DNA from: an uncultured Tateyamaria sp.
Lineage (GTDB): Bacteria > Pseudomonadota > Alphaproteobacteria > Rhodobacterales > Rhodobacteraceae
Direction of reading: 5' to 3'
NCBI RefSeq assembly: GCF_947503465.1
Contig: NZ_CANNDN010000003.1
Coordinates: 186,001-250,000 of the forward strand
Length of the DNA stretch: 64,000 nucleotides
Under the pieces are notes generated by a model. It searched no databases. It was not told where the DNA came from and saw nothing but the letters and a program-made list of their open reading frames with translations. The translations under genes and the position numbers were made by a program. Below, in pieces: positions 1 through 64,000 of the stretch (position 1 is the first letter of the stretch; the number at the start of each line of letters is the position of its first letter).

Positions 1-134
1 GCCAGTTCCCTCTCGATCCTGCCGGTCGAGCGTGTCTCCAAGGCGGTCAAATCCTTCGCGGAGGCCTCTGAGGCCGTCACCAACCGCTCGACGCAGGCGA
101 GCAAGTCGCGTTCCAAGGCTGTCAGTTGGGTCAT
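1..134 (-). CDS. Small coiled-coil protein, possibly mobilisation-related (partial)
   Basis: This frame reads leftward from an ATG at 134 and runs off the window edge, so only about 44 N-terminal residues are visible. A strong ribosome binding site (GGAGGA on the minus strand, a few bases before the ATG) supports translation. The visible residues begin MTQLTALERDLLACVERL and form a heptad-rich, charged helix, resembling small MbeD/MobD-type accessory proteins of mobilisable elements; that resemblance is weak. The ATG directly follows the stop codon of the truncated HTH gene (TAG then ATG), so the two are co-transcribed. The neighbouring tRNA-Arg suggests it belongs to an integrated element extending left of the window. 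Confidence 0.5.
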   Translation of the reverse strand, partial: MTQLTALERDLLACVERLVTASEASAKDLTALETRSTGRIEREL

Positions 135-257
135 CTAATCCTCCTCGATGCCAGAGCCATCGTCAGAGGCCTTGTCCGCCAGAAACATGATGATCTGCTT
201 GCGCGTCGCACTCCCAAACTTCCGCTCGGCGCATGCGTTTGCCACGCGCCAGCTCAT
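135..257 (-). pseudogene. Truncated helix-turn-helix protein of a mobile element
   Basis: Starting at the ATG at 257 the frame encodes 40 residues, with blocks ACAERKFGSATRKQ and MFLADKASDDGSG. These match my recollection of the N-terminus of HTH (winged-helix) proteins common on integrated elements and phages of Rhodobacteraceae, which normally continue into a full recognition-helix domain. Here the frame ends five residues after GSG (IEED then TAG), so the DNA-binding part is missing. I infer an internal deletion that fused its start to the next gene. An open frame extends upstream to 365, but those residues are not conserved-looking. It could instead be a short expressed leader for the downstream gene. 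Confidence 0.5.
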
Positions 258-290
258 TGGGAGGCCTCGAAAGCCGCACAGACGTGCGAA

Positions 291-309
291 TTTTGTACAG
301 GTTTTGTAC
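291..309. repeat. Tandem TTTTGTAC direct repeat
   Basis: TTTTGTAC occurs at 291-298 and again at 302-309, an 11-base period close to one helical turn. It lies upstream of the truncated HTH gene and downstream of tRNA-Arg, where an integrated element would keep its regulatory or recombinase arm sites. Function is not known. Confidence 0.4.
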
Positions 310-357
310 GAGATTTCGGTCGTTTCCGGAGAATTCTGCGGAAAACGAAACGGGTGT

Positions 358-377
358 TTCTGCACGCTCCTGCAGAA
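358..377. promoter_or_regulatory. Perfect inverted repeat beside tRNA-Arg
   Basis: TTCTGCA (358-364) and TGCAGAA (371-377) form perfect 7-bp arms around a 6-nt spacer, about 35 bp beyond the 3' end of tRNA-Arg. A second imperfect palindrome, TTTCCG...CGGAAA at 323-344, lies next to it. Candidates are a terminator for the tRNA transcript, an operator for the HTH protein, or a recombinase binding site at an attachment junction. There is no T-run favouring a terminator. Confidence 0.4.
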
Positions 378-412
378 CCCCTTGCAAATAAGTCATATTT
401 TTCAGGCAGTTT

Positions 413-489
413 TGGCGACCCCGGCAGGATTCGAACCTGCAACCTGCCCCTTAGGAGGGGGCTGCTCTATCCAGTTGAGCCACGGGGCC
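413..489 (-). tRNA. tRNA-Arg (anticodon CCT)
   Basis: Read on the minus strand, the 77-nt sequence folds as a complete cloverleaf. The acceptor stem pairs GGCCCCG with CGGGGTC (one G-T pair), the D loop carries the usual AACTGGATAGAGC, and the T arm has GGTTCGAATCC. The anticodon arm is CCCCT-CCT-AAGGGG, giving anticodon CCT for AGG arginine codons. The terminal CCA is encoded (413-415 on the plus strand). Arg tRNA genes are frequent integration sites, which fits the mobile-element remnants immediately to the left. Transcription runs toward those remnants. Confidence 0.97.
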
Positions 490-615
490 GCTGTGCACCG
501 AATTATCGTTTCAAGCAGCCCTTGTCACCCGTTTCAGCAACCTTCGGGTCGCCCAAATGCTTGAATCCCGCGCGGTTTTGGCGGTAACTCGGACAAACGA
601 CTGAAAGGACCCTCC

Positions 616-1650
616 TTGACCGACCGCCCTGCCCGCCCGCTGACCCTGCGCGATGTCTCAGCCGCGTCGGGCGTGTCCGAAATGACCGTCAGTCGCGTGC
701 TACGCAATCGGGGCGATGTCTCGGAAGCGACCCGCAAGAAAGTGCTCGAAGCGGCCAAGGCGCTGGGTTACGTGCCCAACCAGATCGCAGGGTCGCTGGC
801 ATCCCAACATGTCAACCTTGTGGCGGTGATTGTCCCGTCGCTCAGCAACATGGTCTTTCCCGAGGTGCTGACCGGCATCAACCAGGTGCTGGAAGATACG
901 CCGTTGCAACCTGTCTTCGGTGTCACGGACTACATGCGCGACAAGGAAGAGCGGGTGCTTTACGAAATGCTGTCCTGGCGCCCATCCGGCGTGATCATCG
1001 CAGGGCTAGAGCATTCGGACGCAGCCCAGGCCATGCTGAAGAATGCAGGCATCCCCGTGGTCGAAATCATGGACACCGATGGCACACCCGTGGACAACAT
1101 GGTCGGCATCTCGCACCGCCAGGCGGGGCTGGACATGGCCAAGGCGATCCTCAAGCAGGGGTATTCCCGGATCGGGTTCATGGGCACATCGATGCCGCGC
1201 GATCACCGCGCCCGCAAGCGGTTCGAAGGTCTGACAGAGGGCCTGGCCAAGGCCGGGATCGAGATTGAGGCCCGCGACTTTTATGAAGGCGGGTCGGCCC
1301 TGGCCAAGGGGCGCGAGATGACCAAAACGATGCTTGACGCGAACCCCGAACTGGATTTCCTGTATTATTCCAATGATATGATCGGTGCCGGTGGCCTGCT
1401 TTACCTGCTGGACGAAGGGATCGATGTGCCCGGCCAAATCGGGCTGGCGGGGTTCAACGGGGTTGAATTGTTGCAAGGGTTGCCCCGCCAACTGGCCACG
1501 ACAGATGCCTGTCGGTTAGAGATCGGGCGCGCAGCGGCAGAGATTATTCGCGATCGCAACGCCGACGGCGCAGATCCGGACCCCAGGCACATCACGCTCA
1601 AGCCCACCATTTCCTATGGCGACACATTGCGCCGCGCCCTGCGGACGTGA
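616..1650 (+). CDS. LacI/GntR-type transcriptional regulator
   Basis: A 344-residue protein of normal LacI-family length. Residues about 10-60 hold the LacI helix-turn-helix (LRDVSAASGVSEMTVSRVLR) and the hinge helix ending in NQIAGSLAS; the rest is a periplasmic-binding-protein-like effector domain. Its sequence style is closest to gluconate-repressor (GntR of E. coli) proteins, so the effector is probably a sugar or sugar acid. The start is TTG at 616, chosen because AAAGGA lies just upstream. Its last four bases (GTGA) overlap the start of the DNA-glycosylase gene. No LacI-type operator was evident nearby, so its targets are unknown; the sugar-acid genes farther along are a possibility only. 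Confidence 0.88.
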   Translation: MTDRPARPLTLRDVSAASGVSEMTVSRVLRNRGDVSEATRKKVLEAAKALGYVPNQIAGSLASQHVNLVAVIVPSLSNMVFPEVLTGINQVLEDTPLQPVFGVTDYMRDKEERVLYEMLSWRPSGVIIAGLEHSDAAQAMLKNAGIPVVEIMDTDGTPVDNMVGISHRQAGLDMAKAILKQGYSRIGFMGTSMPRDHRARKRFEGLTEGLAKAGIEIEARDFYEGGSALAKGREMTKTMLDANPELDFLYYSNDMIGAGGLLYLLDEGIDVPGQIGLAGFNGVELLQGLPRQLATTDACRLEIGRAAAEIIRDRNADGADPDPRHITLKPTISYGDTLRRALRT

Positions 1651-2855
1651 CGCCCTTTGCCCTGACGAACACGCAAGCGCGGCGCGTTTTTCTGGACCGG
1701 CACGCCCTGTCAGACACGCCCGCCGGCCCCGCCCGTGGCGCAGCCCTGCTGGATCTGATCACGCGCCTTGGCTTTGTGCAGCTTGACAGTATCAACACCG
1801 TTGCCCGCGCCCACGATCTGATCCTGTTTGCCCGCAAACCCCAGTACCGCCCCAAGAACCTGCGCACTCTCTATGAACGGGACCGGGCGCTGTTTGAACA
1901 TTGGACGCATGATGCCGCGGTGATCCCGAACGCGTTCTACCCCTATTGGCATTTGCGCCGTGAACGGGATGCCGCGCGATTGCGCGACAAGTGGAGCGCG
2001 TGGCGCCGCGAGGGGTTCGAGGACAAGTTTCAGCCTGTCCTGGACCGTATTCGCGAACAGGGTCCGTGCTGCTCGGGCGATGTGGGCGAGGGGGAAACAC
2101 GCGGGTCCGGCGGCTGGTGGGACTGGCATCCGTCCAAGACTGCGCTGGAATACCTTTGGCGCAGCGGCGCGCTGCAGGTGGTCAGGCGGGAAGGTTTTCA
2201 GAAATACTATGACCTGACCGAACGGGTGATGGACGCCCGCACCATCGGCAATGCGCCGGATACCGAAGAAACCATCGATTGGTGCTGCCGTGCGGCGCTG
2301 GACCGGCTGGGCTTTGCCACCCATGGTGAACTGTCTGCGTTCTGGGATCACATCAGCCCGGCCGAAGCGAAGGACTGGTGCACACGGGCCCTTGCCGCGG
2401 GACGCATCGTGCACGTGACGGTTGCAGGTGCGGATGGCGTCGCCCGCCCTGCCTTTGCCTGGCCGTCGCTGCCCGATGACCCCGCGTTGGACTGCCCGCC
2501 CACCGCGCGGCTGCGCGTGCTCAGCCCGTTCGATCCGGCCTTGCGCGACCGCAAACGGGCCGAGCGGTTGTTCGGGTTCGCCTACCGGATCGAGATTTTC
2601 GTCCCGGAACCCAAGCGCACCTATGGCTACTATGTATTCCCGCTGATGGAAGGCGACCGGCTGGTGGGCCGCGTCGATATGAAAGCACATCGCGCCGATG
2701 ATGTTCTGCGTATCCGCGCCCTGTGGCCCGAGCGTAAAGTGCGGTGGGGCAAGGGCCGGCAGGCCGCGTTCGAGAGTGAGCTGGACCGGATCGTCAGGCT
2801 GGCCGGTGTCTCTGCCTTCACCTTCGAAGATGGCTGGTTGCGGGACGCGCTTTAG
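1647..2855 (+). CDS. ycaQ: YcaQ/AlkX-family winged-helix DNA glycosylase
   Basis: A 402-residue protein of the YcaQ family (HTH_42; related to AlkZ/AlkX), DNA glycosylases that unhook interstrand crosslinks and remove bulky alkylated bases. The catalytic-type Q-x-D motif is seen in FVQLDSINTVARAHDLILFAR (about residue 47), followed by YRPKNLRTLYERDRALFEHW, a family hallmark. The C-terminal part (FGFAYRIEIFVPEPKRTYGYYVFPLMEGDRL) is also typical. It starts at a GTG overlapping the LacI-gene stop by 4 nt, so the two are translationally coupled. The product should act in cytosolic DNA repair. The coupling to a sugar-type repressor is odd and probably reflects operon drift. Confidence 0.87.
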   Translation: MTPFALTNTQARRVFLDRHALSDTPAGPARGAALLDLITRLGFVQLDSINTVARAHDLILFARKPQYRPKNLRTLYERDRALFEHWTHDAAVIPNAFYPYWHLRRERDAARLRDKWSAWRREGFEDKFQPVLDRIREQGPCCSGDVGEGETRGSGGWWDWHPSKTALEYLWRSGALQVVRREGFQKYYDLTERVMDARTIGNAPDTEETIDWCCRAALDRLGFATHGELSAFWDHISPAEAKDWCTRALAAGRIVHVTVAGADGVARPAFAWPSLPDDPALDCPPTARLRVLSPFDPALRDRKRAERLFGFAYRIEIFVPEPKRTYGYYVFPLMEGDRLVGRVDMKAHRADDVLRIRALWPERKVRWGKGRQAAFESELDRIVRLAGVSAFTFEDGWLRDAL

Positions 2856-2892
2856 CGTTGCGCCCGCAATCAAAGCGCTTACCCTGCGCCGC

Positions 2893-3642
2893 ATGAATGA
2901 CGTCACCGCATACACGCCCAAGGTCAGGTCGGTTGGCCTGGACGGTGTGCTTGTGACCTTTGGCGACAGCGCAACAGACGCCGCAAACAGGGCCGCCATT
3001 GCCTTTCGCGACGCCGTAGACGCGCAGGGTTGGACAGAGGTCAGCGAAAGTAGCAGCACGTTGGTGTCGGCGTTCTTTCGGGTGGACCTGTCCGCATATC
3101 GGTTCGACTCCCTCGCACACCGGTTGGAGGAGGTTCTGAACACGAAGGACTGGTTTGACGCAGGCTTGCCCGAGGGCAGGACCCTTTGGACAATACCCGC
3201 TGTTTTCGGATCGGACCGCGCCCCGCAATTTGCGGAAGCCGCAGATGCCGCGGGGCTGAGCGAAGCAGAGGCCTTGCGCGACATGACGTCAACGCGGCTG
3301 CGGGTGCTGACGCTGGGGTTTGCGCCCGGGCAGCCCTATCTGGGCACGCTGGGCGAGGCCTGGAACATCCCACGGCAGAAAGAACTGACGCCGAATGTCC
3401 CGGCTGGTGCACTGGTCGCGGCGGTGCGCCAGATTTGCCTTTTTGCCAAGGATACCCCGACAGGATGGCGACATGTCGGGCAATCGGCCTTTGCCTGTTT
3501 CTGTCCCAGCGGGGACACGCCTTTTCCGCTGGCACCGGGGGACGAGGTGCAATTTGCCGATGTTTCGGCAGTTGAACTGGCCCGGATCGAGGCAACCGTG
3601 ACCGATGGCACAGGCGGTGCAACGCGGGACATCATCGGATGA
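2893..3642 (+). CDS. pxpB: 5-oxoprolinase subunit PxpB
   Basis: A 249-residue AHS1/KipI-family protein. With PxpC and PxpA it forms the ATP-dependent 5-oxoprolinase that opens pyroglutamate to glutamate in the cytosol. Recognisable blocks include GDGVLVTFGD-like N-terminal sequence (VGLDGVLVTFGDSATDAA), LTLGFAPGQPYLGTL and NVPAGALVAAV. The ATG at 2893 is preferred because upstream residues of the longer open frame overlap ycaQ coding sequence and are unrelated; the ribosome binding site is weak. It overlaps pxpC by 4 nt (ATGA). The gene order pxpB-pxpC-pxpA is standard for this enzyme. Confidence 0.93.
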   Translation: MNDVTAYTPKVRSVGLDGVLVTFGDSATDAANRAAIAFRDAVDAQGWTEVSESSSTLVSAFFRVDLSAYRFDSLAHRLEEVLNTKDWFDAGLPEGRTLWTIPAVFGSDRAPQFAEAADAAGLSEAEALRDMTSTRLRVLTLGFAPGQPYLGTLGEAWNIPRQKELTPNVPAGALVAAVRQICLFAKDTPTGWRHVGQSAFACFCPSGDTPFPLAPGDEVQFADVSAVELARIEATVTDGTGGATRDIIG

Positions 3643-4661
3643 CGGCGCTGGTGGTTCATCAGGTTGGACCCGGCGTTGCCGTGCAGGATCTGGGCCGTGA
3701 GGGTTTTCTCGCCAAAGGATTGACACGTGGCGGTGCAGCGGACCGGTTGGCCGTACACGAAGGCGCCGCATTGCTCAAGCAATCCAAGGACTTGGCTGTT
3801 CTCGAGATGGTTGGCACAGGCGGGTCGTTCGCGGCGACAGAGGATGTACGCATCGCCCTGTCCGGTGCGGAAATGACCGCGCAGATCGATGGCGCGGCCG
3901 TGGCCTGGAACGCCAGTCACATGGTCCCCGCGGGGGCGACGCTGGTCATCGGGCCAACGCGCGTTGGCACCTATGGTTACCTGCATGTCGGTGGCGGTTT
4001 TGCCACTGAACCCATGCTTGGATCCCGCGCGACGCATCAATCCTGCGGGTTGGGGGCGCTTGTCGCAGCCGGGGAACACTTGCCAATCGGCGACGATCAG
4101 CGGCGCGATGTCGGCCTGACATTGCCCCGCGACACCCGGTTTGGCGGCGGCACAGTGCGCATTGTCCCCAGCATGCAAACTGCTGATTTTCCTGATGAAA
4201 CACGCGCGCGCTTTGAGGCGACGACGTTTCGCAGGGACCCGCGTGCCAACCGTCAGGGCATCCGTCTCGACAGTGATGGCGCAGGGTTTGCCAGCCCAAG
4301 TGCGCTTGGCATTGTGAGCGAGGTCATCGTTCCGGGCGACATCCAGATCACCGGCGATGGCACGCCGTTTGTCCTGATGGCCGAAAGCCAGACAACCGGG
4401 GGCTACCCCCGTATCGGAACGGTTCTGCCTTGCGATCTGCCGCGCGTCGCCCAGGCGCCCGCTGGCGCGTCCTTGCAATTCCAGTTCGTCGAACTGGAGG
4501 ACGGCGCGGCCATCGAGGCGCGGGCGCGGGCCGCCTGGGCCGCGCTGCCCAAGGCCGTGACCCCGCTTGTGCGCGACCCGGCTGACATGCAGGATTTGCT
4601 GAGTTATCAATTGGTTGGCGGCGTCGTGTCTGCAACCGATGCGCTGTTGGATGAAGGATAA
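3639..4661 (+). CDS. pxpC: 5-oxoprolinase subunit PxpC
   Basis: A 340-residue AHS2/KipA-family protein (biotin-dependent carboxyltransferase family annotation), the second subunit of ATP-dependent 5-oxoprolinase. Typical motifs are QVGPGVAVQDLGREGFLAKGL near the N-terminus, the DRLAVHEGAALL block, and AESQTTGGYPRIGTVLPCD about residue 248-266. Length is normal. The start overlaps the pxpB stop by 4 nt and pxpA begins 4 nt after its stop, so the three subunits are made from one message in near-stoichiometric amounts. Confidence 0.94.
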   Translation: MTALVVHQVGPGVAVQDLGREGFLAKGLTRGGAADRLAVHEGAALLKQSKDLAVLEMVGTGGSFAATEDVRIALSGAEMTAQIDGAAVAWNASHMVPAGATLVIGPTRVGTYGYLHVGGGFATEPMLGSRATHQSCGLGALVAAGEHLPIGDDQRRDVGLTLPRDTRFGGGTVRIVPSMQTADFPDETRARFEATTFRRDPRANRQGIRLDSDGAGFASPSALGIVSEVIVPGDIQITGDGTPFVLMAESQTTGGYPRIGTVLPCDLPRVAQAPAGASLQFQFVELEDGAAIEARARAAWAALPKAVTPLVRDPADMQDLLSYQLVGGVVSATDALLDEG

Positions 4662-4665
4662 AAAC

Positions 4666-5433
4666 ATGCAAGTCGATCTGAACGCCGATATGGGCGAAAG
4701 CTTTGGTCCCTGGACAATGGGCGATGATGCCGCCCTGTTGAACACGGTGACGTCGGCCAACATCGCCTGCGGGGCGCATGCCGGGGACCCGGATGTGATG
4801 GCCGCGACGATGGGGATTGCCCTGGAGAAGGGGGTTGGCATCGGATCGCATCCCGGCTTTGCCGACATTCAGGGGTTCGGGCGGCGGCGCATTGATATGC
4901 CATTGAAATCGCTTCAGAATTCGATCCGCTGTCAGGTGGGTGCGACGCTTGGCATGGCCAATGCGCTGGGGGCGACGGTCCGTCACATCAAGCTGCATGG
5001 CGCGCTTGGCAACATGACGTCGGAGAATGAAGACATGGCGCGGGGCTGTTACGAGGCGGCGCTGTCGGCGCATCCGGATGCGATCATCATGGTGCTTGCC
5101 GCCACAGCGCAGGAGCGCGCGGCGCGCAGCCTTGGGGCGCGGTTTGCGTGCGAGATTTTTGCAGACCGGGCATATAATGACGATGCCACGCTGGTGGACC
5201 GTCGCAAGCCCGGGGCCATCATCCATGATGCTGAAATTGCAGGAAAAAGAATGGTCGAGATGGTGAAGGCGCAGGCCATCATCACCGACAGTGGCACGCG
5301 GATCGAGACACCGATCGACACGATCTGCTGTCATGGGGACACGCCGGAAGCGGTGGACATCGCCGCCTCGGTCCGGAGGACGCTGGAGGCTGAGGGGATC
5401 GCCGTCAAGGCGTTTGAGGGGCGGACGGGGTAG
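4666..5433 (+). CDS. pxpA: 5-oxoprolinase subunit PxpA (LamB/YcsF family)
   Basis: A 255-residue LamB/YcsF-family TIM-barrel protein, the third subunit of 5-oxoprolinase. The signature DLNADMGESFGPW occurs at residues 4-16, followed by NIACGAHAGDPDVM and VRHIKLHGALGNM. ATG at 4666 is chosen because it places the signature at the N-terminus and follows GAAGGATAAAAAC, a usable ribosome binding site; a longer frame from 4615 overlaps pxpC. It is the last gene of the + operon. About 210 bp of repeat-rich non-coding DNA follow before the convergent Rieske genes. Confidence 0.94.
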   Translation: MQVDLNADMGESFGPWTMGDDAALLNTVTSANIACGAHAGDPDVMAATMGIALEKGVGIGSHPGFADIQGFGRRRIDMPLKSLQNSIRCQVGATLGMANALGATVRHIKLHGALGNMTSENEDMARGCYEAALSAHPDAIIMVLAATAQERAARSLGARFACEIFADRAYNDDATLVDRRKPGAIIHDAEIAGKRMVEMVKAQAIITDSGTRIETPIDTICCHGDTPEAVDIAASVRRTLEAEGIAVKAFEGRTG

Positions 5434-5484
5434 CGTACGCGCAACGGTTCATCCGATTTCGGCGCGCGGGACCGCAAAAGCCGG

Positions 5485-5617
5485 GTTAACGCCATAAAAA
5501 CAACGCGAATCCGCGATGCACAACCCGTACACAACCTGTGCACAGGGCGTGCACCGACGGTACACCGGAACGTGGGTTAACGCAGCGCGCGGTCGGATGT
5601 GTTAATCATCGGTTAAC
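5485..5617. repeat. Intergenic cluster of GTGCAC/GTACAC and GTTAAC motifs
   Basis: The region between pxpA and the Rieske-TPP gene carries four GTTAA(C/T) motifs (5485, 5576, 5601 and 5612) and a run of related GTGCAC/GTACAC-type words between about 5516 and 5565 (ATGCACAACCCGTACACAAC and so on). The words are short, spaced 10-15 bp apart, and have no open frame of note. From memory, comparable word clusters occur in other Rhodobacteraceae intergenic regions, but I cannot confirm that here. Function is unknown. Confidence 0.45.
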
Positions 5618-5624
5618 GGCGGGC

Positions 5625-5645
5625 GGTGCGCAGTGAATGCGCACC
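5625..5645 (-). terminator. Hairpin directly after the Rieske-TPP stop codon
   Basis: GGTGCGCA (5625-5632) and TGCGCACC (5638-5645) pair perfectly over 8 bp with a 5-nt loop. The hairpin begins on the base next to the stop codon of the minus-strand gene, so it is well placed as a terminator or 3' stabiliser of that operon, and it could also act on the pxp transcript. There is no clear U-tract. Confidence 0.55.
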
Positions 5646-7619
5646 CTACACCAGTTCGGCGTCCGTCATGATCTCGACCAGGGCGGGGCCATCGACGGCC
5701 AGCGCTTTCTGCAACGCCGCTTCGATGGCGTCGGACGACACCACCTTTTCGCCATGCGCGCCACAGATCTTGGCAAAGGCCGCGAAGGACGGGTTGTGCA
5801 GGGACGTTTCCCATACCGGCCATTCACCGGATTTCTGTTCCTTGGTGATCTTGCCCAGCTCGCCGTTGTGCAGCAGCACGTGGGTGATATCCATGCCGTA
5901 TTTCACAGCGGTCGTCAGTTCCATGGCGTATTGACCAAAGCCACCGTCGCCGGAGATCGAGATGATCTTGCGCCCTTTCAACCACTCGAAATCCTGTGTG
6001 GCCGCCCATGCACCCATCGCGGCGGGAAAGCCGAAGCCGATGGAGCCGAGATAGCCGGACATGAGAACGCGCTGGCCCTTCGTCTCGAAGTACCGCCCGA
6101 AGGAATAGGTATTGTTGCCCACGTCCACGGCGATGATCGCATCCTCGGGCGCCACGCGGCTGAGTGCGTCGAAGATGGCGAAGGCGTGGATGCCCTTGGC
6201 TGTTTCCTCTTCCATCCTGCTGCGTTTTTCCTTGCGCCAGATGTCCCAGCGGTCGGCCAGCTCGGCGATCTGGTCGTCGGCGTCGGCGGATTTCTTGAGG
6301 CCCGGTGTGATCGCGTCGCAGAACGCCCCGATCTCGGACCAGATGGGCAGGTCGACGGGGTGGAACTTGCCCAGTTGCATGCGCTCGTAATCGACCTGGA
6401 TGATGGGTTTCGACGGTTCGATCCCGGTGTGGTTCGAAAAGGAGGTGCCGAGGGTCAGGATCAGGTCCGCCTCGTTCATGAACCATGACGCGATGGGTGT
6501 GCCGGAGCGGCCCAGGACGCCGGCGGCGTTCGGGTGGCTGTCGGCCAGCAGGCCCTTTCCCTTGAACGTGGTCAGGACCGGCGCGCCAAGGGTTTCGGCG
6601 AGTTTGGTGATCGCCCCCATATGCGCCCACGCGCCGAAGCCGATCACCAGAATGGGACGCTTGGCCCTGTTCAGCAGCTTCAAGGCATCCCACACGTCGT
6701 CCTCGGTTGGCTTGATCGCGACCCGGCCCATACGGCCATCCGGTGTGGACGCAGGCGCATCTGACGGGTTCGTCTGCATGTCATCCGGGAAGATCAGGTG
6801 GGCCACGTCCTGTTGCACGACCGCGTTTTTCATCGCCAGCGACACCAGTTCAGCGTGCTTGGAGGTGCTGAGCACCGTCTGGCTGAACTTGGTCACCGCA
6901 TCGAAGGCCGAGGCCAGGTCGATGTCCTGGAACGCGCCGGGGCCGAAGACCTGGGTTTGCACCTGCCCCGTGAGGGCCAGCACGGGCGCGCGGTCCACCT
7001 TGGCGTCCCAGAGGCCGGTGAGCAGGTTGGTTGCCCCCGGCCCCGCGATGGTCAGGCAGGCGGCGGGGTGGCCCGTCAGCTTGCCATAGGCCGACGCGGC
7101 AAAGGCGGCGGCCCCTTCGTGGCGGATGCCCACATATTTCATCTCGCCCGCCTCGACCCGCAGGCGGATCGCATCGGCCAGACCGAGGTTCGAGTGGCCC
7201 ACCATGCCGAAGACATGTTTGAGGCCCCAGTTCACCATGCTTTCGGCCATCTGGTCCGACACGGTGCGTTCGTGTGGCGGTTCGGGTTCGAGCCCCACAA
7301 ATATCTCGTCATCCTCGATCCTGAGCGGATAGATTTTTTGCCCCGTATCCTCGTGCCCGCCCGGAGGGGCACCGGTCAGCGGGTCAAAGTCCCAGCCGTG
7401 CCAGGGGCAACGGATCCAGCATTTGCCGCCTTCGCCCTTTTCGATCGATCCTTCGCCCAGGGGACCCCGCTGGTGGGGGCAATGATTGTCCATCGCGGCC
7501 CATTGCCCGTCGAAATGCGACAGGCAAATGGAGACCGTGCGCGCGGTGACCGTTTTGACCCGCCCTTCGGGCAAGTCGCCGGTATGTCCCACCGAGATCC
7601 AGTCGAGCGTTTCGGTCAT
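5646..7619 (-). CDS. Rieske [2Fe-2S]-TPP-dependent enzyme fusion
   Basis: A 657-residue fusion. Residues 1-105 are a Rieske domain with intact ligands C47-x-H49 and C71-x2-H74 (CPHQRG and CPWHGWDF). From about 120 to the end is a complete TPP enzyme of the acetolactate synthase/pyruvate oxidase/benzoylformate decarboxylase superfamily: RHEGAAAFAASAYGKLTG contains the cofactor-activating Glu, and GDG at 557-559 with Asn 585 is the diphosphate-Mg motif. The substrate cannot be read, but a 2-oxo acid decarboxylation passing electrons to the Rieske cluster is plausible. No signal peptide, so cytosolic. Its ATG overlaps the stop of the preceding Rieske-GltS gene by 4 nt, with GGAGGAG inside the upstream coding end, so the two are translationally coupled. 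Confidence 0.88.
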   Translation of the reverse strand: MTETLDWISVGHTGDLPEGRVKTVTARTVSICLSHFDGQWAAMDNHCPHQRGPLGEGSIEKGEGGKCWIRCPWHGWDFDPLTGAPPGGHEDTGQKIYPLRIEDDEIFVGLEPEPPHERTVSDQMAESMVNWGLKHVFGMVGHSNLGLADAIRLRVEAGEMKYVGIRHEGAAAFAASAYGKLTGHPAACLTIAGPGATNLLTGLWDAKVDRAPVLALTGQVQTQVFGPGAFQDIDLASAFDAVTKFSQTVLSTSKHAELVSLAMKNAVVQQDVAHLIFPDDMQTNPSDAPASTPDGRMGRVAIKPTEDDVWDALKLLNRAKRPILVIGFGAWAHMGAITKLAETLGAPVLTTFKGKGLLADSHPNAAGVLGRSGTPIASWFMNEADLILTLGTSFSNHTGIEPSKPIIQVDYERMQLGKFHPVDLPIWSEIGAFCDAITPGLKKSADADDQIAELADRWDIWRKEKRSRMEEETAKGIHAFAIFDALSRVAPEDAIIAVDVGNNTYSFGRYFETKGQRVLMSGYLGSIGFGFPAAMGAWAATQDFEWLKGRKIISISGDGGFGQYAMELTTAVKYGMDITHVLLHNGELGKITKEQKSGEWPVWETSLHNPSFAAFAKICGAHGEKVVSSDAIEAALQKALAVDGPALVEIMTDAELV

Positions 7620-9226
7620 GCTACTCCTCCAAACGGGACGCCCGATATGTCGGACATGTCTTTCTTCCAGGTGGTCAGGTCATCTGCGTTGAACTTGGAC
7701 AGGTGGTCGTGGCCGCAGGCGCGGGCCATGACCTGCATCAGTTCGGTGCTGGCTTCGAAGAAGTTGGCCAGTTGGCGGGCCGATTTTTCGACGACCAGCC
7801 GGTTCACAAGATGCGGTTTCTGGCTGGCGATGCCGACGGGGCAGTTGTTGGTGTGGCAGGCGCGCATGGCGATGCAGCCGATGGCCTGCATGGCAGAGTT
7901 CGACAGCGCAATGGCGTCGGCCCCCAATGCCAGCGCCTTGATGAAGTCCGCCGGTTTGCGCAGCCCACCGGTGATGACCAGCGACACGTCGTGCCGGTCG
8001 AGCCGGTCGAGATGCGCGCGGGCGCGGGCCAGTGCGGGGATCGTGGGCACGCTGATATTGTCGCGGAAGATGATCGGGGCCGCGCCCGTGCCGCCACCGC
8101 GCCCGTCCAGGATGATGTAATCGACGCCGACCTTGAGGGCCGCGTCGATGTCCTTTTCGATATGCTGCGCCGACAGCTTGTAGCCGATGGGGATACCGCC
8201 GGTCCTGTCGCGCACCTCGTCCGCGAAGTCCTTGATCTGCGCGGGGTCCGTCCAGTCGGGAAAGCGCGCCGGGGAAATGGCGTCTTGCCCTTCCTCCAGC
8301 CCGCGCACTTCGGCGATTTTGCCGTGCACCTTGTTGCCGGGCAGGTGGCCGCCGGTGCCCGTCTTGGCCCCTTGCCCCCCCTTGAAGTGGAAGGCCTGGC
8401 ACTTTTGCACCTTGTCCCACGAGAACCCGAACCGGGCCGACGCGAGTTCGTAGAAGTAGCGCGAATTGGCCTCTTGTTCCTCGGGCAGCATCCCGCCTTC
8501 GCCAGAGCAGATACCGGTTCCGGCCAATTCCGCGCCGCGCGCCAACGCCAGCTTGGCAGGTTCCGACAGCGCGCCATAGGACATGTCAGAGACAAAGAGC
8601 GGGATATCGAGGCGCAAGGGTTTTTGCGCGTTTGGTCCGATCACCACATCGGTGCCAACCGGGTCATCGTCCAGCAGCGGGGGCTTGTGCAGCTGCGCGG
8701 TCAGCAGTTGGATGTCGTCCCAATCGGGCAATTGAACCCGAGGCACGCCCATGGCGTCCACCTTGCCATGATGGCCGGTTTTGGACAGGCCATCGCGGGC
8801 GTATTGCTGGATCAGACCGGTATAGGGTTCTTCCTCGGTCCCGTGGGACGTGTCGGCATAAAGGCCCAAATACGCATCGCGATTGAACGGCTGCGGGTTG
8901 GCGTGACCCCATGCATTGATTTCGTGCGCGTCGACGCAGATATCGTCACCCTCGACCCAGCATTTGAACTTGGGCAGCGCTTCGTCATTGGCGTATTCGC
9001 TGACCCCACTGTGCAGACGGTAGTCCCAATCGTGCACGCCGCATATCAAGTTATTGCCACGAACAAATCCGTCGGACATGAGCGCACCCCGGTGCAGGCA
9101 ACGGCCGTAGAAGACGGAGATGTCGTCATCAAATCTGACAACGACCAGATCGACCTCCCCCACGATGGCATAGGCAGGGCTTCGGTCGGGCAGCGCCGAA
9201 AGCTGCGCCACGATTTCTTTTTGCAT
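7616..9226 (-). CDS. Rieske [2Fe-2S]-FMN glutamate-synthase-type fusion
   Basis: A 536-residue protein. Residues 1-100 form a Rieske domain with C43-x-H45 and C62-x2-H65 (RCLHRG and CGVHDWD). The rest is the central/FMN domain of glutamate synthase (Glu_synthase family), including SDMSYGALSEPAKLALARG, GTGICSGEGGMLPEE and KGGQGAKTG. The [3Fe-4S] motif C451-x5-C457-x4-C462 is intact. There is no glutaminase domain, so ammonia or another amine donor must come from elsewhere, or the reaction is not glutamate synthesis. ATG at 9226 (after GGAAGA) is preferred over an in-frame GTG at 9238. It lies 79 bp downstream of the TetR gene on the same strand and overlaps the TPP-fusion gene. Confidence 0.88.
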   Translation of the reverse strand: MQKEIVAQLSALPDRSPAYAIVGEVDLVVVRFDDDISVFYGRCLHRGALMSDGFVRGNNLICGVHDWDYRLHSGVSEYANDEALPKFKCWVEGDDICVDAHEINAWGHANPQPFNRDAYLGLYADTSHGTEEEPYTGLIQQYARDGLSKTGHHGKVDAMGVPRVQLPDWDDIQLLTAQLHKPPLLDDDPVGTDVVIGPNAQKPLRLDIPLFVSDMSYGALSEPAKLALARGAELAGTGICSGEGGMLPEEQEANSRYFYELASARFGFSWDKVQKCQAFHFKGGQGAKTGTGGHLPGNKVHGKIAEVRGLEEGQDAISPARFPDWTDPAQIKDFADEVRDRTGGIPIGYKLSAQHIEKDIDAALKVGVDYIILDGRGGGTGAAPIIFRDNISVPTIPALARARAHLDRLDRHDVSLVITGGLRKPADFIKALALGADAIALSNSAMQAIGCIAMRACHTNNCPVGIASQKPHLVNRLVVEKSARQLANFFEASTELMQVMARACGHDHLSKFNADDLTTWKKDMSDISGVPFGGVA

Positions 9227-9245
9227 AGGGTCTTCCACTGTCGTC

Positions 9246-9263
9246 TGTCAGATCAGGCTGACA
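9246..9263. promoter_or_regulatory. Inverted repeat upstream of the Rieske operon
   Basis: TGTCAG (9246-9251) and CTGACA (9258-9263) are perfect 6-bp arms around ATCAGG. The longer word CTGTCAGAT at 9245-9253 recurs at 9303-9311, at the end of the TetR gene. The site sits 20-37 bp before the start of the Rieske-GltS gene and is a candidate operator for the adjacent TetR protein. Confidence 0.4.
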
Positions 9264-9305
9264 TATACATCCGTGAAAAGCACCTCACAATTTTCGCCAG
9301 ACCTG

Positions 9306-9866
9306 TCAGATGACGCGGGCGACCAGCGATTGGATCGCCGCTTCGAACCGGGTGGCATCCCTGGCGGCGCGCGCCATGATCTGCGCCCCTTCCACCTGCG
9401 CCATGGCCGCGCTCGCCTCTGCGCGCGGGTCGGTGACGTGCCGCAGGCTGCCATCGGCTTGCGCAAGCCGGAACACGGGTTCCAGCCATGCGGTCACGTC
9501 GCGGTGGAATGCGGCCAGTTCCGCGCGTGCGGCGTCGGGCAGCGCCCTTTGCGTGACGGACAGCGCCACGCACAGACACAGGCTGCGCCCGCCATCCGAC
9601 GCTGCGCGGTAAAGGTCCAGAAACGCAAGCACCCGTGCCCCCGCCGTCGGCTCGGCCTGCGATATCCCGTGTAGCTTTTCCAGAAAGACACCCCGATACC
9701 GCGCAATCAGGGCAAGCGACAGATCGGCCTTTGCCGGAAAGTGGTAGTGCACCGACGCCTTGCGAATCTCTGTGCTGAGGGCGAGGTCCGCAAAGCTGAA
9801 ACCGTCGAACCCGCGCGTGCGCGCCAACGTCTCGGCATGGTCCAGCAATCGGGTTTGTGTGTCCAT
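9306..9866 (-). CDS. TetR/AcrR-family transcriptional regulator
   Basis: A 186-residue TetR-family protein. The N-terminal helix-turn-helix is clear: LLDHAETLARTRGFDGFSFADLA, then the recognition stretch IRKASVHYHFPAKADL at about residues 32-47. The C-terminal ligand domain is divergent, as usual, so the inducer cannot be predicted. It lies upstream of the two Rieske fusion genes on the same strand and diverges from a cupin gene across a 128-bp region with palindromes. It most likely controls itself, the cupin gene and possibly the Rieske pair. Confidence 0.9.
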   Translation of the reverse strand: MDTQTRLLDHAETLARTRGFDGFSFADLALSTEIRKASVHYHFPAKADLSLALIARYRGVFLEKLHGISQAEPTAGARVLAFLDLYRAASDGGRSLCLCVALSVTQRALPDAARAELAAFHRDVTAWLEPVFRLAQADGSLRHVTDPRAEASAAMAQVEGAQIMARAARDATRFEAAIQSLVARVI

Positions 9867-9958
9867 TTGTCTATCTTTTGGTCGGGTTCAAAAAATGTCT
9901 ATTTTGCGTATTTCTAGAAAAGAGATAGGCATTTCCCTTGCGTTTGCAACAAGAATAT

Positions 9959-9972
9959 CTACCTTATGGTAG
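9959..9972. promoter_or_regulatory. Palindrome in the TetR-cupin promoter region
   Basis: CTACC-TTAT-GGTAG is a perfect palindrome with 5-bp arms and a 4-nt centre, ending 22 bp before the cupin ATG. A second palindrome, TTTCTAGAAA, lies at 9911-9920 within a longer imperfect CTAT...ATAG repeat. The position between divergent genes, one of them a TetR regulator, is the usual place for an autoregulatory operator. Binding is inferred only. Confidence 0.5.
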
Positions 9973-9994
9973 GTAATCACATCGGAGGACGACA

Positions 9995-10678
9995 ATGGAA
10001 CTGAATGCGGACTTCACCCGGACCGTGCGCGTTCTGAACGCAGACAACCCGTGGCGGGCGTCGCCCTCTGCCGGTGTGGACCGCAAGATGCTGGATCGGA
10101 TCGGGGATGAAGTGGCCCGCGCGACGACCATTGTGCGGTTTGCACCCGGCAGCGCATTTGCCCCGCATACCCATGACGGGGGCGAAGAATACATCGTTCT
10201 GGAGGGCGTATTTCAGGACGAGGCGGGGGATTTCCCCGTCGGCACCTATGTCCGCAACCCGCCCACGTCCCGCCATACACCAAGGTCCGAGCCGGGCGCG
10301 ACGATCTTTGTGAAGTTGTGGCAATTCGATCCGGACGACCGGCAGCATGTGCGGGTCGACATGAATACGGTGGCCACGGCACCGGATGCCGACAGGCCCG
10401 GTGTTGAAACGGCGACGCTGTTCGAGGATGCGCACGAACATGTGGCGCTGGAGGTCTGGGCCGCGGGCACCGCCAGCACCCTGACCGCGCCGGATGGGGC
10501 CGAGGTGCTGGTGATGGAGGGCAATCTGCATCACGACGGCGCGGCATTGGGCCCGCGTGACTGGGTGCGCCTGTCACCGGGCGACGTGGCCGACATGACC
10601 GCTGGTCCGGATGGCGCGCGCCTTTGGACAAAACGCGGGCATCTAAAGACGCTGCTCAAACCCAACGGAATTAAATAG
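9995..10678 (+). CDS. ChrR-like bicupin protein
   Basis: A 227-residue cytosolic protein with two cupin halves. The first shows metal-binding motif 1 (PHTHDGGEEYIVLEG, about residues 52-66) and a motif 2 (DFPVGTYVRNPPTSRHTP). The second half (residues about 130-225) is weaker. It is closest to the ChrR/anti-ECF-sigma cupin domain but lacks the N-terminal zinc anti-sigma domain, and no sigma factor gene is adjacent. A metal-dependent small-molecule enzyme or sensor role is therefore as likely. The ATG follows GGAGGACGAC, a strong ribosome binding site. It is divergent from the TetR gene. Confidence 0.82.
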   Translation: MELNADFTRTVRVLNADNPWRASPSAGVDRKMLDRIGDEVARATTIVRFAPGSAFAPHTHDGGEEYIVLEGVFQDEAGDFPVGTYVRNPPTSRHTPRSEPGATIFVKLWQFDPDDRQHVRVDMNTVATAPDADRPGVETATLFEDAHEHVALEVWAAGTASTLTAPDGAEVLVMEGNLHHDGAALGPRDWVRLSPGDVADMTAGPDGARLWTKRGHLKTLLKPNGIK

Positions 10679-10755
10679 GCCACCACATGAGGCGCGTTGA
10701 CTGCCAGGCAATATGAGTGCTACCAATACTGAAGTCACCAAAAAGGTTAAATATC

Positions 10756-11913
10756 GTGCGGCATGCCAATTTTCTCTTCACCTTAATACTTGCCGTAGTC
10801 TTACTCAATGGAATATTTGGCTTACAATCGCCTAGTCGTGCTGAGACTATTTCCTATCTTAACTCTGGAAGCATGCTCGGGCTATTTAAAAAACGTCCCC
10901 ACGATGGAAGATTGATCCCGGCAACTATGTTTTCAAGCAAGCCGAAAGTGCCTGACGACTACGAGTTTGCGCAAAATGTTGTTCCAAATAACTTTGTTGC
11001 GTTCAAGATATCTGGAGACGGTCTTAATCCTGCTCGCTTCCAAAAGCTGGACCTAACACTGCTACGCAAAGAGGGCTCATCGAAAACATTTGAGAACGAA
11101 GAGTTTTCCAGCATCCAGTTTATTCGAAACTCGAATAATTTGTTCGACAAAACGAATGGCGATATTTTGTACATTGTACAAGCTGTGCATAGAACCAGCG
11201 GCAATGCTTACTACTTTATCGGTTCCGTTCGGACGCCAGATTCTGTTCAGGATGTAACGACCAGAGGTGAAGTTCAAGAATTCACATTCTTCAAAATTAA
11301 CAGTCGCATGATGCGTACCTTCGAAAAACGTGTTCGCTTTAACTGGAGTGAGTACATTTCGTCGTTGAGTTATGGCCGTATAGCCAACCCGCGTATCTTT
11401 TTCGATGGCGACGATTCGGAACAACCCGTTTCATTTATTCACGGCACTACACCTATGGAAATCAATACACGGCTTTCCGAACGACTAGATGGTGTCTCGG
11501 CAGGGGGTGGCTATCTATTTCAGGGAGAGGAAAGCGTACTGGAAGAAATGGCCCGTCCTGACATTACCGACCAGATCACGCGCCCAATATGTAGCTATCT
11601 GTCCACTGGCGTTGCATCACTCGTTGCGGCAGGCGGAGCGGAAGTTTTCATCGCCGACGATGGGAGCTGCAATTTCCGGTCTTGGGTGGGGTCGCTGGAA
11701 GTACAAGCATTTGACCTAAGTGACATGGCTTGCCGTCCCGGTAGTTGCGAATTCTCACTGTATATTTCCTGTGCTTCCCAAGGAGCGCCTTTGCTTGAGG
11801 CATGTGGGAACATGAAGGATGACTTTCTGAGAGAATTTGGACCCGAAAGCCGCTTGCGAGCATCAGTAAAATTCACACTGAGAGGTGAAATAGAGGCTTT
11901 CTACCGGCATTGA
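10756..11913 (+). CDS. Secreted protein of unknown function
   Basis: I do not recognise this protein. From the GTG at 10756 it is 385 residues and begins with a convincing signal peptide: MRHANF, a hydrophobic core FTLILAVVLLNGIFGL, and cleavage likely after SPSRA. An in-frame GTG at 10717 would add 13 residues before the signal and is less likely. The mature part is mixed alpha/beta with Cys pairs near the C-terminus (CRPGSCEFSLYISCAS and LEACG), suggesting disulfides and a periplasmic or secreted location. The gene is visibly more A+T-rich than its neighbours and lacks their codon bias, a sign of horizontal acquisition. No operon partner is apparent. Confidence 0.75.
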   Translation: MRHANFLFTLILAVVLLNGIFGLQSPSRAETISYLNSGSMLGLFKKRPHDGRLIPATMFSSKPKVPDDYEFAQNVVPNNFVAFKISGDGLNPARFQKLDLTLLRKEGSSKTFENEEFSSIQFIRNSNNLFDKTNGDILYIVQAVHRTSGNAYYFIGSVRTPDSVQDVTTRGEVQEFTFFKINSRMMRTFEKRVRFNWSEYISSLSYGRIANPRIFFDGDDSEQPVSFIHGTTPMEINTRLSERLDGVSAGGGYLFQGEESVLEEMARPDITDQITRPICSYLSTGVASLVAAGGAEVFIADDGSCNFRSWVGSLEVQAFDLSDMACRPGSCEFSLYISCASQGAPLLEACGNMKDDFLREFGPESRLRASVKFTLRGEIEAFYRH

Positions 11914-11923
11914 CTAGCGCCGA

Positions 11924-13216
11924 TCAAAGGCGCAAGTCGCTGTCGCCCGGGTCAAACACCGCCTTCATGTCGAACAGAACGCCCTGATCCGTCAGAAGCG
12001 CACGCAAGCGTTCCGCCCCCTGGGCGACGAAGGCGTCATGCGGCACGGCAAGGATCACCGCCTCGTACGCTGCTTTGTCCGGCACGTCGTCCAGCAACGC
12101 GATCCCGTATTCGCGGCGCACCTCTTCGGCAGAGGCCCAGGGATCGTGGATATCGACCTGCAGGCCGTAGCCTTGCAATTCGCCAATCATGTCCACGACC
12201 TTGGTGTTGCGAATGTCGGCGCAGTTCTGCTTGAACGTGATGCCAAGGATCAGGGCACGCCCGCCATGCACCTGTGCCTGCGCGCGGATCATGGCCTTGA
12301 CCAACAGCGATGCCGCGTGCTGCGCCATGCCGTCGTTGATCTCGCGTGCCATGCGGATGATGTCGGGGATGTGGCCCGCCGAAATCGACTTGTCGATCAG
12401 GTAGTAAGGATCGACCCCGATACAGTGCCCACCCACAAGGCCCGGCGTGTAGCGGTTGAAATTCCACTTGGTATCCGCCGCATCCAGCACCGCCGCCGTA
12501 TCAATACCCAGATGCGAGAAGATGATCGACAATTCGTTGATCAGCGCGATGTTCACATCCCGCTGCGTGTTCTCGATCACCTTGGCCGCTTCGGCCACGC
12601 GGATCGTCGGGGCCAGGTGGGTGCCCGCGGTGATGATGGTGCCATAGAGCGCGTCAATCGCCTGCCCTGCCTCGGGGGTCGAGCCCGACGTCACCTTGAT
12701 GATCCTGGGCAGCGGGCGGTCCTTGTCGCCGGGGTTGATCCGCTCGGGGCTGTAGCCTGCGTAGAAGTCGATGTTGCGCGTCAGGCACGACACCTCTTCG
12801 ACCAGCGGCAGGCAGTCCTCTTCGGTTGCGCCGGGGTAAACCGTACTTTCGAAGATGACGATGTCGCCGCGCTTGATGACCTTGCCCACGGTGCGAGAGG
12901 CCGCGAGCAACGGGTCAAGGTTGGGTTGTCGGTGGCTGTCGATCGGGGTGGGGACCGCAACGATATAGACGTTGCAATCGGCGATGTCCGCCAGTTGCGC
13001 GGTATAGCGCAGATGTGTCGCCGCGCTCAGGTCCTCGATCTCTCCGGTGCTGTCCGTGCCTGCGGTCAGCGCCGCGATCCGCTTTTCGTTCAGGTCAAAG
13101 CCGATGGTGGGGCGCTGCTTGCCGAACTCGAACGCGAGCGGAAGGCCGACATAGCCCAGCCCGATCACGGCCACGCGCATGTCGTCAAGGGTCGGCAGGG
13201 GGGCTTGGGTCATCAT
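11924..13216 (-). CDS. UDP-N-acetylhexosamine 6-dehydrogenase (TviB/WbpA-like)
   Basis: A 430-residue UDP-glucose/GDP-mannose dehydrogenase-family protein. It has the Rossmann motif VIGLGYVGLPLAFEFG at residues 17-32, the catalytic cysteine in GLVGGHCIGVDPYYL (about 254-268), and a C-terminal UDP-binding domain. The sequence is of the TviB/VipA type that oxidises UDP-GlcNAc or UDP-GalNAc to the uronic acid for capsule or O-antigen. No epimerase, glycosyltransferase or polysaccharide export gene lies beside it, so it is an orphan here. Its 3' end converges on the A+T-rich secreted-protein gene. Confidence 0.9.
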   Translation of the reverse strand: MMTQAPLPTLDDMRVAVIGLGYVGLPLAFEFGKQRPTIGFDLNEKRIAALTAGTDSTGEIEDLSAATHLRYTAQLADIADCNVYIVAVPTPIDSHRQPNLDPLLAASRTVGKVIKRGDIVIFESTVYPGATEEDCLPLVEEVSCLTRNIDFYAGYSPERINPGDKDRPLPRIIKVTSGSTPEAGQAIDALYGTIITAGTHLAPTIRVAEAAKVIENTQRDVNIALINELSIIFSHLGIDTAAVLDAADTKWNFNRYTPGLVGGHCIGVDPYYLIDKSISAGHIPDIIRMAREINDGMAQHAASLLVKAMIRAQAQVHGGRALILGITFKQNCADIRNTKVVDMIGELQGYGLQVDIHDPWASAEEVRREYGIALLDDVPDKAAYEAVILAVPHDAFVAQGAERLRALLTDQGVLFDMKAVFDPGDSDLRL

Positions 13217-13278
13217 GTGCGCCTTTGTCTTGCGATGCCTTGCCTAGCGGCGAGACACCCGCGACGCAATATGGGGTG

Positions 13279-13303
13279 GCCCGCGCCTGTGTCAGGTGCG
13301 GGC
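13279..13303 (-). terminator. Hairpin after the sugar-isomerase gene
   Basis: GCCCGC (13279-13284) pairs with GCGGGC (13298-13303), and CCTG with CAGG inside, separated by one imperfect position, around a TGT loop. It begins about 15 bp past the stop of the minus-strand isomerase gene and before tviB. There is no U-tract. Confidence 0.45.
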
Positions 13304-13318
13304 ACGTTCGGGTGAACC

Positions 13319-14185
13319 TCAGGGGCCGAAAATCGTCTTGAACGTGTCGATGCACGCCCGGAACCCCGCCTCGAAGTCACCATTTCCGGGGTGGTACACG
13401 GATTCGAAACTGATCACGCCGTCATAGCCATCCGCCCGCAAGGCGTCTGCCATGGGCTGAAACAGGGGGCCAAGCTGGCCCGTGCCCATTTTCCGCACTT
13501 CGAGCGTGGCGCGCGGTGTATCCACCTTCACATCCTTGATGTGCACATGGCCGAGATAGCCGTCCCGGACCGCGTCGTAGCCGTCGGGGAAGGCCAATTC
13601 GTGGCACCAGCAATTGTTGGCCGGATCCCACAACACCTTGAGCGCGTCCTTGGCATCCAATTCGTCGATCAGCCTTGCCGCTGTGTAGTTGGAATTGACC
13701 ATGGTGCCGTTGCCCGTCTCGACCACCAGCGTGATCCCTTCGGCCCGGGCCAGTTCCACGGCCGGGGCAATCATCGGAGCCATCGTGTCCCACGCGCCAT
13801 GTGCGACATTCCACGTCTCAGCCCCGTTTCGACCCCACAGGATCTGCTCTTTCTTCTGGGTCATGATGCGCACCAATGGGCTGCCCACGACATGCGCCAT
13901 GTCGATCACCCGTTTCAATGCATCCATATGCTGCGTATGCAGCGCGTCGCCCGGTCGGTTGGCCGATGTTGTCCCGGCAAAGATGTGGCGGGACAGGCAG
14001 GACACGGGCTTGCCCCGATCCCGCAACAGCCTGTCGATCCCGCGGATGTCCTGCGCTGAGTGGTCGCCCACTTCGGTGTCACCGACGAATTGCAATTCGG
14101 CATAGGTCAGGTCGAATTCGTCCATCACATCAACGGCATGGGCCAAGTCGCGGCTGATGCCGTCGCAAATCACACCCAGTTTCAT
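13319..14185 (-). CDS. Sugar phosphate isomerase/epimerase (TIM barrel)
   Basis: A 288-residue xylose-isomerase-like TIM-barrel protein (AP endonuclease family 2 fold), cytosolic and metal-dependent. Visible metal-site candidates are VVETGNG (Glu, about residue 155), WDPANNCWCHE (Asp/His, about 188), GHVHIKDVK (His, about 213) and ISFESVY (Glu, about 263). The family includes hydroxypyruvate isomerase, 3-epimerases and the OtnI 2-oxotetronate isomerase. Its start overlaps the stop of the LtnD-like dehydrogenase gene by 4 nt, so a dehydrogenase-isomerase pair acting on a short sugar acid is reasonable. Exact substrate unknown. Confidence 0.85.
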   Translation of the reverse strand: MKLGVICDGISRDLAHAVDVMDEFDLTYAELQFVGDTEVGDHSAQDIRGIDRLLRDRGKPVSCLSRHIFAGTTSANRPGDALHTQHMDALKRVIDMAHVVGSPLVRIMTQKKEQILWGRNGAETWNVAHGAWDTMAPMIAPAVELARAEGITLVVETGNGTMVNSNYTAARLIDELDAKDALKVLWDPANNCWCHELAFPDGYDAVRDGYLGHVHIKDVKVDTPRATLEVRKMGTGQLGPLFQPMADALRADGYDGVISFESVYHPGNGDFEAGFRACIDTFKTIFGP

Positions 14186-15093
14186 CGCGTCATCCTGGCG
14201 CCGTTGCGGTGCAACTCTGCCCCCACGATGTCTTCGATCACGCGGGTGCAGGCCCAGTTGTCGCCGTCAGGATAGCGCGTGCGGCCTGCGTGAAAGACCT
14301 GCATCGCAGACGCCGCCGTATGGAGCGGCACGCCAAGCTCTTCGCCCAGCGCCATGGAGATGGTCAGGTCCTTGTGCATGGTGTTGATGTGGCTGCCGGT
14401 GCCGTCGAATTGCCGGTCGATGATCTTTTCCAACGCGTTGTTGACCACACCGCACCCGGCGGAAGAGGTGGAAAACACGTCCAGAATGACCTGCCCCGGC
14501 ACACCGGCCTTGGCCGCCAATGCGGCCGCCTCGAACGTGGCCGAGAATTGCGCGCCGATCAACGATTGCAGGCATGCCTTGACGGTCTGGCCGTCGCCGG
14601 GCGTGTCGCCCACGCGGTGGATGCTGGCCGACACCGCCTCCATCACCGGGCGGGCCTGCGCCAGTGCAGCATCGGACCCGGCGGCCATCATGGTCAGTGT
14701 CCCGCCTTGGGCGCCGGGAAAACCACCCGAAACGGGGCTGTCGATCAGGTGCAGACCGGTGCCGTCCAGCGCGACCCCGATGGCGCGCGCCTCGGCCGGT
14801 TTGATCGTGGCCGTTAGCAGTATGATCCCGCCGGGCGCCATCGTCTCTGCCAGTCCACCGGTGCCCAGAATAACCTCTTGCGCCTCGGTCCCTTTCATCA
14901 CCATGACAAAGACGGCTTCGGCATTGCGCCCGACCTGCGCAACATCTGTTGCCGCATGCCCACCCATATCGACAAAGGCACTTTGCCTGTGGGCAAGCAG
15001 GTCGATGCCCCAGGTTTCAAATCCATGTGCGATCAGGTTCCTGGCCAGCCCACTGCCCATATCGCCCAATCCAATCACACCAACTGACGTCAT
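14182..15093 (-). CDS. L-threonate dehydrogenase-like NAD(P) oxidoreductase
   Basis: A 303-residue member of the 3-hydroxyisobutyrate dehydrogenase (beta-hydroxyacid) family. The Rossmann motif VGVIGLGDMGSGLARNL is at residues 4-20, the substrate loop DSPVSGG at about 118-124, and the catalytic lysine in GQTVKACLQSL at about 171. It resembles L-threonate dehydrogenase LtnD. Translation starts at an ATG with GGAGGA upstream. It heads a two-gene minus-strand unit with the TIM-barrel isomerase, separate from the Gfo/Idh operon by 150 bp holding a hairpin. Confidence 0.86.
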   Translation of the reverse strand: MTSVGVIGLGDMGSGLARNLIAHGFETWGIDLLAHRQSAFVDMGGHAATDVAQVGRNAEAVFVMVMKGTEAQEVILGTGGLAETMAPGGIILLTATIKPAEARAIGVALDGTGLHLIDSPVSGGFPGAQGGTLTMMAAGSDAALAQARPVMEAVSASIHRVGDTPGDGQTVKACLQSLIGAQFSATFEAAALAAKAGVPGQVILDVFSTSSAGCGVVNNALEKIIDRQFDGTGSHINTMHKDLTISMALGEELGVPLHTAASAMQVFHAGRTRYPDGDNWACTRVIEDIVGAELHRNGARMTR

Positions 15094-15185
15094 CAGCGGG
15101 TCCTCCGTTTCAGGTTTTCAGGATGGGGTTTCACATCGGGCGCGGATGCCGGGCAGGTCCAGAAGACACCCCCTGCCCTAGCGCG

Positions 15186-15203
15186 GCGCAGCCCAGGCTG
15201 CGC
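15186..15203 (-). terminator. Hairpin between two minus-strand sugar-acid operons
   Basis: GCGCAGCC (15186-15193) and GGCTGCGC (15196-15203) pair perfectly over 8 bp with a 2-nt centre; flanking GCGC words extend the stem. It lies after the stop of the four-gene Gfo/Idh-uxuA operon and before the LtnD-like gene. No U-tract follows, so termination is inferred from position. Confidence 0.45.
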
Positions 15204-15244
15204 GCGGTCACGCTAGCACAGGTTTGGGCGGGCGCGAGCGTTTT

Positions 15245-16252
15245 TTAACCAACCGCGACACGGGTGCCGGATACCGCAGCGGTCTTGATCGCCTCGATCA
15301 CCTGCACCGCACGCAGACCATCGGCACCGCTGACAAGCGGCGCGGCCTTGCCCCGGATCACCTGCGCAAAATGTTCGATCTGATCCTTGAGCGGGTCGGA
15401 CAGCGGCAGGGGCACGCGGGTCTGGTCCATGGGCGCCCACCAGTCCGGCCCGTCCTTTTGTGTCCACAGGCTGAGATTGGGCAGCGACAAGGCGCCTTTG
15501 GTGCCACCGATCAAATAGCTGGACTGGTCCGTCCTGGGATAGGCCGGGTTCTCTCCTGCCGTCAGCTCCCAACTCCAGGGACCGACTGCGACGTCGGACA
15601 GGTTGACTGTGCCCAGCGCACCGCTTGCGAATTTCAGCGTCGCCACAGTCACTTCTTCGGCCTCGGCCCCACGCACCGCGTTGCTTTGCATCGCCTGGAC
15701 TTCGGCAATGGGTCCACACAGGTACATCAGCAGGTCAATGTCGTGGATCAGGTTGATAAAGAGCGGACCAGCCCCGGCGCCCTGACGCCACGCCTGCGCA
15801 TAGTAGCTGTCGGGCTTGGGCAACCAGCACGTGCCCTGAACGGTCGTGATCGTGCCAAGCTGACCGCTTGCAATCACCTCGTGTGCCCTTATGACAACCG
15901 GATTGTGCCGCCGATGGTGACCCACAAGGATCGGCACGCCGGACATGTCCGCGGCCTGCACGACCGTCGCGCCCTCTGCCGCTGTCGCCGTCAAGGGCTT
16001 TTCGATCAGGATGGGACAATCCGCATCCATCAGCCTCAGGGCCATTGTCGCATGCAAGTGGTTCGGCACGGCAAGGATGACACCGTCCGAACGCTCTGCA
16101 AGATCAGGCAGAGTTTCCACGACCTCCCATGGGGCGTTACTGTCCAGCGCGGGGTCGAACACCGCAGAGAGACAAACACCAGTGGCCCGCGCAATCGCCT
16201 TCAGATGCTGTTGCCCGATCAGCCCAACGCCCGCGACTCCGATCCGTATCAT
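15245..16252 (-). CDS. Gfo/Idh/MocA-family oxidoreductase 1
   Basis: A 335-residue NAD(P)-dependent sugar oxidoreductase. The N-terminal Rossmann motif is IGVAGVGLIGQQHLKAI, the family EKP motif is in ILIEKPLTATAAE (about residue 92), and the C-terminal half is the usual alpha/beta substrate domain. It is the last gene of a minus-strand operon (MocA4-MocA3-MocA2-uxuA-MocA1), overlapping uxuA by 4 nt. Members oxidise or epimerise inositols, sugars or glycosides via 3-keto intermediates; the association with uxuA points to a uronate or aldonate derivative. Confidence 0.87.
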   Translation of the reverse strand: MIRIGVAGVGLIGQQHLKAIARATGVCLSAVFDPALDSNAPWEVVETLPDLAERSDGVILAVPNHLHATMALRLMDADCPILIEKPLTATAAEGATVVQAADMSGVPILVGHHRRHNPVVIRAHEVIASGQLGTITTVQGTCWLPKPDSYYAQAWRQGAGAGPLFINLIHDIDLLMYLCGPIAEVQAMQSNAVRGAEAEEVTVATLKFASGALGTVNLSDVAVGPWSWELTAGENPAYPRTDQSSYLIGGTKGALSLPNLSLWTQKDGPDWWAPMDQTRVPLPLSDPLKDQIEHFAQVIRGKAAPLVSGADGLRAVQVIEAIKTAAVSGTRVAVG

Positions 16253-17442
16253 GACTGCGCTCCGGCGACGGCGGCCATGATACCGCGCAGTTCCGCCAAC
16301 CCGCGCATGCGCCCGATCAACGGATAGCCAGGCAGGCTGTCGCGTGCGCGGTCCATCAACAGTTCTTGCCCGTGATCCGGGCGCATCGGAATTGCATGAT
16401 CCGGTCGGCCCGCACCGCGCCGCCTGGCTTCTTCGTCCATCAGGGCCCGGATCGTCGCGACCATGTCGGTATCACCTTCCAGGTGGGCCGCTTCAAGGAA
16501 GCCGGGGCGCTGCGGGTCAGGCGACGGCAGTCGACTGGTGTTGCGAAGATGCGCAAAATGTATGCGCGGGCCAAGGCGGCGCACAAACTCCGGCGCATCG
16601 AAGTCTGGGGATACGCCCAATGACCCCGTGCACAAGGTCGCCCCGTTTGCCGCGACATCCACAGTGTCCAGAACGGCCTGGTAGTCATCCGTCGACGACA
16701 TGACCCGGGGCAGGCCCAGCAGGGAAAAGGGCGGATCATCGGGGTGGCAGCACAGGCGCAGACCCAACGCCTCGGCCACGGGCGCCACCTCGGCCAGGAA
16801 GTCGATCAGATGCGACCGCAGCTGCGCCGGATCGATGCCGTCATAGGTCGCAAGACGGTCGCGTACGTCTGCCAGGGTCCAGCCATCATTGGCCCCCGGC
16901 AGGCCCGCGATGATGGTGCGCGTCAAGCGCGCGATGTCGGCGTCCTGCATTGCAGCAAATGCCGCACGGGCCGCGTCCTGTACCGCGGGCGGGTAGTCAT
17001 CCGGGGCGGACGGGCGTTGCAGGACGTGCAAATCGAAGGCCGCGAACTGGACGAGGTCGAACAGCATTGCCGTGCCGCCATGGGGCTGACGCGCGTGGGT
17101 TTCCGTGCGTGTCCAATCAAGGATCGGCATGAAGTTATAGCAGATCGTGCGCACCCCGGCCTGGGCCAGGGATGCCATGCTGGCCTTGTAGGCCGCGATA
17201 TGCTGCGCCGCGTCCGTGCCTTGCGTCTTGATCGCTTCGGACACCGGCAGGCTTTCGACAACTTCCCAGGTCAGACCGGCGGCTTCGATCATCTGCTTGC
17301 GCGCCTGGATCGCTTGCCGGGGCCATTCGGCGCCCGGCGCGTATTGGTGCAGCGCCGTCACGACACCGCGTGCCCCAACTTGCGGCAGGTCAGACAGCCG
17401 TGTGGGGTCGTCAGGTCCAAACCAGCGCCAGCATTCGATCAT
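16249..17442 (-). CDS. uxuA: Mannonate dehydratase
   Basis: A 397-residue UxuA-family enzyme converting D-mannonate to 2-keto-3-deoxygluconate (KDG) in glucuronate catabolism. Family features are MIECWRWFGPDD at the N-terminus, VVTALHQYAPG, LCCHPDDPPFSLLGLPR (about residue 230) and IHFAHLRNT. Length matches E. coli UxuA (394). ATG at 17442 is chosen because AAGGA lies about 8 nt upstream; the in-frame ATG at 17451 would sit on that site. This start overlaps the previous gene's stop by 4 nt. The product feeds KdgK encoded at 23.2-24.0 kb. Confidence 0.94.
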   Translation of the reverse strand: MIECWRWFGPDDPTRLSDLPQVGARGVVTALHQYAPGAEWPRQAIQARKQMIEAAGLTWEVVESLPVSEAIKTQGTDAAQHIAAYKASMASLAQAGVRTICYNFMPILDWTRTETHARQPHGGTAMLFDLVQFAAFDLHVLQRPSAPDDYPPAVQDAARAAFAAMQDADIARLTRTIIAGLPGANDGWTLADVRDRLATYDGIDPAQLRSHLIDFLAEVAPVAEALGLRLCCHPDDPPFSLLGLPRVMSSTDDYQAVLDTVDVAANGATLCTGSLGVSPDFDAPEFVRRLGPRIHFAHLRNTSRLPSPDPQRPGFLEAAHLEGDTDMVATIRALMDEEARRRGAGRPDHAIPMRPDHGQELLMDRARDSLPGYPLIGRMRGLAELRGIMAAVAGAQS

Positions 17443-18482
17443 GGTTGCCATCCTTCGCGCAGCGGATGCGTTGCAGGCAGCGGCAGGGGCACGCGCGACA
17501 GCGCGCGCGCGGAGGCATAGATCGCCGTCACCAGTTCAATGGACCGGGCCCCGTCAGCCAGGGTCACGGCATGGTTCGGTGCCGCGTTCAGCGCCTTTCC
17601 GACCTCTGTCAGGAACCCGGCAAACCCTTGCGGCCCTTCCGGGATATCGGCACATATCGCATCCACGGCCTTTTGGTCTACCGGATCGCGGGCCGTGAAG
17701 TGCCAGGTGCCTTCCGCCGGACTGTACGGAAGCGTATCTGACGTCGCAGTCAGGTGTTCAAACACCAGCCGCATCCGCGTTTCGTCCCGCGCCGCCCCCA
17801 ACGTGACGCTGCTGGTCGCCAGTGCTCCGCCATCAAGCTCAAGGATCAGGGCGGCGGTGTCTTCCGTCTCGATCTGGTTGACGAGCGTGCCCAGACGCGC
17901 GGTCACAGCAACGACAGGCGCAACACAGGTCGATAACAGATCATGGGCATGAATGGCGTGCCCCAGCACCGCGCCGCCCTGTTCGCCCGCCCACGTGCCG
18001 CGCCACGGGATCGCATAGTAGTCGGCACCGCGGTTCCAATGGGTTTCGATGGATGCGGCCTTGGGTGCGCCAACCAGCCCGGCGGCGCGCAAGGCGCGCA
18101 GTTGATCAAACGCGCGACCAAAGCGGTACTGAAACACGGGAAACACAGTTTTGCCCGACGCGTTCGCCGCCGCCGTGATCGCGTCGACCTGCGCCAAAGA
18201 CGTGCCCAGCGGCTTTTCACAGATCACATGCTTGCCCGCCGCAAGAGCCGAGATGGCCACCGGCGCATGCAGATGGGGCGGAAGGCAGATGTCGATCAGG
18301 TCCACATCCGCGGCCAGCGCCGCGTCAACGGATGTCAGCCGCGCAATCCGATCGCCGCACAACGCATCCAACCGGTCCGCGTCCTGATCCACCAGATGGG
18401 TGACGGCGAACCCGTCCAACCGGTCGTAGGCCGCAAGGTGCTGGGCCCCGATACCGCCGCCAAGGATCGCGACCCGGATCAC
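17439..18482 (-). CDS. Gfo/Idh/MocA-family oxidoreductase 2
   Basis: A 347-residue Gfo/Idh/MocA protein starting at a GTG (VIRVAILGGGIGAQHLAAY) that overlaps the preceding gene by 4 nt. Longer in-frame starts would run through the upstream gene. The Rossmann motif is GGGIGAQH, the family motif is VICEKPLGTSLAQ (about residue 92-104), and THWNRGADYYAIPWRGTW resembles substrate-loop sequences of the family. It probably oxidises a sugar or sugar acid with NAD(P). The substrate is not predictable, but co-translation with uxuA places it in uronate use. Confidence 0.86.
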   Translation of the reverse strand: MIRVAILGGGIGAQHLAAYDRLDGFAVTHLVDQDADRLDALCGDRIARLTSVDAALAADVDLIDICLPPHLHAPVAISALAAGKHVICEKPLGTSLAQVDAITAAANASGKTVFPVFQYRFGRAFDQLRALRAAGLVGAPKAASIETHWNRGADYYAIPWRGTWAGEQGGAVLGHAIHAHDLLSTCVAPVVAVTARLGTLVNQIETEDTAALILELDGGALATSSVTLGAARDETRMRLVFEHLTATSDTLPYSPAEGTWHFTARDPVDQKAVDAICADIPEGPQGFAGFLTEVGKALNAAPNHAVTLADGARSIELVTAIYASARALSRVPLPLPATHPLREGWQP

Positions 18483-19486
18483 GCCCGGCGCCCCTCGGCC
18501 ATCGCCTGGGCCTGCAACGCCAATTCCATGACCTTGAAACAATGGGCCTGGGTCATGGCCGTTTCTGTCCGGTGCGCGATGTCATGCGCCAGGCGCGCAA
18601 AATACGGCAGGCCCGCATCACGCGCATCGATGGTCTCGCAGCGCGCGCCGTTCACCAGCACAAGGTGATCGGTGCCGTCACGCCCCGCAACATCCACATA
18701 CTTGCGCAATTCGATGTAGCCGTCCGTGCCCAGCAGCGTCAGCCGTCCGTCGCCCCAATTGGGCAAGGCGTCGGGTGTGTACCAATCCACACGGATGTAT
18801 CCCGACGCGTGCGCGGACCGCAGCGCGATCTCTCCGAAATCCTGCAATCCGGGGTCGTCCGGGTTTGCGTGATTGGCCACGTGGGCCAGTGTCACCTGCG
18901 CATCGTCTGACCCGGTAAAGTGCAGGAATTGATCGATCTGGTGCGAGGCGATATCCGCCAATACACCACCGTATCTTTCGCGTTGAAAGAACCATTCCGG
19001 CCGCGTGGCGCGGTTCAGACGGTGCGGCCCCAACCCGGTGGTGTGCACAACGCGCCCAATGGCCCCCTCCTGCACAAGTGCATCGGCCAGCGTCACGCAC
19101 GGCACTTCGAACCGTTCCGAGAAGTTGATGGACCAGATGCGGCCGGTCTCTGCCACGCAGGCCCTGATCGCCGCCAACTGGTCCATCGTGGTGCAGCCGG
19201 GTTTGTCCGTCATCACGTCATGGCCCGTTTGCATCGCCTTGATCGCAAGGGCGGCGCGGTCGGCCGGAACGCAGGACACCAACGCCAGATCCGCACCGGC
19301 GGACAGGGCCGCGTCCAACGTGTCGAACCGGCGCAGATCAGGGTTGCGCCGAACATAACCGTCCAACGGCTGGGGCGCCCCTTCGGTCCAGTAGCCAAGG
19401 CAGCGCGCGCCCTGCGCCAACATGTTTTCGGTCATGCCGTAGATGTGACGGTGGTCCAGACCAAGCGCAACAAAGGCAAGCGTCAT
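18479..19486 (-). CDS. Gfo/Idh/MocA-family oxidoreductase 3
   Basis: A 335-residue member of the same superfamily, but more divergent: the N-terminus reads MTLAFVALGLDHRHIYGM without the classic GxGxxG, and the EKP motif is DKP (VMTDKPGCTTMDQ, about residue 95). The catalytic lysine is kept. It could be a dehydrogenase of altered cofactor or substrate preference, or an accessory subunit paired with its neighbours. It overlaps both adjacent genes by 4 nt, so the three MocA proteins are made together. Confidence 0.83.
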   Translation of the reverse strand: MTLAFVALGLDHRHIYGMTENMLAQGARCLGYWTEGAPQPLDGYVRRNPDLRRFDTLDAALSAGADLALVSCVPADRAALAIKAMQTGHDVMTDKPGCTTMDQLAAIRACVAETGRIWSINFSERFEVPCVTLADALVQEGAIGRVVHTTGLGPHRLNRATRPEWFFQRERYGGVLADIASHQIDQFLHFTGSDDAQVTLAHVANHANPDDPGLQDFGEIALRSAHASGYIRVDWYTPDALPNWGDGRLTLLGTDGYIELRKYVDVAGRDGTDHLVLVNGARCETIDARDAGLPYFARLAHDIAHRTETAMTQAHCFKVMELALQAQAMAEGRRA

Positions 19487-20520
19487 TGGGCGACCTCAAT
19501 ACCGTGTCCACTGCGCGCGGCCCGTTCCATCGCGTCGATCACGGCGTGCACATGCAACGCATCTGCGGCACACGCGATCGGGGGCCGGCCCCGGGCAACA
19601 GCCGTGACAAAATCCTCGAGCACGGATTGGTGCCAGGCATGGGTAAACGCCATCGGGTCGGCCCCCCCGCCCGTCGTCACATCCCCATCCGGTGCACTCC
19701 GTTCCGACGCACCCGACAGCCATTCGATGCCAAGCGTCTCTCCCTCAAGATGGACCTGCGCCCGCGTCGTGGTCAGCGTGATGCTTTCCGCGCGGCCCGG
19801 ATATGCGGTTGTCGTGGCGCTTAGCACCCCGGTTGCGCCCGACGCGAAGTGCAGCAGAGCGGCCGCGATGTCTTCGGCTTCCATGGCGTGCAGCGGGCTG
19901 GTGCGCATCATCGCCTGAAGGCGGGCCACCGGTCCGGCCAGCCACAGGGCCAGATCAAGGGTGTGAATGGCCTGATTGATCATCACGCCCCCACCGTCGC
20001 GTTCAAAGGTGCCACGCCCCGGCGCATCATAGTACGCCTGGTCGCGCCACCACGGCACACGCATCTCAACATGTACCAGTGCCCCCAGGTCGCCCGCGTC
20101 CAACCGGCGCTTCAACGCCCGGGCCGCGGACCGTGTCCGATGTTGGAAACACAGCGCCAAGGGCACATGCGCGCGCGCGTACGTCTGCACGATGTCCCGT
20201 GCGGCTGTCAGGCTGCGTTCCACTGGTTTTTCCATCAACGTCGGGATGCCTGCTGCTGCGAGGGCGCGGGCGTGGTCCATGCGCGCATCGGGCGGCGTGA
20301 TCAACAGTGCCATGTCCGGCTTTTGGTCCAGCGCAGCCGCGCGATCCGTGTGGGCCGGCACGTCATAGCCCAAAGTGGCCGAAGCGGTGGCACAGAACGC
20401 ACGCGTCCGGACAGGATCGCGCCCCAGTACCCCCACCAGGCGCGCACCTTCCCGGTTGTCCCGCACCGCCAGAACATGCGTCTGCGCCACCATGCCGGCG
20501 CCGATCATCAAGACGTTCAT
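19483..20520 (-). CDS. Gfo/Idh/MocA-family oxidoreductase 4
   Basis: A 345-residue protein and first gene of the minus-strand MocA-uxuA operon. It begins MNVLMIGAGMVAQTHVLAV (Rossmann) and carries LMEKPVERSLTA as the EKP motif. The ATG at 20520 is chosen because it gives the Rossmann fold at the N-terminus and follows AGGACC; a longer open frame upstream overlaps uxaC on the other strand and is unrelated. It diverges from uxaC across about 90 bp, a likely shared promoter region for the glucuronate genes. Confidence 0.87.
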   Translation of the reverse strand: MNVLMIGAGMVAQTHVLAVRDNREGARLVGVLGRDPVRTRAFCATASATLGYDVPAHTDRAAALDQKPDMALLITPPDARMDHARALAAAGIPTLMEKPVERSLTAARDIVQTYARAHVPLALCFQHRTRSAARALKRRLDAGDLGALVHVEMRVPWWRDQAYYDAPGRGTFERDGGGVMINQAIHTLDLALWLAGPVARLQAMMRTSPLHAMEAEDIAAALLHFASGATGVLSATTTAYPGRAESITLTTTRAQVHLEGETLGIEWLSGASERSAPDGDVTTGGGADPMAFTHAWHQSVLEDFVTAVARGRPPIACAADALHVHAVIDAMERAARSGHGIEVAQ

Positions 20521-20609
20521 TCTGGTCCTCCCACATGCAGAGTGACGGTATTTCGCGCGTGCGCCAAGGGGCTTTCGTGCTAGGCTGCGCAAAAAGGAAA
20601 GGGGCGGAA

Positions 20610-21965
20610 ATGGCGCTGAAACTGGCTGGCATGGCCGACAAGATTTATGCGGGCATCCGGCACGCACCCATCGTATCGCCCCACGGTCATTGCGACCCGG
20701 CCTGGTTTGCCACGGACAGCGCCTTTGCGGACCCGGCTGCGCTGCTTGTGATCCCGGATCACTACGTGTTTCGCATGCTCTACTCACAGGGTGTCCCCCT
20801 GGAACGCCTTGGCATTGGCGTGGATGCGGACAGCCGCGATGCCAGAGAGATCTTTCGCCTGTTCGCAGCGCATTGGCACCTTTTTCTTGGGACGCCAAGC
20901 CAACTTTGGATCGAATATGTCCTGCGCGAAACGCTGGGCTGCGACATGCCTTTGGGGCCGCAGACCGCCGATGCCATATATGATCATATCGACGCCTGGC
21001 TTGCGGCGCCGGACAATCGTCCGCGCGCCCTGTTTGACCGGTTCGGGATCGAGGTTCTGGCCACCACCGATGCCGCATTGGACCCGCTTGACCATCACGC
21101 GGCCATCGCGGGCAGCGCCTGGCAGGGCAAGGTGATCCCCACGTTCCGGCCCGATGCGCTGCTTGATCCCAATACCCCCCGTTGGGCGGACGAGGTCCGG
21201 GCCCTGGGTGCGATGACGGATATCGACACGTCGACCTTTGATGGATTCCTGACTGCCCTGCGCATCCGGCGCGCGGCCTTCAAGGCGTTGGGCGCCACGG
21301 CAACCGATCACGCGATCGAGGACCCCAAAACAGTGTGGCTTGACGCGCCGGGCGACGTTTTTTCGGCACTGTTGCGGGGTGATCTGGCACAGGCGGATGC
21401 GTTTCACGGTCACATGCTGGTCGAAATGGCGCATATGTCGCTTGAGGATGGGCTGGTCATGCAGCTGCATGCAGGCAGCCGGCGCAACACCAACCATACC
21501 CTGTTCGACCAATTTGGTGCGGACAAGGGGGCCGACATTCCCATCGCCGTCGATTGGGTCCGGGGGTTGGAGCCGCTCTTGAACCGTGTGGGCAACGATC
21601 CACGGCTGACGCTGATCCTGTTCACGCTGGATGAAACGACCTATGCCCGCGAACTGGCGCCGATGGCAGGCCATTGGCCGTGCCTGCGTATCGGGCCACC
21701 CTGGTGGTTCCACGACAGCGCGGCGGGCATCGCCCGCTATCTGGATCAGGTGGTCGAGACAGCCGGGTATCACAACCTGGCCGGGTTCAACGACGACACC
21801 CGCGCCTTCCTGTCGATCCCCGCGCGCCACGATCTGTGGCGCAGGGCCGTGGCGCTGCACCTGGATACGCAGATGCAAAGGGGGTATTTTGACCGCACGA
21901 CCGCCGACCGTCTTGCCGGCGTGTTGGCAACGGACCTTGCGCGCACGACATACCGATTGGACTGA
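20610..21965 (+). CDS. uxaC: Uronate isomerase
   Basis: A 451-residue amidohydrolase-fold enzyme (glucuronate/galacturonate isomerase; E. coli UxaC is 470). The metal-site region APIVSPHGHCDP is at residues 19-30, with downstream family blocks LGIGVDADSRDAREIF, MQLHAGSRRNTN (about 285) and PWWFHDSAAGIARYLDQV (about 366). ATG at 20610 follows AAGGAAAGGGGCGGAA. It isomerises D-glucuronate to D-fructuronate, or D-galacturonate to D-tagaturonate, in the cytosol. The uxuB-type reductase gene begins 3 bp after its stop. Confidence 0.95.
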   Translation: MALKLAGMADKIYAGIRHAPIVSPHGHCDPAWFATDSAFADPAALLVIPDHYVFRMLYSQGVPLERLGIGVDADSRDAREIFRLFAAHWHLFLGTPSQLWIEYVLRETLGCDMPLGPQTADAIYDHIDAWLAAPDNRPRALFDRFGIEVLATTDAALDPLDHHAAIAGSAWQGKVIPTFRPDALLDPNTPRWADEVRALGAMTDIDTSTFDGFLTALRIRRAAFKALGATATDHAIEDPKTVWLDAPGDVFSALLRGDLAQADAFHGHMLVEMAHMSLEDGLVMQLHAGSRRNTNHTLFDQFGADKGADIPIAVDWVRGLEPLLNRVGNDPRLTLILFTLDETTYARELAPMAGHWPCLRIGPPWWFHDSAAGIARYLDQVVETAGYHNLAGFNDDTRAFLSIPARHDLWRRAVALHLDTQMQRGYFDRTTADRLAGVLATDLARTTYRLD

Positions 21966-21968
21966 CCC

Positions 21969-23156
21969 ATGCCACGCATTCTTCACCTTGGGGTCGGCAA
22001 CTTCTTTCGGGCGCATATCGCCGCCTACACGCAAGACACGCCGGGCTGGCAGATCACCGGCGTCAGCTTCCGGTCCGGTACCATACGCGATGGATTGGCG
22101 GCGCAGGGCTATGACTATCCGCTGGTGATCAAGGATGCGCAGGGGACAACGGTCAAACCCATCACGTGCCTGACAGACATGTACGTCGCGGCGGACGACC
22201 CGGGTGGCGTGATCGATGCCATTGTGTCGGACGACTTTGACGTCATCACCCTGACGGTCACCGAAAAGGCGTATCACCTGGATACGCATGGCCAGTTGGA
22301 CCTGGACGCTGCCGATATTCAGGCCGACCTCGGGGGCACCGGCACAACCGTCGTCGGAGTGCTGGCGCGCGGGCTTGCGCTGCGGCGAGCGCCTGTGACC
22401 GTCCTGTGCTGCGACAATCTGCCCGACAATGGCGCCAAGCTGGAAAAGGCCGTGCGCACCTTTGCCGATGCCGCGCATCTGTCCCTTGGCTGCGATGTGA
22501 CATTCCCCGGCTGCATGGTGGACCGGATCACGCCTGCCACCACCGATGCGATGCGCGCCGAGGCAGGCAACCCCATGGCCGTCCCGACCGAGGCGTTTTC
22601 CGAATGGGTGGTCGAAGACCGCTTTGCGGCACGGCGGCCCGACTGGCCGGGTGTACAATGGGTCGATGATGTTGCCCCCCACGAGATGCGCAAGTTGCGG
22701 ATGCTGAACGGCGCGCATTCCTTTCTGGCCTATGCTGGCGCGTTGCGGGGCCACACCTATGTTCACCAGGCCATCGAAGATGCGCGGTTGCGCAGCACGG
22801 CACAGGTGTTGATGGCCGAGGCGGCGCAAACCTTGCCATCGGACATGCACGCCCAGGCAGCGCCCTATGCGACTGCGCTTGTGGACCGGTTTGCAAATCC
22901 AAACCTGCAACACAGTCTGCGGCAGATCGCGATGGATGGCAGCCAAAAGCTGCCAATCCGCATCCTTGCCACGCTGCGCGACCGTGGGCACGCAGACAGC
23001 CCGGCACTCGACTGCGCCCTGAATGCATGGGTCGGTTTTGTTCAGGCCGAGGTGGCGGCAGGCCGGGCGCTGGATGATCCGCGGTCAGACGATCTCAGGG
23101 CCGCCTGCCAGTCGGCAGATCCCGACGCCGCGTTGCGCCGGATCATTGGGGCCTAG
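21969..23156 (+). CDS. uxuB: Mannitol dehydrogenase-family fructuronate reductase
   Basis: A 395-residue long-chain polyol dehydrogenase. ILHLGVGNFFRAHIAAYTQD is the N-terminal dinucleotide motif; the catalytic K-x4-N-x2-H pattern is in KLRMLNGAHSFLAYAG at about residue 238-246. It is shorter than E. coli UxuB (486), as in many alphaproteobacterial members. Placement directly after uxaC makes reduction of fructuronate to mannonate (for UxuA) the likeliest reaction; tagaturonate reduction or mannitol oxidation are alternatives. Its stop overlaps the convergent kdgK stop. Confidence 0.85.
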   Translation: MPRILHLGVGNFFRAHIAAYTQDTPGWQITGVSFRSGTIRDGLAAQGYDYPLVIKDAQGTTVKPITCLTDMYVAADDPGGVIDAIVSDDFDVITLTVTEKAYHLDTHGQLDLDAADIQADLGGTGTTVVGVLARGLALRRAPVTVLCCDNLPDNGAKLEKAVRTFADAAHLSLGCDVTFPGCMVDRITPATTDAMRAEAGNPMAVPTEAFSEWVVEDRFAARRPDWPGVQWVDDVAPHEMRKLRMLNGAHSFLAYAGALRGHTYVHQAIEDARLRSTAQVLMAEAAQTLPSDMHAQAAPYATALVDRFANPNLQHSLRQIAMDGSQKLPIRILATLRDRGHADSPALDCALNAWVGFVQAEVAAGRALDDPRSDDLRAACQSADPDAALRRIIGA

Positions 23157-24031
23157 CGCGGCAGGATGGCACCCCGGTGCCCGATGACCTGCCGGGCAAG
23201 CTCGTGACCTGCACGCAGCGCATCGTCCTGCGGCCCGCCCGTCAGGACAGAGGCAAGATAGGCCCCGTTGAAGCTGTCGCCCGCCGCCGTGGTATCCACC
23301 ACGCGCTCGGCGGCCGGATACGCAGCCGTCGTTCCGGTTTGCAGACACAGCGGCCCGTCCGGGCCCCGCTTTAGCGCCCCGGTCCGCTTCAACCCGAGAA
23401 ACCGCGCCACCACGGCGGAGGCGGTTTCGCCGGTCAGGGCCATTTCATCATCGATCGACGGCAAGGCGATGTCACACAAGACCCACATCGCCGACATGGC
23501 CGCCCGCGCGGCATCAACATCCCCCCACAGACGCGGACGGTAGTTGCTGTCAAAGGCAACCCGACCGCCGCTCTTGCGAAACGCCTGCAACCACCGGATC
23601 AATGCCGCTCGGGTCGAAGCGGGCATGATCGCCAGGGTAATGGCCGAGGTATAAATCACGTCATACGGTTCCAGCGCCGAAAAATTCGGTCCATCCGGCG
23701 TGACAAAGACCATGCGTGCGGCAGACGTGTCACGCCAATAGGAAAAGCTGCGCTCGCCCTCTGCATCCGTTGTGATGGCGTAAAGCCCGGGCATGCCGCC
23801 GGGATCCCTCTCGATGGCCTCGGTGCCGATGTCTTCGGCCTGCATCGTCTCCAGAATACGGTCCGAAAAGGCATCCGTTCCGACACGCGTTATGTAATCG
23901 ACCTGCAGGTCAGGCGCGCAGCGCTTGAGGTAGATGGCGGTGTTCAACGTATCGCCCGCCACCCGCACATCTGCCTTGTCGCCCGCCATGGACAATTCGA
24001 TCATCGCTTCGCCAATGGCCGCGATTTTCAT
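23153..24031 (-). CDS. kdgK: 2-Keto-3-deoxygluconate kinase
   Basis: A 292-residue PfkB-family sugar kinase. It begins MKIAAIGEAMIELSM and has the PfkB signature with catalytic Asp in DTTAAGDSFNGAYLA (about residue 246-260). The ATG at 24031 follows AAAGGAACC. KdgK phosphorylates KDG, the shared product of the glucuronate and galacturonate branches, to KDPG for cleavage by an aldolase that is not in this window. Its start overlaps the DMT transporter gene by 4 nt, and it ends the long minus-strand TRAP/uxaA operon. Confidence 0.92.
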   Translation of the reverse strand: MKIAAIGEAMIELSMAGDKADVRVAGDTLNTAIYLKRCAPDLQVDYITRVGTDAFSDRILETMQAEDIGTEAIERDPGGMPGLYAITTDAEGERSFSYWRDTSAARMVFVTPDGPNFSALEPYDVIYTSAITLAIMPASTRAALIRWLQAFRKSGGRVAFDSNYRPRLWGDVDAARAAMSAMWVLCDIALPSIDDEMALTGETASAVVARFLGLKRTGALKRGPDGPLCLQTGTTAAYPAAERVVDTTAAGDSFNGAYLASVLTGGPQDDALRAGHELARQVIGHRGAILPR

Positions 24032-24921
24032 GCTGGTTCCTTTCGTGCGGTCCGTCGCCAGATGATCAACCCGGACACAACGATGATTGAAGCGCCCAGC
24101 AGCGTCCACGCATCCGGAACATCGCCAAACACAAGATAGCTGGCGACGGCCAGGTACAGAAGAAAGCTGTAGGTATAGGGCATCAACGTATTTGCAGGGG
24201 CAAAGGCATGCGCCCGCGAGAAAATCTCGTGCCCGGCCCAGCCCCAGATGCCAAGGCCAATCATCAGCGCCCATTGCAGTGCCGTTTCGGGCGTCGTCCA
24301 GGCGACAAAGGCCAGCGGGGCCAACGCCACGGCGCCAAAGGCGCTCATCCAGAATTGCATGGTTTCGGCGGCGACAATGCCAGATATCCTGCGGGTGATG
24401 ATGGAATACAGCGCCAGCGAAAACGCATTGTAGACATTCAGGAACGCAATCGCGTGAAAGGTGGCGTCAAAGGGGCGGATCACCACCAACACGCCGGTAA
24501 AGCCCAGAATGATCGCAAACCAGCGCCACGGCCCGACCCGCTCGCCCAGCAGCGGCCAGCTGAGAAAACACACGATGATCGGGGCGGAAAACATGATCGA
24601 CCCGACAACGGTCAGCGGCAGATAGTTCAGCGTGATGAAGTTGAACAGCGTGGCAGAGGCCAGCAGGAACCCGCGCAGCAGCACCAGCCCCATATGCGCC
24701 GACTGAAAACTGGACCAGCTGACCCCCTTGCGCAGCAGCAGCGCGGTCGAAATCAGGAAATGCGGAAAATACCGCATGAACGCCAACTGGAACGCTGGCA
24801 ACCCCGCCAGGAGCAGCCATTTCACGGAGGTGTCGATCAGCGTGAAAAATGCATAGGCCCCCAGCGTCATGACGATGCCAAGGGCCGCGCGGTCTTCGGT
24901 GGGGTGGGCCGCGATGGCCAC
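24028..24921 (-). CDS. DMT-family (EamA) membrane transporter
   Basis: A 297-residue integral inner-membrane protein with about ten hydrophobic segments in two EamA repeats, for example LGIVMTLGAYAFFTLIDTSVKW near the start and LLGASIIVVSGLIIWRRTARKEPA at the end. The GTG at 24921 is preferred because it begins 2 nt after the previous stop. The drug/metabolite superfamily contains exporters and importers. Being embedded between a dehydrogenase and kdgK in a TRAP-fed catabolic operon, it may export a pathway by-product or take up a second sugar acid. Confidence 0.83.
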   Translation of the reverse strand: MAIAAHPTEDRAALGIVMTLGAYAFFTLIDTSVKWLLLAGLPAFQLAFMRYFPHFLISTALLLRKGVSWSSFQSAHMGLVLLRGFLLASATLFNFITLNYLPLTVVGSIMFSAPIIVCFLSWPLLGERVGPWRWFAIILGFTGVLVVIRPFDATFHAIAFLNVYNAFSLALYSIITRRISGIVAAETMQFWMSAFGAVALAPLAFVAWTTPETALQWALMIGLGIWGWAGHEIFSRAHAFAPANTLMPYTYSFLLYLAVASYLVFGDVPDAWTLLGASIIVVSGLIIWRRTARKEPA

Positions 24922-24923
24922 GC

Positions 24924-25811
24924 CTAGCCCTTGAACCGGTCGGCGTAGTAATCCACCATCTGCGACACCATATCGTCTGCCCGCCCGGTGTCGCGTGCAT
25001 CGCTCAGCGCATTCAGCGCACATTTCGACATCACGGATTCCACGCCTGCATCCGACGCCATCTGCGCATAGTATCCCACGTCCTTGGCCGCGTTCTTGAT
25101 GGCAAAGGCCAATTGGTTCGGATCGCCATCCACACCATACCCCTTCACGAAATCCATCATCCCGGATTTCAGCGGCCCGGCCGCCATCACGTCGTACAAC
25201 TCTTGCCGGGACACACCCGCAACATCCGCCATGGCAAAGGCTTCGGCCATCGCGTTGGCCACCGTCATGCCAAAGAAGTTGTTGATCAGCTTGATCGTAT
25301 GCCCCGATCCCAACGCGCCCAGATGGAACACGTTCTCGCCCAGATCATCCAGCACGGGGCGCACGGTGTTGAACGCACCCTCGTCGCCGGCACACATGAT
25401 GTTCAAAAGGCCATCCACCGCATGGGACGGCGTGCGACCCAAGGGCGCATCCAGATAGTGGCCACCCGCCGCGGCAACCTCATTGCCCAGGGTCCGGGTC
25501 GAGCCTGGCAGGGACGTTCCGAAATCAATGACAACCGCACCGGGCTTCAACCCCGCTATCACGCCCTCCGCCCCACGCATCCGCGCCTCGACATTGTCTG
25601 ACGTATCCATGCAAAGCATGACGATGTCGCTGGCCTCGGCCACGGCCTTGGCGGTCGTGACCTCCGTCGCGCCACGCTCCACCGCGCGGTCAACATACGT
25701 TCGCGTCCGGTTCGCAATCACCGTCAGGGCGTATCCCTGATCCTGCAAGCGCCCCACCATGGCCCCGCCCATCAGGCCCAGACCAATAAATCCAATTGTC
25801 GGCTTGCTCAT
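24924..25811 (-). CDS. 3-Hydroxyisobutyrate dehydrogenase-family oxidoreductase
   Basis: A 295-residue beta-hydroxyacid dehydrogenase. Rossmann motif GFIGLGLMGGAMVGRL is at residues 6-21 and the lysine is in GHTIKLINNFFGM at about 170. The substrate loop reads DAPLGRTPSHAVDG instead of the common DAPVSGG, so the substrate is likely not tartronate semialdehyde or hydroxyisobutyrate. ATG at 25811 (after AAAGGA) gives the standard N-terminus. It lies between PhyH dioxygenase 1 and the DMT gene and probably oxidises or reduces an intermediate of the sugar-acid route. Confidence 0.85.
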   Translation of the reverse strand: MSKPTIGFIGLGLMGGAMVGRLQDQGYALTVIANRTRTYVDRAVERGATEVTTAKAVAEASDIVMLCMDTSDNVEARMRGAEGVIAGLKPGAVVIDFGTSLPGSTRTLGNEVAAAGGHYLDAPLGRTPSHAVDGLLNIMCAGDEGAFNTVRPVLDDLGENVFHLGALGSGHTIKLINNFFGMTVANAMAEAFAMADVAGVSRQELYDVMAAGPLKSGMMDFVKGYGVDGDPNQLAFAIKNAAKDVGYYAQMASDAGVESVMSKCALNALSDARDTGRADDMVSQMVDYYADRFKG

Positions 25812-25812
25812 G

Positions 25813-26709
25813 TCACGTATCCTTTTTGCCAATGGTGTCGAAGGCGCGTGTCTTCAGCCCCTTCTGAATTTCATAGATCGAAATCGGGACATCCGGCTGC
25901 GGCTGTGGAATGCGGATGGGAATATCCTTCAGACGCGGTGTCAGCGTCGGCACACCGCACAGCATCCGGGTGTTGTAATCCTCGATCCCGTCCCACTTGG
26001 TCATGCTGCCCATGATGGGAAAGGCATCCGCCGCCATCATCTCGTAGAACAGGATGCGCCGCGCCCGGTCGCTGGTGTTCAACGCGGACCCATGCACGAT
26101 ACGCCCGTGATGGATGCTGATCGACCCCGCAGGCCCGGTCAGTTTCACCGCGTCGGCCATGTCCAGCCCGTTGTCCTCGGGCAGCATCGCACCGGCAAAG
26201 ACGCCGTCCACATGGTGATCAAACAGCGGCCCCTTGTGCGAGCCGGGAAAGACCATGAGCGGCCCGTTTTCCTCGGCCATGTCGTCAATGCAGATGCCGA
26301 TGGCGAGGATGTCGTCATTGGTGTGCGGATAGAACGCATAGTCCTGATGCCATTCCACCGCTGCGCCATAGCCCGCCGATTTCATGTTCAGCTTGGTGGT
26401 GTGCAGCCGCAGGTTCGGCCCGATCAGATCACGTGCCGGGGCAAGGACATGGTCGGAATACATCAGGTCGCGCACAACATCCGATATCGTATGGGGCAGC
26501 TTGATCCGGCGCAGGCGCGGGTCTGCGGGCGTGTGGCTGTCCTCAAGGTCCAGCCGGTCATTGCTTTCGGTCATCGTCGCGGCTTCGTCCTCGAACCGCG
26601 CGATCTCGTCCCTGATCCTGGTCAGCCACTTGTCCGGGATGCGGTTCTCGACCAGAAGATACCCATGCTCTTCATACTGCGCCTTTTGCACTTCGGTCAG
26701 GCATTCCAT
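25813..26709 (-). CDS. PhyH-type Fe(II)/2-oxoglutarate dioxygenase 1
   Basis: A 298-residue phytanoyl-CoA dioxygenase-family protein. The iron ligands are visible: H-x-D in VEWHQDYAFYPH (about residue 118-129) and the distal His in IHHGRIVHGSALN; a 2-oxoglutarate-binding Arg follows in ARRILFYEMM. The family hydroxylates or oxidatively demethylates small molecules. It starts at the ATG overlapping the uxaA stop by 1 nt (TGATG); a GTG 3 nt upstream is possible. A close functional partner may be PhyH protein 2 on the other side of uxaA. Confidence 0.86.
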   Translation of the reverse strand: MECLTEVQKAQYEEHGYLLVENRIPDKWLTRIRDEIARFEDEAATMTESNDRLDLEDSHTPADPRLRRIKLPHTISDVVRDLMYSDHVLAPARDLIGPNLRLHTTKLNMKSAGYGAAVEWHQDYAFYPHTNDDILAIGICIDDMAEENGPLMVFPGSHKGPLFDHHVDGVFAGAMLPEDNGLDMADAVKLTGPAGSISIHHGRIVHGSALNTSDRARRILFYEMMAADAFPIMGSMTKWDGIEDYNTRMLCGVPTLTPRLKDIPIRIPQPQPDVPISIYEIQKGLKTRAFDTIGKKDT

Positions 26710-28211
26710 CACATCACCGCCCCGATCTGCCAGGGCACGAATTCATAGTCGCCCAAGCCCTGCGCTTCGGATTTCGACATCTCGCCCGACGCGACCCGTA
26801 GGAACAGCTCGTAAATCTCGCGGCCCTTCTCCTCCAGCGACACGCCATCGCTCAGCATCGCACCGGCATTCACATCCATGTCCTCGGTCATACGACCATA
26901 CATTTCCGTATTGGTCGCTACCTTGATCGTGGGGCTGGGCTTTGATCCAAATGCCGACCCGCGCCCGGTGGTAAAACAGACAAGATTGCATCCGCCCGCG
27001 ATCTGTCCGGTGACCGACGCGGGGTCATAGCCGGGCGTGTCCATGAACGTGAACCCTCGCGCGCGCACGATGTCGGCGTATTTATAGACCCCGTTCAAGG
27101 GCGTTGTCCCGCCCTTTGCCGCAGCACCCAGCGACTTCTCCAGAATGGTGGTCAGCCCACCTGCCTTGTTGCCGGGGCTCGGGTTGTTGTCCATCGACCC
27201 CTTGTTGCGGGCGGTGTAATCCTCCCACCAACGGATAAGGTCAAGCAACCGCTCGCCCGTCGCCTGATCGACGGCCCGCGCAGTCAGCAAGTGCTCCGCC
27301 CCGTAAATCTCGGGCGTTTCGGCAAGAACACCCGTCCCGCCCTGCGCTACCAGCAGATCGGTGGCATGGCCCAGTGCCGGGTTCGCCGTGATCCCGGACC
27401 ATGCATCGGACCCGCCGCATTGCAGGGCCACCTTCAGCTCCGATGCCGGGCACGGTTCGCGCACCGCCGCGTTGGCCCGCGGCAGCATGGCGTAAACCTT
27501 TTCAATTCCTTTCTCGACCGTACGGCGCAGTCCGGCCACGGACTGAATATTCATCGTCTGGAACAGCGGCCCCTGCTTCAACCCATAGGCTTCGAGCAAC
27601 CAGTCAATCTGGTTCATCTCGCAACCAAGGCCCACCATCAGCACAGCTGCATGGTTGGGATGGCGCGCATAGCCCCACATCACACGCTGCAACGCCTCGA
27701 ACCCGTCGCCGCTGTCGGCCATGCCGCAGCCTGTGCCATGCACAAAGGCGACGACCCCGTCGACATTGGGATATTTGGCCAGAATTTCGGGCGTGAAATG
27801 CGCCGCAATCATCCGCGCGGCGGTGGCGGAACAGTTCACGGACGTGACGATGGCGATGTAGTTGCGCGTGCCGACCTGCCCGTTCTCACGCTTGAACCCC
27901 ATGAATGTATCCGGTGTCCCCGCGGGGACAGGGCGCAGATTGGTGGCAAATTCGTATGCCACGTCCGTGCCACGAAACTCCACATTATGGGTGTGCACGT
28001 GGTCGCCGGCGGCAATGTCCTGCGCCGCATAGCCGATGATCTGTGCGTATTTGCGGATCGGGTCACCCCGCGCCACGGCCTGTGTTGCGATCTTGTGCCC
28101 CGACGGGATCAGCGCCGTGGTCACCACTTTTTCGACCGCGACGCCCACCTCCAACGCGCGGGTGGCGGTGACGACCGTGTCACTGGGATCAAGCCGGATG
28201 ACATCCATCAT
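26709..28211 (-). CDS. uxaA: Altronate/galactarate dehydratase family (UxaA)
   Basis: A 500-residue UxaA/GarD-family dehydratase. An N-terminal SAF domain (VIRLDPSDTVVTAT to AAGDHVHTHNV, residues 2-85) is followed by the catalytic region beginning GFKRENGQVGTRNYIAI, with conserved Cys in VNCSATA and HGTGCGMADSG and the block GGCNLVCFTTGRGSAFG. D-altronate dehydratase yields KDG; related members act on galactarate. The ATG at 28211 overlaps the previous stop by 4 nt; a GTG 6 nt upstream is an alternative. No altronate-producing UxaB homologue is obvious other than the uxuB-like gene. Galacturonate use or another altronate-like acid is implied. Confidence 0.9.
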   Translation of the reverse strand: MMDVIRLDPSDTVVTATRALEVGVAVEKVVTTALIPSGHKIATQAVARGDPIRKYAQIIGYAAQDIAAGDHVHTHNVEFRGTDVAYEFATNLRPVPAGTPDTFMGFKRENGQVGTRNYIAIVTSVNCSATAARMIAAHFTPEILAKYPNVDGVVAFVHGTGCGMADSGDGFEALQRVMWGYARHPNHAAVLMVGLGCEMNQIDWLLEAYGLKQGPLFQTMNIQSVAGLRRTVEKGIEKVYAMLPRANAAVREPCPASELKVALQCGGSDAWSGITANPALGHATDLLVAQGGTGVLAETPEIYGAEHLLTARAVDQATGERLLDLIRWWEDYTARNKGSMDNNPSPGNKAGGLTTILEKSLGAAAKGGTTPLNGVYKYADIVRARGFTFMDTPGYDPASVTGQIAGGCNLVCFTTGRGSAFGSKPSPTIKVATNTEMYGRMTEDMDVNAGAMLSDGVSLEEKGREIYELFLRVASGEMSKSEAQGLGDYEFVPWQIGAVM

Positions 28212-29155
28212 GCACACACCGGGCTGTCAGCCGACCAGCGGTGGATCGGGATGTGGTGCTGCGCCGCAAGCCGGTCACGCGCATCAAACCACGCATCGCG
28301 CCACACCCGCCAGTCGCGCAACTCAGTGTCCGGCGCGCTGCGACTGCGCGCGATAAAGCTGGGGAAATGATCGCGGCCGGTGGGCTGCCCGGTCACGTTA
28401 AACCGCAGATCAAAGGACCAACGGAACCCGTCCGACAGATTGGGCAAGGACGCATGCGGCACAAGCGGGTGAAACAGCACCACGCCGCCCGACCGGACGG
28501 GCAAGGGTACGGCACGCGACGTGTCCAGATGTTCGGGGGCAATGGCCGTCTGCACCTGCGGACAATGCGGCAGCAAGCCGTCGTCGATGCCGGGCACCAC
28601 CTGCAAACACCCGTTTTCGACCGTGGCATCCGTGACGGCGACCCATGCCGTCACCATATCCGTCATGTCCGCATCCTCGTGACCCACGCCGCGATCCTGG
28701 TGCCAGTCGGTAACGGTGATATGGGCGCGTATCTCATCCTCGGCCAAGTCCGGCGCTGGGGGCTTGATACGCACATGCTGGATCGGGTTCGACGTGATCT
28801 CCGGCCCGATCAGGCTTTCGACCACATCCAGCAAACGTTCCTGCACCACCAGATCAAAGATCGCAGGCCCGAAATGCATCGGGCAATCTGCCTCGATCTC
28901 TCCGCCCGGCAGGCTGATGTCCATCGGCTGGAACCAGTCGCATCCGGCCGCATAGGACATGCGCAACTTGCCCCAGAAATCCAGATCTGTCCCCGCGGGG
29001 ACAAGACGACCCTCGGCCACCCAATTTGCATAGAGCCCATCGAGCAATGTGGCATATTCCCTGCGCACCGCGTCAATTACAGGCGCAGGGATTACGTTCT
29101 CGATGACCAGGTAGCCTTGGGTGCGGAACGCCGCGACTTGGGCTTCGGTCAGCAT
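28208..29155 (-). CDS. PhyH-type Fe(II)/2-oxoglutarate dioxygenase 2
   Basis: A 315-residue phytanoyl-CoA dioxygenase-family protein only distantly like protein 1. The H-x-D ligand pair is in VTDWHQDRGVGHEDAD (about residue 151) and the distal His in LFHPLVPHASLPNLS, with Arg in FRWSFDLRF. Translation starts after AGGAGGGG, a strong site, 10 bp downstream of the TRAP permease gene. The order TRAP-PhyH2-UxaA-PhyH1 suggests that the imported acid is hydroxylated or demethylated before or after dehydration. That role is inferred. Confidence 0.86.
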   Translation of the reverse strand: MLTEAQVAAFRTQGYLVIENVIPAPVIDAVRREYATLLDGLYANWVAEGRLVPAGTDLDFWGKLRMSYAAGCDWFQPMDISLPGGEIEADCPMHFGPAIFDLVVQERLLDVVESLIGPEITSNPIQHVRIKPPAPDLAEDEIRAHITVTDWHQDRGVGHEDADMTDMVTAWVAVTDATVENGCLQVVPGIDDGLLPHCPQVQTAIAPEHLDTSRAVPLPVRSGGVVLFHPLVPHASLPNLSDGFRWSFDLRFNVTGQPTGRDHFPSFIARSRSAPDTELRDWRVWRDAWFDARDRLAAQHHIPIHRWSADSPVCA

Positions 29156-29165
29156 GGGACCCCTC

Positions 29166-30788
29166 CTAGAGCAGGATCGAGATGATGGGCGGCCAGATCA
29201 GCAGCACCGACAGAGCGATCAGCTGGATGCCGATGAAGGGCAGGAACCCCTTGAAAATGTCGGTCAGCTGGATGTGCGGCGGCGCCACGGATTTCAGGTA
29301 GAAGGCGGCCGGGCCAAAGGGCGGCGACAGGAACGACACCTGCATGTTCATACAGAACACCACCCCGAACCAGATGGCGACGTGACGCGGGTTCAACTCT
29401 CCGAACAGGCCAATCTCGTCAATGGGCAGCTTCAGCACGATGGGCAGGAACACCGGTATGATCAGCAACACGATGCCCACCCAATCCATGAAGGCGCCCA
29501 TGAACAGCAGTATCAACATCATGAACAGGATCACGGCCATTGTCGGCAGTTCCGAGCCGACGATGAAATCCGCAACATAGGTCGGGCCACCCGCGATGGT
29601 ATAGGCCCCGGCCAGCGCCGTAGCACCAATGGTCACCCAGATGATCGTGCCGGTGGATTTCAGCGTTCGCATCAACGATTCCCACACCAGGTCAAAGGAC
29701 GCCTCGCCCCGGAAGACCGCGATGATGAAGACCGCCATCGCACCCATGCCTGCCGCTTCGGTGATGCCCGTAATGCCGCCATAGATGGACCCCATCACAA
29801 CGCCAATCACCACGATGGGCGGAACGAGGCCCTTGCCCATCGACCACCCCGTCGCGGTGCGGGCGCGGCCAAAGACACCAAAGATCAGCGCCAGCGATAT
29901 CGCCAGCGCAACGCCGAAATAGGTGATGTACGGCGCTGTACCGAACCGCGCCTGTTCCCCTGTGGCTGCCGCGTTCGAGCCCGAGAATTCAAAGAACATC
30001 GCCCGTCCCATAAGGGCCGCGGAAAAGCCCGCGACGACAACGGCGAGGAAGGCAAAGAACAACATCGTTTTTTCGCGTCCCATCGGCTCGCCCGGCACGG
30101 GATCTGGCAACGGGGCGTCCTGCGGGCGCAATTGCGTGCGGATGATGATGTAGATGATGATGAAGGACGCCAGCATGAAACCGGGGATAAAGGACGCGGT
30201 GAACAGCGCCTTGATCGAGGTTTCCGTTATCAAACCGTAAATGATCAGTACGATGGATGGCGGGATCATGGTGCCAAGGCTGCCCGATGCACAGATCACA
30301 CCGATGGCAAGGTTCTGGTTATAGCCCAGCCGCAGCATCTGCGGCAGTGCGATCAGACCCAGAAGCACGACCTCGCCCCCGATGATGCCCGACATGGCCG
30401 CCATGATGACCGCCATGATCGACGTCACGATGGCGATGCCGCCCCGCGTGCGGTTCAGCCACACGTTCAGGGACGAATACATTTCCTTGGCAATGCCGGA
30501 CCGTTCCAGCAGCGCCGCCATGAAGATGAACAGCGGAATGGATATGAGGACATAGTCCGTTAAGAGCCCGTATATTCGCTGGGCGAGGATATTGAGCGGC
30601 CCCGCCCCGGGCCGTCCGGTCAGGATACCATCCCCAAAGGTCCATGGGGCCAGCAGCAATTGCGGCTCGAACTTCATCACCAGCACGCCCACGGCGAGGA
30701 TGGCCGACGCGAGGCCCAACGGCATCCCGATGGCCAAGAGCAGGATCAGCCCCAGCATCAGGACAAGCGAAATAGTACCGATATCCAT
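29166..30788 (-). CDS. dctM: TRAP transporter large permease (DctM)
   Basis: A 540-residue TRAP-T DctM-family inner-membrane protein with about 12 or more hydrophobic segments, including GEVVLLGLIALPQM and CASGSLGTMIPPSIVLIIYG, typical of the family. It is about 100 residues longer than common DctM proteins (around 430); the extra part is a central segment near residues 210-310 with its own membrane spans. It couples ion gradients to uptake of a carboxylate delivered by DctP. It follows dctQ by 4 bp. Confidence 0.93.
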   Translation of the reverse strand: MDIGTISLVLMLGLILLLAIGMPLGLASAILAVGVLVMKFEPQLLLAPWTFGDGILTGRPGAGPLNILAQRIYGLLTDYVLISIPLFIFMAALLERSGIAKEMYSSLNVWLNRTRGGIAIVTSIMAVIMAAMSGIIGGEVVLLGLIALPQMLRLGYNQNLAIGVICASGSLGTMIPPSIVLIIYGLITETSIKALFTASFIPGFMLASFIIIYIIIRTQLRPQDAPLPDPVPGEPMGREKTMLFFAFLAVVVAGFSAALMGRAMFFEFSGSNAAATGEQARFGTAPYITYFGVALAISLALIFGVFGRARTATGWSMGKGLVPPIVVIGVVMGSIYGGITGITEAAGMGAMAVFIIAVFRGEASFDLVWESLMRTLKSTGTIIWVTIGATALAGAYTIAGGPTYVADFIVGSELPTMAVILFMMLILLFMGAFMDWVGIVLLIIPVFLPIVLKLPIDEIGLFGELNPRHVAIWFGVVFCMNMQVSFLSPPFGPAAFYLKSVAPPHIQLTDIFKGFLPFIGIQLIALSVLLIWPPIISILL

Positions 30789-30792
30789 GGGC

Positions 30793-31683
30793 TCAGTCCT
30801 TTGCCTTCACGTGTTGGCCGGTCACGTCGAGATCGCCGACCCCGTCGCTGCCGACCTGTGCCTTGATGCGCTCGATCTCTTCCTCGTCGAGGTCTTCGCC
30901 GCCGTAATGCACCTCTTCCTTGTTCCAGTCGGAAATCAGGTTGATCACGGCCTGGATCGCGACCATGCCCACGACAAACAGCACCATGGGTTTCATCGTG
31001 GCCGGGATCGGCGGGTCAAAGGCAGTGCCGAAGGTTTCCCAGCGATAGAATTTGTCAAACGCTTCGCCATAGCCGCCATAGATCAGGAAGGCGGCAAAGG
31101 TGACGATTAGCAGGGTGGAAATGCAGTCAAAGATGCGTTGCACCCAGCGCGGAACGGCATCGTAAAGCAGAACGATACGGATGTGGCTGCGTTGCTGCAT
31201 GGCGTACAGGCCCGCACACAGGAACACAAAACCAGCGAGCCACAATGACAGTTCGTTGGCCCACAGTGTCGGCGCTTCGAACACGTAGCGCAGGATCACT
31301 TCGTACAACATGACCGATGTCAGCAACAGGATCAGCATCATGGTGACGCGACCGATAAACACGGCCAACCGGTCAGCGGTGCGCCAGCTTTCAAATTCCA
31401 TGCCCGCGCGGCGCACGGTGCGGATGCCAACATAGCCAAAGCCAAGGACACCGATGGCTGCCAGCCAGTCCACAATATCGGCAAACCCGCCAAACAGGCC
31501 GCCAAGGCCCGGGGTCACATCATTGCGTCGAAACAGCGCCGACAGCTTGTCGAATTGGGATGCGTCTGTCGGGGGGTAGAAGTCGAGCGTGAAGGCCGGC
31601 ATGTGCCAGACCACCCAGCCTGCACAGAAGATGAAAGCCAAAGGCACAAGCCACTCGATCGGAGTGCCGGAGCGCACCTGCAT
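30793..31683 (-). CDS. dctQ: TRAP transporter small permease (DctQ)
   Basis: A 296-residue DctQ-family membrane protein, unusually long (common length about 160-200). The typical four-helix DctQ core lies at residues about 100-260 (VTMMLILLLTSVMLYEVILRYVF and WLAGFVFLCAGLYAM). An N-terminal extension adds a membrane span and an external loop, and a charged C-terminal tail (NKEEVHYGGEDLDEEEIERI) is cytoplasmic. ATG at 31683 is taken; a GTG lies one codon upstream. It partners the similarly enlarged DctM. Confidence 0.88.
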   Translation of the reverse strand: MQVRSGTPIEWLVPLAFIFCAGWVVWHMPAFTLDFYPPTDASQFDKLSALFRRNDVTPGLGGLFGGFADIVDWLAAIGVLGFGYVGIRTVRRAGMEFESWRTADRLAVFIGRVTMMLILLLTSVMLYEVILRYVFEAPTLWANELSLWLAGFVFLCAGLYAMQQRSHIRIVLLYDAVPRWVQRIFDCISTLLIVTFAAFLIYGGYGEAFDKFYRWETFGTAFDPPIPATMKPMVLFVVGMVAIQAVINLISDWNKEEVHYGGEDLDEEEIERIKAQVGSDGVGDLDVTGQHVKAKD

Positions 31684-31747
31684 CACGAAGTCCCCCTGTC
31701 ATGAGAAATGGCCTGCGCACGTCTTGTCCCGAGCGGCGTCAGGCGGG

Positions 31748-31774
31748 TTGGGGCCCCGACATGCGGGACCCCAA
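31748..31774 (-). terminator. Stem-loop between dctP and dctQ
   Basis: TTGGGG...CCCCAA form 6-bp outer arms, then one mismatch and a CCCG/CGGG inner stem around a 5-nt loop. It lies immediately downstream of the dctP stop and upstream of dctQ in the same transcript. In many binding-protein transporters such a hairpin stabilises the upstream message or attenuates read-through so that binding protein exceeds permease. It is likely a partial terminator. Confidence 0.6.
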
Positions 31775-31781
31775 GGATCGC

Positions 31782-32807
31782 TTACTCGGACACGAGGCCC
31801 AGCTGTTTCAGGTAGCTCAGGTGCGCATCAACCAGCGCCTTGGCTTCCGGCGTGTCGGCGAATTCGGGCCATGTGGCCTGGGCCGCGTTGCGGAACTTCT
31901 GCAGCTCTTCGGGTGCCCACTTCGACAGGGTCACGCCCTGTTCGCGCAGTTGTGCGGCCGCTTCGGCGTTCTTTTTCTCGAACGTCAGGGCGGTGCGCAG
32001 CGCCAGCGCTTCCATTGCAACCTTCATGATCTTCTGGTGGTGCGCAGGCATCGCGTCAAACACGGCCTTGTTGCATGCCAGGTGATCCGACGGCATCGAA
32101 TGGAAGCCGGGGAAGTTGGCGTATTTCACGATGTCATACAGACCCAGACCCACGTTGTTGGCCAGGCCGGATGCGTCAGCCCCGTCGATGATGCCGGTTT
32201 CCAGCGCGGTAAAGATCTCGGTGAAATCCATCACGATGGGCGAGGCGCCCAGCTTTTCAAAGATCTTGGTTTCCATGCCGGGGGGCGACCGGAATTTCCA
32301 GTCTTTGAAGTCGGCAACCTTTTCGATCGGCTTGGACGAGGCAAAGCTCTCCTGACCGTAGACCCACCAGCCGATCAGCTCCATGCCGTACTTGTTGTAA
32401 AGCGGCGCCGCAGCTTCCTTGCCGCCACCGAAGTACAGCCAGCTCAACTGCTGATAGGGGGTTTCGTAGCCGCCCATGATGTCGCCCACGAACTGGAAGG
32501 CGGAGTTCTTGCCGGTCTGGTAGCCACCACCGGTCATGTCGCAGTCAAGGATCCCGGTGGATGCCGCGTCAAATGTTTCGACCGACTTCACGACCGACGA
32601 CGAGTAGAACATCTCGACCTGGATCTCGCCGTTCGACATGTCCTGAATGTCTTCGATGTACTGTGCCGCCAGCTTGCCCGAGACCGTCTCTGGGGCATAG
32701 TGCGTCTGGATCCGCAGTTTGGTTGAGGCATGGCCGTCGGCCATCGCACCCGTTGCGGCCACAGTGGCCGCGACGACGGCAGCCGCCGCCTTCTTGATAA
32801 ATGTCAT
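31782..32807 (-). CDS. dctP: TRAP transporter substrate-binding protein (DctP)
   Basis: A 341-residue periplasmic DctP-family protein. The signal peptide MTFIKKAAAAVVAATVAATG is cleaved probably after GAMA, and the mature part has the family core (KLRIQTHYAPETVSGKLAAQYIEDI, DGADASGLANNVGLGLYDIV). The conserved carboxylate-binding Arg region is likely KFRSPPGMETKIF. The minus-strand GGGAGGATGAC ahead of the ATG is a strong ribosome binding site. It is first in the long catabolic operon and divergent from the GntR gene. The ligand is presumably a hexuronate or related sugar acid. Confidence 0.93.
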   Translation of the reverse strand: MTFIKKAAAAVVAATVAATGAMADGHASTKLRIQTHYAPETVSGKLAAQYIEDIQDMSNGEIQVEMFYSSSVVKSVETFDAASTGILDCDMTGGGYQTGKNSAFQFVGDIMGGYETPYQQLSWLYFGGGKEAAAPLYNKYGMELIGWWVYGQESFASSKPIEKVADFKDWKFRSPPGMETKIFEKLGASPIVMDFTEIFTALETGIIDGADASGLANNVGLGLYDIVKYANFPGFHSMPSDHLACNKAVFDAMPAHHQKIMKVAMEALALRTALTFEKKNAEAAAQLREQGVTLSKWAPEELQKFRNAAQATWPEFADTPEAKALVDAHLSYLKQLGLVSE

Positions 32808-33004
32808 GTCATCCTCCCTGACATTTTATGTATGCGCACCGGCAGATTCAGTCGCCTGCCTTTGTGTGTCGTGACCTGAGGCTATGCGCAGTTGCCCTCG
32901 CGGGACAACAGAAAAATGAAATTAAGGCGATTTTTGAGATTTATATGGAATTTCGAGATTTCGTGATTTATCGATGTGCAGACTTCGTGTGCCAGAAAAC
33001 TGCA

Positions 33005-33661
33005 ATGCCCTACGACACCGACATCTTTGAAACACTGCGCTATCGCCTGATGACAAACGCTTTTGAGCATGGTCAGAAGGTTCGGGCAGAGCATTTGCGG
33101 CAGGAGTTCGGCTGCTCTGCCAGTACGATTCGCGAGGTGCTGTTTCGCCTGTCGACGCTGGGACTGGTCGAGTTCCAGGAACAGCGCGGGTTCCGCGTGC
33201 CGCAAAAGTCACGCGAGGCGATTCACGAACTGACGCACTTGCGCGTGCTGCTCGAGGCCGAAGGTACCGCCATGTCGATCCGCCGCGGTGGCGTCGCGTG
33301 GGAGGCGCGGCTGACCGCCGCCCACCACCAGCTGAGCCATCTTGAGATGCGTCTGAACACCGCCACGGACCGGTCGCCCTTTGTCGAATTGTGGTTCAAC
33401 GCAGAAGCACAGTTTCATGAAACCCTGATCTCGGCCTGCGGGTCGCAAACGCTGATCGACACGCATTTTCAGGTCTACTGCCGGTTCCGTCAGCAATTGA
33501 TGGTCGAGGATCGGCGCTTCGACTTCATCTCGAACAACATCCAGCAGCACCAGCATATCCTGGACGCTGCGATGTCCGGGGACGAGGCGCTGACACGGCA
33601 GAAAATCCACGATCACCTTGCCCGGCATTTGTTGAGCGAAGCGGCGACAGAGCCGGCCTGA
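33005..33661 (+). CDS. GntR-family (FCD) transcriptional regulator
   Basis: A 218-residue FadR-type regulator. The winged HTH occupies residues about 8-65 (LRYRLMTNAFEHGQKVRAEHL then CSASTIREVLFRLSTLGLVEF), followed by an FCD effector domain with candidate metal-binding histidines. The ATG at 33005 gives the usual N-terminus; an in-frame ATG at 32945 adds 20 residues of unlike sequence. It diverges from the TRAP operon over about 200 bp, in which the word TATGCGCA is repeated at 32831 and 32883. It probably represses that operon until a sugar acid binds. Confidence 0.88.
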   Translation: MPYDTDIFETLRYRLMTNAFEHGQKVRAEHLRQEFGCSASTIREVLFRLSTLGLVEFQEQRGFRVPQKSREAIHELTHLRVLLEAEGTAMSIRRGGVAWEARLTAAHHQLSHLEMRLNTATDRSPFVELWFNAEAQFHETLISACGSQTLIDTHFQVYCRFRQQLMVEDRRFDFISNNIQQHQHILDAAMSGDEALTRQKIHDHLARHLLSEAATEPA

Positions 33662-33665
33662 TCGC

Positions 33666-34535
33666 TCAGTTGCCCGGCGTGACCCGCCGTTGGTTCTGCC
33701 AATTGCGTACAATCCTGATCTCTTCATCAGGCAACGTCCCGCGAAAGCGAAACTGCACGTTGTCAGGTGGTGCGCCGCATTGCGCGCCTGGGTCAAACGA
33801 CCGAACAGAGGCTTCCAACTCAGCGCTGACAGACGCGGCAATCAGCGGCCAATCACTGCCATCGGGTTCTGACGCATACGTATCAACAAGGATCGGATAA
33901 ACAGGGTGGCGAAAAATGACCCTGGGCAAAGACGCATTCATTTCGTCCAGCGTTTCCAGTTCAAATAATCGCTCCGGCACTCGCGAGAACCGACCACCCT
34001 TGATGAACAATGCCGTCACATCACCTTGGCGCGCCCAGACCATCTGGCTCTGCCTTTGCGTCGTTTCGAAGACAGGAACGGGTGGCAAAGGCGCCTCAAC
34101 ACCGGCCAGTTCATCGTCAAACCAAGCTACATTACCCGGCATGATCTGGTGCCCGGCAGCTTCAAGCCCGTGCCAAAACGTGTCGCGATCCATTCGGTGG
34201 CCCAATGCATCCTGCCCCAGCGTCCCAGAGTAAATCGGATGCTCGGGCGACGAACACTTGCCATAGCGCTCTGTTACCGGCCGGGCGATCACCAGCCCGC
34301 AAATCCAATAATATTCGAACTCTGCACCGTGACACTGCTGCCGGTTGTCGACATACAGCTGGACCGCACCCGGATCCGAGTACAGTTCGAGCCTGGCAGC
34401 ATCGTTTGCAGTTGCCGCTTGATGGGACGAAACGGCGGAGAGGACCAGGATGTACCCGCCCATACCGACCACATACAAAAGCAGAATGGCTGCTATCAGC
34501 GCCAAGCTGATTGCGGCAAATTTGATAGCCTGCAA
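33666..34535 (-). CDS. Membrane-anchored protein of unknown function
   Basis: I do not recognise this 289-residue protein. It has one N-terminal membrane span (about residues 5-35, ISLALIAAILLLYVVGMGGY) and a soluble remainder with several cysteines (QQCHGAEF, YYWICGLV, YGKCSSPEH, DPGAQCGAPP), suggesting a periplasmic, disulfide-bearing domain. Translation seems to start at TTG 34535 after AAGGGAG. It converges on the GntR gene with only 4 bp between stops and must have its own promoter in 34536-34618. It separates two sugar-acid operons without an obvious link to them. Confidence 0.65.
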   Translation of the reverse strand: MQAIKFAAISLALIAAILLLYVVGMGGYILVLSAVSSHQAATANDAARLELYSDPGAVQLYVDNRQQCHGAEFEYYWICGLVIARPVTERYGKCSSPEHPIYSGTLGQDALGHRMDRDTFWHGLEAAGHQIMPGNVAWFDDELAGVEAPLPPVPVFETTQRQSQMVWARQGDVTALFIKGGRFSRVPERLFELETLDEMNASLPRVIFRHPVYPILVDTYASEPDGSDWPLIAASVSAELEASVRSFDPGAQCGAPPDNVQFRFRGTLPDEEIRIVRNWQNQRRVTPGN

Positions 34536-34618
34536 ATACGTGCGCTCCCTTTTCCACCCAAGAGCACAAATCGCAAAGCAATGTGGTCAAAGCATGGCCC
34601 GTTTGGTGAAAACGCGGC

Positions 34619-35593
34619 TTAACGCCCCTCCAACTCTTCCTCAACATAAACGTCGATAATCTCGCGAAAACTCTGTTCCGCCTCGAACCCCAGCGCCAGT
34701 GCCCGCTCTGGGGCAAAATTCCGCGGCCAGCCCTCGACAATCTTGGCCACCGCCTCATCCCGCTGCGGCTTGATCAGCGCCACGACATTGTTGCCCGCCA
34801 CCTCGCGCAGCGCCTCGATCTGCTCGGCCACGGTGCAGCTGAGCCCCGGCAGGTTCAGGGACCGCCGTCCGTTCAGTTCGTCGGTGTTCAGCACTGCGGC
34901 GTGGGCCAGAAAACCCGCCGCAGACCGCGGCGAGGCATGCCAGTGCCGCACCGCGTCGTCCACCGGCAGGACCGCCTCTTGCCCGTTCAACGGCTCGCGG
35001 ATGATGCCCGAGAAGAAGGACGACGCCGCCAGGTTCGCCTTGCCCGGCCGCACGCAGATCGTGGGCAGACGCAGCGCCATCCCGTCAATGAACCCCTTGC
35101 GGGAATAATCCTGGATCATCAATTCGCACGCCGCCTTCTGCGCGCCATAGCTGGTCTGGGGCGAGGTCAGGAATTCGTCACCGATCCTGTCGGGATAAGG
35201 GCCGCCAAAGACTGCAATGGACGACGTGAACACGACACGCGGTACATATTCGCCCCCGGTCGCCCGGTGCTGGGCGCGCAACGCCTCAAGAAAGGACCAC
35301 AGGGGCGTCAGGTTGGTCTGCCAGCCCAAGTCAAAATTCGTCTCGGCCTCACCCGACACGATGGAGGCAAGATAGAAGATCAGGTCAAACCGCTCAGCCG
35401 CCAGCGCTGCGCCCTCGGCCAGAACCGACAGGTCACCAACGCGCTTGTCATCGCCCGCAGCGTCCGGAGCGTAGCCCAGATCATGCAGCGTCACGCGGAA
35501 ATCGCCAAAGCCGGGCAGCCCGTGCGTCTCGAGCCGGCGGGTCAGCTTTTGACCAACCATGCCGCCGCCGCCCAGGATGAGGATACGTTTCAT
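34619..35593 (-). CDS. denD: D-erythronate dehydrogenase-like SDR (DenD)
   Basis: A 324-residue extended short-chain dehydrogenase (NAD-dependent epimerase/dehydratase family). The NAD motif is ILILGGGGMVGQKL at residues 4-17, FTSSIAVFGG and the catalytic YGAQK (Y-x3-K, about residue 148-152) follow. Close family members oxidise D-erythronate at C2. The product would be 2-oxotetronate, normally processed by OtnK/OtnI/OtnC, none of which is adjacent. Its start overlaps the HIBADH-family gene by 4 nt, so the two act together, perhaps on another sugar acid. Confidence 0.82.
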   Translation of the reverse strand: MKRILILGGGGMVGQKLTRRLETHGLPGFGDFRVTLHDLGYAPDAAGDDKRVGDLSVLAEGAALAAERFDLIFYLASIVSGEAETNFDLGWQTNLTPLWSFLEALRAQHRATGGEYVPRVVFTSSIAVFGGPYPDRIGDEFLTSPQTSYGAQKAACELMIQDYSRKGFIDGMALRLPTICVRPGKANLAASSFFSGIIREPLNGQEAVLPVDDAVRHWHASPRSAAGFLAHAAVLNTDELNGRRSLNLPGLSCTVAEQIEALREVAGNNVVALIKPQRDEAVAKIVEGWPRNFAPERALALGFEAEQSFREIIDVYVEEELEGR

Positions 35594-36468
35594 GTGCCGT
35601 CCCCCTGCCGCGCCTTGAGTTCAAGATAGAGGCCCGAATGATCCTTGTCCGCCCCGTCCATGCGATCCACGAAATGGGCAAACCGGTCGCGCACGTCCCT
35701 TACCATGGGCAAGGTGACGCCCGCTGCCGCCGCCTCGTGCAGCACATTGTCCAGATCCTTGAGCTGGAATTTCGACAGGCCACCCGGAACGAAATTGCCG
35801 GTTGTCATCCGTTCGCCATGTTGTTGCAGAATCGTGCTGTCGGCAAAGCCGCCCTTGAGGGCCGCGCGCAAGGCGGCAGGGTCGGCGCCGCCCTCTTCGG
35901 CCAGCAGCATTGCTTCTGCCACTGCGCCGATGGTCACAGCGACGATGGCCTGATTGCACAGTTTCGACAGTTGCCCCGCCCCGGTCGGACCCACATGCAC
36001 CGGACGACCCATCCGTTTCAGAACCGGGGTTGCCCGTTCAAAATCAGCCGCATCTCCGCCTGCCATGATCGCAAGTGACGCCGCCTCGGCGCCCTTGGTG
36101 CCGCCCGACACCGGCGCGTCCAGAAACCCGATCCCCGCGCCGGACAAGGCATCGCGTGCCGCACGCGCCTCGGCGGGTTTGGTGGACGACATGTCGATCC
36201 ACAGCGCGCCGGATGTCAGGGACGGCAGCACCTCATCGATTACGGACAGGACCGTTGGGCCATCGCTCATCATCGTGATGATGATGTCGGCGCCGGTGAC
36301 CGCCGCATTTGTGCTGGCCGCCACCGCCGCACCCTCATCGGCAAGAGGATCCGCCTTGGCCTGGGTCCGGTTCCAGACGGTCACCGCCACCCCGGCCCGC
36401 GCGAGGTTCCGCGCCATCGGAAACCCCATCAAACCCGTGCCCAAAAGGGCCACCTTTTCGAACGCCAT
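35590..36468 (-). CDS. 3-Hydroxyisobutyrate dehydrogenase-family oxidoreductase
   Basis: A 292-residue beta-hydroxyacid dehydrogenase with VALLGTGLMGFPMARNL at residues 6-22, substrate loop DAPVSGGTKGAE (about 119-130) and catalytic lysine in GQLSKLCNQAIV (about 168). This loop is the classic one, unlike the paralogue at 24.9 kb. Tartronate-semialdehyde, hydroxyisobutyrate or threonate-type substrates are possible. ATG at 36468 follows GAGAGGAAAG. It is first of a two-gene minus-strand unit with denD and divergent from the SDR-IlvD operon. Confidence 0.86.
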   Translation of the reverse strand: MAFEKVALLGTGLMGFPMARNLARAGVAVTVWNRTQAKADPLADEGAAVAASTNAAVTGADIIITMMSDGPTVLSVIDEVLPSLTSGALWIDMSSTKPAEARAARDALSGAGIGFLDAPVSGGTKGAEAASLAIMAGGDAADFERATPVLKRMGRPVHVGPTGAGQLSKLCNQAIVAVTIGAVAEAMLLAEEGGADPAALRAALKGGFADSTILQQHGERMTTGNFVPGGLSKFQLKDLDNVLHEAAAAGVTLPMVRDVRDRFAHFVDRMDGADKDHSGLYLELKARQGDGT

Positions 36469-36536
36469 GACTTTCCTCTCGAAATTATCGTGACGTCTGG
36501 TCAACGCCCGCACCTTGTCCTACGCTAACAGCAAAA

Positions 36537-36555
36537 CGCAGACCTGCCGTCTGCG
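36537..36555. promoter_or_regulatory. Inverted repeat in divergent sugar-acid promoter region
   Basis: CGCAGAC (36537-36543) and GTCTGCG (36549-36555) are perfect 7-bp arms around CTGCC, located between the divergent HIBADH and SDR genes and 31 bp before the SDR start codon. It is a candidate operator, possibly for the GntR or LacI regulators of this window. It could also form an RNA hairpin in the leader. Confidence 0.4.
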
Positions 36556-36585
36556 CAACACCTGATCCGATACGGGGGGAAGTCC

Positions 36586-37332
36586 ATGGGCCGTCTTGAC
36601 GGAAAGCGCGCACTTGTGACCGCTGCGGGACAAGGCATTGGGCGTGCCAGCGCGCTTGCCATGGCAGCAGAGGGGGCGCAGGTTTTTGCAACCGATGTGA
36701 ACGCGGATGCCCTGGGCACGCTGGACCACGCCAATATCGAGGCCTTTCCACTAGATGCCCGTGACAGTGACAGCATTGCCGATGGGGTCATGCGCGCCAC
36801 GCCCGATATCCTGTTCAACTGCGCAGGGTTTGTGCACCACGGCACCATACTGGATAGTACGGATGACGAATGGGACTTCGCATTCGACCTGAACGTGCGG
36901 TCCATGTATCGCACCATCCGCGCGGCGCTTCCCGGGATGCTGGAACGTGGCGGGGGCAGCATCATCAACATGTCATCGGCCTTGGGCTCCATCATCGGCG
37001 CGCCCAACCGCTTTATCTATGGCACGACCAAGGCCGCCGTTGTCGGCCTCACCAAATCCGTCGCCGTCGACTACATCACGCAGGGCATCCGCTGCAATTG
37101 CATCTGCCCCGGCACGGTGGAAAGCCCCAGCTGGCACGACCGGGTCAAGGCCCTGGGCGAACAGCTTGGCAGCTATGACAAGGCCATGGAGCAATTCGTT
37201 GCCCGCCAGCCCATGGGCCGGGTCGCAAAAGCCGAGGAAATAGCAGCGCTTGTCGTCTACCTTGCCAGCGACGAAAGCGCATTCACCACAGGACACACCC
37301 ACATCATTGATGGAGGCTGGTCAGGACAATGA
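36586..37332 (+). CDS. SDR dehydrogenase, 2-keto-3-deoxy-L-fuconate dehydrogenase-like
   Basis: A 248-residue classical short-chain dehydrogenase. The cofactor motif reads [15 protein letters not shown] (residues 12-26), NCAG is at about 83, and the catalytic triad is Ser in [11 protein letters not shown] with YGTTKAA (Y-x3-K, about 145-149). It resembles 2-keto-3-deoxy-L-fuconate dehydrogenases and human BDH2. It starts after GGGGGAAG and overlaps the IlvD/Edd dehydratase gene by 4 nt. Together with the dehydratase and FAH hydrolase it would convert an aldonate to pyruvate plus a hydroxy acid without phosphorylation. Confidence 0.87.
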
Positions 37333-39131
37333 CCAAGAAGAAAATCGGAACAGAGGATCTGCGATCCCGCAAATGGTTCATGAACCCGGACAACCCGGAA
37401 ATGACCGCGCTGTATCTGGAACGTTACCTGAACTACGGGTTGACGCGGGACGAACTGCAATCGGGCAAGCCGATTATCGGCATTGCGCAAACGGGCAGCG
37501 ACCTGTCACCCTGCAACCGCCACCACCTTGAGCTGACAAAGCGGGTGCGCGACGGCATCATCGCGGCGGGCGGCACGTGCATCGAAGTGCCGGTGCACCC
37601 CATTCAGGAAACCGGCAAGCGCCCCACGGCGATGCTGGACCGGAACCTTGCCTACCTGTCTCTGGTCGAGACGCTATTTGGCTATCCGCTGGACGGTGTC
37701 GTATTGAACATCGGCTGCGACAAGACCACGCCGGCGCTTCTGATGGCTGCCGCGACGGTCAATATTCCCGCCATTGCCTTGTCCGTTGGCCCCATGCTGA
37801 ACGGTTGGTTCCGGGGGCAACGCACCGGTTCAGGCTCGATCGTGTGGCAAGCACGCGAGATGATGGCGCGGGGCGAGATTGACGACGAAGGGTTCATGGA
37901 ACTTGTCGCGTCCTCCGCCCCCTCGGTCGGCTATTGCAACACGATGGGCACCGCGACCACGATGAATTCGCTGGCCGAAGCGTTGGGCATGCAACTGCCC
38001 GGTTCGGCCGCCATTCCCGCCCCCTACCGCGAGCGCAGCCAGATCAGCTATGAAACAGGCCGCCGTATCGTGGACATGGTGTGGGAGGACCTGCGCCCGT
38101 CCGACATCATGACGCGCGCGGCATTCGAGAACACCATCGTCATCAACTCGGCCATCGGCGGGTCCACCAACGCGCCAATCCACCTAAACGGCATTGCAAA
38201 GCACCTCGATGTGCCATTGAACAACGACGATTGGCAGCAACACGGCCACCACGTTCCGCTTCTGGTGAACCTCCAGCCCGCAGGCGAATATCTGGGCGAA
38301 GATTACCAGCACGCGGGCGGCGTCCCTGCGGTCATCGGCGAATTGATCGCGGCCGACCTGCTGCCCCACCCCGATGTCATCACCGCCAACGGCAAGACGA
38401 TGCGGGAAAACTGTGCCCATCTGCGCAGCGAAAACACCGAAGTGATCAAACCGGTGTCCGACCCGCTCAAGGCCGAGGCCGGGTTCATCAACCTCAAGGG
38501 CAACCTGTTCGACAGCGCGCTGATGAAGACGAGCGTCATTTCCGAGGAATTCCGCAACCGCTACCTGTCCAACCCCGACGACCCAGAAGCGTTCGAAGGG
38601 CGGGCCGTGGTGTTTGATGGACCCGAGGACTTCCACCACCGCATTGATGACGAGGCCGAAGGAATCGACGAACACTGCATTCTCTTCATGCGCGGCGCAG
38701 GTCCCAAGGGCTATCCCGGCGGTGCAGAGGTCGTGAACATGCGTGCGCCGTCCTACCTGCTGAAAAAAGGCATTCAGGCGTTGCCCTGCGTCGGCGACGG
38801 ACGTCAATCCGGCACCTCCGGCTCGCCCTCGATCCTCAACGCCTCGCCCGAGGCGGCAGATGGCGGCGGTCTGGCTCTGCTGGAAAACGGCGACCGCGTG
38901 CGTATTGATCTGAGAAAATGCACCGCCGACATGCTGGTCGACGACACCGTGCTCAAGGCCCGTGCCGAGGCGATCATGGCCGCGGGCGGCTATCCCGTCC
39001 CCGAAAGCCAAAGCCCATGGCAGGAGATGTTCCGCGACTATGTCGGCCGCTTTGACGAAGGCATGACCTTGCGCGGCGCCACCAAGTACCAGGACATCTC
39101 GCGCAAGCACATGCCGCGCGACAACCACTAA
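37329..39131 (+). CDS. IlvD/Edd-family sugar-acid dehydratase
   Basis: A 600-residue IlvD/Edd protein. The Fe-S cysteines appear in [10 protein letters not shown] (about residue 62), [19 protein letters not shown] (about 130) and [20 protein letters not shown] (about 203), and the block [13 protein letters not shown] follows. Length and sequence match the sugar-acid branch (arabinonate, xylonate, fuconate-type dehydratases) rather than branched-chain dihydroxyacid dehydratase. Product would be a 2-keto-3-deoxy acid, substrate of the coupled SDR. Exact stereochemistry cannot be assigned from reading. Confidence 0.91.
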
Positions 39132-39141
39132 GAGGCCCCAG

Positions 39142-39984
39142 ATGAAACTTGTAAGATACGGTGACACTGGTCACGAAAAGCCCGGCCTCATGGACGGCGA
39201 CATGCTCCGCGACCTCAGCGGCCACATTGACGACATCCACAGCGGCACTCTGGACGATGCGACACTTGATACGCTGCGCGCCATCGACCCGGCCACCCTG
39301 CCTGCAGTCGACGGCACCCCGCGCATCGGCCCCTGCGTCGGCAACATCGGCAAGTTTCTGTGCATCGGCCTCAACTACTCGGACCACGCCGCCGAACAGG
39401 GTCTGCCGATCCCCGAACACCCGATCCTGTTCTTCAAGGCGAACTCGGCCATCGTCGGCCCCAATGACGACGTCGTTATGCCGCGTGGATCGAAGCGTAC
39501 GGATTGGGAAGTCGAATTGGGCGCGGTGATCGGCAAGACCTGCAAATACGTCTCCAGGGACGACGCGCTCGACTACGTGGCGGGCTATTGCATCGTCAAC
39601 GACGTGTCCGAACGCGAGTTCCAGCAGAACCTGACGGGCCAATGGACCAAGGGGAAATCCTGCGACACCTATGGACCTACAGGACCGTATCTTGTGACCC
39701 GGGATGAGGTCGAAGACCCCCAGGCACTCGACATGTCGCTGTCGGTCAACGGCAAGCGGATGCAGACCGGGAACACCTCCACCATGATCTTTTCCGTGGC
39801 CGAAATCATCGAACACCTGTCGCATCTGTTTACGCTGCACCCTGGTGACGTGATCAGTACCGGCACGCCCCCCGGCGTGGGCGACGGGATGAACCCCAAG
39901 ACCTACCTCAAGGTGGGCGACGTGATGGAACTGGAAATCGCGGGCCTTGGCACGCAGCGACAAGAGGTGAAACAGGATGCCTGA
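39142..39984 (+). CDS. Fumarylacetoacetate hydrolase-family diketo-acid hydrolase
   Basis: A 280-residue FAH-family protein. A core begins at KFLCIGLNYSDHAAEQGLP, with the metal-binding E-x-E in TDWEVELGAVIGK (about residue 116-128) and GYCIVNDVSEREFQ (about 146). Members next to an IlvD/Edd dehydratase and an SDR are typically 2,4-diketo-3-deoxy-acid hydrolases giving pyruvate and a hydroxy acid. It overlaps the next gene by 8 nt. Ureidoglycolate lyase is a common mis-annotation for this family and does not fit the context. Confidence 0.88.
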   Translation: MKLVRYGDTGHEKPGLMDGDMLRDLSGHIDDIHSGTLDDATLDTLRAIDPATLPAVDGTPRIGPCVGNIGKFLCIGLNYSDHAAEQGLPIPEHPILFFKANSAIVGPNDDVVMPRGSKRTDWEVELGAVIGKTCKYVSRDDALDYVAGYCIVNDVSEREFQQNLTGQWTKGKSCDTYGPTGPYLVTRDEVEDPQALDMSLSVNGKRMQTGNTSTMIFSVAEIIEHLSHLFTLHPGDVISTGTPPGVGDGMNPKTYLKVGDVMELEIAGLGTQRQEVKQDA

Positions 39985-40909
39985 TCTTCTGCAAATCGGT
40001 GGGATCACCGACACCATGCGCGACCGTCTGTCAGAGCGCTTCACCATCCATCAGACGACCGGTGATTACCCGGCCGATGCCATCACCCACATTGTCACCA
40101 ACGGCCATGACGGCGTGCCCGCCGATGTGCTGGCCAAATGCCCCAACGTGCAGATGGCGGCCAGCTACGGCGTGGGCTATGACGCCATCGATACGGATGC
40201 TTGTGTGGAACGCGGTATCATCGTGACCCACACCCCCGACGTGCTGAATGCCGAGGTCGCCAGCACCACAATCATGCTGATGCTCGCCAGCTTCCGCAAC
40301 TTGCTGGCGGACGAGGCGCACGCCCGCTCCGGCAATTGGGAAACGCAAGGCAACGCGCCGCTGTCACGCAGCGCCGACAACCGGCGTGTGGGCATCCTCG
40401 GGCTGGGCCGCATCGGACAGGCCATCGCGGACAAGCTCAAGGCCTTCGATGCCGACATCCACTATCACACCCGCAGTGAAAAGGACGTGCCCTACACCTA
40501 CCACGCCAACCTCGTGGACATGGCACAGGCGGTCGAGGTGGTCATCTGCATCACCCCCGGCGGCCCTTCGACCCACCACATCGTCAACAAGGACGTGATC
40601 GAGGCGCTTGGCCCTGACGGCACCCTGATCAACGTGTCGCGCGGGTCGGTGATTGACGAGGCGGCGATGGTCGAGGCCCTGCAATCAGGCAAGCTGGGCT
40701 ATGCCGCCCTGGATGTGTTCGAGGAGGAACCGAAAATTCCCGACGCGCTCAAAACCATGTCCAACGTGGTCCTTCTGCCCCATGTGGGCAGCGCCACGCA
40801 TGAAACACGGGCCGCCATGGGTGCGCTGGTCGTGGACAACCTGATCAGCCACCTGGACAACGGGCTGGTGATCACACCGGTTCCAGAGACCAAGCACCTC
40901 AATGGCTAA
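39977..40909 (+). CDS. D-2-hydroxyacid dehydrogenase (glyoxylate/hydroxypyruvate reductase type)
   Basis: A 310-residue 2-hydroxyacid dehydrogenase. The NAD(P) motif [17 protein letters not shown] is at about residue 137-153; the catalytic Arg is in [10 protein letters not shown], Glu in FEEEPKIPD and His in [10 protein letters not shown]. The cofactor-specificity position after the motif (HYHTRSEKD) has an Arg-Ser suggestive of NADP. It could reduce glyoxylate, hydroxypyruvate or the short hydroxy/keto acid released by the FAH hydrolase. It overlaps both neighbours by 8 nt, so it belongs to the same translationally coupled operon. Confidence 0.9.
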
Positions 40910-41990
40910 GATCACGGACGTCACCGCCCGCCTGTTCGCCGTGCCGCTGGACGAAATCCTCGTCGATGCCAAGCATGGCGATCACAGTCATTTTCACCTG
41001 ATTACGACCACTGTCACGCTGGACGACGGGCGTACGGGCACCGGCTATACCTACAATGGCGGACGCGGCGGGCATGCGACAGCGGCGATGATCACGCATG
41101 ACCTTGCCCCGTTCCTGATCGGGCAGGATGCGGGCGATGTGGAACGGCTTGCCCACGGCATGGACGCACACCTGCACTATGTGGGGCGCGGCGGCATCCT
41201 GTCGTTTGCCATCTCGGCAGTTGATATCGCGCTTTGGGACGCACGGCTGAAAGGGGCGGGCCAATCGCTCGTGAAGGCGGCGGGCGGGGCCTCTGACCGG
41301 TGCAAAGCCTATGCGGGCGGCATCGACCTTGGCTTCGACCTGCCCAAGCTGCTGGACAGCGTCCGCGCCTATCTGGCGCGCGGGCACAACGCGGTGAAGA
41401 TCAAAATCGGCCAGCCGACCGAAGCCGAAGATGTCGAACGGATCAAGGCGGTGCGGGCCCTGATCGGCCCCGACATCACATTCATGATCGATGCCAACTA
41501 TTCCATGACTACGGCCCAGGCGATCAGCCTGGCCCACGCGGTGAAGGATCAGAACATTACCTGGTTCGAGGAACCGATCGAGCCGGACCTGTTCGAAGAC
41601 TTCGCAGCCATCCGCAACGCCACAGGCATGCCAGTGGCCCAAGGCGAAAACCTGCACACCATGCACGAGTTCCGCCGCGCCCTGCCCCATGTGGACTTCA
41701 TCCAGCCTGACGCCTCGAATTGCCTTGGGATCACCGGCTGGCTGGACGTCGCGAAACTGGCCGCTGATGCGGGCGTACCGGTGTGCAGCCACGGGATGCA
41801 GGAACTGCACGTGTCGCTGGTGTCATCCCAAGCCCACGGCGGTTGGCTGGAAGTGCATAGTTTTCCCATCGACCGCTACACAACGCGGCCATTGGTGATC
41901 GAAGATCACCTTGCCGTTGCCCCGAACGTGCCCGGCACGGGTGTGACATTTGATTGGTCAAAACTGACCCCGCATGAAATCACCCTTTGA
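40902..41990 (+). CDS. Enolase-superfamily (mandelate racemase-like) sugar-acid dehydratase
   Basis: A 362-residue member of the mandelate racemase subgroup. The barrel residues are visible: K-x-K in [10 protein letters not shown] (about 167), Asp in FMIDANYS (about 194), Glu in WFEEPIEP (about 220), Glu in AQGENLHT (about 246) and His in [10 protein letters not shown] (about 296). The subgroup dehydrates or epimerises acid sugars via an enolate. It ends the five-gene operon, which therefore has two different acid-sugar dehydratases. Substrate might be L-fuconate, galactarate/talarate or a lyxonate-type acid; not resolvable here. Confidence 0.9.
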
Positions 41991-41996
41991 ATGACA

Positions 41997-42023
41997 AAGG
42001 GCGGCGCCAGCGGCACCGCCCTT
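41997..42023. terminator. Bidirectional terminator hairpin
   Basis: AAGGGCGG (41997-42004) pairs with CCGCCCTT (42016-42023); one mismatch is followed by an inner GCC/GGC pair and an AGC loop. It lies 6 bp after the + operon stop and 23 bp beyond the ctpA stop on the minus strand. It can serve both convergent transcripts. Confidence 0.72.
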
Positions 42024-42046
42024 CCCAATCTCGTATCTCGCGCGAT

Positions 42047-43387
42047 CTACTCGGTCGGACCCAATGCGTTCAGGCCCTTCAGAATATCGATGGCATAGGC
42101 CAGCTGATAATCCTCTTCCCGCAACTCCGCGGCGGCTTCGGCCTTGGCACGGTCCGCTTCAATTTGCTGGATCTGGTCCTCGGTCAACGAATCGTTGTCG
42201 AGGCTGCCGCGCAAGTCACCTTCGGACCGAGGGCCGATGGCGCTTGCTGCGCCCTCTTCTTCCTCTTCGGCAGGACGGCGGCGGGGTTGTTCCACGACGA
42301 TGTCGGGGCTAACGCCCAGCGCCTGGATCGACCGACCAGACGGGGTGTAGTACCGCGCCGTGGTCAAACGCATCGCGCCTTCACCCCGCAGCGGCATGAC
42401 CGTCTGAACCGATCCCTTGCCAAAGCTCTTGGTGCCCACGACGATGGCGCGACGGTGATCCTGCAGCGCGCCCGCCACAATTTCCGAGGCCGATGCCGAC
42501 CCGCCATTGATCAGCACGACAATGGGCTTGCCCTGGGCCAGGTCACCCGGTGTCGCATTGAACCGGTCACCATCGGCCGGATCACGGCCCCGGGTCGATA
42601 CGATCTCGCCCTCTTCGAGGAAGGCATCCGACACGCGAATGGCCTGCGTCAACAGACCACCGGGGTTGTTGCGCAGGTCCAGAACAAAGCCGTTGACGTT
42701 CTCCATACCGCCCAGTGTTTCGACCTCTTCTTCCAGCTTGGACATGAGGTTCGGGGTGGTCTTGTCGTTGAAGGTGGTCACACGCAGGACAACGGTTTCG
42801 CCTTGGGTGCGGCTGCGGACAGCCTGCAATTCGATGGTGTCGCGGATGATGGACACATCAAAGGGTTCGGTTTCGCCCTCGCGGACCACGGTGACGATGA
42901 TCTCGGACCCGACCGGTCCGCGCATCCGTTCGACCGCTTCGTCCAGGGTCAGGCCCAGCATCGATTCGCCATCGACATGGGTGATGAAATCACCCGCTTC
43001 GATGCCCGCCTCGGCTGCCGGCGTGCTGTCGATGGGCGACACCACCTTGATGAACCCTTCTTCTTGCGTGACCTCGATGCCAAGACCGCCGAATTCGCCA
43101 CGGGTCTGCACCTGCATCGCGGCCGCATCGTCGGGCGACAAGTAGCTTGAGTGCGGATCAAGCGAGGTCAGCATGCCGTCGATGGCGGCCTCGATCAGTT
43201 CCTTGGGCTCGACCTCTTCGACGTATTGGCCGCGGATGCGTTCAAAGATGTCCCCGAACAGGTCAAGCTGTTCATAGACGCTGGCATTTGCCGCCTTTTC
43301 CTGTGCCAGAAGCGGCCCGGCGACCTGCGTGGTGGCGATCACACCCGCCACCGTTCCGCCCAAGGCGGCCATCACGAATTTCTTCAT
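42047..43387 (-). CDS. ctpA: C-terminal processing peptidase CtpA (S41)
   Basis: A 446-residue S41 peptidase with a signal peptide (MKKFVMAALGGTVAGVIATT, cleavage near LLA-QE). A PDZ domain lies at about residues 90-170 (GLGIEVTQEEGFIKVVSPID). The catalytic Ser is in NGGSASASEIVAGAL (about 308) and Lys in VGTKSFGKGSVQ (about 333). It acts in the periplasm on cell-wall hydrolase regulation and membrane protein processing. Acidic C-terminal tail. It follows envC by 6 bp in the conserved gpmI-envC-ctpA order. Confidence 0.95.
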   Translation of the reverse strand: MKKFVMAALGGTVAGVIATTQVAGPLLAQEKAANASVYEQLDLFGDIFERIRGQYVEEVEPKELIEAAIDGMLTSLDPHSSYLSPDDAAAMQVQTRGEFGGLGIEVTQEEGFIKVVSPIDSTPAAEAGIEAGDFITHVDGESMLGLTLDEAVERMRGPVGSEIIVTVVREGETEPFDVSIIRDTIELQAVRSRTQGETVVLRVTTFNDKTTPNLMSKLEEEVETLGGMENVNGFVLDLRNNPGGLLTQAIRVSDAFLEEGEIVSTRGRDPADGDRFNATPGDLAQGKPIVVLINGGSASASEIVAGALQDHRRAIVVGTKSFGKGSVQTVMPLRGEGAMRLTTARYYTPSGRSIQALGVSPDIVVEQPRRRPAEEEEEGAASAIGPRSEGDLRGSLDNDSLTEDQIQQIEADRAKAEAAAELREEDYQLAYAIDILKGLNALGPTE

Positions 43388-43393
43388 TACAGC

Positions 43394-44518
43394 TTATCCA
43401 TCCTGTTCGGTGCTGAACCACTCAAGCGGGTCCATTGGCACGTTATTCTCTCTTACCTCTATATAGAGCGTTTCCGAACGCTCAGCGCCACCCCCTTCAC
43501 CACCTGTTGAAGCGGCATTTGGCGCAGGCAGGCCACCCATCAGGCCCAATGGGGTGCCAGCGGCGATAATCTGACCGGTTTTACCATAGCTGACGGCCAT
43601 GCCCGCCAGAATGATCAGCGTGCCGGGGCGTGGTTCAAGGATGGTCACGGCGCCAAAGTCCAGAAGCGGACCGACATAGCGCAGCGTCGCCGCCGTGGGC
43701 GAGGTCACCAACGTGCCGGGGCGCGTTGCCAGCAGGATGCCGGGGCGCGTGATCCCGGCGGCATCCGGTTCACCGGCCTGGCGCAGAATGAGGCCCCGGG
43801 CGGGCATCGGAAACTCACCGATCAGGTCATCTATGGGTGGCGCCGACCACCCGGCGTCCCCTTCCGCAATGCTGGCCAGCCCGCTCGAGAACGCATCCAA
43901 TGTCTCGGCAGAGGCGATCAGGATCGCGGTGCGCACCGGATCTTCGGTAAAGCGTTGGGGCAGATCCGTCCGTTCGGCCATCGCCTGGTTCAGGGCGGAC
44001 CGGGCTGTCTGCACTTCGGCCAGACCGGTCTGCAATTGTGCCGCGGCCTGTTCTTGCAGCAGTCGCAGGCTTTCGACATCGCTCAGGTCCTGGCGCAGCT
44101 GCGCGGCGCGTTGGTTCAGGGCCGGTGTCAATTCGGCCAAGAGCATCCCGGCGCGCGCCGTTCCGTTTGGCCCCTGCGGATGCAGGAATGCGGTCGGGGT
44201 CTCGTCCGGGGACAGGGTCTGCAACACGGCGACCAGTTGGGCAATCTCGGCATCGCGCGCCTGCAATTGGCCGCGCAGCTGCGCCTCGCGGATCGCCGCA
44301 CGGCGCAACCCGGCCCGCATCGCGGACAGCCCGGCCTCGTAGGCTTGGACCGTATCGGTCAAGGCCCGTACCCGGTCGCGGGCGCTGCCCGCGTCAGTCA
44401 ACCGGACCGATGCGGCCTCCAGTTGCGCGCCTGCTTCACGTGCCAGCGCACCCGCATCCTCCTGCGCCCAAAGCGGCAGGGCAAAAAGGGCCAGAAAAAG
44501 CGCGACGCCTGTCCTCAT
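43394..44518 (-). CDS. envC: Murein hydrolase activator EnvC-like protein
   Basis: A 374-residue periplasmic protein with signal peptide MRTGVALFLALFALPLWA, a long coiled coil (residues about 20-230, rich in Ala, Arg, Gln) and a C-terminal M23/LytM domain. The LytM domain lacks the HxxxD and HxH zinc ligands of active peptidases: the place of the HxH motif reads AVTILEPRPGTLIILAGM. That fits EnvC proteins, which activate amidases rather than cleave peptidoglycan. It overlaps gpmI by 4 nt. Confidence 0.92.
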   Translation of the reverse strand: MRTGVALFLALFALPLWAQEDAGALAREAGAQLEAASVRLTDAGSARDRVRALTDTVQAYEAGLSAMRAGLRRAAIREAQLRGQLQARDAEIAQLVAVLQTLSPDETPTAFLHPQGPNGTARAGMLLAELTPALNQRAAQLRQDLSDVESLRLLQEQAAAQLQTGLAEVQTARSALNQAMAERTDLPQRFTEDPVRTAILIASAETLDAFSSGLASIAEGDAGWSAPPIDDLIGEFPMPARGLILRQAGEPDAAGITRPGILLATRPGTLVTSPTAATLRYVGPLLDFGAVTILEPRPGTLIILAGMAVSYGKTGQIIAAGTPLGLMGGLPAPNAASTGGEGGGAERSETLYIEVRENNVPMDPLEWFSTEQDG

Positions 44519-46026
44519 TCGATCAGATTTTCGCCTGTCATCTCGACGGGCTGTTCAAGGCCCATCAGGTGCAGCAGCGTGGGTGCCAAGTCGGCAAGCC
44601 GCCCCGACTTCAACTGCCCCTCGGCGCCGATCAGGGCCACGGGGACAAGGTTTGTCGTATGCGCCGTATGTGGCGCACCGGTATCAGGGTCGATCATGGT
44701 TTCGCAATTGCCGTGATCCGCCGTGAGGATCATGGCCCCGCCCGCCTGGTCCAATGCAGGCAGAACGCGGCCCAGCCCCGTGTCCACGGCCTCGCACGCG
44801 GCAATGGCGGCATCCAGATCGCCGGTATGGCCTACCATATCCGGATTGGCATAGTTCACCACGATCAGGTCATACCCCTCTTCGATGGCGGCGATAAATT
44901 TGTCCGTCACCTCGACCGACGACATCTCGGGTTGCAGGTCATAGGTGGCGACCGCGGGCGACTTGGGCATCGCGCGGTCCTCGCCCGTTTCTGGTCGTTC
45001 CTCTCCGCCATTCAGGAAAAAGGTCACGTGCGGGTATTTCTCGGTCTCGGCCAGACGGAACTGGCGCAAGCCTGCCTTGGCGACCCACGCCCCCAGCGTG
45101 TTCACGATCTCGGGCTTGGGATAGACGGTGGTCATATAGGCCGCGTGGTCTTCGGAATAGTCCGCCATGCCCATCAAGCCGAACCAGTCGGGGCGGCCCG
45201 CAGGATCAAAAGCGTCAAAGCCCGGATCGCCCAGCGCCGCCATGATCTCGCGCGCGCGGTCAGCCCGGAAGTTCAGGCAAAACAACCCGTCGCCGTCCCT
45301 GGCGCCCTTGTAGCCATCCATGACGGCCGCCGGGATGAACTCGTCCGTCTTGTCGTCGTCATAGGCGGCCTCGATGGCGGCCTGCGCACTTTCGACCACC
45401 CGTCCATCGGCCCGCACCATGGCGGCAAAGGCGGTCTCGACCCGGTCCCAGCGGTTGTCGCGGTCCATCGCGAAATAGCGGCCCGTGACGGTCACGACGC
45501 GCGCCCCCGCAGGCAAGGCTTCGGTCAATTGCTCCAGATAGGAGAGGGCCGATTTTGGCGCGACGTCACGGCCATCGGTGATGGCGTGGATCACAACGGA
45601 CAGCCCCGCATCGGTACAGGCCTTGGCGGCGGCGATCAGGTGGCTGATATGCCCGTGCACGCCACCATCCGACAATACACCCATCAGATGGGCGCGGCCC
45701 TCTGCTTCCTTGATACCGTTGATCCAGTCGGTCAGGCGCGGGTTGCGAAAGAAGCTGCCGTCCTCGATGGCCAAATCGATCTGACCCAGATCCATCGCCA
45801 CCACACGGCCCGCGCCGATGTTGGTATGACCGACCTCGGAATTGCCCATCTGCCCGCGCGGCAGTCCCACATCGGGACCATGGGTGACCAGGGTCGCATG
45901 GCTGCACGTGTCCATGATCCGGTCGATCGTGGGCGTGCGGGCCAGCCTGGGCGCGTTGCCGGTCCTGTCGTCACGCAGGCCCCAGCCATCCATGATGCAC
46001 AGAACAACGGGTTTGGGTGGTGCCAT
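44515..46026 (-). CDS. gpmI: 2,3-Bisphosphoglycerate-independent phosphoglycerate mutase
   Basis: A 503-residue alkaline-phosphatase-superfamily enzyme of glycolysis interconverting 3- and 2-phosphoglycerate. VVLCIMDGWGLRDDRTGNAP has the first metal Asp, and the catalytic Ser is in RGQMGNSEVGHTNIGAG (about residue 62-78). C-terminal metal ligands are in NYANPDMVGHTGD and LTADHGNCE (about 444). Full length. It heads the conserved gpmI-envC-ctpA operon; an RBS with AAGGACC lies upstream. Confidence 0.96.
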   Translation of the reverse strand: MAPPKPVVLCIMDGWGLRDDRTGNAPRLARTPTIDRIMDTCSHATLVTHGPDVGLPRGQMGNSEVGHTNIGAGRVVAMDLGQIDLAIEDGSFFRNPRLTDWINGIKEAEGRAHLMGVLSDGGVHGHISHLIAAAKACTDAGLSVVIHAITDGRDVAPKSALSYLEQLTEALPAGARVVTVTGRYFAMDRDNRWDRVETAFAAMVRADGRVVESAQAAIEAAYDDDKTDEFIPAAVMDGYKGARDGDGLFCLNFRADRAREIMAALGDPGFDAFDPAGRPDWFGLMGMADYSEDHAAYMTTVYPKPEIVNTLGAWVAKAGLRQFRLAETEKYPHVTFFLNGGEERPETGEDRAMPKSPAVATYDLQPEMSSVEVTDKFIAAIEEGYDLIVVNYANPDMVGHTGDLDAAIAACEAVDTGLGRVLPALDQAGGAMILTADHGNCETMIDPDTGAPHTAHTTNLVPVALIGAEGQLKSGRLADLAPTLLHLMGLEQPVEMTGENLIE

Positions 46027-46144
46027 CTTGGGGGGTCCTTCCGGTGGGGTGCCTGCGTTCTACCGCGCCGCCCGGCGCTTGGAAAGAAGGCTTGCATAGG
46101 TTGGCGCGCGCGGTACGGTCCGACCCCGGGCGGAGGGCCGTGAG

Positions 46145-46636
46145 ATGCGCGACTACATGCTGGTACACCTGAATGTCGTGCGCCCTGTCGGCGCCTTCAG
46201 CGCGGGCCACCCCAATGCCCAGTTCTTCTTTGGTGAATTGCCCAAGGTGTTCGCGGCGGCCAAGGCGGATGACGGCATGTTCTGGCACAATCACGGGGCG
46301 CGTCTGCCGGACGGCCGGTATGGCGACATGACCGACCTTCTGGAATTGCGCACCACAAGGACCGAAGACAATTTCCACATCCTGACCATGGCCGGGTGGC
46401 GCGACGTGCACGCCCTGCACCGGTTTGCCTATCGTGAAGCCCTGCACCGCAACGGGATGAAAACGCTCCGTGATTGGGTGGACCGGTCGACCGGCGCAAC
46501 CATGGTCATGTGGTGGACCGAACGTGGCACCCGCGTGACGTTGGAGGACGGATGGCAGCGGTTGCAGATGCTGCGGGCCGATGGTCCCTCGACCAACGCC
46601 TTTACACTGCAAACCCGGTTTGATCCGCCGGACTGA
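46145..46636 (+). CDS. DUF3291 domain protein
   Basis: A 163-residue protein resembling DUF3291 family members (dimeric alpha/beta-barrel-like). Conserved-looking segments are VHLNVVRPVGAFSAGHPNAQ, LLELRTTRTEDNFHILTMAGWRDVHALHRFAYRE and MVMWWTERGTRVTLEDGWQRL. Function of the family is unknown; monooxygenase-like quinone or heme binding has been guessed for similar folds. It diverges from gpmI and ends on the base before the stop of the convergent gene at 46637. Confidence 0.78.
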   Translation: MRDYMLVHLNVVRPVGAFSAGHPNAQFFFGELPKVFAAAKADDGMFWHNHGARLPDGRYGDMTDLLELRTTRTEDNFHILTMAGWRDVHALHRFAYREALHRNGMKTLRDWVDRSTGATMVMWWTERGTRVTLEDGWQRLQMLRADGPSTNAFTLQTRFDPPD

Positions 46637-47095
46637 TCACGTGATGCGATCCGGCAGGCCCTTGCCGTTATTCCACCAGCGATGCGGATTGTCGCTGTTG
46701 GGATCATAGGCCGCCCGGCTGACCCAATCCTCGCGGAGGAAAATCACCGGTTCCTCGTAGTGGTGCACTTCCAGAATCGCATCCATGACCTTCTCCAGCA
46801 CGACCGCATCCCGTTCGATGGAAATCTTCAATTCCACCATGGGATAGGTTTCGGTCTCGCCGGCCTGAAATCCGTCCACATGGGTTGTGGTGGTCGATCC
46901 GGCCTCGGGCCGGGCCGTTTCGCGTCCCACGGCCGAGATGCTGGCATTGCGCTGATACCGGCCATAGCCCAATGGGTGCACCTGCATCACCGCATCCAGA
47001 ATGCGGTCGGTATCTTCGTGCAAGGTCTGTATTTCCAGGGTCCAGACCGGGATGAACGTGCCCGATGTGGCCTTGTAACTGGCAAGTGTGGTCAT
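46637..47095 (-). CDS. CutA1/Nif3-insert-like small protein
   Basis: A 152-residue cytosolic protein. The segment YPMVELKISIERDAVVLEKVMDAILEVHHYEEPVIFLRE, ending in a HxYEEP motif, resembles the CutA1-like domain (NGG1p/Nif3-type HPYEEP motif), duplicated loosely with VWTLEIQTLHEDTDRILDAVMQVHPLGYG at the front. It may be a two-repeat CutA-like trimer-forming protein, perhaps metal or nucleotide binding. It starts 10 bp after the dnaE2 stop, so it may be co-transcribed with an SOS gene. Function not known. Confidence 0.7.
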   Translation of the reverse strand: MTTLASYKATSGTFIPVWTLEIQTLHEDTDRILDAVMQVHPLGYGRYQRNASISAVGRETARPEAGSTTTTHVDGFQAGETETYPMVELKISIERDAVVLEKVMDAILEVHHYEEPVIFLREDWVSRAAYDPNSDNPHRWWNNGKGLPDRIT

Positions 47096-47105
47096 GCTGT
47101 TCCTC

Positions 47106-50078
47106 TCAATCCGGGGTCCCCCGCGTGAAACTGATCTTCGACAGGTCCGGGGCCTGTTGCGTGGTGGACAACACTTCGACCGGGGCCGCGCCCGGGGTCA
47201 GGATATGGCGCAACAGGCCCACGGGATGCGCGCGCAGGGTCAGGCGGGTCGATACGTAATCCTCGACCACCTGCTCACCCAAACTCATCTCGGGCAACAA
47301 TGCCATGGGCTCGTCCACCACCTCGCCATCCAGATCGTTGGCAAAGAGGGGCAGGACCGGACCCGGGGCAATGGCCTTGGCCTCCCATAGCGCCTCGCGC
47401 CGGGTAAGTCCTGCGGATGCAAAGGCGTCCGCCTCGGCCAGCCGCACGATCACCGGCGGTGACAGACCGGCCCGCCGCCAGATATCCTGCACGGATTGAT
47501 ACCCGTTGCCGCGCGCCGCCGTCAGCCAGCTTGCGTCCTCCTCGGACAATCCCTTGATCTGCCGGAACCCAAGCCGCAGGGCGAGGCCCCCGCGCCCGTC
47601 AGGTTCCATCGCGTTGTCCCAGAAACTCGCATTCACACAGATGGGGCGCACCTCGACCCCGTGTTCGCGCGCATCGCGCACGATCTGGGCGGGCGCATAG
47701 AACCCCATGGGCTGCGCATTCAGCAGCGCACAGGCAAAGATGCCCGGATGGTGGCATTTGAGCCAGCTTGAGGCATAAACCAGCAGCGCAAAGCTGGCTG
47801 CGTGGCTTTCGGGAAAGCCGTAGCTGCCAAAACCCTCGATCTGGGAAAAACAGCGCTCGGCAAAATCGTCGTCATAGCCGTTCTTGCGCATGCCATGCAG
47901 GAACAGGGCGCGGAATTCACTGACGCTGCCATGCTTCTTGAACGTCGCCAGCGACCTGCGCAGCCGGTCGGCCTGATCGGGGGTAAAGCCCGCCCCCACG
48001 ATGGCGATCTGCATGGCCTGTTCCTGAAACAGCGGCACGCCCAGCGTCTTGCCCAGCACCGCGCCAAGTTCGTCCGAGGGGAAAGACACCTCCTCCTCTC
48101 CGTTGCGGCGGCGAATATAGGGATGCACCATGTCGCCCTGAATGGGGCCCGGTCGGATGATCGCCACCTCAATCACCAGGTCGTAGAAGTTGCGGGGGCG
48201 CATGCGAGGCAGAAAGTTCATCTGCGCCCGGCTTTCGACCTGGAACACACCCACGCTGTCTGCCGCACACAGCATGTCGTAGACGCGCGGGTCCTCGGGC
48301 GGCAGGGTGGCAAGGGTATAATCCTGCTGGTGGTGCATCCTGAGCAGGTCAAAGGCCTTGCGGATACAGGTCAGCATACCAAGGCTGAGCACATCGACCT
48401 TCAGGATGCCAAGGCTGTCGATGTCGTCCTTATCCCAACAGATGACGGTGCGGTCTTCCATCGTGGCGTTTTCGATGGGCACCAGTTCATCCAACCGCCC
48501 TTCGGTGATGATGAAACCGCCCACATGCTGGGACAGATGCCGGGGAAAGCCGTTGATCTCGTAGACCAGTTCGATGGTCTGCTGCAGGCGGCGGTCGCGG
48601 AAATCGAGGCCGATCTCGGCCATGCGCTCCGCCTCCAACCCCTTGGTGGAAAAGAAGCCCCAGAGCTGGGAAGAAAGTGCGCTGATCGTGTCCTCGGTCA
48701 GGCCCATGGCGCGGCCCACCTCGCGGATGGCGCGCTTGCCCCGGTAATGCACGACCGTCGCGCACAGGCCCGCGCGGTGGCGGCCATAGCGTTCATAGAT
48801 GTGCTGGATCACCTCCTCGCGCCGCTCATGTTCGAAATCGACGTCAATGTCGGGTGGCTCGTCCCGGGCCTCGGACACGAAGCGTTCAAAGACCATCGTG
48901 CCCATCTCGGGTGACACGCTGGTGATGCCCATGCAGTAACAGACCACCGAATTGGCCGCCGACCCGCGCCCCTGACACAGGATGCCGCGCGAGCGGGCAA
49001 AGTGGACAATATCGCGGACGGTCAGGAAGTAGGGCTCGTATTTCAGCTTGGCGATCAGGGCGAGTTCGTGGCGCAGAAGGGTCTGCGCCTTTTCGGGGGC
49101 GCCCGCCGGGTAGCGCCATTTCAGACCCTCATAGGCCAGCCGTTCGAGCCGCTGGCTGGGGGTCTCATCCTCAGTGATCTCGGACGGGTATTCATAGCGG
49201 AGTTGATCAAGCGAGAAGTCCAGACGCGCGGCAAGCTCCCCCGTCCTGTGCACGGCCTCTTCGTGCCCGGCAAAAAGACGCAACATATCCGCAGCGCTGC
49301 GCAGGCGTCCTTCACCGTTGCTGAGCGCCGCGCGGCCCAACGCATCGACACGGCATTTGAGGCGGATGGCCGTGACCACATCGGCCAGCTTGCGGCGTGA
49401 TCCGTGGTGCATGCGCGGCGCGGCAGAGGCAAGGGTCGGCACGCCCAACCCCCGCGCCTGATCCGCAATCCGGTCAAAGCGCACCGTGTCGCGCCCGTCA
49501 TAGCGGGGGGGCAGCAGCACATGCATGTTCCCGGCAAAGCGGCGCGTCAACCGGCACGCCGTTTGCACCCAATCGCACGCGCCGCCCTGCCCCCCCTGCG
49601 CGTGTGGCCAAAGAAGTAGATGGAGACCATCTGCAAACTCTTCGAGGTCCTTCAGTTGGAGATGGCATTCGCCTTTTTCGGCATCAAGACGACCCTTCGA
49701 GATGATCCGGCACAGGCTGCGCCAGCCCTGCCGGTCCACGGGCAGCACCGTGATCGGCGGGGCATCCGTGAAAAGCAGACGCGCTGCCGGGATCAGGCGC
49801 GGGACAATATCGACCGACGCCCGCGGTGGATTCGGTACATGGTCGGGCTTGGGCGGGCCAATCAGGCCGTGGATTTTATCGAACTCGCGCCGTTCCTTGA
49901 CGTTGCGCGCAATCACCTTGGCCTGGGTATGCGCCCGCACGATCCCCGCCACCGTATTGTCATCGGCAACGGCAATCGCCTCCATCCCCAGCAGGGCGGC
50001 ACGGTTGATGTACTCCTCGGGGTGGGACGCCCCGGTGAGGAAGGTGAAATTCGACGTGATCGACAGCTCGCAAAACAT
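47106..50078 (-). CDS. dnaE2: Error-prone DNA polymerase DnaE2 (C-terminally short)
   Basis: A 990-residue C-family polymerase of the DnaE2 (ImuC) type used for mutagenic translesion synthesis. An N-terminal PHP domain begins ELSITSNFTFLTGASHPEEY; the catalytic carboxylates are in PPDIDVDFEHERREEV (about residue 395) and LGILKVDVLSLGML (about 538). The protein stops soon after RLTLRAHPVGLLR, where family members usually continue into an OB-fold of roughly 80-100 residues; only about 30 unrelated residues follow. ATG at 50078 is chosen on homology. An SOS box lies 37-51 bp upstream. No imuA or imuB is adjacent. Confidence 0.92.
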   Translation of the reverse strand: MFCELSITSNFTFLTGASHPEEYINRAALLGMEAIAVADDNTVAGIVRAHTQAKVIARNVKERREFDKIHGLIGPPKPDHVPNPPRASVDIVPRLIPAARLLFTDAPPITVLPVDRQGWRSLCRIISKGRLDAEKGECHLQLKDLEEFADGLHLLLWPHAQGGQGGACDWVQTACRLTRRFAGNMHVLLPPRYDGRDTVRFDRIADQARGLGVPTLASAAPRMHHGSRRKLADVVTAIRLKCRVDALGRAALSNGEGRLRSAADMLRLFAGHEEAVHRTGELAARLDFSLDQLRYEYPSEITEDETPSQRLERLAYEGLKWRYPAGAPEKAQTLLRHELALIAKLKYEPYFLTVRDIVHFARSRGILCQGRGSAANSVVCYCMGITSVSPEMGTMVFERFVSEARDEPPDIDVDFEHERREEVIQHIYERYGRHRAGLCATVVHYRGKRAIREVGRAMGLTEDTISALSSQLWGFFSTKGLEAERMAEIGLDFRDRRLQQTIELVYEINGFPRHLSQHVGGFIITEGRLDELVPIENATMEDRTVICWDKDDIDSLGILKVDVLSLGMLTCIRKAFDLLRMHHQQDYTLATLPPEDPRVYDMLCAADSVGVFQVESRAQMNFLPRMRPRNFYDLVIEVAIIRPGPIQGDMVHPYIRRRNGEEEVSFPSDELGAVLGKTLGVPLFQEQAMQIAIVGAGFTPDQADRLRRSLATFKKHGSVSEFRALFLHGMRKNGYDDDFAERCFSQIEGFGSYGFPESHAASFALLVYASSWLKCHHPGIFACALLNAQPMGFYAPAQIVRDAREHGVEVRPICVNASFWDNAMEPDGRGGLALRLGFRQIKGLSEEDASWLTAARGNGYQSVQDIWRRAGLSPPVIVRLAEADAFASAGLTRREALWEAKAIAPGPVLPLFANDLDGEVVDEPMALLPEMSLGEQVVEDYVSTRLTLRAHPVGLLRHILTPGAAPVEVLSTTQQAPDLSKISFTRGTPD

Positions 50079-50114
50079 GAAACAGCAGATTCGGTGGCAG
50101 CAGGGCGCCATTAT

Positions 50115-50129
50115 GTTCTATTTTTGTTC
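50115..50129. promoter_or_regulatory. LexA (SOS) box of dnaE2
   Basis: GTTC-TATTTTT-GTTC matches exactly the alphaproteobacterial LexA operator GTTC-N7-GTTC. It is 37-51 bp upstream of the dnaE2 start codon on the minus strand, a normal position for repression. Expression should rise on DNA damage. The divergent DUF1203 gene starts about 145 bp on the other side and may also be affected. Confidence 0.85.
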
Positions 50130-50272
50130 TCATTTGAAGTGTCGAGATGGGGCTTTGCCCCCGCGCCTGCGGCGCTCCCCCATCGTATTTTCAGTCGGAA
50201 GAAACAAAGGCGCAGGAATCGGATCGCCCGGCGCCACCCAGGCAGGTCAAAATGGAAAAAAAGGAGGCCACA

Positions 50273-50740
50273 ATGCCAAGATTCACCGCCCTGCCAACAG
50301 ACATCGTCAAAGCCTACCGCGCCGGTGCACCGGATGCATTTGGCAACCCGCCCGAACGGCACATCTCGGACGGGGCCGGCAACCCGTGCCGCCACTGCCT
50401 GCGCGACGTGCCCGCCGGCGCCGAGATGCTGGTGCTGGCCCATAAACCGTTCGAAGGCCGCCACCCCTATGCCGAGGTCGGGCCGATCTTTCTGTGTGCC
50501 GACGATTGCCCACGCGGCGGCGGGTCCGATTTACCCGACATCCTGACCACCTCGCCCGACTACCTGATCAAAGGGTATTCGGCCGATGACCGCATCGTCT
50601 ATGGCACCGGTGCCGTCACCCCGACGCCCGAGATCGGGGCACGGGTGGCGGCCATCTTTGCCAACCCGGACGTGGCCTACCTGCATGTGCGCTCTGCCCG
50701 CAACAACTGTTACCAGGCGCGCGTGGACCGGGACGGGTAA
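50273..50740 (+). CDS. DUF1203 domain protein
   Basis: A 155-residue DUF1203 family protein of unknown function. It has two Cys pairs, PCRHCLRDVPAGAEM (about residue 38) and FLCADDCPRG (about 73), and ends RSARNNCYQARVDRDG, so metal binding is possible. ATG at 50273 follows AAGGAGG at 50261, a consensus ribosome binding site; an in-frame ATG 21 nt upstream overlaps that site and is rejected. It diverges from dnaE2. Confidence 0.85.
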   Translation: MPRFTALPTDIVKAYRAGAPDAFGNPPERHISDGAGNPCRHCLRDVPAGAEMLVLAHKPFEGRHPYAEVGPIFLCADDCPRGGGSDLPDILTTSPDYLIKGYSADDRIVYGTGAVTPTPEIGARVAAIFANPDVAYLHVRSARNNCYQARVDRDG

Positions 50741-50808
50741 CCCCTTGTCTGGCTTGCCGCCTTGGCGCATAAACGCTCCCGCACGCGCCCCAGCCAAGGA
50801 TTGCCCCC

Positions 50809-50988
50809 ATGCCCATCGACGCACCCGAAACCAAGACGGTCCACACCCACCGCGTGGCGTGTGACGGGGGCGAAGGCGCGCTGGGGCATCCGCGCGTCTG
50901 GCTGCAGATCCCCGAAGATACCGGCTGGGTCGAATGCCCGTATTGTGACTGCAAATATGTATACGAGGACACGGCAGGCGCGGCCTGA
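50809..50988 (+). CDS. Small zinc-finger (NDUFS6-like) protein
   Basis: A 59-residue protein read directly from the sequence: it starts [20 protein letters not shown] and ends with a [12 protein letters not shown] zinc-ribbon type motif. The pattern Cys...His...CxxC matches the zf-CHCC family related to the NADH dehydrogenase accessory subunit NDUFS6. ATG at 50809 follows CAAGGA. Such proteins are common in alphaproteobacteria and bind zinc; a complex I assembly role is inferred from the mitochondrial homologue. The DUF2459 gene follows after 5 bp. Confidence 0.88.
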
Positions 50989-50993
50989 TCCGA

Positions 50994-51644
50994 ATGCTCC
51001 GCCGCCTGGGTGCGGGACTTGCTGGGATCGTGCTGCTGTATGCCCTGGCGGCGGCACTTGGCGGGCTTTGGCCCGGACGCACCGCACCGCCCACAGGGCC
51101 AAAGACCCACACTGTCCGACTGATCCACGGGCCGATCCATTATGACATCCTGTTGCCCATCGCGGACGCGCGTCGCGATCTGGGCTGGCTTGCGGCCAAA
51201 GGCATCGCGCTGGATCACCCCGGTGCGGACTGGCTGGTGGTGGGATGGGGGGCGCGCGACTTCTATACCAGCACCGGCACCTATCTGGACCTTGCGCCCC
51301 GCAGCATCTGGCGGGCGATCACGGGCGACAGGGGCGTGATGCGGGTGGACCTGGCCGGGACCGTGCCGGCGGACTGGCCTGCGCTGCATCTGACGGACGC
51401 GCAATACCGGGCCCTGATCGCGGGCCTTACCGACAGTTTTGCAAGCGGGGCGGCGACGCAGCCCATGGATCATCCCGGGTTTTCGGAGTGGGACCGGTTC
51501 TTTCCCGCGCGGGGGCGGTTTCACCTGTTCAATACCTGCAACGTCTGGGTGGGGGATATGTTGCGGCATGCAGGCATCCGATTTGGGATATGGACGCCCA
51601 CGCCCTACGCCGTCACGCTGTCGTGGCGCATGTTTCACAGCTGA
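50994..51644 (+). CDS. DUF2459 (TIGR02117-type) membrane-anchored protein
   Basis: A 216-residue protein with an N-terminal membrane anchor (LGAGLAGIVLLYALAAALGGLW, about residues 5-26). The family blocks are HGPIHYDILLPI (His, about 45), WLVVGWGARDFYTSTGTYLDL (about 80-100) and FNTCNVWVGDMLRHAG with a conserved Cys (about 180). This Cys/His pattern resembles papain-fold transglutaminase-like or YaeF/NlpC-type hydrolases, but the activity is not established. Faces the periplasm. Likely co-transcribed with the zinc-finger gene. Confidence 0.85.
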   Translation: MLRRLGAGLAGIVLLYALAAALGGLWPGRTAPPTGPKTHTVRLIHGPIHYDILLPIADARRDLGWLAAKGIALDHPGADWLVVGWGARDFYTSTGTYLDLAPRSIWRAITGDRGVMRVDLAGTVPADWPALHLTDAQYRALIAGLTDSFASGAATQPMDHPGFSEWDRFFPARGRFHLFNTCNVWVGDMLRHAGIRFGIWTPTPYAVTLSWRMFHS

Positions 51645-51799
51645 CCGGGCCACGCCCCAGGCCATCGGGTCCGAAAGCCGGACTACTTTGGACGAGGCTT
51701 CAAGGGATCCGCAGGCGGTGCCGATATGGCCCGACATCCAGCAAGCAGGATCGTGGCGACACCAAAGTGACCACGGCCCGTCTCCGGATCGAACACCGG

Positions 51800-52549
51800 C
51801 TAGTCGTCGATCACCTGCCGGATCAGGGCATCAACCTGCGTTTGGACCCGTAGATTGGCCTGCTCGATCTTTTCCGACAGGTCCCGAATTTCGCTTGCGA
51901 TGATAGCAAAGCCGCGGCCCTGTTCGCCCACATGTGCGGCCTCGATCGACGCATTGATGGCGATCAGCCCGACATTTTGCGAAATCTCGCTGATCTCGCG
52001 CAGCGCATCGCGGGCATCGGTGCCGGTCTGAGTCGCGGTTGCGCGCCGGTCGACGCGGTCGGTATGCAAATCACCGCTTAGCCTGTTCACCAGCTTTGCG
52101 AAGTGTCGATTGAACGACCCTGCGGCGAACGTCGTCAAGTTGCGCAACTGCTCTGTCTTGCATGTGCCCTGCTCGAAATGGCGGACCATGTCGGTGACGG
52201 CGGCCACGAATTGGCGCATGACATCCACGCTGTCCGGCAGATCGGCGATGGTACGCCGCAACCAGTCCAGCGCATGGGCGTCAATCCCGCGCTCGGGCTG
52301 TGTCCCGGCCAGCAGCCGCACGCCGGAATGCGCACCGGGCATCGCGCGTTGAATGCCTTGCAGGCATTTCTCGTGATCCTCTGGCGTGTCGAACAACAGA
52401 CCCGCCGCACAATACAGCGTCGCCCGCGCGCAATGGGACCGGATCATGTCCACCGCCCGCAACAATTCGATCCGCGCGGCAATCCCGGTTGCCCCGGATT
52501 GCTGCCCCAATACATCCGTCACGTCGCCCAAACGGTTCATCGCTGTCAT
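51800..52549 (-). CDS. Soluble methyl-accepting-type signalling protein
   Basis: A 249-residue protein without membrane spans. The C-terminal region (residues about 185-245) is a short methyl-accepting chemotaxis hairpin: EISEISQNVGLIAINASIEAAHVGEQGRGFAIIASEIRDLSEK matches the conserved kinase-contact tip of chemoreceptors, though here given in parts (NASIEAA and GRGFAIIA are the core). The N-terminal half is unlike PAS or GAF domains I know. With no HAMP or ligand domain, and no che genes nearby, it may be a cytosolic receptor, a toxic-anion-like coupling factor, or a decayed receptor. It diverges from polA across 101 bp. Confidence 0.78.
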   Translation of the reverse strand: MTAMNRLGDVTDVLGQQSGATGIAARIELLRAVDMIRSHCARATLYCAAGLLFDTPEDHEKCLQGIQRAMPGAHSGVRLLAGTQPERGIDAHALDWLRRTIADLPDSVDVMRQFVAAVTDMVRHFEQGTCKTEQLRNLTTFAAGSFNRHFAKLVNRLSGDLHTDRVDRRATATQTGTDARDALREISEISQNVGLIAINASIEAAHVGEQGRGFAIIASEIRDLSEKIEQANLRVQTQVDALIRQVIDD

Positions 52550-52650
52550 GGGCCCGTCTTGGCAGATCGACGTTAACAAAGGCTTGTGCTTTCCCCTTTT
52601 CCGGAATCGTGGCACATCACCTGAACACCGCACATCAAGGGGGCGAGAAC

Positions 52651-55440
52651 ATGGCGTTTGGCAAAGGGTGTCACCTGCATCTGATCGACGGATCGGCCTT
52701 TATCTTCCGCGCCTACCACGCGCTGCCCCCGCTCACCCGCAAGTCCGACGGGCTGCCCATCGGGGCGGTGTCCGGTTTTTGCAACATGCTGCACAAATAT
52801 GTCGAGGGGAACCACGGCCCGGACGCGCCCACCCATGTTGCGGTGATCTTTGACAAGGGCAGCCACACCTTTCGCAACGACATGTATGACCAGTACAAGG
52901 CCAACCGCGAGGCGATGCCCGAGGACCTGCGCCCGCAGATCCCGCTGACACGGGCGGCCACCGAAGCCTTCAATATCGCCTGCAAGGAAAAAGAGGGGTT
53001 CGAGGCCGACGACATCATCGCCACCCTCGCCGTGCAGGCCCGCGCGGCGGGTGGCCGCGTCACCATCATCAGTTCCGACAAGGACCTGATGCAGCTTGTG
53101 GGCGACGGGGTGGAGATGCTGGACGCCATGAAGAACACCCGCATCGACCGCGACGGCGTGTTCGAGAAATTCGGCGTCTATCCCGACCGCGTGGTCGATG
53201 TGCAGGCGCTGGCGGGTGACAGCGTGGACAACGTGCCCGGCGCGCCGGGGATCGGGGTCAAGACCGCCGCCCTGCTGATCAACGAATACGGCGACCTTGA
53301 CGCCCTTCTGGAACGCGCCGAGGAGATCAAGCAACCCAAGCGTCGCCAAACCCTGATCGATCACGCGGACCAGATCCGTCTGTCGCGCGACCTGGTTCGC
53401 CTCGATGAAAACACACCTCTCGACTTCACGCTTGATGACCTCGAAGTGCAGGATGCCGACCCCGAAAAACTCATGCCCTTCCTGGCCGAGATGGAGTTCC
53501 GCACCCTCACCCGCCGCATCGCCGATCAGCTTGGGGTCGACGCGCCCGAGATCAAGGAACCCAGCGCGCCCGAAGCGCAGGACGCGCCCGATGCCCCCGG
53601 TTTCGAAGACAGCACCTACGAACACGTGCAAACCGCGGACCAACTGCAAGGCTGGATCGACCTGATCTATGAGCGCGGGTACGTCGCCGTGGATACCGAA
53701 ACAACCGGCCTCAACGAAATGACCGCCGATCTGGTGGGTATCTCGCTGGCGGTGAACCCCGGCCACGCGTGTTACATCCCGCTGACGCACAAGCAGGGGG
53801 GCGACGATCTTTTCGGCTCCGACGACCTGGCCGAGGGGCAGATGCCGCTGGACCGGGCGCTCGATATGCTCAAGCCCGTGCTCGAAGACGACAGCATCCT
53901 CAAGATCGGGCAGAACATGAAATACGACGCCAAGATCTTTGCGCGTCTGAATATCCACGTGGCGCCCATCGACGACACCATGCTCTTGTCCTATGCGCTG
54001 CACGGCGGGCTGCACGGGCACGGAATGGACACGCTGTCGGAACGCTACCTCGGCCACACGCCGATCCCGATCAAACCGCTGCTGGGGTCAGGCAAATCGG
54101 CAAAGACCTTCGACATGGTGCCCGTGGCCGATGCGGTGGCGTACGCCGCCGAGGATGCCGACATCACCCTGCGGCTCTGGCAGCTTCTCAAACCACAACT
54201 GCACCGCGTACAGGTGACGAAAGTCTACGAAACGCTGGAACGGCCTATGGTGCACACACTCGCAACCATGGAACGCTCCGGAATCAAAGTGGACCGCGAC
54301 ACACTCTCCCGCATGTCCAACGCCTTCGCCCAGAAAATGGCGGGGCTCGAGGATGAGATCTACGAACTCGCCGGGCGCAAGTTCAACGTCGGCTCGCCCA
54401 AGCAGCTTGGCGAAATCCTGTTCGACGAAATGGGGATCGAAGGCGGCAAGAAGGGCAAGACAGGGGCCTATGCCACCGGTGCCGACGTGCTCGAAGACCT
54501 TGCAACGATGCATGAACTGCCCGCCCGCGTGCTTGACTGGCGGCAAGTGTCCAAACTGAAATCCACCTACACGGACGCGCTTCAGGACCACATCAACCCC
54601 GACACGGGCCGCGTGCACACGTCCTATTCCATCGCGGGGGCGTCCACAGGCCGGCTCGCCTCCACCGATCCCAATCTGCAAAACATACCAATCCGTACGG
54701 AAGAAGGGCGGCGCATTCGCGAGGCATTTGTGTCTGAACAGGGCAAGACGCTCGTCGCGCTCGATTACTCCCAGATCGAACTGCGCATCCTCGCCCACAT
54801 CGCCGACATCCCGGAACTGAAGCAGGCGTTCAAGGACGGTATCGACATCCACGCACTCACGGCCAGCGAAATGTTCGACGTGCCCCTGGACGAGATGACG
54901 CCCGATATCCGCCGCAAGGCGAAGGCGATCAACTTCGGGGTCATCTACGGCATTTCGGGCTTTGGCCTTGCGCGCAACCTGCGCATCCCGCGGGCCGAGG
55001 CGCAGGGCTTCATCGACCGCTACTTCGAACGCTTCCCCGGTATCCGCACCTACATGGACGACACCAAGGCGTTCGCCAGGGAATACGGCTATGTCCAGAC
55101 GCTGTTCGGGCGCAAGATCCACACGCCCAACATCGCCGACAAGGGCCCCCGGGCCGGTTTCGCGCAACGCGCCGCGATCAACGCGCCCATCCAGGGGACG
55201 GCCGCCGACGTCATCCGCCGCGCCATGATCCGCATGCCCGCCGCGATCAAGGACATTCCTGCTGCGATGTTGTTGCAGGTGCATGACGAATTGCTGTTCG
55301 AAGTGGACGACGGCGCGGTCGATGACCTGATCGGCGTGGCAAAAAATGTGATGGAAAGCGCCAATGACCCGGTGGTGAAGCTGGATGTGAAACTGACGGT
55401 CGATGCGGGCCAGGGACAGAACTGGGCCGAAGCGCACTAA
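52651..55440 (+). CDS. polA: DNA polymerase I
   Basis: A 929-residue full-length Pol I. The 5'-3' exonuclease domain begins HLIDGSAFIFRAYHALPPL (residues 9-27). The proofreading domain keeps its acidic residues (YVAVDTETTGLNEM, about 345). Polymerase motif A is LDYSQIELRILAHIAD (about 706), the O-helix RRKAKAINFGVIYGISG (about 755) and motif C LLQVHDELLFEVDDG (about 876). ATG at 52651 follows AAGGGGGCGAG; longer frames overlap the divergent gene. Functions in Okazaki fragment processing and repair. Confidence 0.97.
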   Translation: MAFGKGCHLHLIDGSAFIFRAYHALPPLTRKSDGLPIGAVSGFCNMLHKYVEGNHGPDAPTHVAVIFDKGSHTFRNDMYDQYKANREAMPEDLRPQIPLTRAATEAFNIACKEKEGFEADDIIATLAVQARAAGGRVTIISSDKDLMQLVGDGVEMLDAMKNTRIDRDGVFEKFGVYPDRVVDVQALAGDSVDNVPGAPGIGVKTAALLINEYGDLDALLERAEEIKQPKRRQTLIDHADQIRLSRDLVRLDENTPLDFTLDDLEVQDADPEKLMPFLAEMEFRTLTRRIADQLGVDAPEIKEPSAPEAQDAPDAPGFEDSTYEHVQTADQLQGWIDLIYERGYVAVDTETTGLNEMTADLVGISLAVNPGHACYIPLTHKQGGDDLFGSDDLAEGQMPLDRALDMLKPVLEDDSILKIGQNMKYDAKIFARLNIHVAPIDDTMLLSYALHGGLHGHGMDTLSERYLGHTPIPIKPLLGSGKSAKTFDMVPVADAVAYAAEDADITLRLWQLLKPQLHRVQVTKVYETLERPMVHTLATMERSGIKVDRDTLSRMSNAFAQKMAGLEDEIYELAGRKFNVGSPKQLGEILFDEMGIEGGKKGKTGAYATGADVLEDLATMHELPARVLDWRQVSKLKSTYTDALQDHINPDTGRVHTSYSIAGASTGRLASTDPNLQNIPIRTEEGRRIREAFVSEQGKTLVALDYSQIELRILAHIADIPELKQAFKDGIDIHALTASEMFDVPLDEMTPDIRRKAKAINFGVIYGISGFGLARNLRIPRAEAQGFIDRYFERFPGIRTYMDDTKAFAREYGYVQTLFGRKIHTPNIADKGPRAGFAQRAAINAPIQGTAADVIRRAMIRMPAAIKDIPAAMLLQVHDELLFEVDDGAVDDLIGVAKNVMESANDPVVKLDVKLTVDAGQGQNWAEAH

Positions 55441-55656
55441 GGAGGCTGGCGTTCGATTAGGAGCGCAGGGAGCGGACTTTTCAAAGTTGTGTATGCGGCC
55501 CAAAGCCGACCTTCATCCACTATCGTCGTGCTGCGACGCGGCCCGTGACAGGCGAAATTCGCTGCGCACGCAAAACCAGGGTGTGGGCGGATGACAGCGG
55601 TGCAGACGGAGCAGCCTTTCGATCGGCAAAGATCGAGGCGCTTTTGTTTGGTTGGT

Positions 55657-56790
55657 CTATCCTTGCGCGACCATAACGCGAAATAAGGACGTCGAACCAG
55701 CGGTCGCGGCAAGCGAAGTCGCGCCAACGTTTCGTCCGATGCGCAGCCTCGGTTTCGTTATTGGGACGCGCCCCGGAGCATCGTATCTTGTGAGGTCTAT
55801 TTGCCCCAGAAGGCCTTCAAGGACAGGCCTTGGGAACATCCCGCTCAGCACGACATCGGTGGGATTAAAGAACTGTACGACGATGCTCAATGGATCAGAC
55901 AAAGCCTTTCCACGGGACTCAATCCAGGTCCAGAGTCGTTGGTCTTCATGTTCAAGAAGTGTGGCGATCAAGGCGGGGTCAGGCTCGGGATCGGCAAGGT
56001 CGAGATACGTCGCCAGGTCCGGCAGGGAGGGTCGAATGCCGTGGTCCGGAACAAGCGCACCTATGTTGACGGCTTGACCGTATCCGCCGCGAAACACGCG
56101 CAGCCCATCGACCAGGCTTCCGCCCACGCCGTAGTCCAGGAACAGCACGAAAATCAATGCATCCGGGTCGCTTCCGAACATTGCTTCATCAATGGAAGGG
56201 CATTTGCTTTCCAAGGAAACGGAAACGCCGAATTTTTGCTCAATCTGGGATCGGTATTCATTGAAGTCGATCCCGCTTTGCGTCGGCGTCACTTCTTGAA
56301 TTTCGCCAGCCGCGTTGAACATCGCTGGTGCCCAAATCGTTATACCGGCCAGGCAATCCGCCCGGTGCAGCAGATCTGAGACAATGTCGACAGCGGCAGC
56401 CAGGCCTGCTTGGACGTCCTGTGCGTTCACGCTGCTTTCCGCCGTTCCCAGGATGCTACCGCTGAGATCGACGATTGCGCCGCGTATTCCGCCGGTGGAC
56501 AGGCTAAGCCCAAGGCCACCAATCGCGCCTTTTCTGACCTTCACGCGCAGCGCCGGTTGCCCGCGGCGCGATGGGACACGCTCTCTTTCTTCCGTAACCC
56601 AGCCCTCCTGAAGGAAGCCAGTCACGCATTGCGTCAGCAGCGCCTTGGAGTAGTCGAGCCGTTGGGCCAACTCTGCGCGGCTTTGATTTGGGAACCGCCG
56701 GATAGATTCCAGGATCGCACGTTCTGTCTCGCGTAAGGCGCGCATGGCCTTTGGCCTCCAAACGTCATCAATACTTTGCGTGAGCGTCAT
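55657..56790 (-). CDS. ROK-family transcriptional regulator
   Basis: A 377-residue ROK repressor. The N-terminal winged HTH is at about residues 20-75 (ILESIRRFPNQSRAELAQRLDYSKALLTQCVTGFL). The ROK sugar-binding fold follows (GLGLSLSTGGIRGAIVDLSG, then VLFLDYGVGGSLVDG). The zinc motif CxCGxxGC seen in most ROK proteins is absent; the equivalent place reads GALVPDHGIRPSLPDL, and no kinase activity is expected. ATG at 56790 is chosen over a TTG one codon upstream. It diverges from an ABC importer operon it presumably represses. Confidence 0.88.
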   Translation of the reverse strand: MTLTQSIDDVWRPKAMRALRETERAILESIRRFPNQSRAELAQRLDYSKALLTQCVTGFLQEGWVTEERERVPSRRGQPALRVKVRKGAIGGLGLSLSTGGIRGAIVDLSGSILGTAESSVNAQDVQAGLAAAVDIVSDLLHRADCLAGITIWAPAMFNAAGEIQEVTPTQSGIDFNEYRSQIEQKFGVSVSLESKCPSIDEAMFGSDPDALIFVLFLDYGVGGSLVDGLRVFRGGYGQAVNIGALVPDHGIRPSLPDLATYLDLADPEPDPALIATLLEHEDQRLWTWIESRGKALSDPLSIVVQFFNPTDVVLSGMFPRPVLEGLLGQIDLTRYDAPGRVPITKPRLRIGRNVGATSLAATAGSTSLFRVMVAQG

Positions 56791-56812
56791 CAAATTGAAT
56801 CCAAGCTATTAT

Positions 56813-56827
56813 ATTCACGCTATGAAT
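56813..56827. promoter_or_regulatory. Inverted repeat in the ROK/ABC promoter region
   Basis: ATTCA-CGCTA-TGAAT has perfect 5-bp arms, in an A+T-rich stretch (56791-56835) between divergent genes that also repeats the word ATTGAAT/GAATTTAATT. It is a candidate operator for the ROK protein and overlaps likely promoter sequence for both directions. Confidence 0.45.
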
Positions 56828-56873
56828 TTAATTGTCGGTAGCACGATTGCAAGATGGATTTGGTGGGGTAAGC

Positions 56874-57929
56874 ATGGTCGATCGGCCGGTTTCTTTGATG
56901 GTGTCGAACATCTCAAAGGTGTTTGAAGACGGCTTTACCGCGCTCACCGGGATCGACTTGACCGTCTCGCAGGGTGAATTTCTGACGCTGCTTGGCCCTT
57001 CGGGATGCGGTAAAACCACTCTTTTGAAAACCATTGCCGGTTTTCATATCCCGACCAGTGGCCGGATCGAGCTGTCGGGACAGGACATCACCGAAAACCC
57101 GCCAGAAAAGCGCGATATGGCGATGTGTTTTCAGTCTTACGCTCTGTTTCCTCATCTCAGCGTTGCCGACAACATCGACTTTGGGCCACGCCAGAACCGC
57201 GTGCCTCGATCCGAGCGGTTTGAACGTCTGGAACGCCTGTTGGGCCAAGTGGAACTGGAGCCGCATCGCGACAAATTGCCCAACAAGCTGTCGGGCGGCC
57301 AGCAACAGCGGGTCGCCCTTGCCCGAGCGCTGGCAATGCAACCTGCCGTCGTTCTGTTCGACGAACCACTTTCCAATCTGGACGCAAAACTTCGCGATCA
57401 GGTACGCCGCGAAATTCGCGGCCTCCAAAAGGAATTCGGCTTTACGGCGATCTACGTCACCCATGACCAGTCCGAAGCCTTGTCAATGTCCGATCGCGTC
57501 GTCGTCATGCGCAATGGACGCATAGACCAGATCGGGACGCCCGAAGACGTCTATAACCGCCCGACCACAGCTTTCGTCGCGGATTTCATCGGGGCGGCGA
57601 ACATGCTCCCGTTCGAACGCGGTGCGAACGGTCATGTGACCACACCCATCGGAACGCTTGCGGTGAACGACGCGCCCGATCCATCGGCCAGCTATCTTGT
57701 CTGGCGACCCGAGGACGCCGAACCCTGCGCGCCGGACGAGGCCGGCGCGATCACAGCCGAGATGACAGAGCGCGCTTATCAGGGCGCATACACCGAATTG
57801 CATGTTCGGGTCGGAAGCTCGCCCGAACAACGGCTCCACCTGCCGCATGCGCATATGCCATCTGATACGCGCATCAGCTTTCGCCTGCCCCCCGACCGGT
57901 TGCGCTTTGTCACCGGAGAGATTGCATGA
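56874..57929 (+). CDS. ABC transporter ATP-binding protein (PotA/UgpC-like)
   Basis: A 351-residue import ATPase. Walker A is GPSGCGKTT (about residue 40), Q-loop CFQSYALFPHLS, signature LSGGQQQRVALARAL (about 136), Walker B VVLFDEPLSNLDAKLR, and the switch His in YVTHDQSEA. A C-terminal TOBE regulatory domain follows (residues about 270-350). ATG at 56874 is preferred to upstream in-frame starts, which would extend into the promoter. It overlaps the first permease by 4 nt. Confidence 0.95.
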   Translation: MVDRPVSLMVSNISKVFEDGFTALTGIDLTVSQGEFLTLLGPSGCGKTTLLKTIAGFHIPTSGRIELSGQDITENPPEKRDMAMCFQSYALFPHLSVADNIDFGPRQNRVPRSERFERLERLLGQVELEPHRDKLPNKLSGGQQQRVALARALAMQPAVVLFDEPLSNLDAKLRDQVRREIRGLQKEFGFTAIYVTHDQSEALSMSDRVVVMRNGRIDQIGTPEDVYNRPTTAFVADFIGAANMLPFERGANGHVTTPIGTLAVNDAPDPSASYLVWRPEDAEPCAPDEAGAITAEMTERAYQGAYTELHVRVGSSPEQRLHLPHAHMPSDTRISFRLPPDRLRFVTGEIA

Positions 57930-58783
57930 ACTGGCGGCGCACGGGCACGATCCTGCTTTTGCTCCTCCCGGGACTTGGCCTGATCCTGGTCATGATTGGC
58001 TCGGTTTTCTACGTCGCCGTCATGCAAAGCCTTGGGTTCTTCAACCTTGTGGGCGAGGACACGTTCTCGCTCGAGCATTGGCAAAAAGTTCTCGACAGTC
58101 GCTCCTTCAACCGGGCGTTTCAGTACTCGGCCTATATCGCCACGGTCAGCGCCATTGGATCCGTGGCGCTGGCCTATCCGATTGCGATCTGGTTGCGCCG
58201 CCCGTTTCGCGGATCGCTTGTCGTCTCGGCCTTGCTCAAGGCACCGCTGTTCGTGCCGGGCCTTGTGGCCGCGTTCTTGTTCATTAATATCGTCGCCTAC
58301 CACGGCATCCTCAATCAATTGTTCATCTGGCTTGGCTTTATCGACGCACCGATCCGGATGCAGAACGACCGTGGGGCATGGGGGGTCGTGTTCCTCCAGC
58401 TTTGGAAAAACATGCCCTTCGCGCTGCTCCTTCTGTCCGGCGCGGTGCAGGGCATCTCGGATGAGGTGCTTGATGCGGCGCGCGATCTTGGCGCCGGGGG
58501 CTGGGATCGCTTTCGCAAGGTGATCGCGCCCTTGTCAGTGTCAGCCATGCAGGCCGCGCTGATCATCATTTTCATCCAGGCCGCAGGCGACTTTGCGTTT
58601 CAGGTCACTGCAGGCCCGACGAACGTGCAGTCGATGTCCCAGTTGATGGTCTTTCTCAAGGACAGTTTTGGGCGCTGGAATCAGGCCGCGGTCGTTGGGG
58701 TCTGCCTGATGGGTCTGGCCCTCGGCGGATCGCTTCTTTTGGCGATGACCTCCCGGCTCTTGCTGCGGGGGGGACGATGGTAA
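57926..58783 (+). CDS. ABC transporter permease 1
   Basis: A 285-residue inner-membrane permease of the PotB/spermidine-putrescine or iron/phosphonate type, with about six spans. The ATPase-contact EAA-like loop is in DEVLDAARDLGAGGWDRFRKVIAPLS (about residue 172-197). It overlaps its partner by 7 nt. The importer carries the ligand of the periplasmic protein encoded downstream. Confidence 0.93.
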   Translation: MNWRRTGTILLLLLPGLGLILVMIGSVFYVAVMQSLGFFNLVGEDTFSLEHWQKVLDSRSFNRAFQYSAYIATVSAIGSVALAYPIAIWLRRPFRGSLVVSALLKAPLFVPGLVAAFLFINIVAYHGILNQLFIWLGFIDAPIRMQNDRGAWGVVFLQLWKNMPFALLLLSGAVQGISDEVLDAARDLGAGGWDRFRKVIAPLSVSAMQAALIIIFIQAAGDFAFQVTAGPTNVQSMSQLMVFLKDSFGRWNQAAVVGVCLMGLALGGSLLLAMTSRLLLRGGRW

Positions 58784-59658
58784 GCCTGACAGATACACCC
58801 ACGGCACCGGAAAAATCGCGCCCTTCGCGACGCCAGAAGGGAAGCGGGCTCAACCGGCTGTTGATGGGGATGCTTCTGGTGATCTGCACCATCTGGCTGG
58901 TCGTGCCCTTCGCTATGGCGGTTGTCTGGTCGCTGGTGGATCCCGAGACTGGCTGGAACTATCCCGATATCCTGCCACCCAGCCTGTCGTTTGCACGTTG
59001 GGTCGACGTCTGGACGACCACCGCGCTGCCTGACGCGTTGCGAAACTCTTATCTGCTTGCGCCGACTGCGGCGTTCATCACGCTTCTTCTGGCAACGCCG
59101 ACCGCTTACTGCTTTGCCCGCTACGACTTTCCGGGCAAGGGGCTGGCTCAGGTTGCAACGCTCCTGCCTCTGGTTGTGCCGGGGTTTGTCCTGGCGATCT
59201 TCTTTTCGTCGCTGATCTTCAAGCTGGGGATCTATTCGCGTTTCCTGTCGATCCTGATCGCCCATTGCGTTCTGTTTCTTCCTTACGCGATCCGGATCAT
59301 GACGGTCGCTTTCGAGAATGTGCAACAGGATCTGGTCGATGCCGCGCGCGACCTTGGCGCCTCGCCCTGGGCGCGTATCCGCGTAGCATACATGCCTGCG
59401 CTTGCACCGGGCATTCTGGCCTCCCTCATCATCGTTTTCATCCAATCGATCGAGGAATTCGCGATCGCCTTCATCGTGGGCGCACCAAATTTCGTGACCA
59501 TTCCGTCAATCCTTTACTCCTATCTCGGGTACAACTTCGTCCGCCCCAACGCAGCGGTCGTCAGCCTTGTGCTCGTGGTTCCCAATGTCCTTTTGATGCT
59601 GGGTCTGGAGCGGCTTTTGAAATCCGCCAATCCCGCCCAGGCCGGTGTCAAAGGATGA
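58777..59658 (+). CDS. ABC transporter permease 2
   Basis: A 293-residue permease, partner of permease 1 (PotC-like). The first span is LLMGMLLVICTIWLVVPFAMAVVWSL and the EAA loop is QQDLVDAARDLGASPWARIRVAYMPALAPG (given here for its DAARDLGA core, about residue 190). The C-terminal span ends before a short cytosolic tail. Followed after 41 bp by the binding-protein gene. Confidence 0.93.
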   Translation: MVSLTDTPTAPEKSRPSRRQKGSGLNRLLMGMLLVICTIWLVVPFAMAVVWSLVDPETGWNYPDILPPSLSFARWVDVWTTTALPDALRNSYLLAPTAAFITLLLATPTAYCFARYDFPGKGLAQVATLLPLVVPGFVLAIFFSSLIFKLGIYSRFLSILIAHCVLFLPYAIRIMTVAFENVQQDLVDAARDLGASPWARIRVAYMPALAPGILASLIIVFIQSIEEFAIAFIVGAPNFVTIPSILYSYLGYNFVRPNAAVVSLVLVVPNVLLMLGLERLLKSANPAQAGVKG

Positions 59659-59699
59659 AACCGCAGCCCGCCTGCACCTTCAATCCGGAGAAAGAGACC

Positions 59700-60824
59700 A
59701 TGTATCGCACCCTTATCGCATCTGCTGCACTCGCAGCGTTGGCCACCGGCGCCGCGGCCGAAGGCCACTCGGACCTTCTGTCCAAGCCTTGGGACGAGAT
59801 CGTCGCCCAAGCCAAGGAAGAAGGCGAAGTCAGCTGGTTCGTCTGGTATTTCCAGCCCCAGTATCGCGAGATCGCCGACGCGTTCACCGCCGAATTCGGG
59901 ATCGATGTGACGATCCCCGAAGGCACCCATGATGGCAATATCGAGAAATTCCTCGCCGAAGCCCGCCGTGACACGGGTGACATCGACGTTCTGGCCATGG
60001 GCCTTGACCGCATCGACCTGTTCGATCCTGCCGAGATGACCGTTGGCCCGCTGACGGATGTGCTTCCCAATGGCCCCAAGATGGTCACCGAACTGGGCGG
60101 CTATGATGGCATGGGCTATGCCTTTGCCTATTGGGGCAACCAGACCGGCATCGCCTATGATCCCGAAGTCCTGTCCTTCGAGGACGCGCCGCAAACGGTT
60201 GAAGATTTCAAGGCGTTTTTCGCAAACGAGCCCGGCAAGTTCGGCTTCAACTATGAAAACGGCGGATCCGGCCCGTCCTTCATCCAGAACATCGCCCGCC
60301 ACGTCACCGAACTGCCGGAAGCCGAGTTCCTCGATGGCGCCGTATCCGAAGAAAAGATGGCGATGATGCAACCGGCCTGGGACTGGTTCCTTGACGATCC
60401 CGAAGGCTACGTGATCACCGCATCCAATACCGATAGCCTTGTGCGGCTATCCAACCGCGAGTTCGCAGCGGTGGCCGCGTGGGAAGACCACCTGTTCAAC
60501 CTTCAGGGCAAGGGCGAAGTCGACGACCGTATTGCGTTTTACATCCCAGAGTTTGGCATGAACGGTGGCGGCAACTACAACGTCGTGCCGGCGAATGCGC
60601 CGAACCCTGCGGCGGCTCTTGTCTTCATGAACTGGGTCAGCTCGGCTGAAACGCAGACCAAGTTCAACGAGGTCTTTGGTGCCGCTCCGATGCATCCCGA
60701 CGCAGACGACAGCAACGCGCTGGTGCCCAACGACATGCGCGCCTTCCAGACGATCTGGCCGGGCAACCCGTTCAACACGGAAATCCGTCAGGCCTTCATC
60801 GAAAACGTCGCTCTCGAGCGCTGA
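59700..60824 (+). CDS. ABC transporter substrate-binding protein
   Basis: A 374-residue periplasmic protein with signal peptide MYRTLIASAALAALATGAAA and cleavage before EGHS. The mature part (KEEGEVSWFVWYFQPQYREI, then DAFTAEFGIDVTIPEGTHDG) is family 1 extracellular solute-binding protein, PotD/AfuA-like. ATG at 59700 follows GGAGAAAGAG. Ligand is unknown; the downstream phosphodiesterase genes suggest a glycerophosphodiester or glycerol phosphate derivative. A 12-bp perfect hairpin follows its stop. Confidence 0.92.
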   Translation: MYRTLIASAALAALATGAAAEGHSDLLSKPWDEIVAQAKEEGEVSWFVWYFQPQYREIADAFTAEFGIDVTIPEGTHDGNIEKFLAEARRDTGDIDVLAMGLDRIDLFDPAEMTVGPLTDVLPNGPKMVTELGGYDGMGYAFAYWGNQTGIAYDPEVLSFEDAPQTVEDFKAFFANEPGKFGFNYENGGSGPSFIQNIARHVTELPEAEFLDGAVSEEKMAMMQPAWDWFLDDPEGYVITASNTDSLVRLSNREFAAVAAWEDHLFNLQGKGEVDDRIAFYIPEFGMNGGGNYNVVPANAPNPAAALVFMNWVSSAETQTKFNEVFGAAPMHPDADDSNALVPNDMRAFQTIWPGNPFNTEIRQAFIENVALER

Positions 60825-60832
60825 GAAACATC

Positions 60833-60860
60833 GCGCTGGCCGGATCGGTCCGGCCAGCGC
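60833..60860 (+). terminator. Perfect 12-bp stem-loop after the binding-protein gene
   Basis: GCGCTGGCCGGA (60833-60844) and TCCGGCCAGCGC (60849-60860) pair without mismatch around a TCGG loop. It lies 8 bp past the binding-protein stop and 22 bp before the GDPD start, inside an apparent operon. It is likely an attenuator or message stabiliser keeping the binding protein more abundant; read-through would express the phosphodiesterase. Confidence 0.75.
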
Positions 60861-60882
60861 CCCTATCCAGACAGGAAAGACA

Positions 60883-61602
60883 ATGGCCGCCGCAGGACCC
60901 ATTATCGCCCATCGCGGCGCCTCCGCTCAAAAGCCGGAAAACACGATTGCAGCCTTCGAAGCGGCCCATGCCGCGGGGTGTCGCTGGATCGAGCTTGATG
61001 CCCAGGTCCTCGACGATGGCGGCGTCATCGTGATGCATGACCACACGTTTGACCGCACGACCAATGGGGCGGGGCCGGTGGCCATGTCCAACATGGCAAC
61101 GGTGCGCGCCCTTCGGACGCGCGATCCTCAGACCGGCGACTTGACTGATGAAGGCATTCCCACCTTGTCCAGTGCAATCGAGCTTTGCGCGGAAACAGGC
61201 CTTGGGTTGATACTCGAGATCAAGGCGACCTGGGGCATCGATGCCGACGACGCGCGCGCGGTTGGCGATCTGCTTCCTGCGTCACCGGAGTTTCCGATTA
61301 TGGTCACCAGTTTTTCGGTCACGGCCTTGCGCACGGTTTCGCAAACGCGCCCCGACATCGATCTCGGTCTGGCCAGCTTGCGCCCGCCGCGCGATCCTTC
61401 GGCAGTCAAGGCCGCGCTCGGACTGTCGGCCATCCATTGCAACGCTGAATGGACAACCGCGCAGGACATATCTGCGATGCACGCCGCTGGCCTGGACGTG
61501 GCCATCGCCACCATCAATGACGCCGAAATGGCCCGTCGTTTTCTGCAGGACGGTGCTGATGGGATCATGACCGACTGGCCCAGACTTTTGGATGCCGATT
61601 GA
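60883..61602 (+). CDS. Glycerophosphodiester phosphodiesterase 1
   Basis: A 239-residue GDPD-family enzyme (UgpQ-like) that hydrolyses glycerophosphodiesters to glycerol-3-phosphate and an alcohol. The catalytic region is IIAHRGASAQKPENT (residues 7-21), ELDAQVLDDGGVIVMHDHT with metal ligands Glu/Asp and the second His (about 36-54), and ILEIKA. No signal peptide, so it acts on imported substrate in the cytosol. ATG at 60883 follows AGGAAAG. Its stop converges on the second GDPD gene with 8 bp between. Confidence 0.93.
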   Translation: MAAAGPIIAHRGASAQKPENTIAAFEAAHAAGCRWIELDAQVLDDGGVIVMHDHTFDRTTNGAGPVAMSNMATVRALRTRDPQTGDLTDEGIPTLSSAIELCAETGLGLILEIKATWGIDADDARAVGDLLPASPEFPIMVTSFSVTALRTVSQTRPDIDLGLASLRPPRDPSAVKAALGLSAIHCNAEWTTAQDISAMHAAGLDVAIATINDAEMARRFLQDGADGIMTDWPRLLDAD

Positions 61603-61610
61603 CCGCCCGC

Positions 61611-62363
61611 TCAGGTCGTTTTGGCCTGTCGCCGCAGCGCAAGGGCAAGGCTCGGTCGATCCGTCGTGAAGACCGGAAGCTGCAACTGAAGCGCCTTCCT
61701 GATCCGGGCCTCATCGTGACATCCAAACGCACTCATGACGATGCCGCGCTTTTGCATCTGCTCGAGCAGGTCAGCATCGACAGATCCGATCGGCAAAGCA
61801 ACTTCTCGCGTGTTGGCGGTATCGAGCTTGCGCGAAAGTCCGTCCGGACCAATGGCGCGATACGTCTGATCTTCCATCAAAAGCAGGGACTTCGCGTCGC
61901 CCAGAACACTTGCAAGGGACGCCAGATCGTCAACGTGGAACGACGTCACATAGAACCTCCGTTCCAATCCATGCGCCACGACGCGGTCAATGGCTTGCGC
62001 GAGCATTCCGGGATAGGCGGCCCCATCAGGCGCGCGTTTCACCTCCAGGCGCAAGGTCACAGATGATGCAGCAAGGACAGGAAGTACGGCTTCGAGAGTG
62101 GGAATTCTCGCCGTTTCCGACGCCCCGACGCGCAGGGTCTGGAGCGATGCATGGTCATGATCCCCAATCGCGCCCTGTCCGCTGGTCATGCGATCGAGTG
62201 TTGCGTCATGATGCACGACGACCACGCCATCTGCGGACCGATGAATGTCAAGTTCGACCTCGTCGGCGCCTATGGCAACGGCATGCCGAAACGTCGGAAG
62301 CGTGTTTTCTATTTGCTCCAACGCGCCGCCTCTGTGCGCGGCAATTCTGCAGACATCCATCAT
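61611..62363 (-). CDS. Glycerophosphodiester phosphodiesterase 2
   Basis: A 250-residue GDPD-family paralogue on the opposite strand. The motifs are present: IAAHRGGALEQIENT (residues 7-21), VELDIHRSADGVVVVHHDAT (about 36-55) and LRLEVKRA (about 100). It also lacks a signal peptide. Being distinct from GDPD 1 in sequence and strand, it may take a different headgroup. It diverges from the EEP-family gene across 76 bp. Confidence 0.92.
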   Translation of the reverse strand: MMDVCRIAAHRGGALEQIENTLPTFRHAVAIGADEVELDIHRSADGVVVVHHDATLDRMTSGQGAIGDHDHASLQTLRVGASETARIPTLEAVLPVLAASSVTLRLEVKRAPDGAAYPGMLAQAIDRVVAHGLERRFYVTSFHVDDLASLASVLGDAKSLLLMEDQTYRAIGPDGLSRKLDTANTREVALPIGSVDADLLEQMQKRGIVMSAFGCHDEARIRKALQLQLPVFTTDRPSLALALRRQAKTT

Positions 62364-62439
62364 CGTTCCATCTTAGGGGACGCGGTTAAAGCGCAGATGA
62401 CAGGTCTTGAAGTACACGAAACTCAAAGGAGAAAACGAT

Positions 62440-63303
62440 TTGAAGATCATCTCTTACAATATCCAATACGGCCTCGGTCGTGACGGGGTCTATGATCTGA
62501 ACCGGATCGCGGCCGAGGTTGCAGACGCAGACATCATTGCGCTGCAAGAAGTGGAACGGTTCTGGAAACGATCCGGAATGGTGGACCAGCCAGCCGAACT
62601 GGGGCGCCTTTTGCCCGACCATCATTGGGTCTATGGTGCCAACCTGGATATGGACGCCAGCTATCGCAGCGAGGGCGGCGCGCTAATCAATCGCCGCCGA
62701 CAGTTCGGCACAATGCTTATGTCAAGGATGCCGATCCTTTCCAGCAGGAACTTCCCCTTGCCCAAGCTTGGCCTGACCGATCACCATTCGATCCAGCAAG
62801 GCGCGCTTGAATGCGTCATCAACACAGAGTTTGGGCCCGTGCGCTTCTATTCGATCCATCTTAGTCATCTTTGCCCCGAAACGCGCCTGCCGCAGATCCG
62901 CGCCCTGCTTGACATCCATGCCCGCGCCCCTGCCGAAGGGGGCGCATGGTGCGGGGGCCACCCCGATCCGAAAAGCGGTTGGACAGAAGGTGCCATGCCG
63001 CCGATGCCCGATGAGGCCGTCCTTTTGGGCGATTTCAATTTCGAGCCCGGGTCGGAGGAATATGCGCTTCTCACAGGCCCAATGACGCAAAGATACGGCC
63101 GCCTTGGCTCCATCAAGGGTTTTTTCGACAGTTGGACACTCGCGGGTAACGAGGAAAGGTCCGGACAAACGATCGCAGACCAAGCAGCGCGCATCGACTA
63201 CTGTTTTTTGACGGCAGGATTGCGGAGGTTCGTCAGGAAGGCGCACATCCAAGCATCCGCAACCGGGTCGGATCATTTTCCCTTGGAAATAGCGCTTTCT
63301 TGA
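62440..63303 (+). CDS. Endonuclease/exonuclease/phosphatase-family hydrolase
   Basis: A 287-residue EEP-fold enzyme. Metal and catalytic motifs are ISYNIQYGLG (residues 4-13), IIALQEVERFW (Glu, about 34), VLLGDFNFEPGSEEY (Asp/Asn, about 201) and the terminal SDHFPLEI (Asp-His). The start is TTG at 62440, preceded by AAAGGAG with ideal spacing; an upstream in-frame TTG lacks a site. No signal peptide. The superfamily covers DNases, inositol-polyphosphate phosphatases and sphingomyelinases. Its location with two GDPDs suggests a phosphodiester or inositol-phosphate substrate rather than DNA. Confidence 0.87.
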   Translation: MKIISYNIQYGLGRDGVYDLNRIAAEVADADIIALQEVERFWKRSGMVDQPAELGRLLPDHHWVYGANLDMDASYRSEGGALINRRRQFGTMLMSRMPILSSRNFPLPKLGLTDHHSIQQGALECVINTEFGPVRFYSIHLSHLCPETRLPQIRALLDIHARAPAEGGAWCGGHPDPKSGWTEGAMPPMPDEAVLLGDFNFEPGSEEYALLTGPMTQRYGRLGSIKGFFDSWTLAGNEERSGQTIADQAARIDYCFLTAGLRRFVRKAHIQASATGSDHFPLEIALS

Positions 63304-63595
63304 TTTGAGCAGGACGCGCGGTTAGGCGTCGCTGACCTCGAAAAACCTTGTCCTCGCTCCCGCGGCCGTGCCACGAAGTGAGGCGGTGTTTGGGATCGAG
63401 GGCGCGATATCCATGACGGAGGTTCGTCCTAAGAATGGGGTACTCTCGCGACAACCCGCAAAGATCGGGAAATCGGTCACTCTGGGTTCTAACCAGCCCT
63501 AGGGTGCAGTGCGGCTTCCGACTGTCCCGCGCAAGAGGGTCCGTAAACGAACGGTCCGAAGGGGAAGAGATGGGTGGCGCCTGCCAGCTGTTAAT
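63304..63595. other. Non-coding stretch with no recognisable feature
   Basis: About 290 bp between the EEP-family gene and the IS110 remnant. Open frames cross it on both strands, but they show no recognisable motif, no convincing ribosome binding site and unlike codon use. The segment is probably the debris of mobile-element decay. No terminal inverted repeat was seen. Confidence 0.4.
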
Positions 63596-63951
63596 GTCAA
63601 ACCCTGTCCAAAACTCGGTAAAACAGACGCCACCGATGCCGATGCGATCTGCGAGGCGGTTCGCCGCCCCACGATGCGCTGAGTTGAGATAAAATCCCAA
63701 GGCCAGCAGGTGGTGTTGGCAATTCATCGGACCCGAGACCGAACGCGACTTTGCCACGTGGCTGGGTCTGACGCCGCTCAACAAAGCGAGCGGCGGCAAG
63801 GAACAAACCTGAGAAGGTGGACACCTGGACTGCGAAATCACTCGACCAGAAACCTTTCGGGCTGGCAACTGTCGCCATGGCCAACACATCTGCCCGGATC
63901 ATATGGGCGATCCTGTCGAAGGGAGAAGCATACCGGCAGCCGGTCGCTTGA
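63596..63951 (+). pseudogene. Decayed IS110-family transposase
   Basis: Three frames carry successive pieces of an IS110-type transposase. From 63596: VKPCPKLGKTDATDADAICE, the DEDD-domain region, with an in-frame TGA at 63680-63682, then VEIKSQGQQVVLAIHRT. Next, in another frame, DFATWLGLTPLNKASGGKEQ from the C-terminal domain, then a stop; last, AKSLDQKPFGLATVAMANTS to WAILSKGEAYR, ending at TGA 63949-63951. A large internal part between HRT and DFATWLG (normally well over 100 residues) is missing. So it is inactive, with frameshifts and deletion. Confidence 0.82.
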
Positions 63952-64000
63952 TCCTGCCCCAAGATGCAAGGCGCTTGATGTGGTGATGCGAAACGAAGTC

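Follow-up and report, generated by a model that had tools for sequence, protein, structure and literature searches.

Two adjacent Rieske fusion genes

On the minus strand of the window (the whole stretch of 64,000 nucleotides analyzed), we found two adjacent genes, each encoding an N-terminal Rieske [2Fe-2S] domain fused to a catalytic part unrelated to that of its neighbor (Table 1). The upstream gene carries a glutamate-synthase (GltS) core and the downstream gene a thiamine pyrophosphate (TPP) enzyme. The ATG of the TPP gene (7617-7619) and the TGA stop of the GltS gene (7616-7618) have 4 nt in common, and the ribosome-binding sequence GGAGGAG lies within the 3′ end of the GltS gene (7624-7630, minus strand). 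The sequence-only reading had described exactly this arrangement of open reading frames, overlap, and internal ribosome-binding site, as well as two N-terminal Rieske domains with all four ligands; Pfam matches and the ligand motifs CPH...CPWH (TPP) and CLH...CGVH (GltS) agree with it.

Table 1. Positions of the fusion genes, their domains, and neighboring genes in the window
Feature	Position	Strand	Details
Rieske-TPP fusion gene	5646..7619	-	ORF of 657 aa
TPP_enzyme_C, TPP/Mg site, without PoxB membrane tail	5670..6125	-	PF02775, 4e-31
TPP_enzyme_M, central domain	6312..6689	-	PF00205, 4.2e-33
TPP_enzyme_N with activating Glu168	6915..7265	-	PF02776, 2.2e-32; E168 = PoxB E50
Rieske [2Fe-2S] domain of TPP fusion (CPH...CPWH)	7368..7601	-	PF00355, 1.2e-15; ligands 100/100
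ATGA start/stop overlap and GGAGGAG ribosome-binding sequence in GltS 3′ end	7616..7630	-	sequence
Rieske-GltS fusion gene	7616..9226	-	ORF of 536 aa from ATG 9226; alternative start GTG 9238 gives 540 aa
FMN glutamate-synthase core (Glu_synthase)	7712..8632	-	PF01645, 1.4e-90; aligned to solved GltS chains
[3Fe-4S] cysteine motif CIAMRACHTNNC	7841..7876	-	aligned with GltS C1102/C1108/C1113; C-x5-C-x4-C in 67/67
Rieske [2Fe-2S] domain of GltS fusion (CLH...CGVH)	8999..9211	-	PF00355, 9.6e-11; ligands 67/67
TetR-family regulator (TetR_C_13)	9306..9866	-	just upstream of the pair
ChrR-type cupin protein (Cupin_7), divergent	9995..10678	+	PF12973, 1.4e-38

Related loci were taken as the nearest 80 of at least 580 stretches (GTDB contigs) encoding a relative at E ≤ 1e-3. 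The order GltS then TPP on one strand recurs in 47 of the 80, and the 4-nt overlap in nine. Since the Rieske ligands are kept in all 100 TPP fusions and all 67 Rieske-GltS proteins collected, and since the overlap recurs, the fusion pair is not a product of chance. A chance or misassembly origin of the fusions themselves is ruled out by their presence in many genomes of Bacteria and Archaea. A reading as a defense system was also set aside, there being no PADLOC match for four proteins.

The TetR-family gene just upstream is likely a local regulator: a similar gene is found at the corresponding position next to the pair in one related locus (L102) and next to a lone TPP gene in another (L099). 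Both loci also have a gene similar to that for the divergent ChrR-type cupin protein, which is possibly stress-linked. Elsewhere among the 80 loci we observe ECF sigma genes (nine loci), zf-HC2 anti-sigma genes (nine loci), and an Na+/H+ antiporter (29 loci).

Catalytic domains of the two fusions

The Rieske ligands of the TPP protein are C47, H49, C71, and H74, in a CxH...CxxH pattern found in every unique TPP fusion. Its best solved match is PoxB, by sequence (3eya, 6e-66) as well as by fold (TM to target, 0.89-0.90). With the pyruvate oxidases of E. coli (PoxB, 3ey9/3eya), C. glutamicum (PQO, 9ev5/9ev6), and L. plantarum (POX, 1pow), it has in common the three-domain TPP fold, the activating Glu, and the Phe112 position, but it differs from them in having an N-terminal Rieske domain, in lacking a C-terminal membrane tail, and in being only ~27% identical. 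Enzymes of the PoxB/PQO type have a C-terminal amphipathic tail that binds the membrane; here the alignment stops at PoxB residue 528 of 572. The distance from the string GPAL to the C-terminus is 14 residues in each of the 65 TPP fusions, out of 100, in which that string was found. The best curated family, of 57, is pyruvate oxidase, at 373.7 bits, under its cut-off of 742; no cut-off is reached among the best 25 of the 57. In pyruvate oxidases, TPP_enzyme_M is the FAD domain. The TPP part is pyruvate-oxidase-like, with FAD as a putative cofactor and pyruvate as the most likely substrate. The sequence and the PoxB-like fold speak for the original claim of a complete TPP site.

The core of the second protein is that of an FMN/[3Fe-4S] glutamate synthase without glutaminase, as first described: Pfam assigns Glu_synthase, the three cysteines of the motif in Table 1 match those that bind the [3Fe-4S] cluster in GltS, and no glutaminase domain was matched in Pfam. 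Loss of Rieske ligands across the family, which the sequence-only reading had named as evidence that would speak against it, was not seen in either fusion. The FMN core and the cysteines are common to GltB/GltS and Fd-GltS; Rieske-GltS differs from these in the missing glutaminase half, the Rieske domain at its N-terminus, and a changed loop (GEGGQLPG to GTGGHLPG). This is the 2-oxoglutarate loop, KPGEGGQLP in GltS and KTGTGGHLP in the window protein. In the GAKPGEGGQLPG...R segment, whose Lys, Gln, and Arg we take to be 2-oxoglutarate-site residues in GltS, alignment shows that Lys and Arg are kept and Gln is replaced by His. Among the 67 Rieske-GltS proteins, QGAK occurs in 64, TGTGGHLPG in 66, and the Arg context, by one hand-written pattern, in 43.

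The nearest relatives found of the window GltS core (~70% identity over residues ~126-535) are Type 5 CDGSH proteins, in which CDGSHx2 is fused to the glutamate-synthase FMN domain; the part of the source drawn on here describes the fusion without giving it a function (Lin et al. 2011, PMC3174974). In layout they match Rieske-GltS, with a [2Fe-2S] module placed N-terminally on this enzyme, the window protein having a Rieske domain in place of the two CDGSH motifs. CDGSH occurs in three of the 70 GltS proteins scored. At two loci (L132 and L137), CDGSHx2-GltS adjoins Rieske-TPP, so that CDGSHx2 can stand in for the Rieske domain on GltS.

A third Rieske protein and genomic linkage

A third protein, c4, consists of a Ferric_reduct domain and a C-terminal Rieske domain (Pfam). 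Its membrane part resembles ferric-reductase-like proteins and, weakly, MsrQ, the heme-binding membrane partner of MsrP (34.1 bits, curated cut-off of 130 not reached); it differs from MsrQ in its Rieske domain and in its operon with c3, c5, and c7. Five histidines of the membrane part and the CxH...CxxH ligands are invariant in 54 of 54 proteins. In 15 of the 80 loci the c4 gene separates the GltS gene from the TPP gene, and in 38 it is present anywhere in the locus; in the window's genome, the whole c3-c4-c5-c7 membrane operon is away from the pair (G000:C1, ~1025013-1027466). The predicted fold of c5 is a good model (pLDDT 88) of two beta domains, with no PDB match below E = 0.001.

High-potential Rieske proteins of the bc complexes have extra disulfide cysteines beside the ligands, and low-potential Rieske ferredoxins do not. 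Cysteines of this type were found in none of the 100 TPP, 67 GltS, and 54 c4 proteins. Between TPP and GltS fusions, Rieske domain identity is only ~20%; between TPP fusions and c4 it is ~30% (15 of each).

Among 198 family genomes, 13 have the TPP fusion, 23 Rieske-GltS, and 20 c4, and 11 have all three. Rieske-GltS is present in 12 of the 13 TPP-fusion genomes (P = 3e-12, Fisher's test), as is c4 (P = 3e-13); at class level, Rieske-GltS is present in seven of 13 TPP-fusion genomes (289 genomes; P = 4e-10). These tests ignore phylogeny and horizontal transfer. The pairing, for which a co-occurrence check had been proposed, is thus nonrandom. Across 49 pairs, the protein distances of TPP and GltS are also correlated (r = 0.60; 0 of 2000 permutations), for which shared descent alone could suffice.

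Obligate pairing, in contrast, does not survive. Rieske-GltS lacks a Rieske-TPP partner in 11 of 23 family genomes, and Rieske-TPP lacks Rieske-GltS in one of 13 family and six of 13 class genomes. Rieske-GltS stands without the other two in nine of the 198 genomes and c4 in six; one genome (G126) has TPP and GltS without full-length c4, another (G200) a plain Rieske-TPP without either partner. In the Tateyamaria relative L099, the TPP gene is intact and the locus itself has no GltS gene.

Both fusions also occur on three of four haloarchaeal plasmids. The company on haloarchaeal plasmids includes merA, DsrE, pirin, or peroxiredoxin genes. For these four plasmid regions and one from Mycobacteroides, gene clustering, used there in place of the c4 model, placed no c4 near the fusion genes. 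The plasmid records carry the names "thiamine pyrophosphate-binding protein" and "glutamate synthase-related protein," which hide the fusion architecture. One weak plasmid match (H7, Granulicella) with a Rieske-like start from residue 37 was rejected, as it has no Rieske ligands. Since both fusions are conserved and strongly linked in genomes, including these plasmids, a redox link between them is likely.

Some TPP fusions carry an N-terminal CDGSH-Fer4_19-CDGSH extension, Fer4_19 being, we assume, the same domain as DUF1271. Type 7 CDGSH proteins, as far as the cited part of the source goes, have this layout (CDGSH-DUF1271-CDGSH; Lin et al. 2011, PMC3174974; a further CDGSH paper drawn on in part is PMC5859297); here, in contrast, the extension is fused to Rieske-TPP. 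At class level, cis CDGSH/Fer4_19 modules occur in five of six partnerless TPP fusions and in none of the seven with partners (P = 0.005 in a post hoc test). The basis for this pattern, in which a fusion has either a trans partner or a cis relay, is those 13 genomes, of which two belong to one family, since 17 of the 80 nearest loci have neither GltS nor c4 nearby (several on short contigs) and yet none of the 79 TPP gene calls in the 80 loci has a CDGSH extension.

Possible electron routes among the Rieske proteins

The sequence-only reading proposed a two-component system, in which the two Rieske clusters would carry electrons from oxidative decarboxylation by Rieske-TPP straight to Rieske-GltS, with reductive amination as their main use. 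In its favor are adjacency and translational coupling, the 12 of 13 family genomes, the three haloarchaeal plasmids, and the ability of CDGSH-GltS to occupy the Rieske-GltS place. The closed pair fares worse: c4 is linked equally and may lie between the two genes, each fusion occurs without the other, the L099 locus has no GltS gene, and the 2-oxoglutarate loop of GltS differs. We therefore judge the two-component form unlikely.

The lone occurrence of the genes and their modularity would also suit independent, co-regulated enzymes, each Rieske or CDGSH domain exchanging electrons with a common cellular ferredoxin or reductase, so that the cluster would be a stress regulon and not one chain. 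Stress-like company points the same way, including, besides the sigma/anti-sigma, antiporter, and plasmid genes above, Rhizobium c4-c5 genes without Rieske-TPP nearby, which in one of two records lie beside sigma/anti-sigma genes and a chlorite-dismutase-family gene. However, a Rieske domain is common to three catalytic or membrane proteins that are otherwise unrelated, the gene for the third lies between the other two in 15 loci, and cis extensions mark five of six class genomes without trans partners, which leaves independence doubtful in our view. The same neighborhoods could suggest a sensing role, in which the Fe-S domains, instead of carrying electrons, respond to redox state or oxidants and so turn the enzymes on or off. 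Against this stands the heme-type membrane partner; moreover, because chemically different modules (Rieske, CDGSHx2, and CDGSH-Fer4_19-CDGSH) replace or extend one another, a relay fits better, and we consider sensing highly improbable.

The reading we favor, to which we give about an even chance, is a modular Fe-S-wired redox system of Rieske-TPP, a heme-b membrane protein (c4), and Rieske-GltS as a second client. Rieske-TPP, having no membrane tail, would oxidatively decarboxylate a 2-oxo acid, most likely pyruvate, with electrons leaving through its N-terminal, putatively low-potential Rieske cluster. Their main target would be the Rieske domain of c4, probably facing the cytoplasm and perhaps reached by direct contact, from which c4, in the c3-c4-c5-c7 module, would pass them to quinone or a periplasmic acceptor. 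Rieske-GltS would draw on the same Rieske pool and, if loaded with FMN and [3Fe-4S], may spend the electrons on a 2-oxo-acid-derived or related substrate, with amination as one conceivable outcome. Where partners are missing, the relay may in some lineages be taken over by CDGSH/Fer4_19 clusters that form part of the TPP protein.

Among the literature matches listed, most subscription journals being outside their scope, none deals with a Rieske fusion of the TPP, GltS, or ferric-reductase kind. A broader proposal, possible but less likely than not, is an undescribed respiratory or redox system of bacteria and haloarchaea. Interchangeable Rieske, CDGSH, and Fer4_19 domains would wire together a TPP 2-oxo-acid dehydrogenase, a GltS-like FMN enzyme, and, in bacteria, the heme-b membrane protein. 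One 2-oxo-acid oxidation would then supply the quinone pool as well as a reductive flavin reaction, with a branch point, or even a bifurcation, at the Rieske pool. If true, TPP-enzyme oxidation would have a membrane route unlike the lipid-binding tail of PoxB, GltS-like FMN proteins with CDGSH or Rieske domains would gain a first functional setting, and Fe-S domains would be swapped between enzymes like plug-in wires.

Architecture of the two fusion genes

Open reading frames, domain analysis and an ATGA overlap joining the end of the Rieske-GltS gene to the start of the Rieske-TPP gene bear out the sequence-only reading of two adjacent, overlapping Rieske fusions, one of glutamate-synthase (GltS) and one of TPP type. 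A GGAGGAG site lies within the upstream gene. The GltS core retains its [3Fe-4S] cysteines, and domain analysis of this window protein found no glutaminase domain. The plus-strand genes flanking the pair, which we take to be PxpB/C/A-like 5-oxoprolinase genes (LamB/YcsF family), have similar genes in the same place in four other loci (L099, L100, L102, and L144); no functional link to the pair is evident.

Coordinates of the fusion genes, their neighbors and related features (window positions unless a locus or genome is named)
Feature	Position	Strand	Description
Rieske-GltS fusion gene	7616-9226	-	536 aa; N-terminal Rieske, glutamate-synthase FMN core
Rieske-TPP fusion gene	5646-7619	-	657 aa; N-terminal Rieske, three TPP-enzyme domains
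TetR gene	9306-9866	-	precedes fusion pair
ChrR-type cupin gene	9995-10678	+	divergent from TetR gene
5-oxoprolinase-like genes	2830-5433	+	flank fusion pair
c3-c4-c5-c7 membrane operon	L198 (G000:C1) 9013-11466		window's genome
Further glutamate-synthase-core gene	G000:C1:2070151-2071119		540-aa open frame
CDGSH-Fer4_19-CDGSH-Rieske-TPP	L096 9490-12147		
CDGSH-Fer4_19-CDGSH-Rieske-TPP	L097 7557-10187		
CDGSH-Fer4_19-CDGSH-Rieske-TPP	L098 8037-10715		
CDGSH-Fer4_19-CDGSH-Rieske-TPP	L095 (G380)		
Na+/H+ antiporter gene	L018 13985-15217		Halorarius; directly after TPP gene; distant match, 36 bits
c4-c5 operon	L219 8001-12665		Rhizobium plasmid; beside ECF sigma, DUF1109, NrsF and chlorite-dismutase-family genes

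The TPP part resembles pyruvate oxidases most closely, although its score against the NCBIfam pyruvate oxidase model (374 bits) is below the family cut-off of 742. E. coli PoxB is the best match both among solved sequences and by fold (model pLDDT 84.6; TM to target 0.89-0.90), E168 and F230 aligning with PoxB E50 and F112. The alignment extends no further than residue 528 of the 572 in PoxB, and the query runs on for just four residues more; the C-terminal end of PoxB, with its membrane tail, is therefore absent.

In the 2-oxoglutarate segment, the residue roles of which we assume from GltS, the window protein retains the Lys and Arg, whereas TGTGGHLPG stands in place of PGEGGQLPG; this loop change means that the substrate may be other than 2-oxoglutarate. 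The closest relatives found for the core are CDGSHx2-GltS proteins, which Lin et al. (2011; PMC3174974) describe as type 5 CDGSH proteins. In a comparison with the Rieske-GltS protein, the further glutamate-synthase-core gene of the window's genome fell short of E 1e-60.

Co-occurrence, gene order, and setting

Among 198 family genomes (one per genus), the TPP fusion occurs in 13, Rieske-GltS in 23 (counting matches that start no later than residue 6, three of them partial and one in two pieces) and c4, a third, membrane-bound Rieske protein, in 20. Fisher tests, which treat genomes as independent although related genomes are not, give P = 3e-12 for TPP with GltS (12 genomes), P = 3e-13 for TPP with c4 (12), and P = 8e-10 for GltS with c4 (13). 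All three coincide in 11 genomes; G194 has the TPP fusion without GltS, G126 has it without c4, and six genomes have c4 alone. A class sample of 289 genomes, sharing at least G000 (the window's own) and G055 with the family sample, contains the TPP fusion in 13, Rieske-GltS in eight, and both in seven (P = 4e-10, same test). Full-length c4 is present in all seven; in the other six TPP genomes the c4 query matched nothing but the Rieske domain of the TPP fusion itself.

In the nearest 80 of at least 580 GTDB contig stretches encoding a relative of the TPP fusion, GltS precedes TPP on the same strand in 47: nine with a 4-nt overlap, 17 with a gap of 0-50 nt, two with 51-500, 15 with c4 between, and four with >500 and no c4 between. 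The order is reversed in two loci and the strands are opposite in five; GltS was not called in 25 (nine of them ≤4.5 kb from a contig end), and the TPP gene was not called whole in one. By tblastn, GltS matches in 56 loci: 51 of Rieske type (in two of which the contig stops short of the Rieske part), four matching only from residue 126-130 (L132, L137, L115, and L148; CDGSH is seen on the first two), and a distant paralog at 35% (L138). GltS or c4 is found in 63 loci and neither in 17.

Sigma and anti-sigma genes each occur in nine of the 80 loci, and an Na+/H+ antiporter near the fusion genes in 29. On haloarchaeal plasmids, both fusions are present in three of four cases, ≤~17 kb apart, surrounded by merA, DsrE, pirin or peroxiredoxin genes. 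These neighbors suggest a stress or electron-overflow role. A weakly DUF5996-like gene lies near the TPP fusion in 14 loci; a 277-aa gene in L163 scores 17.7 bits against DUF5996 (cut-off 25).

Rieske ligands and exchange of Fe-S modules

In protein sets collected with the fusions as queries, under score and length limits, the Rieske ligands CxH...CxxH are kept in 100/100 unique TPP fusions, 54/54 c4 proteins, and 67/70 GltS proteins, the remaining three bearing CDGSH motifs instead; the contig scan relied on two patterns within the TPP part and none in the Rieske part. A plasmid search with the TPP fusion matched 125 records, and five of the best 40 encode the fusion (53%-58% identity); the others among these 40 reach ≤35% and align from residue 86 onward, apart from one that starts at residue 37 and lacks Rieske ligands. 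No disulfide-type cysteines were found in the Rieske clusters of the three sets, and, as clusters of this kind have low potentials, a low potential is expected here.

The six class TPP fusions without Rieske-GltS and c4 comprise four CDGSH-Fer4_19-CDGSH-Rieske-TPP proteins (G281, G327, G428, and G380), a CDGSHx2-Rieske-TPP protein (G198), and a plain Rieske-TPP (G200). An N-terminal CDGSH-type extension is thus present in 5/6 partnerless versus 0/7 partnered fusions (P = 0.005, computed post hoc, with G327 and G428 from one family; Pfam was run on three of the five, two being judged by eye, L095 among these). However, a CDGSH motif is absent from all 79 TPP genes called in the 80 contig loci, including the 17 without either partner (judged from the locus only), which counts against a general rule of cis extensions replacing partners. 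In L132 and L137, CDGSHx2-GltS adjoins Rieske-TPP. The Fer4_19-containing proteins line up four predicted Fe-S clusters ahead of the TPP enzyme.

The membrane operon and possible electron routes

c4 combines a ferric-reductase-like, weakly MsrQ-like membrane domain, in which five histidines are invariant (54/54) and heme b is probably bound, with a C-terminal Rieske domain. It occurs in 38 of the 80 loci, adjoined by c5 in all 38. c5 is membrane-anchored, with an invariant Cys/His motif (D..C..G.M.P..G..H..CA..C; 17 aligned) and two beta domains for which no significant match to solved structures was found. Neither of the small membrane proteins c3 and c7 has a Pfam match. The complete operon of the window's genome sits on another contig.

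Our best reading, to which we give about an even chance, is that the TPP core would decarboxylate and oxidize a 2-oxo acid and pass electrons, putatively via FAD, to its fused Rieske cluster, and thence to c4 and quinone, with Rieske-GltS as a second client. The sequence-only reading had instead suggested that the two may form a two-component system, in which 2-oxo-acid oxidation drives reductive amination, or another flavin reduction, through the two Rieske clusters. We consider this version unlikely. GltS does accompany 12 of 13 family TPP genomes, but a closed pair is not supported: Rieske-GltS occurs without TPP and c4 in 9/198 family genomes, and two Rhizobium plasmid regions have c4-c5 with no Rieske-TPP nearby. 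Moreover, in L099, from an uncultured Tateyamaria isolate, TetR is followed directly by an intact TPP gene (93% identical protein), with no GltS within its 22 kb, unlike L100, L102, L144, and the window, where the pair is present. That the fusions are independent enzymes under common regulation seems similarly unlikely to us, and a sensory function of the Fe-S clusters quite improbable.

Of the two Rhizobium regions, one (L219) has sigma/anti-sigma genes and a chlorite-dismutase-family gene beside c4-c5, and the other (L220) has a CopD gene there; these neighbors hint that the membrane module may act in an oxidant response.
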